From: Rhodoferax sp. OV413
GTDB lineage: Bacteria; Pseudomonadota; Gammaproteobacteria; Pseudomonadales; Pseudohongiellaceae
Assembly (NCBI GenBank): GCA_943330915.2
Contig: CALQJO020000029.1
Span: 1 to 41,755 of the forward strand
Direction of reading: 5' to 3'
DNA: 41,755 bases
Positions 1 to 41,755 of the stretch are shown piece by piece. The stretch's first letter is position 1; the number at the start of each line of letters is the position of its first letter. The position numbers and the translations under genes were made by a program. The notes beneath the pieces are model-generated. The model saw only the letters and a list, made by a program, of their open reading frames with translations, was not told the DNA's origin and did not search any database.

Positions 1-104
1 AGGGGGTGACAATCGGGGTGACGCATGGTATCTCTCCGTTACTGTTGTTGATCAATGACTTTTGTCAGCAGTTGCTTGATATCCCACTGCCTGAGGACTT
101 TTTT

Positions 105-821
105 ATGAACGCATTTTTTGCTATAGCCGCTCCTTTAGCCGCTCCTTTAGCCGCTCCTGTTGCCAATTCCGTTACCACACGCGCCCGCCCTTGGCTGACC
201 GCAATCACCTTGGCTGCCTTGTCAGCCTGCGGCGGCGCTGATCAAAGCAGCTCTCCTGCCAGCGGGTCTGCCGCTGACGCCAGCGCGGCGGCCGCCGATC
301 AGTTTATGGCCGCCTTTGCGCAACATTGCGGACTTTCCTTCGAAGGCAGTATCGCTGCCAACACACCCGCGAACCCCGACGATGCCTTTGCCGGACAGAC
401 GCTGGTGATGCATGTGCGTGAGTGTCTGGACGGTGAACTGCGTATTCCATTTCATGTTGGAGACGATCACAGCCGCACCTGGATTATCACCCGCACAGAT
501 GCCGGCCTGCGCCTGAAACATGACCATCGCCACGAAGATGGCTCCGAAGACATCCTCACCCAGTATGGCGGCGATACCAGCTCCGCTGGCACTGCCTCGC
601 GTCAGGAGTTTCCGGTGGATCAGTTCTCGATAGACCTGTTCCTGCGCGAAGGCTCCGCAGCGTCAGTCACCAATGTCTGGGCTATGGAAATCGAGCCCGG
701 CCGTCAGTTTGTTTATGAACTATCACGTCCGGGTTCTGACCGCATGTTCCGCGTGGCCTTTGATCTGACTACGCCGGTCGCCACGCCGCCTACGCCCTGG
801 GGGCATCCTGAACTGAACTGA
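105..821 (+). CDS. Conserved hypothetical outer-envelope lipoprotein
   Basis: Predicted 238-residue lipoprotein of unknown function. The start is placed at 105 because a GAGGA ribosome site lies 7 bases upstream; the reading frame is open back to position 6. A long signal sequence ends in a lipobox, Leu-Ser-Ala-Cys, followed by Gly-Gly and a low-complexity Ser/Ala linker, which is typical of a lipid-anchored protein. The folded part contains charged patches (HDHRHEDGSED) and a C-terminal segment around EIEPGRQFVYELSRPGSDR that I recognise only as belonging to conserved proteins without known function. The signal peptide is built on a 12-base repeat, and the stop codon lies in a 5-base repeat. 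No enzyme motif is visible. The lipoprotein call is sound; function is unknown. Confidence 0.75.
   Translation: MNAFFAIAAPLAAPLAAPVANSVTTRARPWLTAITLAALSACGGADQSSSPASGSAADASAAAADQFMAAFAQHCGLSFEGSIAANTPANPDDAFAGQTLVMHVRECLDGELRIPFHVGDDHSRTWIITRTDAGLRLKHDHRHEDGSEDILTQYGGDTSSAGTASRQEFPVDQFSIDLFLREGSAASVTNVWAMEIEPGRQFVYELSRPGSDRMFRVAFDLTTPVATPPTPWGHPELN
124..159. repeat. 12-bp tandem repeat, 3 copies, inside a signal peptide
   Basis: Three consecutive copies of TAGCCGCTCCTT (last base of the third copy differs). The unit is in frame with the lipoprotein and encodes the repeated Pro-Leu-Ala-Ala part of its signal peptide. A gain or loss of one unit would add or remove four residues without breaking the frame. 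Confidence 0.85.
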
Positions 822-835
822 ACTTAACTGAACTG
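808..835. repeat. Pentanucleotide AACTG tandem repeat over a stop codon
   Basis: Five AACTG-type units (one reads AACTT) run from the last codons of the lipoprotein gene past its TGA stop. Five-base repeats shift frame when they slip, so copy number could alter the C-terminus by a few residues. No regulatory role is evident. Confidence 0.7.
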
Positions 836-843
836 TGCCCGCG

Positions 844-2142
844 TCAAAGCTGGCGCAGCTGGCGGAAAAATGCCCGAATATCCGCCAGCAGCAGGTCGGT
901 TTCCTCCAGCGCCGCAAAATGGCCGCCCCGCGGCATCTCTGTCCAGCGCACAATGTTGTAAGACTGCTCAGCCCACAATCGTGGGGTCAGGTAAATTTCT
1001 TTGGGGAAAATAGCCCCAGCGGTTGGCACGCTGACAAATCCCAAGGGCTCACTCATCGGCACCGCGCGATTTTCAAAATAAATACGGGTGGATGAGGTGA
1101 TGCTGCCGGTAAACCAGTACACGCTGATATTGGTCAGCAATTCATCTTTGCTGAATTTGTCTTCCGGATGATTGTTAGGCAAATCACTCCAGCCATGAAA
1201 TTTCTCCACAATCCAGGCAGCAAGACCCGCCGGTGAATCGTTCAACCCCACACCCAGGCTTTGTGGTTTGCTGCCCTGAATCTGCTGATAGGCAGTTTCG
1301 TTGGCCATAAATGCCTGACGTTGATCGCGCCGCGCCAGATCGGCAGCGGGCGTCTGCGCACGCAGTTCAGCATCTGCCGGCGGGTTAGCCAATACAAAAT
1401 TGGAATGTAAACCGATCAGCCTGTCAGGATAACGCGCCGCCAGAATGCGATTGATGATACCGCCCCAGTCACCACCCTGAGCGCCGTACTTTTCATAGCC
1501 CAGCCGCTGCATCAACGCTGCCAGCATATGCGCCATTTTTTCCGGGTTGTAACCGGGCGTTGAAGGTTTTTCCGAAAACGCAAACCCGGGCAGTGACGGC
1601 GCGATCACGTGGAACGCATCTTCCACTGAGCCGCCATGCAGCTCTGGATGTGTGAGTGGTTCAATTATCTTGTAGAACTCAACAATTGAGCCGGGCCAAC
1701 CGTGTGTCAGTAACAACGGCGTGGCATTGGCATGCGGAGAACGCTGATGAATAAAATGCATCTGCAGCCCGTCAATGTCGGTGACAAACTGATCAAACTC
1801 ATTCAGACGCCGCTCCTGTGCGCGCCAGTCAAACTGATGTTGCCAATAGTCCAGCAACTCAGCCAGATAAGCCGTGTCAGTGCCATAGCGCCAGTCCACA
1901 TCCTGCAACTGTTCCGGCAGCCGTGCTCGTGCCAGACGTTGCTGCAGGTCAGCAATCTCATCATCCGCAATGTGAATGGTATAGGGGCGGATGGAGGTAT
2001 CCGCCGAGGGACTAACAGGGCTGGCAGCCATCACAGCCTCCGATGGCAGCAACAAATTGGCGCTCAGCAGCATGCCAGCCAGTGACGGCAAGCTCAGCGC
2101 GCGTACCTTGCCGGCACAGGCCAGTATCAGCCTTGTCATCAC
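844..2142 (-). CDS. Exported epoxide hydrolase, EHN-type alpha/beta hydrolase
   Basis: Predicted epoxide hydrolase that opens an epoxide ring with water through an ester intermediate on Asp. After an N-terminal signal-like stretch (Lys12/Arg14, hydrophobic 15-32, possible cleavage after about residue 39) comes the N-terminal EHN domain (52-150) and then the alpha/beta-hydrolase core. Visible are the oxyanion motif HGWPG (147-151), the nucleophile motif GGDWGG with Asp225, the cap tyrosine in STRIYFE (about 355) and the catalytic His408 in GGHFAALEE. The start is GTG at 2142 or ATG at 2139; the stop of the upstream gene overlaps this site, so translation is probably coupled, with a shared GAGGA site. 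An export signal is unusual, as most family members are cytosolic or microsomal. Substrate unknown. Confidence 0.85.
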   Translation of the reverse strand: MMTRLILACAGKVRALSLPSLAGMLLSANLLLPSEAVMAASPVSPSADTSIRPYTIHIADDEIADLQQRLARARLPEQLQDVDWRYGTDTAYLAELLDYWQHQFDWRAQERRLNEFDQFVTDIDGLQMHFIHQRSPHANATPLLLTHGWPGSIVEFYKIIEPLTHPELHGGSVEDAFHVIAPSLPGFAFSEKPSTPGYNPEKMAHMLAALMQRLGYEKYGAQGGDWGGIINRILAARYPDRLIGLHSNFVLANPPADAELRAQTPAADLARRDQRQAFMANETAYQQIQGSKPQSLGVGLNDSPAGLAAWIVEKFHGWSDLPNNHPEDKFSKDELLTNISVYWFTGSITSSTRIYFENRAVPMSEPLGFVSVPTAGAIFPKEIYLTPRLWAEQSYNIVRWTEMPRGGHFAALEETDLLLADIRAFFRQLRQL

Positions 2143-3197
2143 TCAGATTCCTCGCCATCCAGCGCCCCGTCGACAGGACCCTGCTGTCCAAGTTGTTCCA
2201 GTTTGCGCGCACCGGCCAGAATGCCGGAGAACGCGTAGTTGCCTTCGTGACAGGCGTATTCGTACATCATTTCGCCCGCCGGTCGACGTTGCATGGGTAT
2301 CTCTGCTGTCCACGGCTGACGGAACACCGTCGGGTCTTCCAGCGTCACGCTGTACACAATTTTACCCGGCGACTCCAGCCAGAATTTTTCAGTGATGGTC
2401 AGGTGTTCACTGGCGCCACGGAAGGCCTGCTGCGGATGAAAGTGTTTGGTTTCCACCACCAGCGTGTCGCCCTCCCAACGCCCGACTGACTGCCCCATCC
2501 AGTGTTCGGTGTCGTAGGCCGTGTGCGGCTTGTCCAGGGGAATAATGCGCGCGTCGTGTACCATTTCCACCAGAATCACCACGTGATCCGGCGTTTGCAC
2601 AATCTGGTAGTTATTGTTGTACATCACCGGCAGCATGGGCGGCCCGGAGCTGGAACTAAAAGCCAGCAGACAACGCTCACCCATGGGCCGCAGCTCAGGA
2701 CCATCAAAAGGTTCCACACCCGGCCGCGCCCGCCATTCAGCAATCAGGCCCTGAGGACGATCACCCTCTACAAACGGAATCTGGCCATCGGGCGGATCCA
2801 CAATCAATGAGGTGCGGTATTCACCGTTCACCACCGCTACATTGGTGCCCCTGTCCAGCCAGAACAAGTTGTAACCGGCATCGGTATTGCCATCACTGGG
2901 CGGTGGGCGGTTGGGATCACTGGGCTGATTGGATTGTTCAACACGTTGGCGGGCCGTGGCTTCAAACTCGCGGGCCTGATCAGCGGTGAGAAAACCCTGC
3001 AGTCCCAACTGTGCGGGGCGCTCCAACGGGGTTTGTGTCTGATTGGTCCACAAACCCTGCAGATCGGGTTTGCCATCCGGGGTGCGGGGTAATATCTGCT
3101 CGCTGCCTACTGTCTGCGCAAATACCAGGCTTGCCGGCGCAATTGCCAACAACGCTGCAGCGCTTAAGCGGTAAATCGTTTTGCGGAGTATTGTCAT
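2139..3197 (-). CDS. Secreted conserved protein of unknown function (PDGKPDLQG family)
   Basis: A 352-residue exported protein. The start at 3197 gives a standard signal peptide (Arg-Lys, hydrophobic stretch, cleavage near VFA-Q); the longer open frame upstream encodes only translated repeats. Just after cleavage is the motif LPRTPDGKPDLQGLW, and the body contains GERCL, GPPMLPVMYNNNYQIVQ, EMVHDARII, WEGDTLVVET and a closing CHEGNY motif. These blocks are shared with the gene at 8757-9764, so the two are paralogues. I know such proteins only as secreted unknowns in Acidobacteria and marine gammaproteobacteria. Its coupling to the exported epoxide hydrolase suggests a common periplasmic catabolic task. 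That link is inference. Confidence 0.8.
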   Translation of the reverse strand: MTILRKTIYRLSAAALLAIAPASLVFAQTVGSEQILPRTPDGKPDLQGLWTNQTQTPLERPAQLGLQGFLTADQAREFEATARQRVEQSNQPSDPNRPPPSDGNTDAGYNLFWLDRGTNVAVVNGEYRTSLIVDPPDGQIPFVEGDRPQGLIAEWRARPGVEPFDGPELRPMGERCLLAFSSSSGPPMLPVMYNNNYQIVQTPDHVVILVEMVHDARIIPLDKPHTAYDTEHWMGQSVGRWEGDTLVVETKHFHPQQAFRGASEHLTITEKFWLESPGKIVYSVTLEDPTVFRQPWTAEIPMQRRPAGEMMYEYACHEGNYAFSGILAGARKLEQLGQQGPVDGALDGEESE

Positions 3198-3288
3198 TGT
3201 TAGTGCCGCCTTGTGTTCGATTCGCCTACATAGTAGTCCGCTCGATTGCCCGACACAATGCCTGTGCGAGCGCCGGTTAAACGACAGT

Positions 3289-3330
3289 TGATGCGGCTCT
3301 TGATGCTGCTCTTGATGCTGCTCTTGATGC
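3289..3330. repeat. 12-bp tandem repeat in a divergent intergenic region
   Basis: About 3.5 copies of TGATGCTGCTCT (first copy TGATGCGGCTCT) lie between the divergent starts at 3197 and 3386. The unit length is close to one helical turn, so copy-number change would alter promoter spacing while roughly keeping helical phase. No promoter could be assigned with confidence. Confidence 0.8.
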
Positions 3331-3385
3331 ACCCCAGCAAATCAGGTTTACTGCTGCCCTGACCAGAAACCTACAGGTAACCATC

Positions 3386-5404
3386 ATGTCCCAGCGCCGC
3401 AGCCTCATCCGACCGATGCCCTTGCGTCTTTCCCATACAGCAGCCAGCGTTCTGAGTCTGCTCTTGCTTACCACGATCGGCAGCGCCGCGCAGGCCCAGA
3501 GCACAAACGCACCCGCGTCCCCGGCTACGGTTGCCGCGCAGCAGGCATTGCGCGCCAGTTTGCCGTTTGAGGATGAACGCGACCGCGAAGAATCGCAGCG
3601 TGGTTTTATTGCTGCCCCCGATTACCGGCAGATTCTGGGAGCTGCCGGTAATGTAGTCTGGGATATGGGCCGTTACGATTTCCTGCTGGATGGCACTGAC
3701 TACGACAGCATCCACCCCTCGCTGCAGCGCCAGGCTACCCTGAATATGAACTATGGTTTGTATGAAGTGGTGCCAGATTTTATCTACCAGATCCGCGGTT
3801 ACGATCTGGCCAATATGACACTGATCCGTGGCGAGCGTGGCTGGATTCTGTTTGATGTGCTGCTGACGCTGGAAACCGCGCAGGCAGCTTTGCAGTTTGC
3901 CAATGAACAGCTGGGTGAGCGCCCGGTGACCGCCATTGTGTATTCACACTCGCACATTGATCACTTTGGCGGCGTGCGTGGTGTGGTCGATGAAGCGCAA
4001 GTGATCGCTGGAAACGTCGATATTTATGCCCCTGTGGGTTTTATGGAAGAAGCCATTTCTGAAAACGTCTATGCGGGCAACGCCATGAGCCGCCGGGCGT
4101 CTTATCAGTATGGCAACCCGCTGCCCGCAGGCCCATTTGGCCAGGTGGATTCCGCCATCGGCAAAGCACTGGCGCGTGGCACCAGCGGTCTGATTGCACC
4201 CACCATTGTGGTCAGTGAGGCGTTTGAAGAACATGTGATTGATGGCGTGACCATCGTGTTCCAGAACACTCCCGGCACTGAGGCGCCCGCCGAAATGAAT
4301 GCCTGGTTTCCCGAGCAGAAAGTGTTCTGGGCCGCTGAAAACATTACTGCCACCATTCATAACATTTACACATTGCGCGGCGCGCTGGTGCGTGACGCAT
4401 TAGCCTGGTCAGAACAAATCAATGAAGCGCTGTACCGTTTTGGACAAGACGCTGAGGTGATGATTGCCTCACATAACTGGCCGCGCTGGGGCAATGAGCG
4501 CATTCAGGAAGTCATGCGTGATCAGCGCGATGCCTACGCCAACCTGAACAATCAGGTGTTAAATCTGGCCAACCGCGGTGTCACCATCAATCAAATACAC
4601 AATGTGTACCAGGTGCCTGAATCCCTGCAGCAAAGCTGGAGTGTGCGCCAGTATCACGGCTCGGAGTTTCATAATTCACGCGGTGTCATCAATCGGTACC
4701 TCGGTTTCTGGGACGGTAATCCTGCCACATTGGCACCACTGTCTCCGGAAGACTCCGCACCGCTGTATGTGGAGATGATGGGCGGCGCAGCCGCTATCCT
4801 GCCACGCGCACAAGCATTGTTTGATGCCGGTGATTACCGCCTTGCCATGGAGATTCTCAACAAACTGGTGTACGCCGAGCCTGACAATGGCGCTGCCAGC
4901 GACTTGCTGGCAGCCACCTTTGAACAACTGGGTTATCAGTACGAAAGTTCCAGTATGCGCAATGCATTTCTGACCGCAGCGATGGAACTGCGACAGGGCG
5001 TTGCCCCGGCGGGTCCGGCGCGCGGAACCGGACCTGATCTGGCGCGCGCCATGTCGACAGCGCAGTGGTGGGATGCTGTTGCCACGCGCGTCGATAGCCA
5101 GCGCGCCGAAGGCATACAATTTGTGATTAATTTTGTGAGCCCGGATACCGGCGAGACCATGATTATCGAAATGAGCAACAGCACGCTGACGCATATTTCC
5201 GGTTATCAGGCAGATAATCCTGACGCCACCATCCGCATGAATCGCAGCGATCTGATTCCGGTGATTGCCGGTCAGGCAACACTGGCCAGTCAACTGATGG
5301 CAGGCAATGGCGAGGTGATTGGCAATGCTGGTGTGTTACAGCAACTGGCCTCTGTGCTGGTGGAATTTGACCCGGTGTTTGAAATCATGCCCGGCACCCG
5401 ATAA
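3386..5404 (+). CDS. Exported alkylsulfatase, metallo-beta-lactamase fold (SdsA1/YjcS family)
   Basis: Predicted linear primary alkylsulfatase, releasing sulfate and alcohol from alkyl sulfate esters such as SDS. The 672-residue length fits SdsA1-type enzymes (about 650-660). A signal peptide with RR and a Leu-rich core ends at AQA-Q, so it acts in the periplasm or outside. The binuclear zinc motif is HSHIDH, His188-x-His190-x-Asp192-His193. Further family blocks are AENITATIHNIYTLRGALVRD and ASHNWPRWGN. A helical dimerisation region follows (about 450-540), then a C-terminal SCP2-like lipid-binding domain (about 545-672). An AGG site lies 8 bases before the ATG. It is transcribed divergently from the secreted unknown and exported epoxide hydrolase genes, a setting that suggests aliphatic surfactant or lipid breakdown. 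Confidence 0.92.
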   Translation: MSQRRSLIRPMPLRLSHTAASVLSLLLLTTIGSAAQAQSTNAPASPATVAAQQALRASLPFEDERDREESQRGFIAAPDYRQILGAAGNVVWDMGRYDFLLDGTDYDSIHPSLQRQATLNMNYGLYEVVPDFIYQIRGYDLANMTLIRGERGWILFDVLLTLETAQAALQFANEQLGERPVTAIVYSHSHIDHFGGVRGVVDEAQVIAGNVDIYAPVGFMEEAISENVYAGNAMSRRASYQYGNPLPAGPFGQVDSAIGKALARGTSGLIAPTIVVSEAFEEHVIDGVTIVFQNTPGTEAPAEMNAWFPEQKVFWAAENITATIHNIYTLRGALVRDALAWSEQINEALYRFGQDAEVMIASHNWPRWGNERIQEVMRDQRDAYANLNNQVLNLANRGVTINQIHNVYQVPESLQQSWSVRQYHGSEFHNSRGVINRYLGFWDGNPATLAPLSPEDSAPLYVEMMGGAAAILPRAQALFDAGDYRLAMEILNKLVYAEPDNGAASDLLAATFEQLGYQYESSSMRNAFLTAAMELRQGVAPAGPARGTGPDLARAMSTAQWWDAVATRVDSQRAEGIQFVINFVSPDTGETMIIEMSNSTLTHISGYQADNPDATIRMNRSDLIPVIAGQATLASQLMAGNGEVIGNAGVLQQLASVLVEFDPVFEIMPGTR

Positions 5405-5441
5405 TCCATAACGGGCTGCTTGAAACACCAGCGCATAAACA

Positions 5442-5765
5442 CTAGTGCATATAAGTGACATGTGACGCCATCTCGATACTGAGCAGGCGGTAACCGGACA
5501 TGGTCAGTGAGCCGGGGTAGCGCTCTACCCCGGTGGAAGAAAACTCAAACCGGTATTCGCGCCACCATTGTGGCATGCCGCCGTCTCCGCGTTTAAGGCG
5601 GATCTTATGCAGCACGATACTCTGATCCAGCAATTGCAGATCGAGCTCCTGACAGCGCTGCGCGGCGTACAACAGCGCAAACGCTTTGGCATCACGCGAA
5701 CGCCACCAGTGGTTAAGCAGCACGGCCAACAATACAAGTCCAAACAAATCCCACAGGGTCAACAT
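5442..5765 (-). CDS. DUF3301 family small membrane-anchored protein
   Basis: A 107-residue protein with one N-terminal membrane segment (about 3-18) followed by the WWRSRDAK turn and a soluble domain with CQELDLQLLDQSIVL and WREYRFEFSSTG. This is the pattern I know as DUF3301, a conserved gammaproteobacterial family without assigned function. The C-terminus (GYRLLSIEMASH) also fits. It stands alone, convergent with the alkylsulfatase, and about 270 bases separate it from the divergent gene at 6038. Family assignment is from memory of the motif pattern. Confidence 0.75.
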   Translation of the reverse strand: MLTLWDLFGLVLLAVLLNHWWRSRDAKAFALLYAAQRCQELDLQLLDQSIVLHKIRLKRGDGGMPQWWREYRFEFSSTGVERYPGSLTMSGYRLLSIEMASHVTYMH

Positions 5766-6037
5766 GGGGTGTCAACTCTCAATCTACGACACGATAAGTG
5801 CCGCGACTTTACAACGTAAAGGCCAAAAATGCACTTGAAAACCCCGGTTGCGGTCAGGCTTCATGCCAGCATCCACATGCCTTGCTGTGATTAACTGTCT
5901 GGATTGTAGCTCGACGCAAATCGGGCCTTAACTCAGCCACAGGGGTCATACACTGGCGCAGTTCTGTGCAGCAGGCTTTTGCTGTAAGCTCGGCACAACC
6001 ACACTTCAATAACCCGCAGCCGGGAGGAGACTCTCTT

Positions 6038-7021
6038 ATGAATGAAACCTCACCCGTTGATGGCATCAGCTTCCGCTTTGTAGAATCCAACGGCATTCGC
6101 ATGCGTGTGGCCACCATGGGTGAGAGCGGCCCGTTGGTGATCATGGCGCATGGCTGGCCTGAGTCGTGGTACTCGTGGCGACATCAGATTGTGGCCGTGG
6201 CCAATGCCGGCTACCGGGTTGTTGCGCCGGACATGCGCGGTTATGGCGCCACAGAAGCTCCAGCGGCGGTCGAGGATTACAACATCACTGAAATTGCCGC
6301 GGACATGGTCGGCCTGGTTGATGCGTTTGGAGAGGAAAAGGCCATCATTATTGGCCATGACTGGGGCTCGATTGTGGCGTGGAACACGGTCTTGCTGCAT
6401 CCCGGGCGATTCTCGGCACTGGTCGCCATGAGTGTGCCGTACAGCGGCCGGCCGCCGCAGTCGCCACTGCTGAGCTGGCAGGAAAGTTATGGCGACAATT
6501 TTTATTACGTTCTGTATCACCAGGAGCCCGGGGTAGCCGAAGCTGAATATGACGCTGATCCTGAGGGACTGCTCAGCCGCCTGTATCTGTCACCGGATTC
6601 CCCACGTGAACCGGCGACTATCACTGACCGCAAGCGTAGCGCGGGTGGCTGGATTGGCCGCCTGGGTAAACCCACTGCGTTACCGGACTGGCTGACACGC
6701 AACGATCTGGACTATGTGGTGAATCAGTTCAAATCCGCAGGTTTCCGCGGTGGCATTAACTATTACCGCAATTTTCATCGCAACTGGGAGATCACGCCGC
6801 AACTGGCTGACGCACGTGTCAGCGTGCCGACGCTATTTATTGCCGGTGAGAAAGACATGGTGATTGGCGGCGCGCCGCAAGGCCGGCTGCAAGGGGCCAT
6901 GCGCCGGGTAGTGGATGACCTGCGCGCAGTGATTCTGATACCCGGAGCCGGTCACTGGATACAGCAGGAACGCCCCGAACAGACCAATGCCGCCTTACTG
7001 GAGTTCCTGGGCAGTTTATAA
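6038..7021 (+). CDS. Epoxide hydrolase, soluble alpha/beta hydrolase
   Basis: A 327-residue cytosolic epoxide hydrolase of the soluble EH/EphA type. The start at 6038 has a strong GGGAGGAGA site 7 bases upstream. Seen are the HGWPESWYSWRHQ oxyanion motif (39-51), the nucleophile motif GHDWG with Asp108, cap-domain tyrosines (Tyr159 and the Tyr242-Tyr243 pair), an acid in AGEKD (Asp273) and the base in GAGHW (His306). The HGWPESW and GHDWG pair favours epoxide hydrolase, but haloalkane dehalogenases and fluoroacetate dehalogenases share the fold, so the substrate is not certain. It has no signal peptide, unlike the other epoxide hydrolase in the window, and belongs to a different subfamily. 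Confidence 0.85.
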   Translation: MNETSPVDGISFRFVESNGIRMRVATMGESGPLVIMAHGWPESWYSWRHQIVAVANAGYRVVAPDMRGYGATEAPAAVEDYNITEIAADMVGLVDAFGEEKAIIIGHDWGSIVAWNTVLLHPGRFSALVAMSVPYSGRPPQSPLLSWQESYGDNFYYVLYHQEPGVAEAEYDADPEGLLSRLYLSPDSPREPATITDRKRSAGGWIGRLGKPTALPDWLTRNDLDYVVNQFKSAGFRGGINYYRNFHRNWEITPQLADARVSVPTLFIAGEKDMVIGGAPQGRLQGAMRRVVDDLRAVILIPGAGHWIQQERPEQTNAALLEFLGSL

Positions 7022-7040
7022 GCAACTCACTGTAAGCTAC

Positions 7041-7580
7041 TCAGTCGATACCCGTGGGTTTGCCATCAAGGCTGCGGGTATTTTTATCTTTCCAGTATTG
7101 CTCAATACCGTCGCGACCTTTGTTAGTCGCCCATTTGTCCAGCGTGGGCCGCTGGCCTGTGAACTCATAGTAGGGAACTGCAAAGCCGCAGGAGGTCTGC
7201 ACCATCTGCACGTCCTGGACAAAAATCTGCCGAGCACCGGTGTAATCGGGGAACTGGCTGATCAGTTTATGCCAGTCAATGTCGCGCGAGTGAATGACAC
7301 GGGCAGTGCCGTACAGGCGCATAATCAGAGGCTGTTTATCGAAGGAGCAGAACATCACTGTCATGCGGCCATTGTCCAGCACATGTGCAGCTGTTTCATT
7401 GCCACTGCCGGTCAGATTCAACCACATGATCCGGGAATGGCTGATAACACGAAAACTGTCCATGCCTTTGGGGGATACGTTGATCAGACTGTCTTCACCA
7501 GCGGTGCCCACAAAAAACACTTTCTGTTGCCCGATAAATTCAATGTGTTCGTCTTTTAAAGCGTTAAACCGTTCACCCAT
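7041..7580 (-). CDS. PPOX-class flavin-binding split-barrel protein
   Basis: A 179-residue pyridoxamine-phosphate-oxidase-like protein, expected to bind FMN or a related flavin cofactor. The start at 7580 is preferred over an ATG three codons earlier, because AAAGGA lies 8 bases before 7580 and only touches the earlier one. The family pattern is visible: FFVGTAGEDSLINVSPKG early, a central WLNLTGSGNETAAHVLDNGRMTVMF segment and LIMRLYGTARV. The C-terminal part with QTSCGFAVPYYEF and a W/Y-rich tail matches the group often annotated as 'pyridoxamine 5-phosphate oxidase family', which is distinct from PdxH. The true reaction is unknown. It is monocistronic and sits just upstream of the bacterioferritin stop. 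Confidence 0.8.
   Translation of the reverse strand: MGERFNALKDEHIEFIGQQKVFFVGTAGEDSLINVSPKGMDSFRVISHSRIMWLNLTGSGNETAAHVLDNGRMTVMFCSFDKQPLIMRLYGTARVIHSRDIDWHKLISQFPDYTGARQIFVQDVQMVQTSCGFAVPYYEFTGQRPTLDKWATNKGRDGIEQYWKDKNTRSLDGKPTGID
7048..7086 (+). terminator. Possible rho-independent terminator
   Basis: A 7-bp stem (ATACCCG with CGGGTAT) closes an interior GCC/GGC hairpin and is followed by TTTTT. It sits 26 bases after the epoxide hydrolase stop, inside the 3' end of the convergent flavoprotein gene. The long interrupted loop makes it weak. Confidence 0.35.
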
Positions 7581-7656
7581 GAAAATCATCCTTTAAAAAA
7601 TCAACCCAAGGCCGCCCGGGCCGGTGTCACCCGGGCAGTCCAGGGCAGCACCTGTT

Positions 7657-8121
7657 TTACATCATCGATTGTTGGTAATTCTCTATACCAACTGCCTCGA
7701 TAAGTTTGAGCTGGGTTTGTAGCCAATCAACATGCTCTTCTTCACTTTCAAGGATATAGACCAGCAATTCACGGCTGACGTAATCCTGGATGGACTCTGC
7801 ATAAGCGATACCTTCTCGCAGATCAGGCAACGCAATCATCTCCAGCTTGAGATCACATTCCAGCATCTCTTTGGTGTGTTCACCGATAAACAGCTTGCCC
7901 AGACTCTGCAGATTGGGCAGCCCTTCCAGAAATAAAACGCGCTCGACCAGCTTGTCAGCATGTTTCATTTCGTCGATGGACTCTTCATATTCCTTGGCGG
8001 CCAGTTTGCTGAGACCGCGATCCTTGAACATACGTGAGTGCAAAAAATACTGATTGATGGCGACGAGCTCGTTACCCAGAGCTTTATTCAGATGCTTGAT
8101 CATGGTTTTGTCGGATTTCAT
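7657..8121 (-). CDS. bfr: Bacterioferritin
   Basis: Haem-containing iron-storage protein that oxidises Fe(II) at a di-iron centre and stores ferric mineral in a 24-subunit cage. The chosen start gives 154 residues, close to the usual length, with AGGAG 5 bases before the ATG. The ferroxidase ligands are in place: Glu18, Glu51 and His54 in DEMKHAD, then Glu94 and the EEEHVDW motif with Glu127/His130. Met52, the haem-bridging residue, is present, so this is a haem-binding Bfr subunit and not a ferritin. The gene is followed upstream by its partner bfd on the same strand, about 190 bases away. Confidence 0.95.
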
Positions 8122-8265
8122 AAAAGCTCCTGCCCTTGCATGACAGCAGACATACAAACGGCGCGTGGTGGGTTAGCGTACTGACCGGAAGAGAGTGCCT
8201 TGAGGAGCCGCAAAAAGTCAAGCAGCGACGCAGCTTAACTAATTGACAAACAAGGAAAAGTGATT

Positions 8266-8284
8266 GATAACAAGAATGCTTATG
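8266..8284 (-). promoter_or_regulatory. Weak candidate Fur box upstream of bfr
   Basis: The sequence starting GATAACAAGAATG matches 13 of 19 positions of the classic GATAATGATAATCATTATC Fur box. It lies about 145 bases before the bfr start, between bfd and bfr. The match is near the noise level; only the context supports it. Confidence 0.3.
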
Positions 8285-8314
8285 GTTTGCGCTTACACGC
8301 AGAAACCAATCGGT

Positions 8315-8512
8315 TCAGGCAGCGTATGACATGTCCCGGCACGTTGCGGCGGAAGCAACTTCGGCAATGATTTCACGGGCATAACGCCCACAGCGCCCAC
8401 AATCACTCGCCAACCCGAGTTCGGCACGCAGCTCGGAGAAGGTTGATACACCCTCTGCACAACGTTTGCGAATCTGGGAATCAGTAATCTGGCGGCAAAT
8501 GCACACGTACAT
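8315..8512 (-). CDS. bfd: Bacterioferritin-associated ferredoxin
   Basis: A 65-residue [2Fe-2S] protein that reduces the haem of bacterioferritin to release stored iron. Cluster cysteines are Cys4, Cys6, Cys38 and Cys41 in the arrangement CxC...CxxC (YVCICRQIT and SDCGRCGRYARE), exactly the BFD-like pattern. The start is the ATG at 8512, with GGA 8 bases upstream; a TTG two codons earlier lacks support. It precedes bfr on the same strand, and a good Fur box lies upstream. This fits the known induction of bfd under iron starvation, when iron has to be mobilised. Confidence 0.93.
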   Translation of the reverse strand: MYVCICRQITDSQIRKRCAEGVSTFSELRAELGLASDCGRCGRYAREIIAEVASAATCRDMSYAA

Positions 8513-8588
8513 AATCAAGTTCCGATATTCAGTGCTGACCGGTTGGCTGCGTTGCCAACCTTGAACGTGGCGCGAGATTAAATCGTAA

Positions 8589-8603
8589 TGGGAATGATTG
8601 TCA
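8589..8603 (-). promoter_or_regulatory. Fur box upstream of bfd
   Basis: Read on the bfd strand, TGACAATCATTCCCA matches 12 of 15 positions of the 7-1-7 Fur consensus TGATAATCATTATCA. It is 77 bases upstream of the bfd start, a normal place for a repressor site at the promoter. It lies about 150 bases from the divergent gene at 8757, which it could also affect. Confidence 0.65.
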
Positions 8604-8756
8604 ATACCATAACCGTTTACAGCAAATCGATCCTTGCATCTATCCTTGTATGGACCTCACTGCAATCCACCCAGCGGCTGGCTCCCGCAGCGCAGTCTCA
8701 GGTATAGTGCTGTTCAATGCGCGTGTGAGCCCAGACATCAACAAGAAGACGAGGCC

Positions 8757-9764
8757 ATGAACACAAAAAACATCTCTTTGATCATGATGACACTCTGTCT
8801 GCTGAGCAGCCTGGCAGCCGCTCAGCAATCCACGACCGTCGAACTGCCCCGCACACCCGACGGCAAACCCGACCTGCAGGGCATCTGGACCAACGCCACG
8901 CAGACAACGCTGGAGCGCCCGGCTCGTTTTGGTGACCGGCGCTTTATGACGGCCGAGGAAGCGCAGCAGATGCAACAGGATGCACAGGGCCGCGAGGTCG
9001 CGTCAGATGCACCCAGCGACCCCAATCGTGCGCCGCCCAGCGATGGCAATACGGCGGCAGCCTACAACACCTTCTGGCTGGACCGGGGCACTCAGGTCAC
9101 GCAGATCGACGGTGAATACCGCACCTCCATGATCATCGATCCGCCCGATGGCAAAATCCCTTTCCGCACAGATGCTCCGGAACAGAATTTTATGGAGGCG
9201 CTGCGAGACATTCATGGGGCCGAAGCCTTTCTTGGCCCGGAAATGACCACCATTGGTGAACGCTGCCTGCTGTTTTATGACTTCCGCACCTCCAATTCCA
9301 GTGCCGGCCCGCCCATGATGCCCATCATCTATAACAACAACTACCAGATTGTGCAGACTGATGCGCATGTGGTGATTATGGCGGAGATGATGCACGACGC
9401 CCGCATACTGCGCCTGAATTCAGAGCATCTGCCGCCGGAAGTGTACAAATGGATGGGGGATTCAGTGGCGCAGTGGCAGGGCGATACGCTGGTGGTCAAC
9501 ACCCGCAATATGCACCCGCAGCAATCCCATTACGGATCTGGCACCGGGCTACAAGTGACTGAAAGCTTCCGCATGGTATCCAATGATGAGATTGTCTACC
9601 GCTTTACCATGAACGATCCTGTGGCCTACACACAGCCGTGGACAGCAGAAATGGTGTTGTATCGTCGCCCGCCGGCCGACCGCATTTATGAGTTTGCCTG
9701 TCATGAAGGCAACTATGCGTTGCCCGGCATACTGGCGGGCGCCCGCAGACTGGAGACCCAGTAA
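8757..9764 (+). CDS. Secreted conserved protein of unknown function, paralogue of 2139-3197
   Basis: A 335-residue exported protein. The start at 8757 gives a short signal peptide (MNTKNISLIMMTLCLLSSLA, cleavage near AAA-Q). The mature N-terminus carries LPRTPDGKPDLQGIW. Blocks aligned with the paralogue are PSDPNRAPPSDGNT, FWLDRGTQV, GEYRTSMIIDPPDGKIPF, GERCL, GPPMMPIIYNNNYQIVQ, EMMHDARIL, WQGDTLVVNT, QPWTAEM, CHEGNYALPGILAGARRLE. The family has one conserved Cys in GERCL and another in the CHEGNY motif, possibly a disulfide. Function unknown. It is convergent with the PhoX-type gene, with only 5 bases between the two stops, and divergent from bfd. Confidence 0.8.
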   Translation: MNTKNISLIMMTLCLLSSLAAAQQSTTVELPRTPDGKPDLQGIWTNATQTTLERPARFGDRRFMTAEEAQQMQQDAQGREVASDAPSDPNRAPPSDGNTAAAYNTFWLDRGTQVTQIDGEYRTSMIIDPPDGKIPFRTDAPEQNFMEALRDIHGAEAFLGPEMTTIGERCLLFYDFRTSNSSAGPPMMPIIYNNNYQIVQTDAHVVIMAEMMHDARILRLNSEHLPPEVYKWMGDSVAQWQGDTLVVNTRNMHPQQSHYGSGTGLQVTESFRMVSNDEIVYRFTMNDPVAYTQPWTAEMVLYRRPPADRIYEFACHEGNYALPGILAGARRLETQ

Positions 9765-9769
9765 CTGCG

Positions 9770-11248
9770 TCAGACCGGCCCGCGCTCCCAGGGTCCCCAG
9801 ATGGCAAACGTCACCCCGGGTATCTGGATGTTGACGAACATGATTTCGCCCTGGGGATCAAAACACACACCTGCAATTTCCCGGTCACGGTAGTCACCCG
9901 GATCGCAGTTTTTCCCGGCCGCGGCGATCTGTTCCTGTGTCAGGACAATGTTGTTTTTGGCAAAAATGTAACTCTCACCGGCAGTTGTCAGCCCCAGAAT
10001 ACGTTCGCCAAAACCAAAATCATCCTCAGCACCACCACCGTCTTCACACATCATTAATCCACCCCGTGGGCTGATGGCGATGTTGTCCGGGTTATTGGCC
10101 ATGCGCGGATCGGTGGATGCAAACAGGCAGCGCAAAGAGCTGGATACCGGATCAAGCATCCATACCGCGCCGTCGCCATATCCAGCGCTGCCTTCTTCGT
10201 TGGTGCCAGCACTGGTATCAACGATGTAAATCATGCCCTCGTGATACACAATGCCTTCGCCACGGCTCAGGGACAGCGCACCAGCGTCACGCGCCTGCAG
10301 GAACGGACCACTGGCCTCGTCAACTGGATCCATATCCGGATTAGCAATATCTACCCATTCAATCTGGTGAGTTTCACCCGGCACCGGGGCAAACAATTCA
10401 GTAAACCCTCGGCCAACGATCTTGGCAGCCTGCAGACGGCCACCTTTTTCCAGCGCGCCCGGTGTTTGTGAATCATCACGAGGGATAAACCGGTAGATAG
10501 GTGAGTGATTGCGATTGTCTTCTGTCAGGTAGACATAACTGTCGCGGGGATCAACCGCGGCGGCTTCGTGGTCATAACGACCCATATCCACAATCGGCAT
10601 GGCGGTGGTCTGCAATGGGTCTACCCGCACCTCAAAAACATAACCATGTTTGAGGCCACCTTCCGCAGTCATATCAGTCCTGGTTTCCTCGCAGGACAAC
10701 CATGTTCCCCAAGGTGTCACGCCGCCAGCACAATTGAGCAGAGTGCCGCCAAGGCTGGGCGTGGTAGAGATTTCGCGTTTGGCCAGTCTTGAAAAGCGAA
10801 CAGTGGTATTGCCACCTGCGGCGTAGGTGCCGTCCGCACGCGCGCTTTTGCTGTAACAGGCGTTGGCCGGGATCAGTTTGCCCGTGCCTACCTCATGATT
10901 ACGGATCAGGACAATCTCATTGTCTTCGAGTGCCACAACGCCCATACCGTCGAGCCGCTCGGGCACCGGATTTCCATCATTCATCAGGTCGCCAACCCAG
11001 GACAGGGTCGCATACGAAAAACCTTCAGGCAGCTGCAGCAAAGGCAAACCGGTCACTTCATCGTTCACCGGACCAATCGGGCCATAAGGACTGTCGGCGA
11101 GACGCGACGCTGTCGCAGCGCTACCCGACTGACTGGCCGCCAGAGACTGCAAGGCCATGGCGACAGGGCTCAGGCCGGCAGCGAAAGCAACGACGCTGCC
11201 CTTTAACAATCCCCGACGGCTTAATCGTGTGTCAAACACCTTGCTCAT
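9770..11248 (-). CDS. Tat-exported PhoX/DUF839 family protein
   Basis: A 492-residue beta-propeller protein of the PhoX-like family (DUF839). PhoX proper is a calcium/iron phosphatase. The N-terminus has a twin-arginine signal (LSRRGLLKG, Arg11-Arg12) and a hydrophobic core, so it is exported folded. Family features are LIRNHEVG, the glycine-rich CAGGVTPWGTWLSCEET block, MGRYDHEAAAVDP, YLTEDNRNHSPIYRF and GVCFDPQGEIMFVNIQIPG at the end. The CEET and EDNR acidic/polar motifs are where metal ligands lie in PhoX. GGAG lies 8 bases before the ATG. Many DUF839 proteins are not proven phosphatases, so alkaline phosphatase activity is only a possibility. Confidence 0.85.
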   Translation of the reverse strand: MSKVFDTRLSRRGLLKGSVVAFAAGLSPVAMALQSLAASQSGSAATASRLADSPYGPIGPVNDEVTGLPLLQLPEGFSYATLSWVGDLMNDGNPVPERLDGMGVVALEDNEIVLIRNHEVGTGKLIPANACYSKSARADGTYAAGGNTTVRFSRLAKREISTTPSLGGTLLNCAGGVTPWGTWLSCEETRTDMTAEGGLKHGYVFEVRVDPLQTTAMPIVDMGRYDHEAAAVDPRDSYVYLTEDNRNHSPIYRFIPRDDSQTPGALEKGGRLQAAKIVGRGFTELFAPVPGETHQIEWVDIANPDMDPVDEASGPFLQARDAGALSLSRGEGIVYHEGMIYIVDTSAGTNEEGSAGYGDGAVWMLDPVSSSLRCLFASTDPRMANNPDNIAISPRGGLMMCEDGGGAEDDFGFGERILGLTTAGESYIFAKNNIVLTQEQIAAAGKNCDPGDYRDREIAGVCFDPQGEIMFVNIQIPGVTFAIWGPWERGPV

Positions 11249-11445
11249 GACGCTGGCTCCTTAATGCTCAAAAGTATGCGACACCGCAAAATCATTGCGT
11301 GCGGCCTGACGTTGATCATAGTCCAAATTTATTATCGAATTGTGACAAAACAGTAATATAGCGCCGGCAACATTAGCCAGGATGAACTGTTGTCCGTTGC
11401 ACAACGTATCAGCAGGCGTCAGTTAATCACTCAAGGAATGTGCCG

Positions 11446-11838
11446 ATGTCCGCTTTACGGGTTTATTACGATGGCCTCTGCCCATTGTGTACCAGAGAAA
11501 TCAACCACATCAAGCGGCTCGACAGACAAGGTCAGCTGGATATGCAGGATATCAATGCCGCTGACTTTGAGCAGCGTTTCCCGCACATCGACCGTGTGCA
11601 GGCCGATCGCATACTGCATGGTGAATTACCCGATGGCCGCATTATTCTGGGGCTGGATGTGACCTGTATGGCCTGGTCGCTGGTGGGTAAAGGCCACTGG
11701 TTTGCGTTTATGCGCTGGCCGCTGATCAAGCCCGTTGCCGATCGTGTGTATCTGTATTTCGCCCGCCATCGCCATCGTATTTCTGGCTGGTTCGGACGCC
11801 CGAATACCTGTGATGACCGATGCCAGCCTAAACTGTGA
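11446..11838 (+). CDS. DCC-family thiol-disulfide oxidoreductase-like protein (DUF393)
   Basis: A 130-residue protein of the DCC family, named after the opening motif seen here as YYDGLCPLC with Cys12 and Cys15, a thioredoxin-like CxxC. The rest (DMQDINAADF, HGELPDGRIILGLD) is typical of the family. The start at 11446 is set by AAGGA 8 bases upstream. The stop overlaps the start of the photolyase gene (GTGA), which implies translational coupling and a joint role. The family's reaction is not established; redox exchange with a partner is inferred from the CxxC. Confidence 0.88.
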   Translation: MSALRVYYDGLCPLCTREINHIKRLDRQGQLDMQDINAADFEQRFPHIDRVQADRILHGELPDGRIILGLDVTCMAWSLVGKGHWFAFMRWPLIKPVADRVYLYFARHRHRISGWFGRPNTCDDRCQPKL

Positions 11839-13364
11839 AAGTCGCTCTGATTCTGGGTGATACACTCACCACCGATGTGTCCAGTTTGCAGCACCTTGAA
11901 AAACACCGCGACTGGATTGTGATGGCCGAAGTGGGCACTGAAGCCCGTTATGTCGCGCACCACCAACAGAAAATCGCGCTGATTTTTAGCGCCATGCGCC
12001 ACTTCGCTGCCGTTCTGCGCAAAAACGGCTGGCAGGTGCATTACCATCAATATGACCCCACCCATCCGCAACTCGGATTACACGATGTGCTGCAGGCTTT
12101 CCTCGCACACACACCCTGCAGCCAGCTTATTGTCACGGAGTGCGGCGAACACCGCCTGCATCAGCAGATGCTGGAGACCTGGCCGGCGCAGTTGGGCATA
12201 CCAATGACCATCGTTGATGACAGCCGTTTTATCTGCTCAAAGGCCGAGTTTGCGCAGTGGGCACAGGGCCGCAAGCAGCTGCGCATGGAATATTTTTACC
12301 GTGAAATGCGCCGCAAAACCGGCTTTTTGATGGATGCCGATCAACCCGTTGGCGGCCAATGGAATTTTGACAGCAGCAACCGCGAACCCTACCGGGGTGA
12401 TCCGGTGGTGCCAGTACAGATGCCCTTTGCCCGCGACGACATCGATAAAGACGTACTCAGCCTGGTGGCCCGCGAATTTGCCAGTCACCCGGGCACGCTG
12501 ACACACTTCAACTGGCCTACTACCCGCGAGCAGGCCCTGCAGGCGCTGGATTCATTTATCAACACACGACTGCGCTGGTATGGTGATTATCAGGATGCCA
12601 TGCAGCAGTCGCAGCACTTTATGTTTCACAGCCTGATTTCCACCAGTCTGAATTGCGGCTTGCTGACGGCGGCGGAGGTCTGTCAGGCCGCGCAGCAGGC
12701 ATGGCAGGATAACAAAGCACCGTTGAATGCTGTGGAAGGATTTATCCGTCAGATCATTGGCTGGAGAGAATTCATCCGCGGCATCTACTGGCTGACCATG
12801 CCCGGCTATGCCGCAAAAAACTTCCTGAACAATACGCGTGACTTGCCTGACTTTTACTGGACGGGCGAGACGCGCATGGCATGTATGAAAGCCTGCTTCA
12901 AAAACACTTTTGATCACGCCTATGCCCACCATATCCAGCGCCTGATGGTGACTGGCAACTTTGCGTTACTCGCGGGGATCACGCCGTCGCAGGTCTGTGA
13001 CTGGTATCTGGCTGTTTACGCGGATGCCTACGACTGGGTAGAGCTGCCCAATACGCTCGGTATGGTGATGCACGCCGACGGCGGTTTTCTGGCCAGCAAA
13101 CCCTACGCCGCCTCCGGCAGTTACATACATAAAATGTCTGATTATTGTCGCCACTGCGAGTATCAGGTGAAAACCGCCACCGATCACAGCAGCTGTCCGT
13201 TTAACAGCCTGTACTGGGACTTTGTATCGCGCCATGCTGATCAGTTCCGTAAAAATCCGCGCATGGCGATGATTTATCGCAGCTATGAACGCATGAGCGA
13301 CGACAAAAAGCAGGCATTACAGACCCGATCTGCTTACGTGCTGGAGCATCTGAATGAACTCTGA
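11835..13364 (+). CDS. phrB: Photolyase-related protein with Fe-S cluster (FeS-BCP, 6-4 photolyase type)
   Basis: A 509-residue protein of the deoxyribodipyrimidine photolyase-related family, whose characterised member, Agrobacterium PhrB, repairs 6-4 photoproducts using light and carries FAD, a lumazine antenna and a 4Fe-4S cluster. Four cysteines fall at residues 350, 438, 441 and 454, which to my memory are the same numbers as the cluster ligands in Agrobacterium PhrB. The N-terminal antenna domain begins VALILGDTL; the FAD domain includes GWREFIRGIYW, HHIQRLMVTGNFALLAGI, WYLAVYADAYDWVELPN and ASKPYAASGSYI. The start GTG overlaps the preceding stop, and the end overlaps the SDR gene by 11 bases, so it is the centre of an operon. 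Confidence 0.93.
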   Translation: MKVALILGDTLTTDVSSLQHLEKHRDWIVMAEVGTEARYVAHHQQKIALIFSAMRHFAAVLRKNGWQVHYHQYDPTHPQLGLHDVLQAFLAHTPCSQLIVTECGEHRLHQQMLETWPAQLGIPMTIVDDSRFICSKAEFAQWAQGRKQLRMEYFYREMRRKTGFLMDADQPVGGQWNFDSSNREPYRGDPVVPVQMPFARDDIDKDVLSLVAREFASHPGTLTHFNWPTTREQALQALDSFINTRLRWYGDYQDAMQQSQHFMFHSLISTSLNCGLLTAAEVCQAAQQAWQDNKAPLNAVEGFIRQIIGWREFIRGIYWLTMPGYAAKNFLNNTRDLPDFYWTGETRMACMKACFKNTFDHAYAHHIQRLMVTGNFALLAGITPSQVCDWYLAVYADAYDWVELPNTLGMVMHADGGFLASKPYAASGSYIHKMSDYCRHCEYQVKTATDHSSCPFNSLYWDFVSRHADQFRKNPRMAMIYRSYERMSDDKKQALQTRSAYVLEHLNEL

Positions 13365-14172
13365 ACACTTCTCTGAGGACGTAGCTGAGCGCCTGGCTGA
13401 TAACCTGGCTGAACAGCCAATGAAGTCACCTGGCGCTAGTTTAAAGGCACAAGCTTTGGTGATTGGTGCCGGCAGTGCCATCGCCGCTGCATTAGTTAAC
13501 GAAATGATCCATCAACGCAGCGTGAGTGGCATTGTTGCCGTCAGCCGCCAGCCTCCAGAGGGAGCCGGCTTGCCGCAGGACAGCCACGATGTGCCCGTCA
13601 GCTATCTGAGCTGTGATTACACTGCAGCTGGCATCAGCGACGTTGCTGGACAATTAAACGGGGCGTTCAGTCACGTGTTTATCTGCACCGGCGTGCTGCA
13701 CAACGACCACATCAAACCAGAGAAACGCATCGAAGACATCGATGCCGGTCAGATGGCGGAACTGTTGCATATCAACAGCATTCTGCCGGCATTGTGGCTG
13801 CAGGCACTGCTGCCGGTGTTAAAAAGTTCGCCGCGCTGCGTATTGACGGTGTTCAGTGCGCGCGTTGGCAGTATCAGTGATAACCACAAAGGCGGATGGT
13901 ACAGCTACCGGGCATCCAAAGCCGCGCTGAACATGATTGTCAAAACGGCCGCAATTGAGTACGCCCGACGGGCACCGGGCATCAAGTTGCTGGCGTTTCA
14001 TCCGGGAACGGTGGATACCTTGTTATCGCGGCCGTTTCAAAAAAATGTCGCGGCCGACAAACTCTTCACCCCAGAATTTGTGGCGAAGCAGTTACTGGCC
14101 ATCTGCGCAGCGCTGCCGCTTGATGCCGAGGCATCCTACCTGGACTGGGCAGGCGAACCCATTACCTGGTAG
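13354..14172 (+). CDS. Short-chain dehydrogenase/reductase
   Basis: A 272-residue SDR protein. The Rossmann nucleotide site reads VIGAGSAIAAAL (36-47). The active-site set is Ser169 in VFSARVGS and the YxxxK pair Tyr185/Lys189 in WYSYRASKAALN. The CTGVLH motif at about 111-116 replaces the usual NNAG. The gene overlaps the photolyase by 11 bases with GGAG before its start, so it is expressed with it. Cell-cell C-factor-like SDRs are often found next to photolyases in gammaproteobacteria. An N-terminal extension of about 30 residues precedes the Rossmann fold; a later start at Met23 would also work. Substrate unknown. Confidence 0.87.
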   Translation: MNSEHFSEDVAERLADNLAEQPMKSPGASLKAQALVIGAGSAIAAALVNEMIHQRSVSGIVAVSRQPPEGAGLPQDSHDVPVSYLSCDYTAAGISDVAGQLNGAFSHVFICTGVLHNDHIKPEKRIEDIDAGQMAELLHINSILPALWLQALLPVLKSSPRCVLTVFSARVGSISDNHKGGWYSYRASKAALNMIVKTAAIEYARRAPGIKLLAFHPGTVDTLLSRPFQKNVAADKLFTPEFVAKQLLAICAALPLDAEASYLDWAGEPITW

Positions 14173-14212
14173 CCACCTTCTGACCGGCCCTACCCCATGG
14201 AAACCTGACATT

Positions 14213-14755
14213 ATGTTGAAGAACAAACTGATAAAAATACAACTGGCACTGAGCCTGCTGATACTCGCGTCGTGCACCGGAGGCCCGCCGGGTGGTTTAA
14301 CAGTTGTTGAGAACTTTGAGCTTGAGCGTTATCAGGGCATCTGGTTTGAGATAGCCAGACTTGATCACCGTTTTGAACGCGGCTTGTCGCAGGTGAGCGC
14401 CGAATACCGAATCCAGGCTGACAATACGGTGCAAGTGATCAACCGTGGTTTTGATGTGGATTCCGGTCAATGGGAGCAGGCTGTTGGCAAGGCACGTTTT
14501 ATTGATACAGCGGATCAGGGCGCCTTAAAGGTATCGTTTTTTGGCCCTTTTTATGGTGCTTACAATATCGTTGCTCTGGATCAGCAAAACTATCAGTGGG
14601 TGATGGTGACCGGACCTTCCTATGACTACCTATGGATTCTGGCGCGCCAGCCTGTGCTTGAAGCTGACATCTACAACCAGTTGCTGGAGATGGCGGCGGC
14701 CGCCGGGTTTGCGGTGAATGAATTGATTGTGGTCTCCCATACACCCACAAACTGA
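14213..14755 (+). CDS. blc: Outer-membrane lipoprotein, bacterial lipocalin
   Basis: A 180-residue Blc-type lipocalin, an outer-membrane lipid-binding beta-barrel lipoprotein linked to membrane stress. The signal peptide (Lys-rich start, then QLALSLLILASC) ends in the lipobox Leu-Ala-Ser-Cys. The first lipocalin motif GxW is in YQGIWFEIARL with the following FERGL; later blocks KVSFFGPFYGAYNIVALD and YDYLWILAR are the other structurally conserved regions. The start at 14213 lies 40 bases after the SDR stop in the same operon. Blc next to a photolyase and an FAD oxidoreductase recurs in light/singlet-oxygen stress loci, which supports a role in lipid repair or transport. Confidence 0.92.
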   Translation: MLKNKLIKIQLALSLLILASCTGGPPGGLTVVENFELERYQGIWFEIARLDHRFERGLSQVSAEYRIQADNTVQVINRGFDVDSGQWEQAVGKARFIDTADQGALKVSFFGPFYGAYNIVALDQQNYQWVMVTGPSYDYLWILARQPVLEADIYNQLLEMAAAAGFAVNELIVVSHTPTN

Positions 14756-14777
14756 CTGCGAACTGAGCTCAAACAAC

Positions 14778-15872
14778 ATGGTCAACTCCAACACAAACAT
14801 CGCAGTCATAGGCGCCGGTCTGTCCGGTCTTGCCTGTGCTCAACAATTACAGCAGGCTGGTTATACGGTCACCGTCTTTGAAAAATCCCGTGGTGTTGGC
14901 GGGCGCATGGGCACACGCCGCGTCAGTGATGAACCTGACAACAAAACGGCTGACAGCTGGCAATGTGATCACGGCGCGCAGTATTTCACCGCGCGGGATC
15001 CGGCATTTGTGCGGCAGACAAACCAGTGGCTGGCGGCGGGTGTGATCAGCGTCTGGTCACCCACATTGCATAGTTTTGGTGTCAAATCTGACAGCAGGCA
15101 ATCTCAGCCAAGCGCCGGTGTCACCCGCTTTGTGGGAGTGCCGGGCATGACCGCTCCCGTGCGCCAGCTTGCCAGCGAACTGTCTGTACGCCTGCAGTCC
15201 AGGGTCATCGCCGTCAGCAAACAGGCGCAACAGTGGATGCTGGCCCTTGAACATGACAGCACTCTGGCAGGCCCTTTTGATCAGCTTGTGTTTGCCTTGC
15301 CGGCACAACAGCTTGACGATTTGCTGGCCGCTTCCGCCGACGTACCCGCTGCCTTTGTGAACGCTGCACGTCAGTCAACCCAACAACACCCGCTCAGCCC
15401 ATGCTGGGCGCTGATGCTGGATTACCGGGAGGAACTGCCGGTCAGTTTTGATGCGGCATTTGTAAACGCGACTGGTGATGCTTTATTCCAGGGTGATCAC
15501 AACACCTCTGCACTGTTGAGCTGGATTGCGCGCGACAGCAGTAAACCGGGGAGGCCGGCCGGAGAAATCTGGGTGCTGCACGCCAGCACCGCGTGGACTG
15601 ACGCTCATCTCGAGGATGATCAGCTGCAGGTGTTTCAATCCTTGCTGGGCGCCTTTAACGCGCTCACGGGTGTGGATGTGCAGCGTTATCACCCGCGCAG
15701 CTGGAGACTGCACCGCTGGCGGTATGCACAGGCCTTGCAAACCAACAACACACCCGGCTTTATCTGTGATGCCGGGCTCGGGTTGGGCGTGTGTGGCGAC
15801 TGGCTGAACAAAGGCCGTGTTGAAGGGGCCTGGCTCAGCGGTTACCAGCTGGCGCAGGTCTTAGCGCGTTGA
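14778..15872 (+). CDS. FAD-dependent amine-oxidase-like (renalase-type) oxidoreductase
   Basis: A 364-residue flavoprotein. The N-terminus has the dinucleotide motif VIGAGLSGLACA (Gly12, Gly14, Gly17) with the acidic end of the second strand at FEKSRGVGGRMGTRR, the signature of the FAD-binding amine oxidase/renalase-like group. CDHGAQYFTARDP follows, and the end GLGLGVCGDWLNKGRVEGAWLSG is the second FAD contact. The start at 14778 is chosen because an alternative GTG at 14727 would overlap the lipocalin gene by 29 bases and add an unrelated stretch. It is the last gene of the photolyase operon. Such proteins accompany photolyase, Blc and SDR genes widely; the substrate is unknown. Confidence 0.87.
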   Translation: MVNSNTNIAVIGAGLSGLACAQQLQQAGYTVTVFEKSRGVGGRMGTRRVSDEPDNKTADSWQCDHGAQYFTARDPAFVRQTNQWLAAGVISVWSPTLHSFGVKSDSRQSQPSAGVTRFVGVPGMTAPVRQLASELSVRLQSRVIAVSKQAQQWMLALEHDSTLAGPFDQLVFALPAQQLDDLLAASADVPAAFVNAARQSTQQHPLSPCWALMLDYREELPVSFDAAFVNATGDALFQGDHNTSALLSWIARDSSKPGRPAGEIWVLHASTAWTDAHLEDDQLQVFQSLLGAFNALTGVDVQRYHPRSWRLHRWRYAQALQTNNTPGFICDAGLGLGVCGDWLNKGRVEGAWLSGYQLAQVLAR

Positions 15873-15889
15873 GGGCCACGACTGCTGGC

Positions 15890-16249
15890 TTACCGGCCAC
15901 TGCCCATCAGAACAATACCAATCAGCACAAAACCGGCTCCAAACACCTGCACACTGGTTAAGGGTTCAGAAAACACCAGTCGCCCAATCAGCAACACAAA
16001 CAGCACCGACAGCCCGGTATACACCGGATAGAGTATAGACACTGGACTGCTGCGCAGCACAAGGATGTAGTAGAAGAAGATAAACCCATAAACAGCCAGC
16101 GCTGCAAATACCGCCTTCCAGTGTCCCAGCAGCATTTGAAAGTAGTTCTCATGCGGCTGACTGGACACCCATTTCAGAAGGCCATGAGATGAGGCCAGCA
16201 ACGTGGCCAGCAGCACGGCATGCATCAGAATGGCAGCATACTTAATCAT
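15890..16249 (-). CDS. Small EmrE-fold (SMR/DMT) membrane protein, candidate lipid-linked sugar flippase
   Basis: A 119-residue protein with four predicted membrane helices (about 2-22, 43-63, 66-88, 95-117), the size and layout of EmrE/ArnE-type proteins. The third-helix region LYPVYTGLSVLFVLLIG and following FSEPLT fit the DMT pattern. Helix 1 lacks the proton-binding Glu that drug-exporting EmrE proteins carry at residue 14, as in ArnE/ArnF flippases. The gene overlaps the end of a GtrB-like glycosyltransferase gene by 8 bases. I infer that it flips undecaprenyl-phosphate-linked sugar, replacing the usual GtrA. Drug efflux is less likely. Confidence 0.75.
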   Translation of the reverse strand: MIKYAAILMHAVLLATLLASSHGLLKWVSSQPHENYFQMLLGHWKAVFAALAVYGFIFFYYILVLRSSPVSILYPVYTGLSVLFVLLIGRLVFSEPLTSVQVFGAGFVLIGIVLMGSGR

Positions 16250-17177
16250 GCAGAGTACTCTTCTGTCGGTTGATCAGAAAATTCGGGCGCCGTTTGACTT
16301 CGTCGTAAATGCGACCCACGTAAATGCCTATCAGCCCGACACTGAACATCAGCACACTGCCGATAATCAGAATCAACAGAATCACCGTGGTGAACCCATC
16401 CACAGCGCGTCCGGCAAGTTTATCTGCCAAGGCCATCGCACCAATCACCAGGCTCAGCAAAAATGTCAACCCGCCCAATACAGTGACAATCTGCAGGGGA
16501 AAGGCGGTAAATGAGGTAATGGAATCAATGGCATAGCGAAACAAAGCACCCTGACCCCATGCCGAGCGCTGGCGGGTAGATGGCGGCACATTAAACGGCA
16601 ACTGCACGGCTTCAAAACCCAGCCAGGCAATCAGGCCACGAAAAAAACGCCCATGTTCGGGCAGGTCGCAGCAGGCGTTGACCACTTCTTTGTCGAGCAA
16701 TTTAAAGTCGGTGTGACCGTCAATACCAAGGCGGGTGAAATAACTAAACGACCGGTAGAACACGCCCGCCAGTTTGCCGCGCAGGTAACTTTCATTGCCG
16801 CGCGACTCTTTCACCGCTTCCACCACGCGCGCGCCCTGGCGCCAGTGTTCAACCATGGCGGGAATCAACGCGGGTGGATGCTGCAGATCACTGTCCATTA
16901 CCAGCACGGCATCACAGTGACGCATCGCCTGCAGGCCGGCTGCAATTGCTGCTTCTTTACCAAAGTGCCGGTTCATGCTGAGCAGATGGACCCGCGGGTC
17001 TTTGTTATGCAATTGGCGCACAGCCGCCGCGGTGCCGTCTGCCGAGCCATCATCAATGACGACCAACATAATATCGGCACCGGCAATGCCATCAACGGCA
17101 GCCCGGATAACGGCCAGATTGGCAACAATCGATGCCGCTTCATTGTAGGCAGGGATAACAATCGCGATAGAGTGCAT
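16242..17177 (-). CDS. GtrB-like polyprenyl-phosphate glycosyltransferase (GT2)
   Basis: A 311-residue membrane-bound GT2 enzyme that would transfer a sugar from a nucleotide donor to undecaprenyl phosphate on the cytoplasmic face. Motifs are VIPAYNE (7-13), IDDGSADGT (41-49), the metal-binding DSD at 95-97 in VMDSDLQHP, and RGNESYLRG (126-134). Two C-terminal membrane helices (about 229-251, 263-287) end with the GIYVGRIYDEVKRRPNFL tail typical of GtrB/DPM1-like enzymes. It lies 4 bases after the GT-C-like gene and overlaps the small flippase-like gene, giving a tight three-gene operon. The sugar cannot be read from the sequence. Confidence 0.92.
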   Translation of the reverse strand: MHSIAIVIPAYNEAASIVANLAVIRAAVDGIAGADIMLVVIDDGSADGTAAAVRQLHNKDPRVHLLSMNRHFGKEAAIAAGLQAMRHCDAVLVMDSDLQHPPALIPAMVEHWRQGARVVEAVKESRGNESYLRGKLAGVFYRSFSYFTRLGIDGHTDFKLLDKEVVNACCDLPEHGRFFRGLIAWLGFEAVQLPFNVPPSTRQRSAWGQGALFRYAIDSITSFTAFPLQIVTVLGGLTFLLSLVIGAMALADKLAGRAVDGFTTVILLILIIGSVLMFSVGLIGIYVGRIYDEVKRRPNFLINRQKSTLHD

Positions 17178-17181
17178 GGCC

Positions 17182-18855
17182 TTACTCCCTCACCCAATCA
17201 ATCACCGGACCATCATGCTGGATCCGGAATTCTTCTGAATAACTCTGCCAGCCCTCTGGCGATTGATACCGCACGTAGAAACCGGCATCTTCAGCCAACA
17301 GCGCGCGCATCTGTCCCTGCGGTGGCGCCGGTATCACCCCGATCCGATCAGAGACCAGCTGGTAGCTGCCATCAGTATAGGGGCCAAATTGCCAGTTCAC
17401 GGTGCGCTGCCGGTATTCAAATCGCACGCTCAACGACGCCTGCGCTCGCAGACTGGCCGTCAGTTGTTCACGACGCAGATCAGCATCGGCGGACTGATCG
17501 CGCATGCAGTGGCACTGAGGATCATAAGCAAACAACGGCTTGCCCTGCGCTTTCGCGAGATAGAGATCATCTACCACCACCACCGGTGATGTGCCGTTGC
17601 TGATGCCTGATTTCAGATCTGCCAGACCACTGACAAACCACAACACCGGCAATACCTCCGGTGAAGGTTGGTAGGCAACCGTATCATCCTGTTGCCAGAT
17701 AAACTCACCCTGCACATCAAATGCCTGGCCGACAGCGGCCATGGCCTGGCGCTCGGGCAGCGCATGCAGCAAGCTCAGCATGACCAATCCGCCGAGTAGC
17801 GGCAAAGACCATCGTGATGATTGCCGGTCCGCAAACCGACCGGCAAAAAATGCCATCGAAAAACTCAGTGCCGCCCACAGCGCAAACAAATAACGATCCG
17901 CCTGCACAATGCCCGGCGATTGCACCAGCGGCGCAAGAGGCGCCAGCACCAGTGCCGCAACCAGCACACTGAACAGCGGCCACACCGCTGCCACTGCGCG
18001 GCCAGAGGTGACGACGGCAGCACGTTTTTTCCACAAGTAGAAACCCAGCAAACCCAGATATCCCGCCAAGAATAATGGCCATGCTGCGCCACTGAGCAAA
18101 CGTGGAAAACTCAGATAAGTCGCTATGACCTGTTGTATAAACGCCCCGCTGAAATAACTGGCGCTGTCCACATAACCGCCGGCAAGCGAGGGCAGCATCC
18201 AGCTGCGCCACAGCGCATAAACTGCCAGCACTGCAAAAAATCGTGCGCTGGCCAGCAAGCGTTTACGCCACGTGGACTCGGGCAAACACAGCAACAGTGC
18301 GGGCAAGGGCACATACACTTCTTTGGCCATCACTGCCAGCGCATAACTGAGTATCGCCAGGGCCCAAACCAGGACCGACCCGGTTCGCAGATAACGCACA
18401 AACCCGTAGATACTGATCAACGCCAATACCAAGCCTTCCGCGTAATGCCGTGTCATCAATTGCTCGGCCACCGTCATCACCGGCAAACCGGACAAGAACA
18501 GTATCGCCCCGGCAATCGCAAAACGTGTGTCACACCAAAGGCGTAACAGCACAAACAGCAAAAAAGCCGCCGCTGCCAGCAGCATCAGTTGATGCAGGTA
18601 AAAAAACCACGGTGACAAACCGGCCAGAATCAGGTCGATTTCCAGCGACAGAATTAATAGCGGAGTCAGGTTGGCGGGGGAAAACTGCTGCCAGACCGCG
18701 GGATCCAGCACATCCTGAATAATCGAAAACTGATGCGCATGCAATAGAATGGAAGGATCATCCCAGCGCCATCCCGCTGACAAAACGCCCATATTCAACA
18801 GTACAGCCAGCGCCAGCAAAAATGCTGCTGCCAGCCAATATAAAGGCTTGCTCAT
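17182..18855 (-). CDS. Polytopic membrane protein, GtrC/GT-C-like glycosyltransferase
   Basis: A 557-residue protein with about ten hydrophobic helices in residues 5-375 and a soluble C-terminal domain (about 376-557). After the first helix, the luminal loop WRWDDPSILLHAHQF carries a conserved-looking Asp-Asp (Asp32/Asp33), the usual place of the catalytic acid in GT-C enzymes. The C-terminal part contains CHCMRDQSADADLRREQL and a beta-rich end. It is first in an operon with a GtrB-like enzyme and an EmrE-fold protein, so the likely job is to move the lipid-linked sugar onto a periplasmic glycan such as O-antigen. The acceptor is unknown, and strain-specific sequence is usual for such proteins. 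Confidence 0.72.
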   Translation of the reverse strand: MSKPLYWLAAAFLLALAVLLNMGVLSAGWRWDDPSILLHAHQFSIIQDVLDPAVWQQFSPANLTPLLILSLEIDLILAGLSPWFFYLHQLMLLAAAAFLLFVLLRLWCDTRFAIAGAILFLSGLPVMTVAEQLMTRHYAEGLVLALISIYGFVRYLRTGSVLVWALAILSYALAVMAKEVYVPLPALLLCLPESTWRKRLLASARFFAVLAVYALWRSWMLPSLAGGYVDSASYFSGAFIQQVIATYLSFPRLLSGAAWPLFLAGYLGLLGFYLWKKRAAVVTSGRAVAAVWPLFSVLVAALVLAPLAPLVQSPGIVQADRYLFALWAALSFSMAFFAGRFADRQSSRWSLPLLGGLVMLSLLHALPERQAMAAVGQAFDVQGEFIWQQDDTVAYQPSPEVLPVLWFVSGLADLKSGISNGTSPVVVVDDLYLAKAQGKPLFAYDPQCHCMRDQSADADLRREQLTASLRAQASLSVRFEYRQRTVNWQFGPYTDGSYQLVSDRIGVIPAPPQGQMRALLAEDAGFYVRYQSPEGWQSYSEEFRIQHDGPVIDWVRE

Positions 18856-19250
18856 GGTGCTGCCGCCATCGAATGTAATCCGCGCATAAATGCATCAAGG
18901 TTAACTGGACGGGATGTTCGCATGCGCGATAACGCATCACAAGCCTGACGCCGTCTGAACGTATCAGCGCAGACTGTCGCCCCGCATTCCATGATTCGAA
19001 AAAAGGCGTGTGATCAGAATTAGCCTGCTATACCGGCAACCGACAGTATTCGCATCACGAGTGAAATAAACTGCCTGTTTGCAGTCAAATCAACGCATAC
19101 TGTTGGCTCGAGAAACGCGAATCTGTGCCCAATCCGGTGCCACTTGCTTGTCATGCATTTTATGGTAACGTGTGCCCCATTTTCGACCACGGACACAATC
19201 CGGACGCTTGTTAGCCTGCTCCGCTCAGGTAACTTCCAGGACAATTCAAC
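18856..19250. other. 395-bp divergent intergenic region
   Basis: Separates the glycan-modification operon (minus) from rimK (plus). The only open frames are short, start poorly and look non-coding. It must hold promoters for both sides, but no convincing -35/-10 pair, riboswitch or terminator was found. It is somewhat more AT-rich near 19000-19110 than the flanking genes. Confidence 0.5.
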
Positions 19251-20165
19251 ATGAGAATCGGTGTGTTATCCCGCAACGGTAAACTGTACTCAACGCGTCG
19301 ACTTGTTGAGGCTGCCAAAGCGCGTGGGCATGAGGCACGGGTGATCGACGTCCTGAAGTGTTATATGAACATCACTGCCAACAATCCCACTGTGTTTTAC
19401 AAAGGCATTGGCGACCCCGAGGCACTGGAGTTTGATGCGGTGATCCCGCGCATTGGTGCCAGTGTCACTATGTACGGCAGCGCCGTACTAAGGCAGTTTG
19501 AAGTAGGGGGCACTTACTCCGTGAATGAGTCCATCGCCATCACCCGCTCACGCGACAAACTGCGCGCCCACCAACTGCTGGCACGTCGCGGCATTGGCCA
19601 GCCCATTACCAGCTATGCTCACTCTGCAGATGCCACCACGGATCTGATTAACTCCGTTGGTGGCCCGCCACTGCTGGTGAAGGTGTTGCGCAGCACGCAG
19701 GGCAACGGCGTCGTGTTGGCGGAAACACGAAAAGCGGCAGAAAGTCTGATTAACGCTTTTCGCGGACTGGAAGCAGACTTCCTGGTACAGGAATTTATCA
19801 AAGAAGCCTCGGGCACGGATATTCGCTGTTTTGTGGTAGGTGACAAAGTTGTGGCTGCCATGCAACGTACCGGCATGCCCGGTGAATACCGCTCAAACCT
19901 GCACCGTGGCGGCTCAGCAAAAGTCGTCAAACTGCGTCCCGATGAGCGCAAGCTGGCGACAAAAGCGGCACAAGTCATGGGTCTTGATGTTGCCGGAGTG
20001 GATATTGTCCGCTCCAATCACGGACCCTTGGTGCTGGAAGTCAATTCCTCGCCAGGACTTGAAGGTATCGAAAAAGCCACCGGCATGGACATCGCCGGAG
20101 CCATCATTGAATACATCGAGAAAGACAGCCTGCGCGGCCCCAACAAAATGCGCGGCAAGGGTTAA
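19251..20165 (+). CDS. rimK: RimK alpha-L-glutamate ligase (ribosomal protein S6 modification)
   Basis: A 304-residue ATP-grasp ligase that adds glutamates to the C-terminus of ribosomal protein S6 and can make poly-alpha-glutamate. Length and the N-terminus ([21 protein letters not shown]) match the E. coli type. ATP-grasp signatures are [17 protein letters not shown] (glycine-rich phosphate loop), [37 protein letters not shown] and the metal-binding [18 protein letters not shown]. It stands alone as a single plus-strand gene. The C-terminal tail is slightly longer and basic ([10 protein letters not shown]). Confidence 0.95.
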
Positions 20166-20454
20166 GTACTCAGGGCATCAAGACGCGGTAAAAAAAGTGA
20201 TGTGCAGGGATAGCCTATACTGGATCGCTAAGTCCAAACTCGGTGGTTTCACGCCACTAATCTGCCGCAGAAAACTGCTAGCATTTCGCAGATTTCCATC
20301 ATCCACGCGTCTGGCGTTGTCGAAAGTGCTAATGCCAAAACAAGACCGCCGAGATCTGTTACTACAGACCCGGCGGGGAGTGTTAGAGGGAGGAGTCGAC
20401 TAGAATACTACTGACGGCGGATCCGGCTGCCATCAGCCGATCCCCACAAAGTCA
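20166..20454. other. Convergent intergenic region with two hairpins
   Basis: Between the stops of rimK and the DUF3450 gene. Hairpin 1 (20346-20376) pairs CCGCCG with CGGCGG and TCTG with CAGA. Hairpin 2 (20419-20443) has a 10-bp stem, GGATC plus GGCTG against CAGCC plus GATCC, with one bulged C and a four-base loop. Neither is followed by a T run on either strand, so they are not clear rho-independent terminators. They may be 3' end structures, or part of a small RNA. Confidence 0.45.
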
Positions 20455-21189
20455 TTATTGAGCTGCAACGGGTGCAGGTATGGCGATATTCATCATCTCG
20501 GCGGCAATCGTGCTGCTGGCAACACTCATCGCGCGATAGATGGACGTGCGGTACTCACCGGGAGGTACTTCCACCCACTGGTCGGTTTCGTTATCCCACA
20601 CCTTGGTGATCTGACGATCAGCCGTCTGGTAAGCCAGCATCAGCCGGCCAATACGCGTGACCGTGACTTCCTGCTCGACGCCATCAACATCCATGACTTC
20701 GGTATAGGTGTCCAGTGTGCGGCCATAAGCGCCTTCCGCCTGATACAGTCCAATCAACAGACTCAGCTTCTGGGAAATCGGGGCTTCCGGGTTGTTGATC
20801 AGATTACGGATACGCTCGACCTGGTCACGACGCGCCTGCAATTCAAACGGCAGGTCGGACTCTACAAACTGCTCAATGCTGCCCATCATTTCACTGATCA
20901 GGCCATTCAGCGGCGAGTTTGCTTCATCAGCCAACAGCGCTGCGTGCTCAATGGATGCTGCCATCTCGGTGATCAACTGCTCCTGACGGGCAATGCGCTC
21001 ACGCAATTGGGTATTGGTCAGGATCATCGCTTCGAGCGAGGTATTAGCTTGCTCGAACTGCTCCTGCACGGAACCGGTTTGTGCAAATGTCTGGGAGCTC
21101 AAGCTTGAGCTCAGCGCGGCCAAGACTACCGCAGCTGCGGCCAGTGGTCGGCGGACCAATGACCTGGAAATGTAATGCAGGGAATTCAT
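20455..21189 (-). CDS. DUF3450 family exported protein
   Basis: A 244-residue periplasmic protein. The start at 21189 follows GAGGAAG by about 8 bases and gives a signal peptide with RR and an Ala/Leu core ending TFA-Q. The mature N-terminal part is a long coiled coil (about 45-100, Gln/Glu/Leu-rich), then a globular region with FELQARRDQVERIRNLI, KLSLLIGLYQAEGAYGRTLDTYTE and QTADRQITKVWD, the pattern of DUF3450. In other bacteria DUF3450 genes sit at the head of ExbB-ExbD-TonB-type energy-coupling operons. No exbB or exbD gene is present here, so this copy appears to be an orphan. Confidence 0.82.
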   Translation of the reverse strand: MNSLHYISRSLVRRPLAAAAVVLAALSSSLSSQTFAQTGSVQEQFEQANTSLEAMILTNTQLRERIARQEQLITEMAASIEHAALLADEANSPLNGLISEMMGSIEQFVESDLPFELQARRDQVERIRNLINNPEAPISQKLSLLIGLYQAEGAYGRTLDTYTEVMDVDGVEQEVTVTRIGRLMLAYQTADRQITKVWDNETDQWVEVPPGEYRTSIYRAMSVASSTIAAEMMNIAIPAPVAAQ

Positions 21190-21319
21190 AGTTATTCTTC
21201 CTCGTTGGGGAGCCACATCTTAAAACAGATAGCGTGGCGAAAACAACCCGTCTACCCGCTCCAGAAGACCACCCGGCACCAGACGGGTAATCATAAACAG
21301 CATGGTGGTTGTCCGGGCT

Positions 21320-22300
21320 CTAGGATGCCGGCGTGATTAACTCTGTGTACAGGTGACAAGCAACCAGCCGCTCTTCATTCACCAGGGGCAGCAATTCTGG
21401 TGTTTTTTCGCGGCACACCGGCATCACCTTTGGACAACGGCTGGCAAAGCGGCATCCGGCAGGCACATTCACCGGTGACGGAATCTCGCCCTTAATGGGC
21501 GTGGACAGGCGCTGTTTTTCACGGCCGGGATCGGGTTCGGGATTGGAAGCGATCAAAATCTGTGTGTAGGGATGCCGAGGCTGGAAATACACGTCAGCGG
21601 CTTTGCCGATTTCCATCACCGACCCCAGATACATCACCGCCATGCGGTCGCTGATGTAACGCACCATCGACAGGTCATGCGCAATAAACAGCATGGTCAG
21701 CCCCATGGAAGTTTTTAAGTCATTGAGCAGATTCACCACTTGCGCCTGCACCGAGGCGTCCAGTGCAGAAATCGGCTCATCACACACAACAAACTCGGGT
21801 TCCATGATCAGCGCACGCGCAATACCAATTCGTTGACGCTGGCCGCCGGAAAACTCGTGCGGATATCGCGAGGCATGGGCGGCGTGTAATCCCACACGCT
21901 CCAGCGCCGCAGTCACTCTCACGCGCGCATCACCGGTTTGCATATCCGGTGTCAGGCGCAAACCCTCGGCAATGATTTCACCCACAGTCATGCGCGGATT
22001 CAGTGATGCATAAGGATCCTGAAAAATCATCTGCATGACGTTGGCCATTCGCAGGAAATCACGCGGCCGGTAATGCGCCGGCAATTCCTCACCTTTGTAC
22101 ATCACACTGCCGGCGGTTTTGTCATATAACCCCAGCAGCGTCTTACCCAATGTCGATTTACCCGAGCCACTTTCTCCCACCAGGCCCAGTGTTTCGCCCT
22201 CGGCAATACTGAAACTGACGCTGTCGACTGCATGTACTCGTTTGCCACGCCCCATGTCAAAAAAGCGCGTCAGTTTATCCAGCCTGATCAACTCGCTCAT
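21320..22300 (-). CDS. oppF: Oligopeptide ABC transporter ATP-binding protein OppF
   Basis: A 326-residue ATPase of the peptide importer, energising uptake together with OppD. Walker A is GESGSGKS (43-50), the signature is FSGGQRQR, Walker B is VVCDEPISALD, and the H-loop lies in LFIAHDLS. The C-terminal oligopeptide/nickel extension holds the cysteine set CRFASRC...VC...ACH, the cluster-like Cys pattern known in OppD/F proteins. Its start overlaps the oppD stop by 4 bases (ATGA). It is the last gene of the operon oppA-B-C-D-F. Confidence 0.93.
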   Translation of the reverse strand: MSELIRLDKLTRFFDMGRGKRVHAVDSVSFSIAEGETLGLVGESGSGKSTLGKTLLGLYDKTAGSVMYKGEELPAHYRPRDFLRMANVMQMIFQDPYASLNPRMTVGEIIAEGLRLTPDMQTGDARVRVTAALERVGLHAAHASRYPHEFSGGQRQRIGIARALIMEPEFVVCDEPISALDASVQAQVVNLLNDLKTSMGLTMLFIAHDLSMVRYISDRMAVMYLGSVMEIGKAADVYFQPRHPYTQILIASNPEPDPGREKQRLSTPIKGEIPSPVNVPAGCRFASRCPKVMPVCREKTPELLPLVNEERLVACHLYTELITPAS

Positions 22301-23334
22301 ACGCTCACCTCAACGATCTGTGCTGGTGTGCCTTTATACAGGCCATCGGAAGGCGCAATGTGCTGAGGATGTTGTTGCCAGCATCGTGACAGATGCCCCT
22401 TGTCCACGGAAAAAATTGGCGGGTTATCGGACTGACACACGCGCATCGCACGGTCACAACGCTCACAGTAGGCACAGCCGGCAGGCGGAGAAAACATATC
22501 CGGCGGGCTGCCGGGAATGGGGCGTAAGCGGTGATCCTCACCACCTGAGTGACTGGGCATGGCCAGCTTTAAACCCAATGTGTAGGGGTGGGCGGAACGG
22601 TAGAAAATATCCTCAACCGATCCTGACTCCACAATCTGACCGGCATACATCACCGCAACCCGGTCCGCCATGCGCGCGACCACCGACAAATCATGTGTAA
22701 TCAGCACAATGGCCATGCCGGTTTCTTTTTGCAGGGACTGCAGCAGATCCAGAATCTGCGCCTGAATGGTGACATCCAATGCGGTGGTAGGTTCGTCGGC
22801 AATCAATAGGGAGGGTTTGCAAGCAATCGCAGTGGCAATCATCACCCGCTGCAGCATGCCGCCGGAAAACTCGAATGGGTACTGGCGGGCGCGGCGCGCA
22901 GCTTCCGGGATTCTTACCAGCTCCAGCAACTCAATGGCGCGATTAAACGCTTTGGCGCGGCTGTAACCACGATGCACTTCCAGTGTCTCCGCGATCTGGT
23001 CGCCAATACGCATGGTCGGGTTCAGCGAACTCATGGCATCCTGGAAAATCATGCCGATCTCGTCACCACAGATGGTTTTGCCATCCAGACGACGTTGCCC
23101 CAAAAATTCCTTGCCTCGCAGTTTTGCCGAGCCGGCAGTGATACGCCCGGGCGGCATCGGAATCAATCCGGTGACCGATTGCATGGCTACCGATTTGCCT
23201 GATCCTGACTCGCCCACAATCGCCAGCGTTTGCCCGGCGTCCACACAAAAGTCCACGCCACGCAGCGCTTTGACAATGCCGCCATAGGTATCAAATTCGA
23301 CGTGTAGATTACTGACCTCCAACAACGCCGTCAT
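22297..23334 (-). CDS. oppD: Oligopeptide ABC transporter ATP-binding protein OppD
   Basis: A 345-residue ATPase paired with OppF. Walker A is GESGSGKS, the signature FSGGMLQRVMIA, Walker B LIADEPTTALDVT, and the H-loop VLITHDLSVVA. The C-terminal extension has CAYCERCDRAMRVC and a later LSRCW, matching the cysteine group of OppD/DppD. The start codon overlaps the oppC stop by 4 bases and its stop overlaps oppF in the same way, so translation is coupled all along the operon. Confidence 0.94.
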   Translation of the reverse strand: MTALLEVSNLHVEFDTYGGIVKALRGVDFCVDAGQTLAIVGESGSGKSVAMQSVTGLIPMPPGRITAGSAKLRGKEFLGQRRLDGKTICGDEIGMIFQDAMSSLNPTMRIGDQIAETLEVHRGYSRAKAFNRAIELLELVRIPEAARRARQYPFEFSGGMLQRVMIATAIACKPSLLIADEPTTALDVTIQAQILDLLQSLQKETGMAIVLITHDLSVVARMADRVAVMYAGQIVESGSVEDIFYRSAHPYTLGLKLAMPSHSGGEDHRLRPIPGSPPDMFSPPAGCAYCERCDRAMRVCQSDNPPIFSVDKGHLSRCWQQHPQHIAPSDGLYKGTPAQIVEVSV

Positions 23335-24770
23335 ACCGAACTCCTCATTTTTGCATCCAGCGCATCGCGCAGTCCGTCACCCAACAGGTTAAATGCCAAC
23401 ACAGTCATGCTGATCATCACCGCCGGGAATATCAGTTCATGCGGATGTGTCAGCATGGTTTTCAAACCTTCATTACACATGCTGCCCCATGAGGCTGTGG
23501 GCGGCGCCACACCCATACCAATAAACGACAGGAAGGCTTCTGTAAAAATGGCGGCAGGCACGGCAAAGGTCAGCGTTACCAGGATAACGCCCAGTGTGTT
23601 GGGGATCATGTGCCGCCAGATCAGGTACTGATGCGACCCACCGAGCAGGCGGGCGGCATTGACGTAGGCTTCTTCACGAATCTGCAGAATCTGGCCCCTG
23701 ACCAGACGCGAGGTGGCTGGCCAGGACAACACCACCAGAGCAATCAACATCGGCACAATCCCGCTTTCGCCGGGCCCGATGCCAAACACTACCTGAAACA
23801 GAATCATAAACAGCAGGAAGGGCAAGGCCACCACAAAGTCTGCAAAGCGCATCATCACCTGATCTACTTTGCCGCCGATAAATCCCGCCGTTGCACCGTA
23901 AAGCACTCCGATAGCCACATACATCAACGGCGCCAGCAGACCAATAAACAAGGACACCCGGGCGCCGGCCATCAAGCGCGCCAGCATGTCACGCCCAAGG
24001 TAGTCGGTGCCGAGGGGATGCAACGATAACTCAATGGCATCGCCTGGCTGCAAGGCAGCGGGATCCTCCGTCAGTCCGCGAGCAACAACCTCATCCAGCG
24101 TAATCACCCTGCGCACATCAGCGACGATGGTTTGAGGCTGACCCAGCGGCTGCGCCAGCTCATCGACAGCCACCACCGAGTAGTAATAAAGCCGTGCACG
24201 CAAGTCCAGTCTGTCTTCATACCAGTGAACGCCATCACGGGTGATGGATGCGATAGGCACACCCAGCACAAGCGCTGACTGGGGTTCAAAGTGATTGCGA
24301 TACAGGCGGTATGCAGATGCTTCGGGAACAGCATCCCACAACAAGCGAACCTGCTGAGTGGTTGGCTGGGAAGCCAGACGCAAGCCATCACCGTCGCCAA
24401 ATCCCTGCTCCAGACTGATGCCTTCCCACCGTTCAAACGGCACGACCAAGACAGCGGAACGATCGGCAAAGGGTCTCTGGCTGATCTGATCCACATCCTG
24501 CAAGGCCGGATCCACACGCCAGATCAATGGCCCGACAAAGGTAAACAGCATCAGAAAAACAATGATGTACAAAGAAGCAATCGCGCGACGGTTGGCTTTT
24601 AAACGCGCCCAGGCATCCTGCCAGTAGGAGCGTGATGGCCGCACCATCCCTGCTGAGGGTGCTGACGCTGGCAAGGGCTCAAAATCAACCGGCCGCAGGG
24701 TTCTGATGGGCCGGGCGCCTGCCGTGGAATCGTGTTCTGTTGTGGTCTGATCACTCACCGAGGGCCTCAC
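23331..24770 (-). CDS. oppC: Oligopeptide ABC transporter permease OppC with an inserted FnIII-like domain
   Basis: Inner-membrane permease of the peptide importer, 479 residues where OppC is normally about 300. Helix 1 is at about 62-84. The signature start HPLGTDYLGRDML is only reached at residue 251. Between them, residues about 135-219 read like a fibronectin type III domain: VRLLWDAVPEASAYRLYRN, then HWYEDRLDLRARLYYYSVVAVDELAQPLG. The rest is a standard permease with the EAA loop EEAYVNAARLLGGSHQYLIWRHMIPN. An N-terminal cytoplasmic tail of about 50 residues is also long. It starts at GTG, overlapping the oppB stop by 4 bases. The insert lies on the periplasmic side. Confidence 0.92.
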   Translation of the reverse strand: MRPSVSDQTTTEHDSTAGARPIRTLRPVDFEPLPASAPSAGMVRPSRSYWQDAWARLKANRRAIASLYIIVFLMLFTFVGPLIWRVDPALQDVDQISQRPFADRSAVLVVPFERWEGISLEQGFGDGDGLRLASQPTTQQVRLLWDAVPEASAYRLYRNHFEPQSALVLGVPIASITRDGVHWYEDRLDLRARLYYYSVVAVDELAQPLGQPQTIVADVRRVITLDEVVARGLTEDPAALQPGDAIELSLHPLGTDYLGRDMLARLMAGARVSLFIGLLAPLMYVAIGVLYGATAGFIGGKVDQVMMRFADFVVALPFLLFMILFQVVFGIGPGESGIVPMLIALVVLSWPATSRLVRGQILQIREEAYVNAARLLGGSHQYLIWRHMIPNTLGVILVTLTFAVPAAIFTEAFLSFIGMGVAPPTASWGSMCNEGLKTMLTHPHELIFPAVMISMTVLAFNLLGDGLRDALDAKMRSSV

Positions 24771-25699
24771 TTCAACCTGACCCTAGGGTCAATCCAGCCA
24801 TACACAAGATCCACAAGGATCACCATAAAGACCAGGAATGTGCCATAAAACACTGTGGTTCCCATGATCACCGTGTAGTCGAGCTGCTGTACTGCCTGAA
24901 CAAAGTAGCGGCCCAATCCCGGTACAGCAAACACCAGTTCCACCACAAAACCACCGGTGGTAATCGCAGCGATCGCCGGACCTAGCACGGTGATCACCGG
25001 CATCACCGCATTACGCAACTGATGGCGGGTAAAAATTCTGGCCGGCGGTACGCCCTTGGCCCGCGCAGTTCTTACATAATCGGAGCTGATCACTTCCAGC
25101 ATAGAGGAACGCATCAGGCGCGTGAGGTAGGCCATGGTGCCCAGGCCCAGCACCAATGCGGGCAGCAGCATGTGCGACACCGTTCCCCAGCCAGCAACGG
25201 GCAACACGGAAAAGCCCATCATGGCATTCAGATTCACCAGCGACAGCTGGCCCAGCGCGGCAAATACAAAACTCGGTACGGAAATGCCCAGAATGACCAG
25301 GAACATGATGATGTAGTCGGGCAGTCGGTTGCGATACAACGCAGTTAACGCCCCCATCAGGATGCCGCCAAGCGCTGCAAATACAACTGCCAGCACTCCC
25401 AGGGTGGCAGACACCGGGAAATGTTCGCGGATGATGTCATTGACTTCACGGTTCTGCTGGGTAAACGAAATACCAAAATCACCGCGCAGCATATTGCCCA
25501 TGTACATCAGATACTGCTCAAACAGCGGCCGGTCGAGTCCGTAACGGGCTTCAAGATTGGCGCGAATGGTTTCATTGGCCGCTCTGTCGCTGGACAAAGG
25601 ATCGCCGGGTACGTTGTGCATGGCCACAAATGTCGCGGTGGCGATAAACCAAACGGTGATGATGCCTTGCAGAATGCGTTTGAGTGTATAGCTCCACAT
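24767..25699 (-). CDS. oppB: Oligopeptide ABC transporter permease OppB
   Basis: A 310-residue inner-membrane permease, normal length for OppB/DppB. The N-terminus MWSYTLKRILQGIITVWFIATATF and the motif NVPGDPLS are typical; six membrane segments follow. The EAA loop reads DYVRTARAKGVPPARIFTRHQLRNAVMPVITVLGP, interacting with the ATPases, and the end is FVMVILVDLVYGWIDPRVRLK. It begins 6 bases after the oppA stop and overlaps oppC. Confidence 0.95.
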   Translation of the reverse strand: MWSYTLKRILQGIITVWFIATATFVAMHNVPGDPLSSDRAANETIRANLEARYGLDRPLFEQYLMYMGNMLRGDFGISFTQQNREVNDIIREHFPVSATLGVLAVVFAALGGILMGALTALYRNRLPDYIIMFLVILGISVPSFVFAALGQLSLVNLNAMMGFSVLPVAGWGTVSHMLLPALVLGLGTMAYLTRLMRSSMLEVISSDYVRTARAKGVPPARIFTRHQLRNAVMPVITVLGPAIAAITTGGFVVELVFAVPGLGRYFVQAVQQLDYTVIMGTTVFYGTFLVFMVILVDLVYGWIDPRVRLK

Positions 25700-25705
25700 A
25701 CGGTG

Positions 25706-27400
25706 TTATTCCTCAATCCAGGCGTAAGTGAAATCAATTTCCGCGCCGATAACCCGCCGCACCATGCCACGCAGCCGGGGGTCGGTGACGTAGACATAAC
25801 CGCGCTCGTAGTTGGGGATGATCACCACATCTTCGTAAATCAGGCGCTGGATCTCGCCAAAGGCTCTCATGCGCTCCTCTGTATCCAGTGAGGACTGGGC
25901 GATACGAACCTGAGCGTCCAACGCATCGCTGGCATATCGGCCACGGTTATTCAGATTCCACGAGGTGAACAGGTCGGCAAAGGTTAGCGGGTCATCGTAG
26001 TCAGGACCCCAGCCGGCCATCACCATATCAAACTCACCTTGCGTCATTTTCTCCAGACGTTGCCGGAATATCTGCGAGTCGATGATGACGTCCACACCCA
26101 GATTACGCTTGAAAACTTCCTGATAATACTCAGCCTGCATCCGCGAGGTCGGTGTATCGCCGGTCAGCAGTGTCATTTGTGGCAACTGTTCCAGCCCGAG
26201 CTCGTCCAGCGCCCGCTGCAGGTACTCGCGGGCCAGCTCAATGTTGCGCTCATACACCGGTGCCGGGAACTCATCACGCAGAGAGTCATCAACACCACGC
26301 AGCCACACCGGGAACAGACTCTCGCCGGGCAGATAACCTGGCAACTTGATGACTCGGTTGACCAGTTCGCCGGAATCCTGTGCCAGATAAAATGCTTTGC
26401 GCAGGTTCAGGTTACGTGTCAGGCGTTCGTCACGGTGATTAAACTCGATGAAAAATACCGTGCCTTCCTGAAAACTCTGAATCTGCCAGCCCTGCAGCAT
26501 AGCCTCGTCGAGCATGGTTGCGCCAAGATCTGCCATCACAATCTGTTTGTCTTTGAACAGATTCAACAAGGTATTCGGATCAGAGGTCATGTGTGCAAAG
26601 TTGATGACCTCAATCAGCCCACGATTGTCATCCCAGTAGTACGGGTTTTTTTCCAGGCGCAGACTGGAGCCATGCACCCAGCTAGTCATCATATAAGGGC
26701 CGTTGTAGAGCATCTCATGAGGATCAGCGCCGTAACGACCATTAGTGGCGTTGTAAAAGTCTTCCCGGGCTGGCAGGAATGTCACAAAGGCGACCATGCG
26801 ATCAAAGTAGGCAATGGGCGTCTCAAGGGTTACGCGAAAGGTGCGGTCGTCCACAGCTTCGACGCCGAGGGACTCCAGCGGCAACTCACCGTTGTTTACT
26901 TTTTCGGCATTCAGAACAGGGTAAAGAATGAAGGCGTACTGGGATCCGATGGCGGGGGAAAGGGCATTGCGCCAGGCAAACACAAAGTCGTGGGCGGTCA
27001 CCGGCTGGCCATCGCTCCACAGAGAATCCTCGCGCAGCCAGAAGGTGATTTCACTGCCATTCTGCTCCCAGCGCTCGGCTACCGCGCCTTCCAGATTTCC
27101 AAACTGGTCATACCGCAGCAGCCCTTCCATCACATGGTTCAGAATCATGCCGCTGACCGCATCGGTCGCGATCATGCTGTTCATTTGCGGGGGTTCATCG
27201 CGGAGGTACGTGGTGATCGTGTTTGCTTCGACGTCAACAGCAGCCCGTGATCCCCCGGCGGCACTGCTGGTCAAGCCGGCCAGCCAGTTGAGAGCAAACA
27301 TCAAAACAGCAACGCCCAGCAATGAAATCAGTGTGAAGACAATAAGTTGCCGCCCGGCGGCACTCAAAAGACGGCTGTCAACAGATCTGTCTGGTTTCAT
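25706..27400 (-). CDS. oppA: Oligopeptide-binding protein OppA, apparently membrane-anchored
   Basis: A 564-residue solute-binding protein (SBP family 5) that captures peptides for OppBCDF. The binding-protein body begins about residue 60 (NTITTYLRDEPPQMNSM) and includes WEQNGSEITFWLREDSLWSDGQPVTAHDFVFAWR, MLYNGPYMMTSWVHGSSLRLEKNPYYWD and the C-terminal MVMAGWGPDYDDPLTFADLF. The N-terminus differs from usual OppA: a basic cytoplasmic stretch of about 18 residues, then a hydrophobic helix (about 19-44) with no clear AxA cleavage site or lipobox, followed by a Ser/Gly/Ala linker. It may stay attached by this helix. The ATG start has only a weak ribosome site. Confidence 0.92.
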   Translation of the reverse strand: MKPDRSVDSRLLSAAGRQLIVFTLISLLGVAVLMFALNWLAGLTSSAAGGSRAAVDVEANTITTYLRDEPPQMNSMIATDAVSGMILNHVMEGLLRYDQFGNLEGAVAERWEQNGSEITFWLREDSLWSDGQPVTAHDFVFAWRNALSPAIGSQYAFILYPVLNAEKVNNGELPLESLGVEAVDDRTFRVTLETPIAYFDRMVAFVTFLPAREDFYNATNGRYGADPHEMLYNGPYMMTSWVHGSSLRLEKNPYYWDDNRGLIEVINFAHMTSDPNTLLNLFKDKQIVMADLGATMLDEAMLQGWQIQSFQEGTVFFIEFNHRDERLTRNLNLRKAFYLAQDSGELVNRVIKLPGYLPGESLFPVWLRGVDDSLRDEFPAPVYERNIELAREYLQRALDELGLEQLPQMTLLTGDTPTSRMQAEYYQEVFKRNLGVDVIIDSQIFRQRLEKMTQGEFDMVMAGWGPDYDDPLTFADLFTSWNLNNRGRYASDALDAQVRIAQSSLDTEERMRAFGEIQRLIYEDVVIIPNYERGYVYVTDPRLRGMVRRVIGAEIDFTYAWIEE

Positions 27401-27553
27401 TGGATTGAAGGACCCTGATTGTCACAATCCCCGAAGCATAACCCACCACGATTATCAGCGTCGATAGATTTGAACGGCTGCAGGATATTGGGCCAACGGG
27501 CAGGATTGTCGCCATGCTGCCTAGGTGTTTACGTATTGGCAGCCAGCTCCGGA

Positions 27554-28687
27554 TCAGGCGCGCAGATCATCCACAAATTTTTTCACACCATCAAACCAGC
27601 TGGTCTTTTTGGGTGATTGCGACCCTTCAGATTCGCCAATGGTCTGAAACTCCTGCAGCAGTTCTTTTTGACGGCGTGTCAGTTGTACCGGAGTCTCCAC
27701 CACGACGCGACACAACAGATCGCCCGCGCCACCACCACGCACCGAGGTCACGCCTTTGCCACGTAAGCGGAACAGCTTGCCAGTCTGAGTCTCTGCCGGA
27801 ATTTTGAGCTTGACGCGACCATCCAGAGTTGGCACTTCGAGTTCGCCACCCAGCGCAGCATCTACAAAACTGATGGGGATTTCGCAGTGTAGATCACGGC
27901 CGTCGCGCACAAACAACTTGTGCTCGCGCATATGCACCTGAACATACAGATCACCAGACGGCCCGCCATTGGTGCCAGCCTGCCCCTCACCCGTCAGGCG
28001 GATGCGATCGCCTTCATCCACGCCTGCCGGCACTTTGACGGACAGGGTTTTCTGTTCTTCTACCTGTCCACGGCCATGGCAGGTATTACACGGATCTTTG
28101 ATCTGTTTGCCGCTGCCATGGCAGCGCGGACAAGTTTGCTGCACAGAGAAAAATCCCTGTTGCATTCTGACCTGGCCAACACCGTTGCAGCTTGTGCAAT
28201 CGACGGGGGCCGAGCCCTTCTTGGCGCCGGAACCGTCGCAGCTGCCACACACAACCGCGGTAGGAATACGGATCTTGACGGTGGTGCCTTTGACCGCATC
28301 CTCAAGATCAAGCTCGAGGTTGTAACGCAGATCTGCGCCTTTGCGCGCGCCAGCCCGACCGCCACCAGCTCTTGCGCCGCCAGCGCCGCCAAAAATATCG
28401 CCGAAAATATCACTGAAGATATCCCCGAAATCACCTGCGCCACCGCCGCCCCCACCCTGCTGATTAACGCCGGCATGACCAAACTGGTCATAACGCGCCT
28501 TTTTCTCAGGGTTAGACAATACTTCAAACGCCTCATTCGCTTCTTTAAAAAGCTCTTCAGACTCTTTGTTGTCCGGGTTTCTATCCGGGTGATGTTTCAT
28601 GGCAACGCGACGGTAAGCCTTTTTTAAATCAGCTTCCGTCGCGTCGCGGGCTACGCCCAGCACTTCATAGTAGTCTCTTTTCGACAT
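27554..28687 (-). CDS. dnaJ: Chaperone DnaJ (Hsp40)
   Basis: A 377-residue co-chaperone that delivers unfolded proteins to DnaK and stimulates its ATPase. The J domain carries HPDRN (His-Pro-Asp at about 33-35), followed by a Gly-rich region (76-120). Four zinc-binding repeats follow: [24 protein letters not shown] and CNTCHGRG. The C-terminal substrate domains and dimer end are complete. It starts 16 bases after dnaK on the same strand and belongs to the grpE-dnaK-dnaJ heat-shock transcription unit. Confidence 0.98.
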
Positions 28688-28703
28688 AGTCCTTCAGCCA
28701 GGC

Positions 28704-30644
28704 TTATTTATCTTTATCGTCCTTCACTTCTTCAAACTCAGCATCCACGGCATCATCTGCGCCGCTGTTTGCGTTGTTGCCCGAGGCACCGGCGTCTGCT
28801 GCGCCAGCACCACCACCCGCTGCCTGCTGCTCAGCGTACATTTTTTGCGCCAGGCCAGAAGAGGCTTCGGTCAGTTCTTTGGTGCGCTGCTCGATCTGGG
28901 TGATCTCGCCCGCTTTCATGGCATCTTCCAAGGCGGTGATGGCAGCCTCAATTTTAGCCTTCTCAGCATCATCCACTTTATCACCCGCGTCAGCGAGTGT
29001 TTTGCGAGTGGCATGGATAAGGCCATCGGCCGTATTACGTGCCGTGACCAGCTGCTCAAATTTTTTGTCTTCAGCCGCATTGGCTTCCGCATCTTTGATC
29101 ATGCGCTCGATTTCTTCATCAGACAGACCGCTGGACGCTTTGATGACAATGGACTGCTGCTTGCCGGTAGCCTTGTCTTTGGCCGACACGTTCAGAATAC
29201 CGTTGGCATCGAGGTCAAACGCTACCTCAATTTGCGGCATGCCTCGTGGTGATGGCGGAATATCACTGAGGTCAAACCGGCCCAGCGACTTGTTCTGGGT
29301 AGCCTGCTTACGCTCACCCTGCACCACATGAATGGTCACAGCCGTCTGATTATCATCAGCCGTTGAGAATACCTGAGTCTTTTTGGTCGGGATGGTGGTG
29401 TTCTTTTCGATCAGCACGCTGGTCACGCCGCCCAGGGTTTCGATACCCAAAGACAACGGGGTTACGTCCAGCAGCAGCACGTCATTCACTTCACCGGACA
29501 GAACGGCTGCCTGAATCGCTGCGCCCAAAGCAACAGCTTCGTCAGGATTCACGTCACGTCGCGCATCTTTGCCAAAGAACTCAGCAACTTTTTTCTGCAC
29601 CATCGGCATGCGGGTCTGACCACCGACCAGAATCACGTCATCAATCTTACTGACATCGAGATTGGCATCTTTCAACGCCATACGCAGCGGCGCCATGGTG
29701 CGTTCAACCAGTTCTTCAACCAGTGATTCGAACTTGGCACGTGTCAGCTTTTGCACCAGGTGTTTTGGACCTGAGGCATCGGCAGTGACGTAGGGCAGAT
29801 TAATTTCGGTCTGTTGTGCAGAGGATAATTCGATCTTGGCTTTTTCAGCGGCTTCTTTCAGACGCTGCAGGGCCAGCGGATCATTACGCAGATCCAGACC
29901 CGTCTCTTTCTTGAACTCGTCTGCCAGATAGTCGATCAGACGCAGGTCAAAGTCTTCACCACCGAGGAAGGTGTCACCATTCGTGGACAGTACTTCAAAG
30001 GTGTGTTCGCCATCGGTCTCGGCAATTTCGATAATGGAGATATCAAACGTACCACCACCCAGGTCGTACACAGCAATCGTGCTGTCTCCACCTTTTTTGT
30101 CCATGCCATAAGCCAGTGCCGCAGCAGTAGGCTCATTGATAATACGTTTGACTTCCAAACCCGCGATACGGCCGGCGTCTTTGGTTGCCTGACGCTGGGC
30201 ATCGTTAAAGTAAGCTGGCACTGTCACGACCGCTTCGGTCACTGGCTCGCCAAGGTAATCCTCAGCGGTCTTTTTCATCTTTTTCAGCACCTGGGCAGAA
30301 ATCTGCGGAGGCGACATGTTCTCACCATTCACGCGCACCCAGGCATCACCATTGTCAGCTTTGGAAATTTCGTAAGGCACCATCTTGATGTCTTTCTGAA
30401 CAACGTCATCTTTGAATTGACGGCCGATCAGTCGCTTGATGGCAAACAGCGTGTTTTTCGGGTTGGTGACCGACTGACGTTTGGCGGGCTGCCCTACCAG
30501 CGTTTCACCGTCTTTGGTATAGGCGATGATCGACGGGGTGGTGCGATCACCCTCAGCATTCTCAAGCACTTTGGCTTTGCCACCCTCCATAATCGCCACA
30601 CAGGAATTGGTGGTACCCAGGTCTATTCCGATTATCTTGCCCAT
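28704..30644 (-). CDS. dnaK: Chaperone DnaK (Hsp70)
   Basis: A 646-residue Hsp70. N-terminal ATPase motifs are [25 protein letters not shown] and [13 protein letters not shown]; the linker is [13 protein letters not shown], and the substrate-binding domain follows. The C-terminal tail ends in [14 protein letters not shown], close to the EEVKDKK ending that binds partners in E. coli, after a Gly/Ala-rich stretch. The ATG is preceded by GGAG at 9 bases. A second heat-shock-like promoter may lie in the 188-base gap after grpE. Confidence 0.99.
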
Positions 30645-30740
30645 ACATTTTCTCCAGTGATTTCACCCAGAACCGCCAGCGGCCGGGGAACTTCATTCAT
30701 TAAATAATCAAAAACAATTTGTTACCGCATTGACGCTCTA

Positions 30741-30768
30741 TATTTGGATTAAGCCAACCGATTTCAAG
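30741..30768 (-). promoter_or_regulatory. Candidate internal heat-shock promoter before dnaK
   Basis: On the dnaK strand: CTTGAA (30763-30768), a 15-base spacer, then CCAAATA (30741-30747), followed by TA. The -35 is the sigma-32 consensus; the -10 agrees with CCCCATAT at 6 of 8 positions. It lies about 100 bases before the dnaK ATG. Weaker than the grpE promoter. Confidence 0.4.
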
Positions 30769-30832
30769 GGCGTCCGAAAAATTTCAATCTGTAGCAGCGA
30801 CACAAGAATCAGCGTGTAGTCACCGCTGGAAC

Positions 30833-31420
30833 TCATGCCTTGGTGTCGATCGTGGCGGCCGGCGCGCGCGCCACCACCACCATGGCGGGACGCAACACCC
30901 GACCGTTCAGGCTGTAACCTTTTTGCATAACGGACAACACACTGTCAGGTTCAGCCGTTTTGCTTTCCACCATTGCGATTGCCTGGTGGAAGAGCGGATC
31001 AAAGGGCTCCCCCACAGGATCCAGCATCTCAACGTTGAACTTACGCAGACAATCCACAAAACTTTTCAGCGTCAGTTCTACACCCTGCTTGAGGGCCAGC
31101 AGCAACGCGTTATCATCCGTGCCAGAGGCCTGCAGCGCACGCTCGAGGTTATCGATGACCGGGAGCAGCTCTGACAAGAGTCGCTCCTGACCATATTTAT
31201 GAGCTTTCTCAATATCCTGTTCTGCCCTGCGGCGAATATTCTGCGCATCGGCATGCAGACGCAGCACTTCGGTCTGGTGACCAGCGATCAGCGCCTCAGC
31301 TTCGGTCAGCTTGCTTAATGCCTCATCCAGCGTCATCTCAGCACCGTCAAGATCCTGATCCAAATTAAAACCTGAATCGCTGTTTTGCTCGTCTGCCTGC
31401 CCGGTCGTATGATCGTTCAT
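30833..31420 (-). CDS. grpE: Nucleotide exchange factor GrpE
   Basis: A 195-residue GrpE that releases ADP from DnaK. The start at 31420 is chosen because the reading frame further upstream runs through the heat-shock promoter. The N-terminal part is acidic and Gln-rich; the long helix (about 40-95) contains LRLHADAQNIRRRAEQDIEKAHKYGQ, and the beta-wing domain ends with MQKGYSLNGRVLRPAMVVVAR, the GrpE signature. It heads the grpE-dnaK-dnaJ unit. Confidence 0.96.
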   Translation of the reverse strand: MNDHTTGQADEQNSDSGFNLDQDLDGAEMTLDEALSKLTEAEALIAGHQTEVLRLHADAQNIRRRAEQDIEKAHKYGQERLLSELLPVIDNLERALQASGTDDNALLLALKQGVELTLKSFVDCLRKFNVEMLDPVGEPFDPLFHQAIAMVESKTAEPDSVLSVMQKGYSLNGRVLRPAMVVVARAPAATIDTKA

Positions 31421-31493
31421 GGGTTTTATCTCTTCTTTGTTAAGGTCATTTGTAATCGCACATTGCTGACCAGCTAAGGGCCAATGTCTGCTC

Positions 31494-31522
31494 AATATGG
31501 GGACGCCATGATATGATTCAAG
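31494..31522 (-). promoter_or_regulatory. Sigma-32 heat-shock promoter of grpE-dnaK-dnaJ
   Basis: On the grpE strand: CTTGAA (31517-31522), a 14-base spacer, then CCCCATATT (31494-31502). Both boxes equal the RpoH consensus and the spacing is in the normal 13-15 range. Transcription would start about 60-70 bases before the grpE ATG. Confidence 0.88.
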
Positions 31523-31613
31523 GCCTTTAATTGACACATCAGGGCATGTTGACGCCAACGGCACAACAACTGACCGAGCTGAACGCATCAGTAGCAACTA
31601 TAGTAACCAGACC

Positions 31614-33326
31614 ATGCTGACCAATTTGTCGATACAGAATTACGCCATCGCATCTGCACTGGACATCAGTTTCCGCGCAGGGCTGACAGCCATTACTGGC
31701 GAAACCGGAGCCGGCAAGTCCATTATTCTTGGAGCACTGGGACTGGTGCTGGGTGACCGTGCCGATCGTGACGTGGTGCGTGATGGTTGTGAGCGCGCCG
31801 ACATCACTGCCGAGTTTGATATCTGTTTATTGCCGGCTGCCACGGCTTGGCTGACTGACAACAGCCTGAGCTCCGACGATGATGCCGCGCTGTGTCTGAT
31901 CCGGCGTACTGTTGGCGCAGACGGCCGTTCACGAGCCTGGATCAACAATACCCCAGTAACGCTGCAGGCACTGGCGGCACTGGGCGAACTGCTGATGGAT
32001 ATCCATAGCCAGCATGAACACCATTCACTGTTGAAAAAAGCCACTCATCAACAACTGCTGGATGACTTTGCAGGTCACCAGACTCAGGTCAGATCACTGC
32101 GCGATATTACCATTCAGTGGCGCGAGTGCCAGCAAGGTCTGCAGAAATTGCAGGATCAGTCAGCCGAACAATCCGCACTCAATGAACTGGCGCGTTATCA
32201 ACTGACCGAACTTGAAGAGTTGAACCTGGGGCACGATGAGCTGGAGTCGCTGGACAAGGAACTCGATGAACTGGCTCAGGCAGACTCCAGGCTCGCGGGC
32301 ATCCAGTCCCTGCTGTTGTTATGCCGTGAAAACGACGAAGGTAATATCCGTCAGCAACTGCAACAGGCATTGCATGTGCTCGGTCAGCTCAACCAGTCCA
32401 AAAAGACAGACAATCAATCAGTGGTCTCGTCACAACTGGCCTCGATCGACGATATGCTCAACACGGCTCTCATTCAGGTTGAGGAGGCCGCCGACGAACT
32501 GCATCGGCTGACAGAGCGGATTGAAATCAATCCGACGCGTCTTGATCAGCTCAATCGCAGGCTCAACGATATCCACCAGCTGGCGCGCAAACATAAAGTG
32601 CGTCCCGATGAACTGACAGAACTTCAACAGCGCCTGCAGACCCAACTGGCCAATGTCATGCAGAATGCTGACCAGATGCAACAGCTGGGACTGGAACTGA
32701 AGCGGCTGCAAACGGCCTGGCAGACCTTGGCCGAGACCTTGAGCCAGCAGCGACAGCAAGCGGCCGCCAAGCTAAGTAGCGCCGTCAATCAGCAGTTGCA
32801 GGCGCTCGCCATGAGTGAAGCCAGTCTCAGTGTACAACTCCAACGCAATGAATCTAACGTTCCCGCGCCATACGGAATGGAGCAAACCGAGTTTCTGATC
32901 AGTACCAACCGGGGACAGACACCGCGTGCATTGGGCAAAATTGCGTCGGGAGGCGAGTTATCTCGCATCAGTCTGGCCATTCAGGTGATCACGGCCATGA
33001 CCTCACAAATACCGTGCCTGGTGTTTGACGAGGTGGATGTGGGTATCGGCGGGGCGGTGGCGCGCACGGTCGGCAAACTACTACGCCAACTGGGAGAGCG
33101 CGGCCAGGTTTTATGCGTCACTCATCAGGCTCTGGTGGCCGGTCAGGCGCACCAGCACTATCGTGTCAGCAAAGCTGCGGACGGCGATAAGGCTCATTCA
33201 CAGCTCAACGAACTGGACAGCGGACAGCGCACCGAGGAGATCGCCCGCATGCTGGGCGGTGAAACTGAGCAAGGGTTTATCAGCGATGAGTCACTGGCGC
33301 ACGCCAGAGAGTTACTGTCAGCCTGA
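31614..33326 (+). CDS. recN: DNA repair protein RecN
   Basis: A 570-residue SMC-like ATPase that tethers DNA ends and promotes double-strand-break repair by RecA. Walker A is GETGAGKSII (about 29-38), with N-terminal LTNLSIQNYAIASALDISF. Two coiled-coil arms (about 150-350) are rich in Gln, Leu and Glu. The C-terminal half carries the ABC signature LGKIASGGELSRISLAI and Walker B CLVFDEVDVGIGG. Divergent from grpE, convergent with fur. No LexA-type box (CTGT-N8-ACAG) was seen in its upstream region, although recN is strongly SOS-induced in enteric bacteria. Confidence 0.97.
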   Translation: MLTNLSIQNYAIASALDISFRAGLTAITGETGAGKSIILGALGLVLGDRADRDVVRDGCERADITAEFDICLLPAATAWLTDNSLSSDDDAALCLIRRTVGADGRSRAWINNTPVTLQALAALGELLMDIHSQHEHHSLLKKATHQQLLDDFAGHQTQVRSLRDITIQWRECQQGLQKLQDQSAEQSALNELARYQLTELEELNLGHDELESLDKELDELAQADSRLAGIQSLLLLCRENDEGNIRQQLQQALHVLGQLNQSKKTDNQSVVSSQLASIDDMLNTALIQVEEAADELHRLTERIEINPTRLDQLNRRLNDIHQLARKHKVRPDELTELQQRLQTQLANVMQNADQMQQLGLELKRLQTAWQTLAETLSQQRQQAAAKLSSAVNQQLQALAMSEASLSVQLQRNESNVPAPYGMEQTEFLISTNRGQTPRALGKIASGGELSRISLAIQVITAMTSQIPCLVFDEVDVGIGGAVARTVGKLLRQLGERGQVLCVTHQALVAGQAHQHYRVSKAADGDKAHSQLNELDSGQRTEEIARMLGGETEQGFISDESLAHARELLSA

Positions 33327-33342
33327 CCTCAATGCGGTCAGG
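33322..33342. other. Hairpin spanning both stop codons of recN and fur
   Basis: CCTGACC (33322-33328) pairs with GGTCAGG (33336-33342) around a 7-base loop. The recN TGA (33324-33326) is in the left arm and the fur TGA (33340-33338, minus strand) in the right arm. No T run follows on either strand, so it is a weak bidirectional terminator at best, or a 3' end stabiliser. Confidence 0.5.
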
Positions 33343-33757
33343 TCAACCTGCAATCAGCGCAGATTCCGTACAGATACAGACTGTGATCGGTGATTTCAAA
33401 ACCAAAATCGGCGGCAATCTTGTTTTGTCTTGCCTCGATGGTCGGATCCAGAAACTCCTCAACCAGTCCGCATTTGTTGCAGACCAGATGGTCATGATGT
33501 TCAACTGTATGCAACTCAAACACCGAATGCCCGCCTTCAAAGCGGTGTCGCATCACTAAACCTGCTGATTCAAACTGCGTCAACACCCGATAAACCGTTG
33601 CCAGGCCGACCTCTTCACCGGCCTCAATCAATGCCTTGTAGACATCTTCGGCGCTTAGATGACGCGTGTCTGAATTCTCCAGCAATTGCAGGATTTTCAC
33701 TCTCGGCAAGGTGACTTTAAGACCAGCTTTGCGCAATTCCTGATTTTCAGACGACAT
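33338..33757 (-). CDS. fur: Ferric uptake regulator Fur
   Basis: A 139-residue iron-sensing repressor. The start at 33757 gives the family N-terminus MSSENQELRKAGLKVTLPRVKIL; an upstream extension in the open frame is not supported. The DNA-binding winged helix includes VGLATVYRVLTQFESAGLV. Metal sites: His33, the HHDH cluster (His87, His88, His90), CxxC at Cys93/Cys96 and a second CxxC at Cys133/Cys136. It probably controls the Fur box before bfd in this window. It is convergent with recN and divergent from bamE, the normal gammaproteobacterial order. Confidence 0.97.
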   Translation of the reverse strand: MSSENQELRKAGLKVTLPRVKILQLLENSDTRHLSAEDVYKALIEAGEEVGLATVYRVLTQFESAGLVMRHRFEGGHSVFELHTVEHHDHLVCNKCGLVEEFLDPTIEARQNKIAADFGFEITDHSLYLYGICADCRLT

Positions 33758-33810
33758 ATCAACTCTCGTACAGATGGAGTGAATTTTTCCGGTAGACTTG
33801 GTTGTGTGTT

Positions 33811-33838
33811 TTACCATCCGGAGCGGCTGGGGTATTAT
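33811..33838 (+). promoter_or_regulatory. Candidate sigma-70 promoter for bamE
   Basis: TTACCA (33811-33816), a 16-base spacer and TATTAT (33833-33838), about 62 bases before the bamE start. The -10 matches 5 of 6, the -35 matches 4 of 6. It could also serve the zur-like gene behind bamE. Confidence 0.4.
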
Positions 33839-33900
33839 GCACACTAACTTAGACAGATGAAAGTTCATGCCCCAGGGCAACAAGAGTATCCGGTAAACCT

Positions 33901-34335
33901 ATGCAGAGCAGAAGCATCAAAAAAAGCCCTTTAAAATCATGTATCACCTTCGCAGGTGTCGTGATTCTGGCGCTCACAACCAGTGCCTGTTCAGGCATGC
34001 GTGTTCCGCAGTTTCCCGGTGTTTACAAGATACCGATTGCTCAGGGCAACATCATCACCCAGGAAATGATTGATCAGCTGGAACCCGGCATGACTCGCCG
34101 GCAAGTGGTTTTTGTGATGGGAACTCCCTTGGTGCGTGATCCCTTCCAGCAGGATCGATGGGATTATGTGTTTAACTACCAGCCAGGTGGTGGTATTCGA
34201 GGCCAGGAAAGGGTAACGCTCAGATTTGAGAACGACCTGCTGGTAAGTCTAAGCGGTGACTTCGAGCCCGGCCCCGAGTCGGCATGGTTTGATACTGGTG
34301 ACACCGCCGACGTTAGCGCGGATACCAATTCCTGA
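33901..34335 (+). CDS. bamE: Outer-membrane assembly lipoprotein BamE (SmpA/OmlA)
   Basis: A 144-residue lipoprotein of the BAM complex that inserts beta-barrel proteins into the outer membrane. The signal peptide ends ALTTSAC-S; the lipobox has Thr where Leu is usual at -3. The fold signature is [42 protein letters not shown], with [12 protein letters not shown] and the final [16 protein letters not shown] strand. Its place divergent from fur is classical. The zur-like gene follows 28 bases later on the same strand. Confidence 0.95.
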
Positions 34336-34363
34336 TGCCGATATCACGGGAAGTATTTTTGAC

Positions 34364-34906
34364 ATGAGCAGCACGGATTTTCACAGCTTCCGTCCCGCCG
34401 TCAGCACCCGCCAGATCAGTGACCTGAGCTCGGGCAACAGCACAACAGAACAGGTTTTGGACCGCGCCCAAGCAATCTGCGCCAGCCAGGGCGCCAAACT
34501 GACTGACAAACGCAGGCGTATCCTGCAGGTAGTCCTGCAATCGGCGGAACCTTTATCCGCCTATCAGATAGCGGATCAGTATCGTGACCTTTACGGTAAA
34601 ACATTGTCGGTGATGTCTGTCTACCGGATGCTCAATTTCCTCAAGGACAATGAACTGGTGCACCGGTTGGAAACCACTAACCAGTACCTGCCATGCTCCC
34701 ACATCAGCTGCAACCACGCCCATGAGGTGCCACAATTTCTGATCTGTGACAGCTGTAAGACGGTGGATGAGGTGGGTATTCGCAAGGAAATTCTGCAGGA
34801 ACTCAGCGCCAATATCGAAGACACCGGATTCGCTCTGGCGCGTCAGCAACTGGAGTTTCGCGGGCTGTGCCGCGCCTGCCAGACGGCAAGCACAGCCCCT
34901 GCATAA
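34364..34906 (+). CDS. zur: Fur-family regulator, Zur-like
   Basis: A 180-residue metal-sensing repressor of the Fur superfamily, most like Zur (zinc). The N-terminal winged helix contains LTDKRRRILQVVLQS, LSAYQIADQYRD and MSVYRMLNFLKDNELVHRLETTNQYLPC. The metal part has Cys111, Cys116-x-His118-x-His120 (CSHISCNHAH), CxxC at Cys128/Cys131 and CxxC at Cys169/Cys172, as in Zur structural zinc sites. It lacks the HHDH cluster of Fur. A 30-residue N-terminal extension is long for the family, and Met later than the chosen start is absent. Same strand as bamE, so perhaps co-transcribed. No znuABC genes are nearby. Confidence 0.82.
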   Translation: MSSTDFHSFRPAVSTRQISDLSSGNSTTEQVLDRAQAICASQGAKLTDKRRRILQVVLQSAEPLSAYQIADQYRDLYGKTLSVMSVYRMLNFLKDNELVHRLETTNQYLPCSHISCNHAHEVPQFLICDSCKTVDEVGIRKEILQELSANIEDTGFALARQQLEFRGLCRACQTASTAPA

Positions 34907-34936
34907 CAAATGGTGATTGCTACCTGATCGTTCAGA

Positions 34937-35506
34937 TTATTGAATCGAGACAGGCGGTCTTGCCGGCAGTTCACCAAACATATCCATGGTTGGAAGGTCA
35001 GGTTTGAAGGCGCGGTGGCAGCTTTCACAGGTTTCCACCAATTGCGCGCCGGCTCGCTCCATCAAATCCATATTGCGGCTGCGAACAGCATTTACCGCAC
35101 GTTTACCATCCTGACTTAACTGCTCCGCCAGACGCTGCCAATCCGGGTTAGATGTCCACGCCTGATCCAAGGGTCCGGTGCCGGGATATTTAAGCAGTGC
35201 ACCACCAAGTTCTACCTGATAAGCCAGATGTTCCAGCTCTCGCCAATCCTGATCGGATTGAGGGCTGGCCCAAACGGCTGCCCATAGCGGGTCGGCCGCC
35301 TTGTTGATAAGAGCCACCATCACTTCATTCAGACTCACCGGCAACACCACGGCATTGGCTTCGCCAGCAGAAAGCTCCTCTGAATCGCTGCAGGCGGTAA
35401 GCGCAGAACACAAAACCAGAGCACACAGCGTAGGTAATGTTGCGAAACGCCGGATTCCTTTCATTTCCGGGAGGTTTTTGTTCAGAGTTGCGTTGGATCT
35501 TTGCAT
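34937..35506 (-). CDS. Lipid-anchored class II-like cytochrome c
   Basis: A 189-residue lipoprotein with a single haem c site, CESCH (Cys160, Cys163, His164), near the C-terminus. This position and the helical body (WRELEHLAYQVELGGALL, WQRLAEQLSQDGKRAVNAV) fit the four-helix cytochrome c'/c556 fold. The start at 35506 follows AGGGG by 8 bases. The signal peptide ends ALTAC-S, a good lipobox with Cys39, so the haem would sit on the periplasmic face of a membrane. It lies about 130 bases behind the ArsA-type ATPase gene on the same strand. Electron partner unknown. Confidence 0.85.
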   Translation of the reverse strand: MQRSNATLNKNLPEMKGIRRFATLPTLCALVLCSALTACSDSEELSAGEANAVVLPVSLNEVMVALINKAADPLWAAVWASPQSDQDWRELEHLAYQVELGGALLKYPGTGPLDQAWTSNPDWQRLAEQLSQDGKRAVNAVRSRNMDLMERAGAQLVETCESCHRAFKPDLPTMDMFGELPARPPVSIQ

Positions 35507-35637
35507 CTTGATACCCCTTATTTGTTTTAAAGAAAGATTGTTGTGGAACATTAAACGTCTTGTGCTTTTTATGGTAAACCTACGTTCCGTGGTATCACAC
35601 TGCCATTGTTCATTTGATGACTGTTTACTGATACAAC

Positions 35638-36618
35638 TCAAAAATTTTTGGCAAACTGCCGTAATCCGTCAACACCCAGCACATCATGCGCCGCAAGAAT
35701 GAGATCCTGGCGTGGAAGTTTGCCCAAGTGTTTGGCGAGTGTGGCCAGATGGATCTCCTCCTGCGTTTTGCGCTCAGCCAGAAAACCCTGCATGCCATCA
35801 GGCAAGCGTTTGTTGACAATCAACGCCGCTACATCGACGCCGGCACGGGCCAGTTGTTCAGATAATTCAATAGTTTCCAATACCGGCAAGCGCTCAGCTG
35901 CCAACACAATCACAAAACCAGTCTGCCTATGATCAGCAATCACATCGCGCAACCCGGCAAAGCGTTGTTTGCGCCGGTTCAACATCCTCCGAATGCGGCT
36001 CTCACGATCTTCTTCGATTTCGTGAGGCGCGCCACCCAGAGCGTTGTTGCCGGTATCTTTATCACTGGCCAGACTTTTCAACACGGCAGTGAAACGGTCG
36101 GCTTTTTCGCGGCGTTTGATCAGACCGTCGGTCCATACCGACATCATTTCCGGCAGAGCCATCAAACGTGCCGTATGCCCGGACGGCGCGGTATCAAAGA
36201 TAATCAGATCATAGGCTGCACTTTGCTCCACTACTTCGGCAATACGCTCCAGAATTGCGGCTTCCTGCATACCTGGAGCATCACGCGACAACGCCATATG
36301 TTTGTCAATTTCAGACGCCAGATGTATCGGCATGATTCTGCGTAACGCCGCGGTTACCTCTTCCAGATGCTTTTCGACTGTCAGCTCCGGATCAAGCTCA
36401 AGTCCGTCAAGTCCCGGCGCCAGACGCACCGGTGTGGGGCCAATTTTGCGGTCAAATAAATGTCCAAGGTTGTGCGCAGGATCAGTGGACACCAACAACA
36501 CCCGTTTGCCTGCGTCTGCCATGGCCAGCGCGGTTGCTGCAGAGACCGTAGTTTTCCCAACACCGCCTTTGCCACCAAAAAACAACACACGCCGCTCGGC
36601 GGCTAACGCTAACAACAT
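35638..36618 (-). CDS. ArsA/Get3-family ATPase
   Basis: A 326-residue P-loop ATPase of the deviant Walker A type. The phosphate loop is GGKGGVGKTT (after RRVLFF), switch I is STDPAHNLGHLF and switch II DTAPSGHTARLMALPEMM, the signature shared by ArsA and Get3. The nucleotide contact late in the protein is VIVNKRLPD. The CxxC zinc motif that dimerises Get3 is absent, and the arsenite-binding cysteines of ArsA are missing (no Cys seen), so neither arsenite export nor tail-anchored insertion is directly supported. The start at 36618 overlaps the preceding gene by 10 bases. It ends an operon with ratA, rnfH and a small CysCys protein. Confidence 0.88.
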   Translation of the reverse strand: MLLALAAERRVLFFGGKGGVGKTTVSAATALAMADAGKRVLLVSTDPAHNLGHLFDRKIGPTPVRLAPGLDGLELDPELTVEKHLEEVTAALRRIMPIHLASEIDKHMALSRDAPGMQEAAILERIAEVVEQSAAYDLIIFDTAPSGHTARLMALPEMMSVWTDGLIKRREKADRFTAVLKSLASDKDTGNNALGGAPHEIEEDRESRIRRMLNRRKQRFAGLRDVIADHRQTGFVIVLAAERLPVLETIELSEQLARAGVDVAALIVNKRLPDGMQGFLAERKTQEEIHLATLAKHLGKLPRQDLILAAHDVLGVDGLRQFAKNF

Positions 36619-36887
36619 TTCACGTGATCCAGTGGTGAGTGTTCCATGCCCATACGACGGTGCCACTCATGGAATCGATCGTATACAACCGGCAATAACT
36701 CAAGTGTGTAATAGGCGGCAGGATTCGGTACGCCGAGAGTTTCTGCAAAGACCATCAACATAAACAGATCATCTTCATCGCGCTGAGCACGGGCAAACGT
36801 CTGTCTGTAGGGCGATATGTAGAACTCACGCAGGCCGTGTTCTATACGCTGGTATAGCGAGTCTTTGGATTTATTGTCGCCACTCAT
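36609..36887 (-). CDS. Conserved small protein of unknown function, C-terminal CysCys
   Basis: A 92-residue protein I cannot name with certainty. It has an acidic/basic N-terminus, a helical core (IEHGLREFYISPYRQTFARAQRDEDDLFMLMVFAETLGVPNPAAYYTLEL) and ends HEWHRRMGMEHSPLDHVKCC, with His and two terminal cysteines that could bind metal. The start at 36887 is preferred to a GTG at 36920 that would overlap rnfH. It begins 4 bases after rnfH and overlaps the ArsA-type gene by 10 bases, so the two are translationally coupled and are likely partners. Confidence 0.75.
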   Translation of the reverse strand: MSGDNKSKDSLYQRIEHGLREFYISPYRQTFARAQRDEDDLFMLMVFAETLGVPNPAAYYTLELLPVVYDRFHEWHRRMGMEHSPLDHVKCC

Positions 36888-36891
36888 CAGG

Positions 36892-37197
36892 TCATTTCCG
36901 TTTTTTCTTGCGTGCTGCACGCAGCAGCCGCGCTTTGTTGGGATCCAACTGCAAGGGCCGGTACAACTCTAGGCGATCGCCGTCCTTCATTAGGTAGTCA
37001 ACTGGCAGAGGGCTGCTGCGGCCGTCGAGTAATCGCGAATAAATCCCCATCTCGAGACTGAACAGATCTGTGTCGGGCAGTTGCGACTGCAGATTACTGA
37101 GCCTGAGCGCGTCCAACGCTGATTGCCCCTCTGACAGTGTCACAGCGACTTTGATTTGTTTGTGTGGCAGCGCATAGACAACTTCCACTTCAATCAT
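36892..37197 (-). CDS. rnfH: RnfH family ubiquitin-like protein
   Basis: A 101-residue beta-grasp protein. It begins MIEVEVVYALPHKQIKVAVTL and shows the family GQSALDALRLS, SLEMGIYSRLLDG and LKDGDRLELYRPL-like block (here MKDGDRLELYRPL), with a Lys/Arg-rich tail ending KKKRK. Usually co-transcribed with ratA (also named ratB), here with a 4-base overlap (ATGA). Function is unclear; it is not near any rnf electron-transport genes. Confidence 0.93.
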   Translation of the reverse strand: MIEVEVVYALPHKQIKVAVTLSEGQSALDALRLSNLQSQLPDTDLFSLEMGIYSRLLDGRSSPLPVDYLMKDGDRLELYRPLQLDPNKARLLRAARKKKRK

Positions 37198-37631
37198 TTA
37201 ACACCGTAGACCTTTTGCGCGCGATTAACAACCTCGTCCACCAGTGAGTTGGCCGAATGCTGAAAGAGCTTTTCCATGGCTGCCCCCAACAACCCGCCGG
37301 CCCATTCAAAGTGCATAACCAGACTGACTTTACTGGCATCTGTCGTAAGGGCCTTGAAGTGCCAGGTGGCACTGAAACTTCGAAAAGGCCCTTCGACCAG
37401 CGTCATATCCATGCGCTCTCCTGCCGTCAGCAGATTGCGAGTGGTAAACGAGTAACGCAGGCCCGCTTTGCCCAGTGTCAGCTTGCCAATTAACTCGTCC
37501 GGGGTTCGGCTGATTTCCTCTGCAGCGATACACCCGTGCATAAACTGCGGATACTGACTGACATCGTCCACCAGCGCATACATCTGATCGGCGGAATACG
37601 GCACCAGCGCACTGCGCTCAATCGTGATCAT
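37194..37631 (-). CDS. ratA: RatA/Coq10-like START-domain protein
   Basis: A 145-residue protein of the polyketide cyclase/START fold. Described in E. coli as RatA, an inhibitor of 70S ribosome assembly; its relatives include the ubiquinone-binding Coq10. Key blocks are the N-terminus ITIERSALVPYSADQMYALVDDVSQYPQF, then a PFRSFSATWHF strand, and the C-terminal GLLGAAMEKLFQHSANSLVDEVVNRAQKVYG helix. It begins 8 bases after the symporter gene and overlaps rnfH by 4 bases. The Coq10-like lipid role is an alternative to the toxin-like one. Confidence 0.92.
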   Translation of the reverse strand: MITIERSALVPYSADQMYALVDDVSQYPQFMHGCIAAEEISRTPDELIGKLTLGKAGLRYSFTTRNLLTAGERMDMTLVEGPFRSFSATWHFKALTTDASKVSLVMHFEWAGGLLGAAMEKLFQHSANSLVDEVVNRAQKVYGVK

Positions 37632-37639
37632 TCAAACAG

Positions 37640-39070
37640 TCATCCGGCGAACACCATCAACAGGTCGACCGCGAAATATTTCTGGGCCACGGAATTGATG
37701 AAGACAAACATCAACACCAGCGGTACAAACGTACGCAACGAAAAACTCAGGTAGCGTTGTAACAAGCTGTTTCTAAAAGACTCATCACCTTGGCTGAGTT
37801 CGTCAATAAAACCATCGCGCCAGCGATACGCGCAAAAAATACAAATCATGAACCCGACCAATGGCAGGATCACTTCCGAGAAGGTATCAGCGATCAGATC
37901 AAAAAACGAACGAGGCCCCCCGCCATAAGGAATAAAATCCGTCAGGAATGGTGACATTCCAAATGACAACGCTGCCAGCAATGCAAAGGTTGTGACCAGC
38001 ACGGCCTGGATCAACACGGCTTTTCGTCTTGAAAAATTGTGCTCATCAATCATGTATGCGATTGGAATTTCCACAATCGACACCAGCGAGGTAATTGCGG
38101 CAAAAAACACCAGTATAAAAAAGCTGCCCGCGGCCATGCTGGCACCGAAGTAACCCACTGCGTCCTGCATGGACAGAAAAATCTGCGGGAGGTAGGTGAA
38201 GATCAAGCCAATACTACTTGAAGACAATTCGTCTGGATTGGTGGATGGGTTAAATGCAAAGATAGCGGGTAGGATAAGCAAGCCCGCCAAAAAGGCGAAT
38301 GAAGTGTCCGCCGTCGCCACAAAACTGCCTGAGCGAACAATTTTGTCTTGTCGGCTAAAGTACGAGCCGTAGGTGATCATAATGCCCATACCAAGCGACA
38401 GCGAGAAAAACGCCTGGTTGAGGGCGGCATTTAATACACCACCGTTAAATCTGCTGAAGTCGGGTATCAGGTAATAGCGCACACCAAGGATAGCGTCGTC
38501 CAGTGTCAGAACAAACACGATCAGCATCAGGAGCATTGCAAAGAGTATTGGCATCGCCACCTTGGCCAAACGTTCGATTCCACCCTTTACACCGCCTAAC
38601 AAAATGCCAAATACGATGACTTGCAGCAGAATAAACCAAGGAAAAATGCTCGGCGAGGCGATCATCTCGCCAAATGCATCAGTGGTCGCCAATGCCTCCA
38701 GTTCTCCGGTGAAGGCACGGAACATAAATATCACGATCCACACCGTAACTACCGTGTAGAAAACGGCAATCATAAAAGGAGTCAGTATGGCCAAGCGTCC
38801 CGCCCAGCGCCAGGGACTCCCCTCTCCGGCCAGTGCAATGAACGCTCCGACGGGATTACGACGGGTTTTTCGACCCATGGCAATCTCAGCGAGCAACACT
38901 GGATAACAAATCAAGGCAACAAACAATATGTAGACAATCAGAAACACTGCCCCGCCATTCTTGGACGCCAGAACAGGAAACGCTACCAGGTTACCTAAGC
39001 CGATGGCGGAACTTGCAGCCGCCAGAATAAAACCAAGACGGGAACTAAACTGACCTCGCTCTACCGCCAT
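37640..39070 (-). CDS. Sodium:neurotransmitter symporter (NSS/SNF) family transporter
   Basis: A 476-residue inner-membrane transporter, likely taking up an amino acid with sodium. The first helix has AAASSAIGLGNLVAFPVLASKNGGAVFLIVYILF, the unwound GLGN segment that forms the sodium and substrate sites in LeuT. Eleven to twelve helices are visible, with FSLSLGMGIMITYGSYF (helix 6 region) and IPIAYMIDE (helix 8). The length fits bacterial MhsT/TnaT-type members. It starts 106 bases from the divergent smpB and leads the ratA-rnfH-small protein-ArsA operon. Substrate not predictable. Confidence 0.92.
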   Translation of the reverse strand: MAVERGQFSSRLGFILAAASSAIGLGNLVAFPVLASKNGGAVFLIVYILFVALICYPVLLAEIAMGRKTRRNPVGAFIALAGEGSPWRWAGRLAILTPFMIAVFYTVVTVWIVIFMFRAFTGELEALATTDAFGEMIASPSIFPWFILLQVIVFGILLGGVKGGIERLAKVAMPILFAMLLMLIVFVLTLDDAILGVRYYLIPDFSRFNGGVLNAALNQAFFSLSLGMGIMITYGSYFSRQDKIVRSGSFVATADTSFAFLAGLLILPAIFAFNPSTNPDELSSSSIGLIFTYLPQIFLSMQDAVGYFGASMAAGSFFILVFFAAITSLVSIVEIPIAYMIDEHNFSRRKAVLIQAVLVTTFALLAALSFGMSPFLTDFIPYGGGPRSFFDLIADTFSEVILPLVGFMICIFCAYRWRDGFIDELSQGDESFRNSLLQRYLSFSLRTFVPLVLMFVFINSVAQKYFAVDLLMVFAG

Positions 39071-39162
39071 AACATCCTCTCTTATTGTAGTAATACGTTA
39101 CTGTGTTGTGATCAATTGACGCGCTCTTCCGGCTTGTACTAACGGCCTCACCGGATAATGGG

Positions 39163-39168
39163 TATAAT
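39163..39168 (+). promoter_or_regulatory. Perfect -10 box close to the smpB start
   Basis: TATAAT ends 8 bases before the smpB ATG. A start of transcription 6-8 bases later would fall at or next to the ATG. No Shine-Dalgarno sequence is seen there, and no good -35 at 17 bases (TTGTAC lies at 23). Confidence 0.5.
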
Positions 39169-39176
39169 CCGCCGCC

Positions 39177-39659
39177 ATGGCAAAACCAAAGAAAGCAAAG
39201 ACAACCGATACTACCATTGTCCGAAATAAAAAGGCTCTCCACGATTACTTTATCGAGGATACTTTTGAAGCCGGGCTGGTACTTGAGGGCTGGGAAGTCA
39301 AAAGCCTGCGCGAAGGCAAAGGGCAACTGACGGACAGTTATGTGATCGTCAAGGACGGTGAGGCATTCCTGCTCGGATGCCACATTACCCCGCTGAACAG
39401 CGCCAGCACCCACGTGATAGCCGATCCTGACCGCACCAAAAAACTGCTGTTACACCGCAAGGAACTCGCTCGCTTGTTCTCCAGCGTCCAGCAAAAAGGT
39501 TACACCTGCATTGCCACCACCATCTATTGGAAAGAGCACCTGATCAAATGCAAGATCGCATTGGCTAAAGGTAAAAAGGATCACGACAAGCGCGGCGCTG
39601 AAAAAGACCGCGAGTGGCAGATTGAAAAGCAACGCATTGTGCGCCACAAAAACCGCTGA
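39177..39659 (+). CDS. smpB: SsrA-binding protein SmpB
   Basis: A 160-residue RNA-binding protein that carries tmRNA to stalled ribosomes for rescue and tagging. Family blocks: [40 protein letters not shown], then ECHI-like GCHITPLN, and [15 protein letters not shown]; the basic C-terminal tail [25 protein letters not shown] enters the empty mRNA channel. The ATG has no ribosome site upstream but the N-terminus agrees with the family, so the message may be nearly leaderless. Its partner ssrA lies 0.8 kb downstream, beyond a HAD phosphatase gene. Confidence 0.98.
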
Positions 39660-39730
39660 TACGTTGCCGCTGGTACGCAGCAACTGTACCAGCTCTGACG
39701 GCATCGTAAAAACCAGGAACCGACCCGCTT

Positions 39731-40378
39731 ATGAGCATTAAAGCCGCCATTTTTGACTGGGATGGCACCGTTGTAGACTCCGTTGAACACATTACCGACT
39801 GCCTGCATCACGCCGCTGTCAGCATCGGATTTCCGGCACTTGAACGCGCCGCTTACCGCGACATCATTGGCCTGGGCATCGTTGAAGCATTGAAACGCCT
39901 GTATCCCGGTTTGAATAAAGAACAAACCGTGCTGATGCGCGAAGCTTACAGCACACACTTTATGGCGACCTCGGCCAGCAACCAGCACATTTTTCCCGGC
40001 ATGATTGATATTCTGCAGGACTTGCATGCCACCGACCGACGCTGCGCCGTCGCCACCGGCAAAAGCCGGCGTGGCCTTGATCAGGCGCTGCAAGCCAGTC
40101 AGCTGTCGCCCTGGTTCCACATCACCCGCTGCGCTGACGAAACCCGCTCCAAACCCGACCCCAAAATGCTGATTGAAATCCTTGAGCACTTTGAGCTGGA
40201 ACCCACTGATGCCGTGATGATTGGCGACACCAGTTACGACCTGCAGATGGCACAAAACATTGGCATGCCGGCAATTGGTGTGCGTTGGGGCGCTCACAGC
40301 GAGAACGTACTGGCGCAGTTCAAACCCATCGCCATTGTCAGCAACAGCAAGGAGCTGCGCGATCTGCTGAACCGGTGA
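39731..40378 (+). CDS. HAD-family hydrolase, phosphoglycolate-phosphatase-like
   Basis: A 215-residue haloacid-dehalogenase-type phosphatase of the Gph/PGMB group. Motif I is FDWDGTVVDS (Asp9 nucleophile, Asp11), the helical cap lies at about 16-80, motif II is VATGKSRRGLD, motif III lies in RSKPDPKML and motif IV is VMIGDTSYDLQMAQNIGM. The substrate is probably a small phosphate ester; Gph (2-phosphoglycolate) is one candidate but not established. It starts 71 bases after smpB on the same strand, and ssrA follows 71 bases after it. Confidence 0.9.
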   Translation: MSIKAAIFDWDGTVVDSVEHITDCLHHAAVSIGFPALERAAYRDIIGLGIVEALKRLYPGLNKEQTVLMREAYSTHFMATSASNQHIFPGMIDILQDLHATDRRCAVATGKSRRGLDQALQASQLSPWFHITRCADETRSKPDPKMLIEILEHFELEPTDAVMIGDTSYDLQMAQNIGMPAIGVRWGAHSENVLAQFKPIAIVSNSKELRDLLNR

Positions 40379-40449
40379 TTGCTGTCACAGACTTGAAAAA
40401 ATCAGTTCAGCCTCCATTAAGAATGCTGTGGTAGACTGAGTTCCACATT

Positions 40450-40811
40450 GGGGCCGATTTGGATTCGACGCCGGTATCAAACCCTGAGGTGCATGTCGAG
40501 AGGGTATAGACTCTCGTAAATCAATCTATGCAACTTTATAGTTGCCAACGACGAAAGCTACGCACTCGCTGCCTAATTAGGCGCAGCGAGCGGTCGCCCC
40601 GGGATGCCTGTAAACCGGTGTATTGCGACTGTCATATAGAACAGGATCGCTAGCCTAGTGCGCCTGACACGAAGCGGCTAAAAGTATCGGGCTCGCCCAA
40701 ACCACCCTGCCCGTCGGGCCGGTAAGGGTTAACTTAATAGACGACGCTAAACATGTAGATCCAAAGGCAGCGGACTGACGGACGGGGGTTCAAATCCCCC
40801 CGGCTCCACCA
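40450..40811 (+). ncRNA. ssrA: tmRNA (ssrA)
   Basis: One-piece tmRNA of 362 bases. The 5' end GGGGCCGATTTGGATTCGACG and the 3' end GGTTCAAATCCCCCCGGCTCCACCA are diagnostic. The acceptor stem pairs 40450-40456 with 40801-40807 (one G-U), then A and encoded CCA (40809-40811). The tag frame 40544-40576 (GCC resume codon to TAA) reads ANDESYALAA, ending in the ALAA degradation signal recognised by ClpXP. The upstream region has a -10-like TAGACT at 40432-40437. Confidence 0.97.
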
Positions 40812-40823
40812 TTAACACTTACC

Positions 40824-40858
40824 AACCCCGCCAGGCCCCAAGCCTGGCGGGGTTTTTT
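40824..40858 (+). terminator. Rho-independent terminator of ssrA
   Basis: An 11-bp perfect GC-rich stem, CCCCGCCAGGC (40826-40836) with GCCTGGCGGGG (40842-40852), loop CCCAA, extended by two A-T pairs, then TTTTTT. It begins 13 bases after the tmRNA CCA end. Confidence 0.95.
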
Positions 40859-41337
40859 ATTTGGGCTGGCGGACCTGGCCACCCGCAGCGACGCCTGATT
40901 TTGGCATTCCCGGCCCGTTTTTCTTCTCTCTTTCTCTGCTGTTGAATTGCACTTAAAACTGACCCACTGGGAGTGCGGACACTTACGAAGAACTAAACGT
41001 TTTTTGTCTTGTCTGTTGAACGATTGTCTGTTTACAATCGATTACAATTTGATCAATCGGGAAATGATGAAGACACTTCGCGCAGAAGGTTTCAACAAAT
41101 GCTCGGAAAAACATTGACTTGTGGAAAAATAATCCAGGTTGGCAGCAGTATCAAAACTGGAAAAATCCTACTCAATCTGCTGATGCAACCGATCCTCTTG
41201 ATAATTAGATATACGACCGGATCAAGGGAGGATCAATCATCCAATTGAACATGGGCCATAGAATGCGTCTTTGCCAACTTGCTTACACTGGTAAACACCC
41301 AAACCGCAGCTAACGAATATCACTGGAACCAACCCGC
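40859..41337. other. Intergenic region downstream of ssrA, possible island edge
   Basis: About 480 bases without a credible gene. The first part is pyrimidine-rich. Positions 40940-40975 contain GCACTTAAAACTGACCCAC, which resembles, from memory, sequences at the ends of some IS21-type elements; no transposase gene is present. From about 40980 on it looks more AT-rich than the core genes. A 79-codon open frame (41009-41248, TTG start) has no ribosome site or recognisable motif. No copy of the ssrA 3' end was found, so no second attachment site is visible here. Confidence 0.4.
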
Positions 41338-41755
41338 ATGAGCAATACCGCCATAAAAAAACCCAACGCCGTCAAAGCTGCTTGGCGACGCATCAAAGAC
41401 CGTTTAAAACTTAGCTGGATAGTCTGGTTTTATATCTGTGCGCGGAGGACTGTTGGCGGGAGTGTGTTGTTGATCCTTCTATTTATTTCTTTATTCTCGA
41501 GTAGTTTGGGAATTTCTGGATATCTGGCTGAGCGCCACTATGCATCGTGGAACGAATTGCCATGCCAAACTGGCAAGATTGTAAAGACAACAGAAGGGAG
41601 ACGGAAACCGCCAACCATCACATTGGTTGATGACGCAGGGGTGGAGCACAAGCTTTATGCGCCACGCTATCTTGACAAAACCCTATACGGCCAGTCTGTT
41701 AAGGTTTGCTTTACCTCAGTTTGGGAAATATACCCGCCGTTTTTTTACCGAGACG
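41338..41755 (+). CDS. Partial membrane protein of unknown function, runs off the window
   Basis: An ATG at 41338 with GGAA 9 bases upstream opens a frame that is still open at the last base, giving at least 139 residues. The N-terminus is basic (AAWRRIKDRLKLSWIVW), followed by one strong membrane helix (about 42-60, VLLILLFISLFSSSLGI) and a beta-rich soluble part with ITLVDDAGVEHKLYAP and VKVCFTSVWEIYPPFF. I recognise no family. The base composition is more AT-rich than the core genes to the left, and it lies behind ssrA, a common integration site, so it may belong to a mobile island. Confidence 0.6.
   Translation, partial: MSNTAIKKPNAVKAAWRRIKDRLKLSWIVWFYICARRTVGGSVLLILLFISLFSSSLGISGYLAERHYASWNELPCQTGKIVKTTEGRRKPPTITLVDDAGVEHKLYAPRYLDKTLYGQSVKVCFTSVWEIYPPFFYRD

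Follow-up and report, generated by a model that had tools for sequence, protein, structure and literature searches.

An apparent subfamily of OppC peptide importer permeases with a predicted FnIII domain in the TM1-TM2 loop

The opp operon and the long form of OppC

The window (the whole 41,755-nucleotide stretch that was analysed) contains a contiguous oppA-oppB-oppC-oppD-oppF set on the minus strand, running from 27400 down to 21320, as delimited by open reading frames (ORFs) and Pfam. The genes and the features within them are as follows.

25706-27400, minus: oppA, 564 aa, substrate-binding protein (SBP_bac_5); ORF and Pfam
27290-27346, minus: OppA N-terminal hydrophobic segment, residues 19-37; hydropathy and motif scan
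24767-25699, minus: oppB, 310 aa, without insertion; ORF, Pfam and alignment to E. coli OppB
23331-24770, minus: oppC; ORF, Pfam OppC_N and BPD_transp_1, closest solved structure by sequence E. coli OppC 8z21_B
24522-24590, minus: OppC transmembrane helix 1, residues 61-83, with a basic segment before it
24024-24473, minus: OppC inserted domain, residues 100-249, probably periplasmic; isolated model of residues 96-250
24114-24368, minus: predicted FnIII core, residues 135-219; models, 3pe9 fold match and profile comparison
23343-24020, minus: OppC permease core, residues 251-476, from HPLGTDYLGRD onward; BPD_transp_1 and phmmer to 8z21_B
22297-23334, minus: oppD, 345 aa, ATPase; ORF and Pfam
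21320-22300, minus: oppF, 326 aa, ATPase; ORF and Pfam

The oppC product is a peptide ABC importer permease of 479 aa with a GTG start. Its frame (23331-24770, minus) is open over all 479 codons, so the unusual length reported in a preliminary description of this DNA is real, and it overlaps both oppB and oppD by 4 bases. Pfam OppC_N matched residues 48-100 (55.0 bits, cut-off 23.9) and BPD_transp_1 matched residues 288-476 (115.7 bits, cut-off 26.4), with zero Pfam domains between them. The NCBIfam equivalog cut-off for PRK15406 OppC was missed (223.0 bits versus 433), as was that for Opp3C (307.8 bits versus 450); the protein is placed in the family and does not take an equivalog name.

The subunit set is that of E. 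coli OppBCDF and DppABCDF (PDB 8z21, 8z1v-8z1z; PMC12136057), and E. coli Opp and the window system both have separate D and F ATPases. Window OppB aligned with residues 3-305 of E. coli OppB, unbroken across the TM1-TM2 region. E. coli OppC shares the permease core with window OppC (E 1.2e-59), but residues 22-61 and 80-301 of 8z21_B aligned with residues 46-85 and 249-475 of the query, leaving 163 residues between the two pieces in window OppC compared to 18 in E. coli OppC. The long spacing between helix 1 and the HPLGTDYLGRD signature that had been pointed out earlier is therefore confirmed. Helix 1 was placed from helices H61-78 and H80-83 of a whole-length model, at modest confidence, together with the OppC_N match at 48-100, and positions 24021-24497 translate to OppC residues 92-250 (159 aa). 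By its sequence, the gene encodes OppC of an OppABCDF peptide importer that is ordinary in other respects, with oligopeptide transport as the putative function.

Fold and conserved residues of the insert

Residues 96-250 modelled alone with 41 relatives gave a mean pLDDT of 91.2 and a pTM of 0.85. In the whole-length model the insert was again the confident part and the permease part was poor (mean pLDDT 58.3), so only the insert of that model was used. Its FnIII core has strands at 141-144, 153-159, 172-176, 183-186, 194-202 and 208-218. A Foldseek search of the PDB returned as top match an FnIII module of 3pe9, the Clostridium thermocellum CbhA FnIII modules (E 2.0e-4; TM-score 0.72-0.75 by target across its chains, about 0.44 by query), followed by many FnIII chains and some SoxYZ chains. 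When the whole-length model was searched, permeases ranked first and 3pe9 next. The best sequence-profile match was to 3mpc, named 'Fn3-like protein' (E 0.012), which is suggestive only. Alignment of the insert with 21 Pfam-fn3 domains by hhalign gave a probability of 96.9% (E 1.7e-10, 69 columns) compared to 0.2% for a negative control with the permease alignment; the fn3 source genomes had been chosen for matching the insert profile, although the domains themselves were chosen by Pfam. The model, the Foldseek ranking and the hhalign result thus agree on a predicted FnIII fold, in keeping with the beta-sandwich anticipated in the preliminary description. The modules of 3pe9 and 3mpc are named as clostridial enzyme modules and an Fn3-like protein, respectively, whereas the insert lies in a membrane transporter.

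Single-sequence searches gave a different outcome. The gathering cut-off of Pfam fn3 (PF00041) was missed by window OppC and by every other insert tested, and an fn3 search of the window's own genome did not match the insert position. Weak matches to fn3 were found for 3 of 42 inserts (best E 0.017) and to DUF4992 for 8 of 42 (best E 0.008), and a PHROGs tail family matched 24 residues of the insert (E 0.0036). An HMM check for FnIII, as had been proposed, is hence negative for single sequences and positive for profile against profile. The missed cut-offs, the excess of DUF4992 over fn3 matches, the modest Foldseek values (best E 2.0e-4, TM-score by query 0.44) and the listing of SoxYZ would all suit a beta-sandwich other than FnIII. 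This is very improbable given that an FnIII module ranks first in the fold search, that the profile comparison reached 96.9% and that the W/Y hallmarks are present. The insert would accordingly be an FnIII domain overlooked by Pfam searches, in a permease of many gammaproteobacteria and of a family of another class.

The hallmark residues are strongly conserved. P100, W115, V141, W145, R158, N159, G170, P172, D186 and Y197 were identical in 42/42 rows, window included; seven of these (W145, R158, N159, G170, P172, D186 and Y197) uphold the LLW / AYRLYR / YYYSVVAVD pattern read earlier from the window alone. In 18 more divergent rows W145, R158, G170, P172, D186 and Y197 were still invariant and N159 varied. 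Across the 42 rows the polar residues R158, N159, D186, R142, E185 and R187 were invariant or almost so, and the flank residues P100, R104, W115, R221, T224 and G243 were conserved as strongly as the core. Row sets A4 and A5 were drawn from 41 of 80 genome-collection loci, L080 being removed for an ambiguous letter and the unpicked loci being partly short or partial; row set A1 comprised the window and 15 of 29 other loci from a search of 56 relatives, with L022 and L028 excluded for stops.

Distribution, single branch and selection

The insert is widespread. In the search of 56 relatives it was found in 15/15 genomes of the genus (own genome included; one begins at a contig end), in 9/20 genomes from other genera of the family (counting G019, which has one internal stop, and excluding G028, which has 12) and in 3/21 genomes from other families, among them G045, where it lies in two pieces of one frame. 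The excluded G028 locus (L028) matched insert-bearing OppC and appears to be a decayed or badly sequenced copy; within its genus the insert is intact in G017 and G033, and G024 is without a match.

Wider draws were scored only in part for first-look candidates, and absence from them is no proof of absence. An even draw from the order yielded insert-profile matches in 49 of 244 genomes: 43 with frames of 441-985 residues and E <= 3.6e-8, of which 8 were examined in full and all 8 were recognisable as OppC, and six weaker ones (E >= 3.1e-7, frames of 471-4098 residues), which are candidates only. A helix-1-plus-insert profile matched 57 of 369 genomes of the class; a whole-length match was found only in the own genome, the others being to helix 1 alone or to the FnIII stretch in frames that are candidates only. 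Of 398 genomes drawn from the phylum 10 matched: five only weakly, four from a single family of another class (E 1.1e-21 to 8.2e-29), and the window's own. Within that other class the insert was found in 4/48 genomes, with two further weak matches, and the three examined were OppC. The FnIII-OppC loci of this family are L162-L165 and L171-L173; at 4000-10000 of L171 and L173, none of the frames of at least 420 residues was recognisable as OppA. The genome-collection scan confirmed 499 relatives, some of which may match through helix 1 alone; in 80/80 loci retained from it, the match to the 204-residue query of helix 1 plus insert spanned residues 1-188 or more. Carriers with names are, among others, Pseudohongiella nitratireducens, OM182 MAGs and Candidatus Rariloculus; the plasmid collection gave zero matches of the insert.

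The identical architecture in independent genomes rules out an assembly error or chimaera, in line with the open frame and the 4-base overlaps, and the insert is not an artefact. Among the matches listed (154 of 194 genomes), OppC_N proteins of the order are mostly of 290-345 residues, with a second group of 440-540. The length survey that had been suggested therefore has a divided answer: a loop of this length is normal in an OppC subfamily that is widespread, so that the insert is not special to the window's permease, and a described subfamily with a known role was not found.

A tree was built from the permease part only, with the insert excluded (35 rows, root arbitrary). A branch with 100/99 support separates the 21 insert-bearing OppCs from 14 others, comprising 12 short OppCs chosen among the best non-insert matches of the 56-relative search, the own genome's DppC-like protein and a YejE-like protein; very long branches lead to several of these 14, and the bootstrap was incompletely settled. 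None of the 12 short OppCs (0/12) lies within the insert-bearing side. An OppC subfamily with an FnIII insertion in the TM1-TM2 loop, apparently of single origin, is consistent with this tree, in which the long branches, unsettled bootstrap and arbitrary root leave a single origin unproven. A recent one-off domain capture was rejected because the insert is widespread and its bearers lie on a single branch.

For three pairs among the window, L041 and L042, dN/dS was 0.05-0.09 over residues 100-249 and 0.05-0.11 for the FnIII core alone, both compared to 0.02-0.03 for the permease; synonymous sites of the insert are almost saturated. The insert is maintained under purifying selection, yet evolves faster than the permease. 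The single branch (100/99) and the purifying selection make the insert a trait of the subfamily rather than a peculiarity of the window's own genome. Synonymous differences per site in the same pairs were 0.65-0.73 in the insert and 0.30-0.41 in the permease part. They were likewise high in helix 1 in both comparisons that involve the window, and the rise was absent from the closer L039 pair. It could reflect recombination or codon selection.

The tree and the flanks bear on one account of the domain, in which it is a partnerless spacer or stabiliser of OppC TM1-TM2, acquired once and kept because OppC folding depends on it. All sampled insert-bearing OppCs do lie on one branch side with no short OppC among them (35 rows), and P100, R104, W115, R221, T224 and G243 in the flanks match the core in conservation, a hint of packing against the permease. 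We consider this account unlikely, since R158, N159, D186, R142, E185 and R187 are polar and invariant or almost so (42 rows), although some of these residues are usual in bacterial FnIII domains.

Probable periplasmic placement and candidate partners

The basic segment before helix 1 and the canonical OppC/DppC topology place the inserted domain probably on the periplasmic side, as had been proposed. According to PMC12136057, the canonical C subunit is a six-helix protein whose TM1-TM2 region is periplasmic, a scoop of DppB after TM1 enters the DppA cleft, and the C subunit of Dpp is described as strikingly different from B in the region after TM1. On this B/C layout the FnIII domain would sit at the pore's other half, in the loop matching the scoop, at the seat of the binding protein. 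Next to the mouth of the translocator, on OppC's side, it may offer OppA a second docking or capping surface complementing the OppB scoop motif; this would raise the residence time of OppA on the translocator and help to seal the cavity. E. coli Opp and Dpp function without an FnIII domain.

MalF-P2 is a known example of a folded periplasmic permease insertion that contacts a binding protein. It has an Ig-like fold and forms the TM3-TM4 loop, unlike the TM1-TM2 loop of OppC. As described in PMC3150292, MalF-P2 (residues 91-271) is a large periplasmic region, one segment of which contacts MalE; MalFGK2E is a type I importer with a big folded periplasmic region in one permease subunit, a trait probably shared by the importer here. 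MalF belongs to a permease family that differs from OppC, and the likeness is by analogy alone. By this analogy, a periplasmic FnIII platform may hold OppA on the OppC side as MalF-P2 does with the maltose-binding protein; we regard this as the likeliest role, at a probability of about 0.45. If so, MalF-P2 would be joined by an unrelated second case, the conserved FnIII domain of OppC, which lends itself to clean deletion. Tethering of OppA by the insert, raised in the preliminary description, is plausible; tethering of the cell wall or of another partner has no support here, and the label 'adhesion-like' is supported by nothing beyond the name of the fold; FnIII modules in bacteria commonly serve as spacers and interaction modules. 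No binding surface was apparent in the sequence features of the insert.

The only direct data on this platform, which are weak evidence, come from a comparison of distances at 18 hand-chosen insert-bearing loci. Insert and OppA distances correlated with r 0.81 and, with the permease fixed, a partial r of 0.60, a value reached in 0/5000 row shuffles for the insert-OppA pair; the permease-OppA partial r with the insert fixed was 0.29. For 11 of the 18 loci OppD was included (L060 and L176 were out through frame misfit and five others were left out). Partial r was then 0.68 for insert-OppA (permease and OppD fixed), 0.50 for permease-OppA (insert and OppD fixed), 0.54 for insert-OppD (permease and OppA fixed) and -0.34 for OppD-OppA (permease and insert fixed). 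OppA correlates best with the insert, though other pairs correlate too. The pairs are mutually dependent, and no parts evolve faster than insert and OppA, so that shared phylogeny can yield such a correlation.

The same distances (mean 1.28 for the insert and 0.31 for the permease, 18 loci) bear on a different partner. The domain might bind another periplasmic protein and thereby place the importer near a peptide source; the partner could be a peptidase, another importer subunit, or a peptidoglycan or outer-membrane protein. FnIII domains are interaction modules, and far greater variability than in the permease is what a lineage-specific interface would show. This is rather unlikely, because an extra partner gene is absent within the window's operon and the insert-bearing operons with neighbours examined occupy several gene contexts, so that a fixed partner is not visible.

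The attachment of OppA was compared across the same operons. Window OppA starts with basic residues followed by a 19-residue uncharged hydrophobic run without a lipobox, and is likely held by an inner-membrane anchor, a predicted feature that sets it apart from the Gram-negative peptide SBPs described as soluble in PMC12136057. An anchor-like run of 19-25 residues was found in OppA of 13/18 insert-bearing operons, the rest being signal-peptide-like or bearing a lipobox; the run of 24 at residues 3-26 of L176 OppA was interpreted as a signal peptide. A rule by which the FnIII insert implies a membrane-anchored OppA was rejected: L157 OppA has a lipobox beside an insert-bearing OppC, and L156, L158 and L174 OppAs start signal-peptide-like by eye, the scan of L174 having been misled by an over-long start. 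Since OppA attachment varies, the FnIII domain is not a simple substitute for an OppA tether and does not depend on one. It is quite unlikely, in our estimate, that the platform extends to an importer class in which a permease-borne FnIII receptor and an SBP anchored in the inner membrane, as in the Pseudohongiella type, would be pre-assembled and the SBP not freely diffusing. None of the open-licence papers found joins OppC with FnIII in the sense of an inserted permease domain. We found no description of an OppC subfamily bearing an FnIII domain on the probable periplasmic side, which thus appears undescribed; OppABCDF importers themselves are known.

Several neighbouring genes were noted. 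The own genome has two SBP_bac_5 matches in total. At L152, a congener, the DUF3450 gene and oppF are separated by a second SBP-type importer with two ATPases (YejA/YejB/YejE-like by eye), at least the SBP of which is present at L153; unlike L152, the window has no second SBP-type importer between these genes (21217-21319). A 557 aa frame at 17182-18855 (minus) of the window adjoins a family 2 glycosyltransferase and had zero Pfam matches at 0.001. At four of the 12 short-OppC loci (L142, L146, L149 and L150), which belong to related importers of the same order, the two ATPases are fused into one protein of 530-559 aa and the OppA start is lipobox-like by eye, suggesting a different importer lineage; a fused ATPase layout is described for mycobacteria in PMC12136057. 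At the insert-bearing operons of L068, L111 and L116, a frame of 489-492 aa directly precedes or overlaps oppA and resembles, on inspection by eye, a von Willebrand factor A-type protein.
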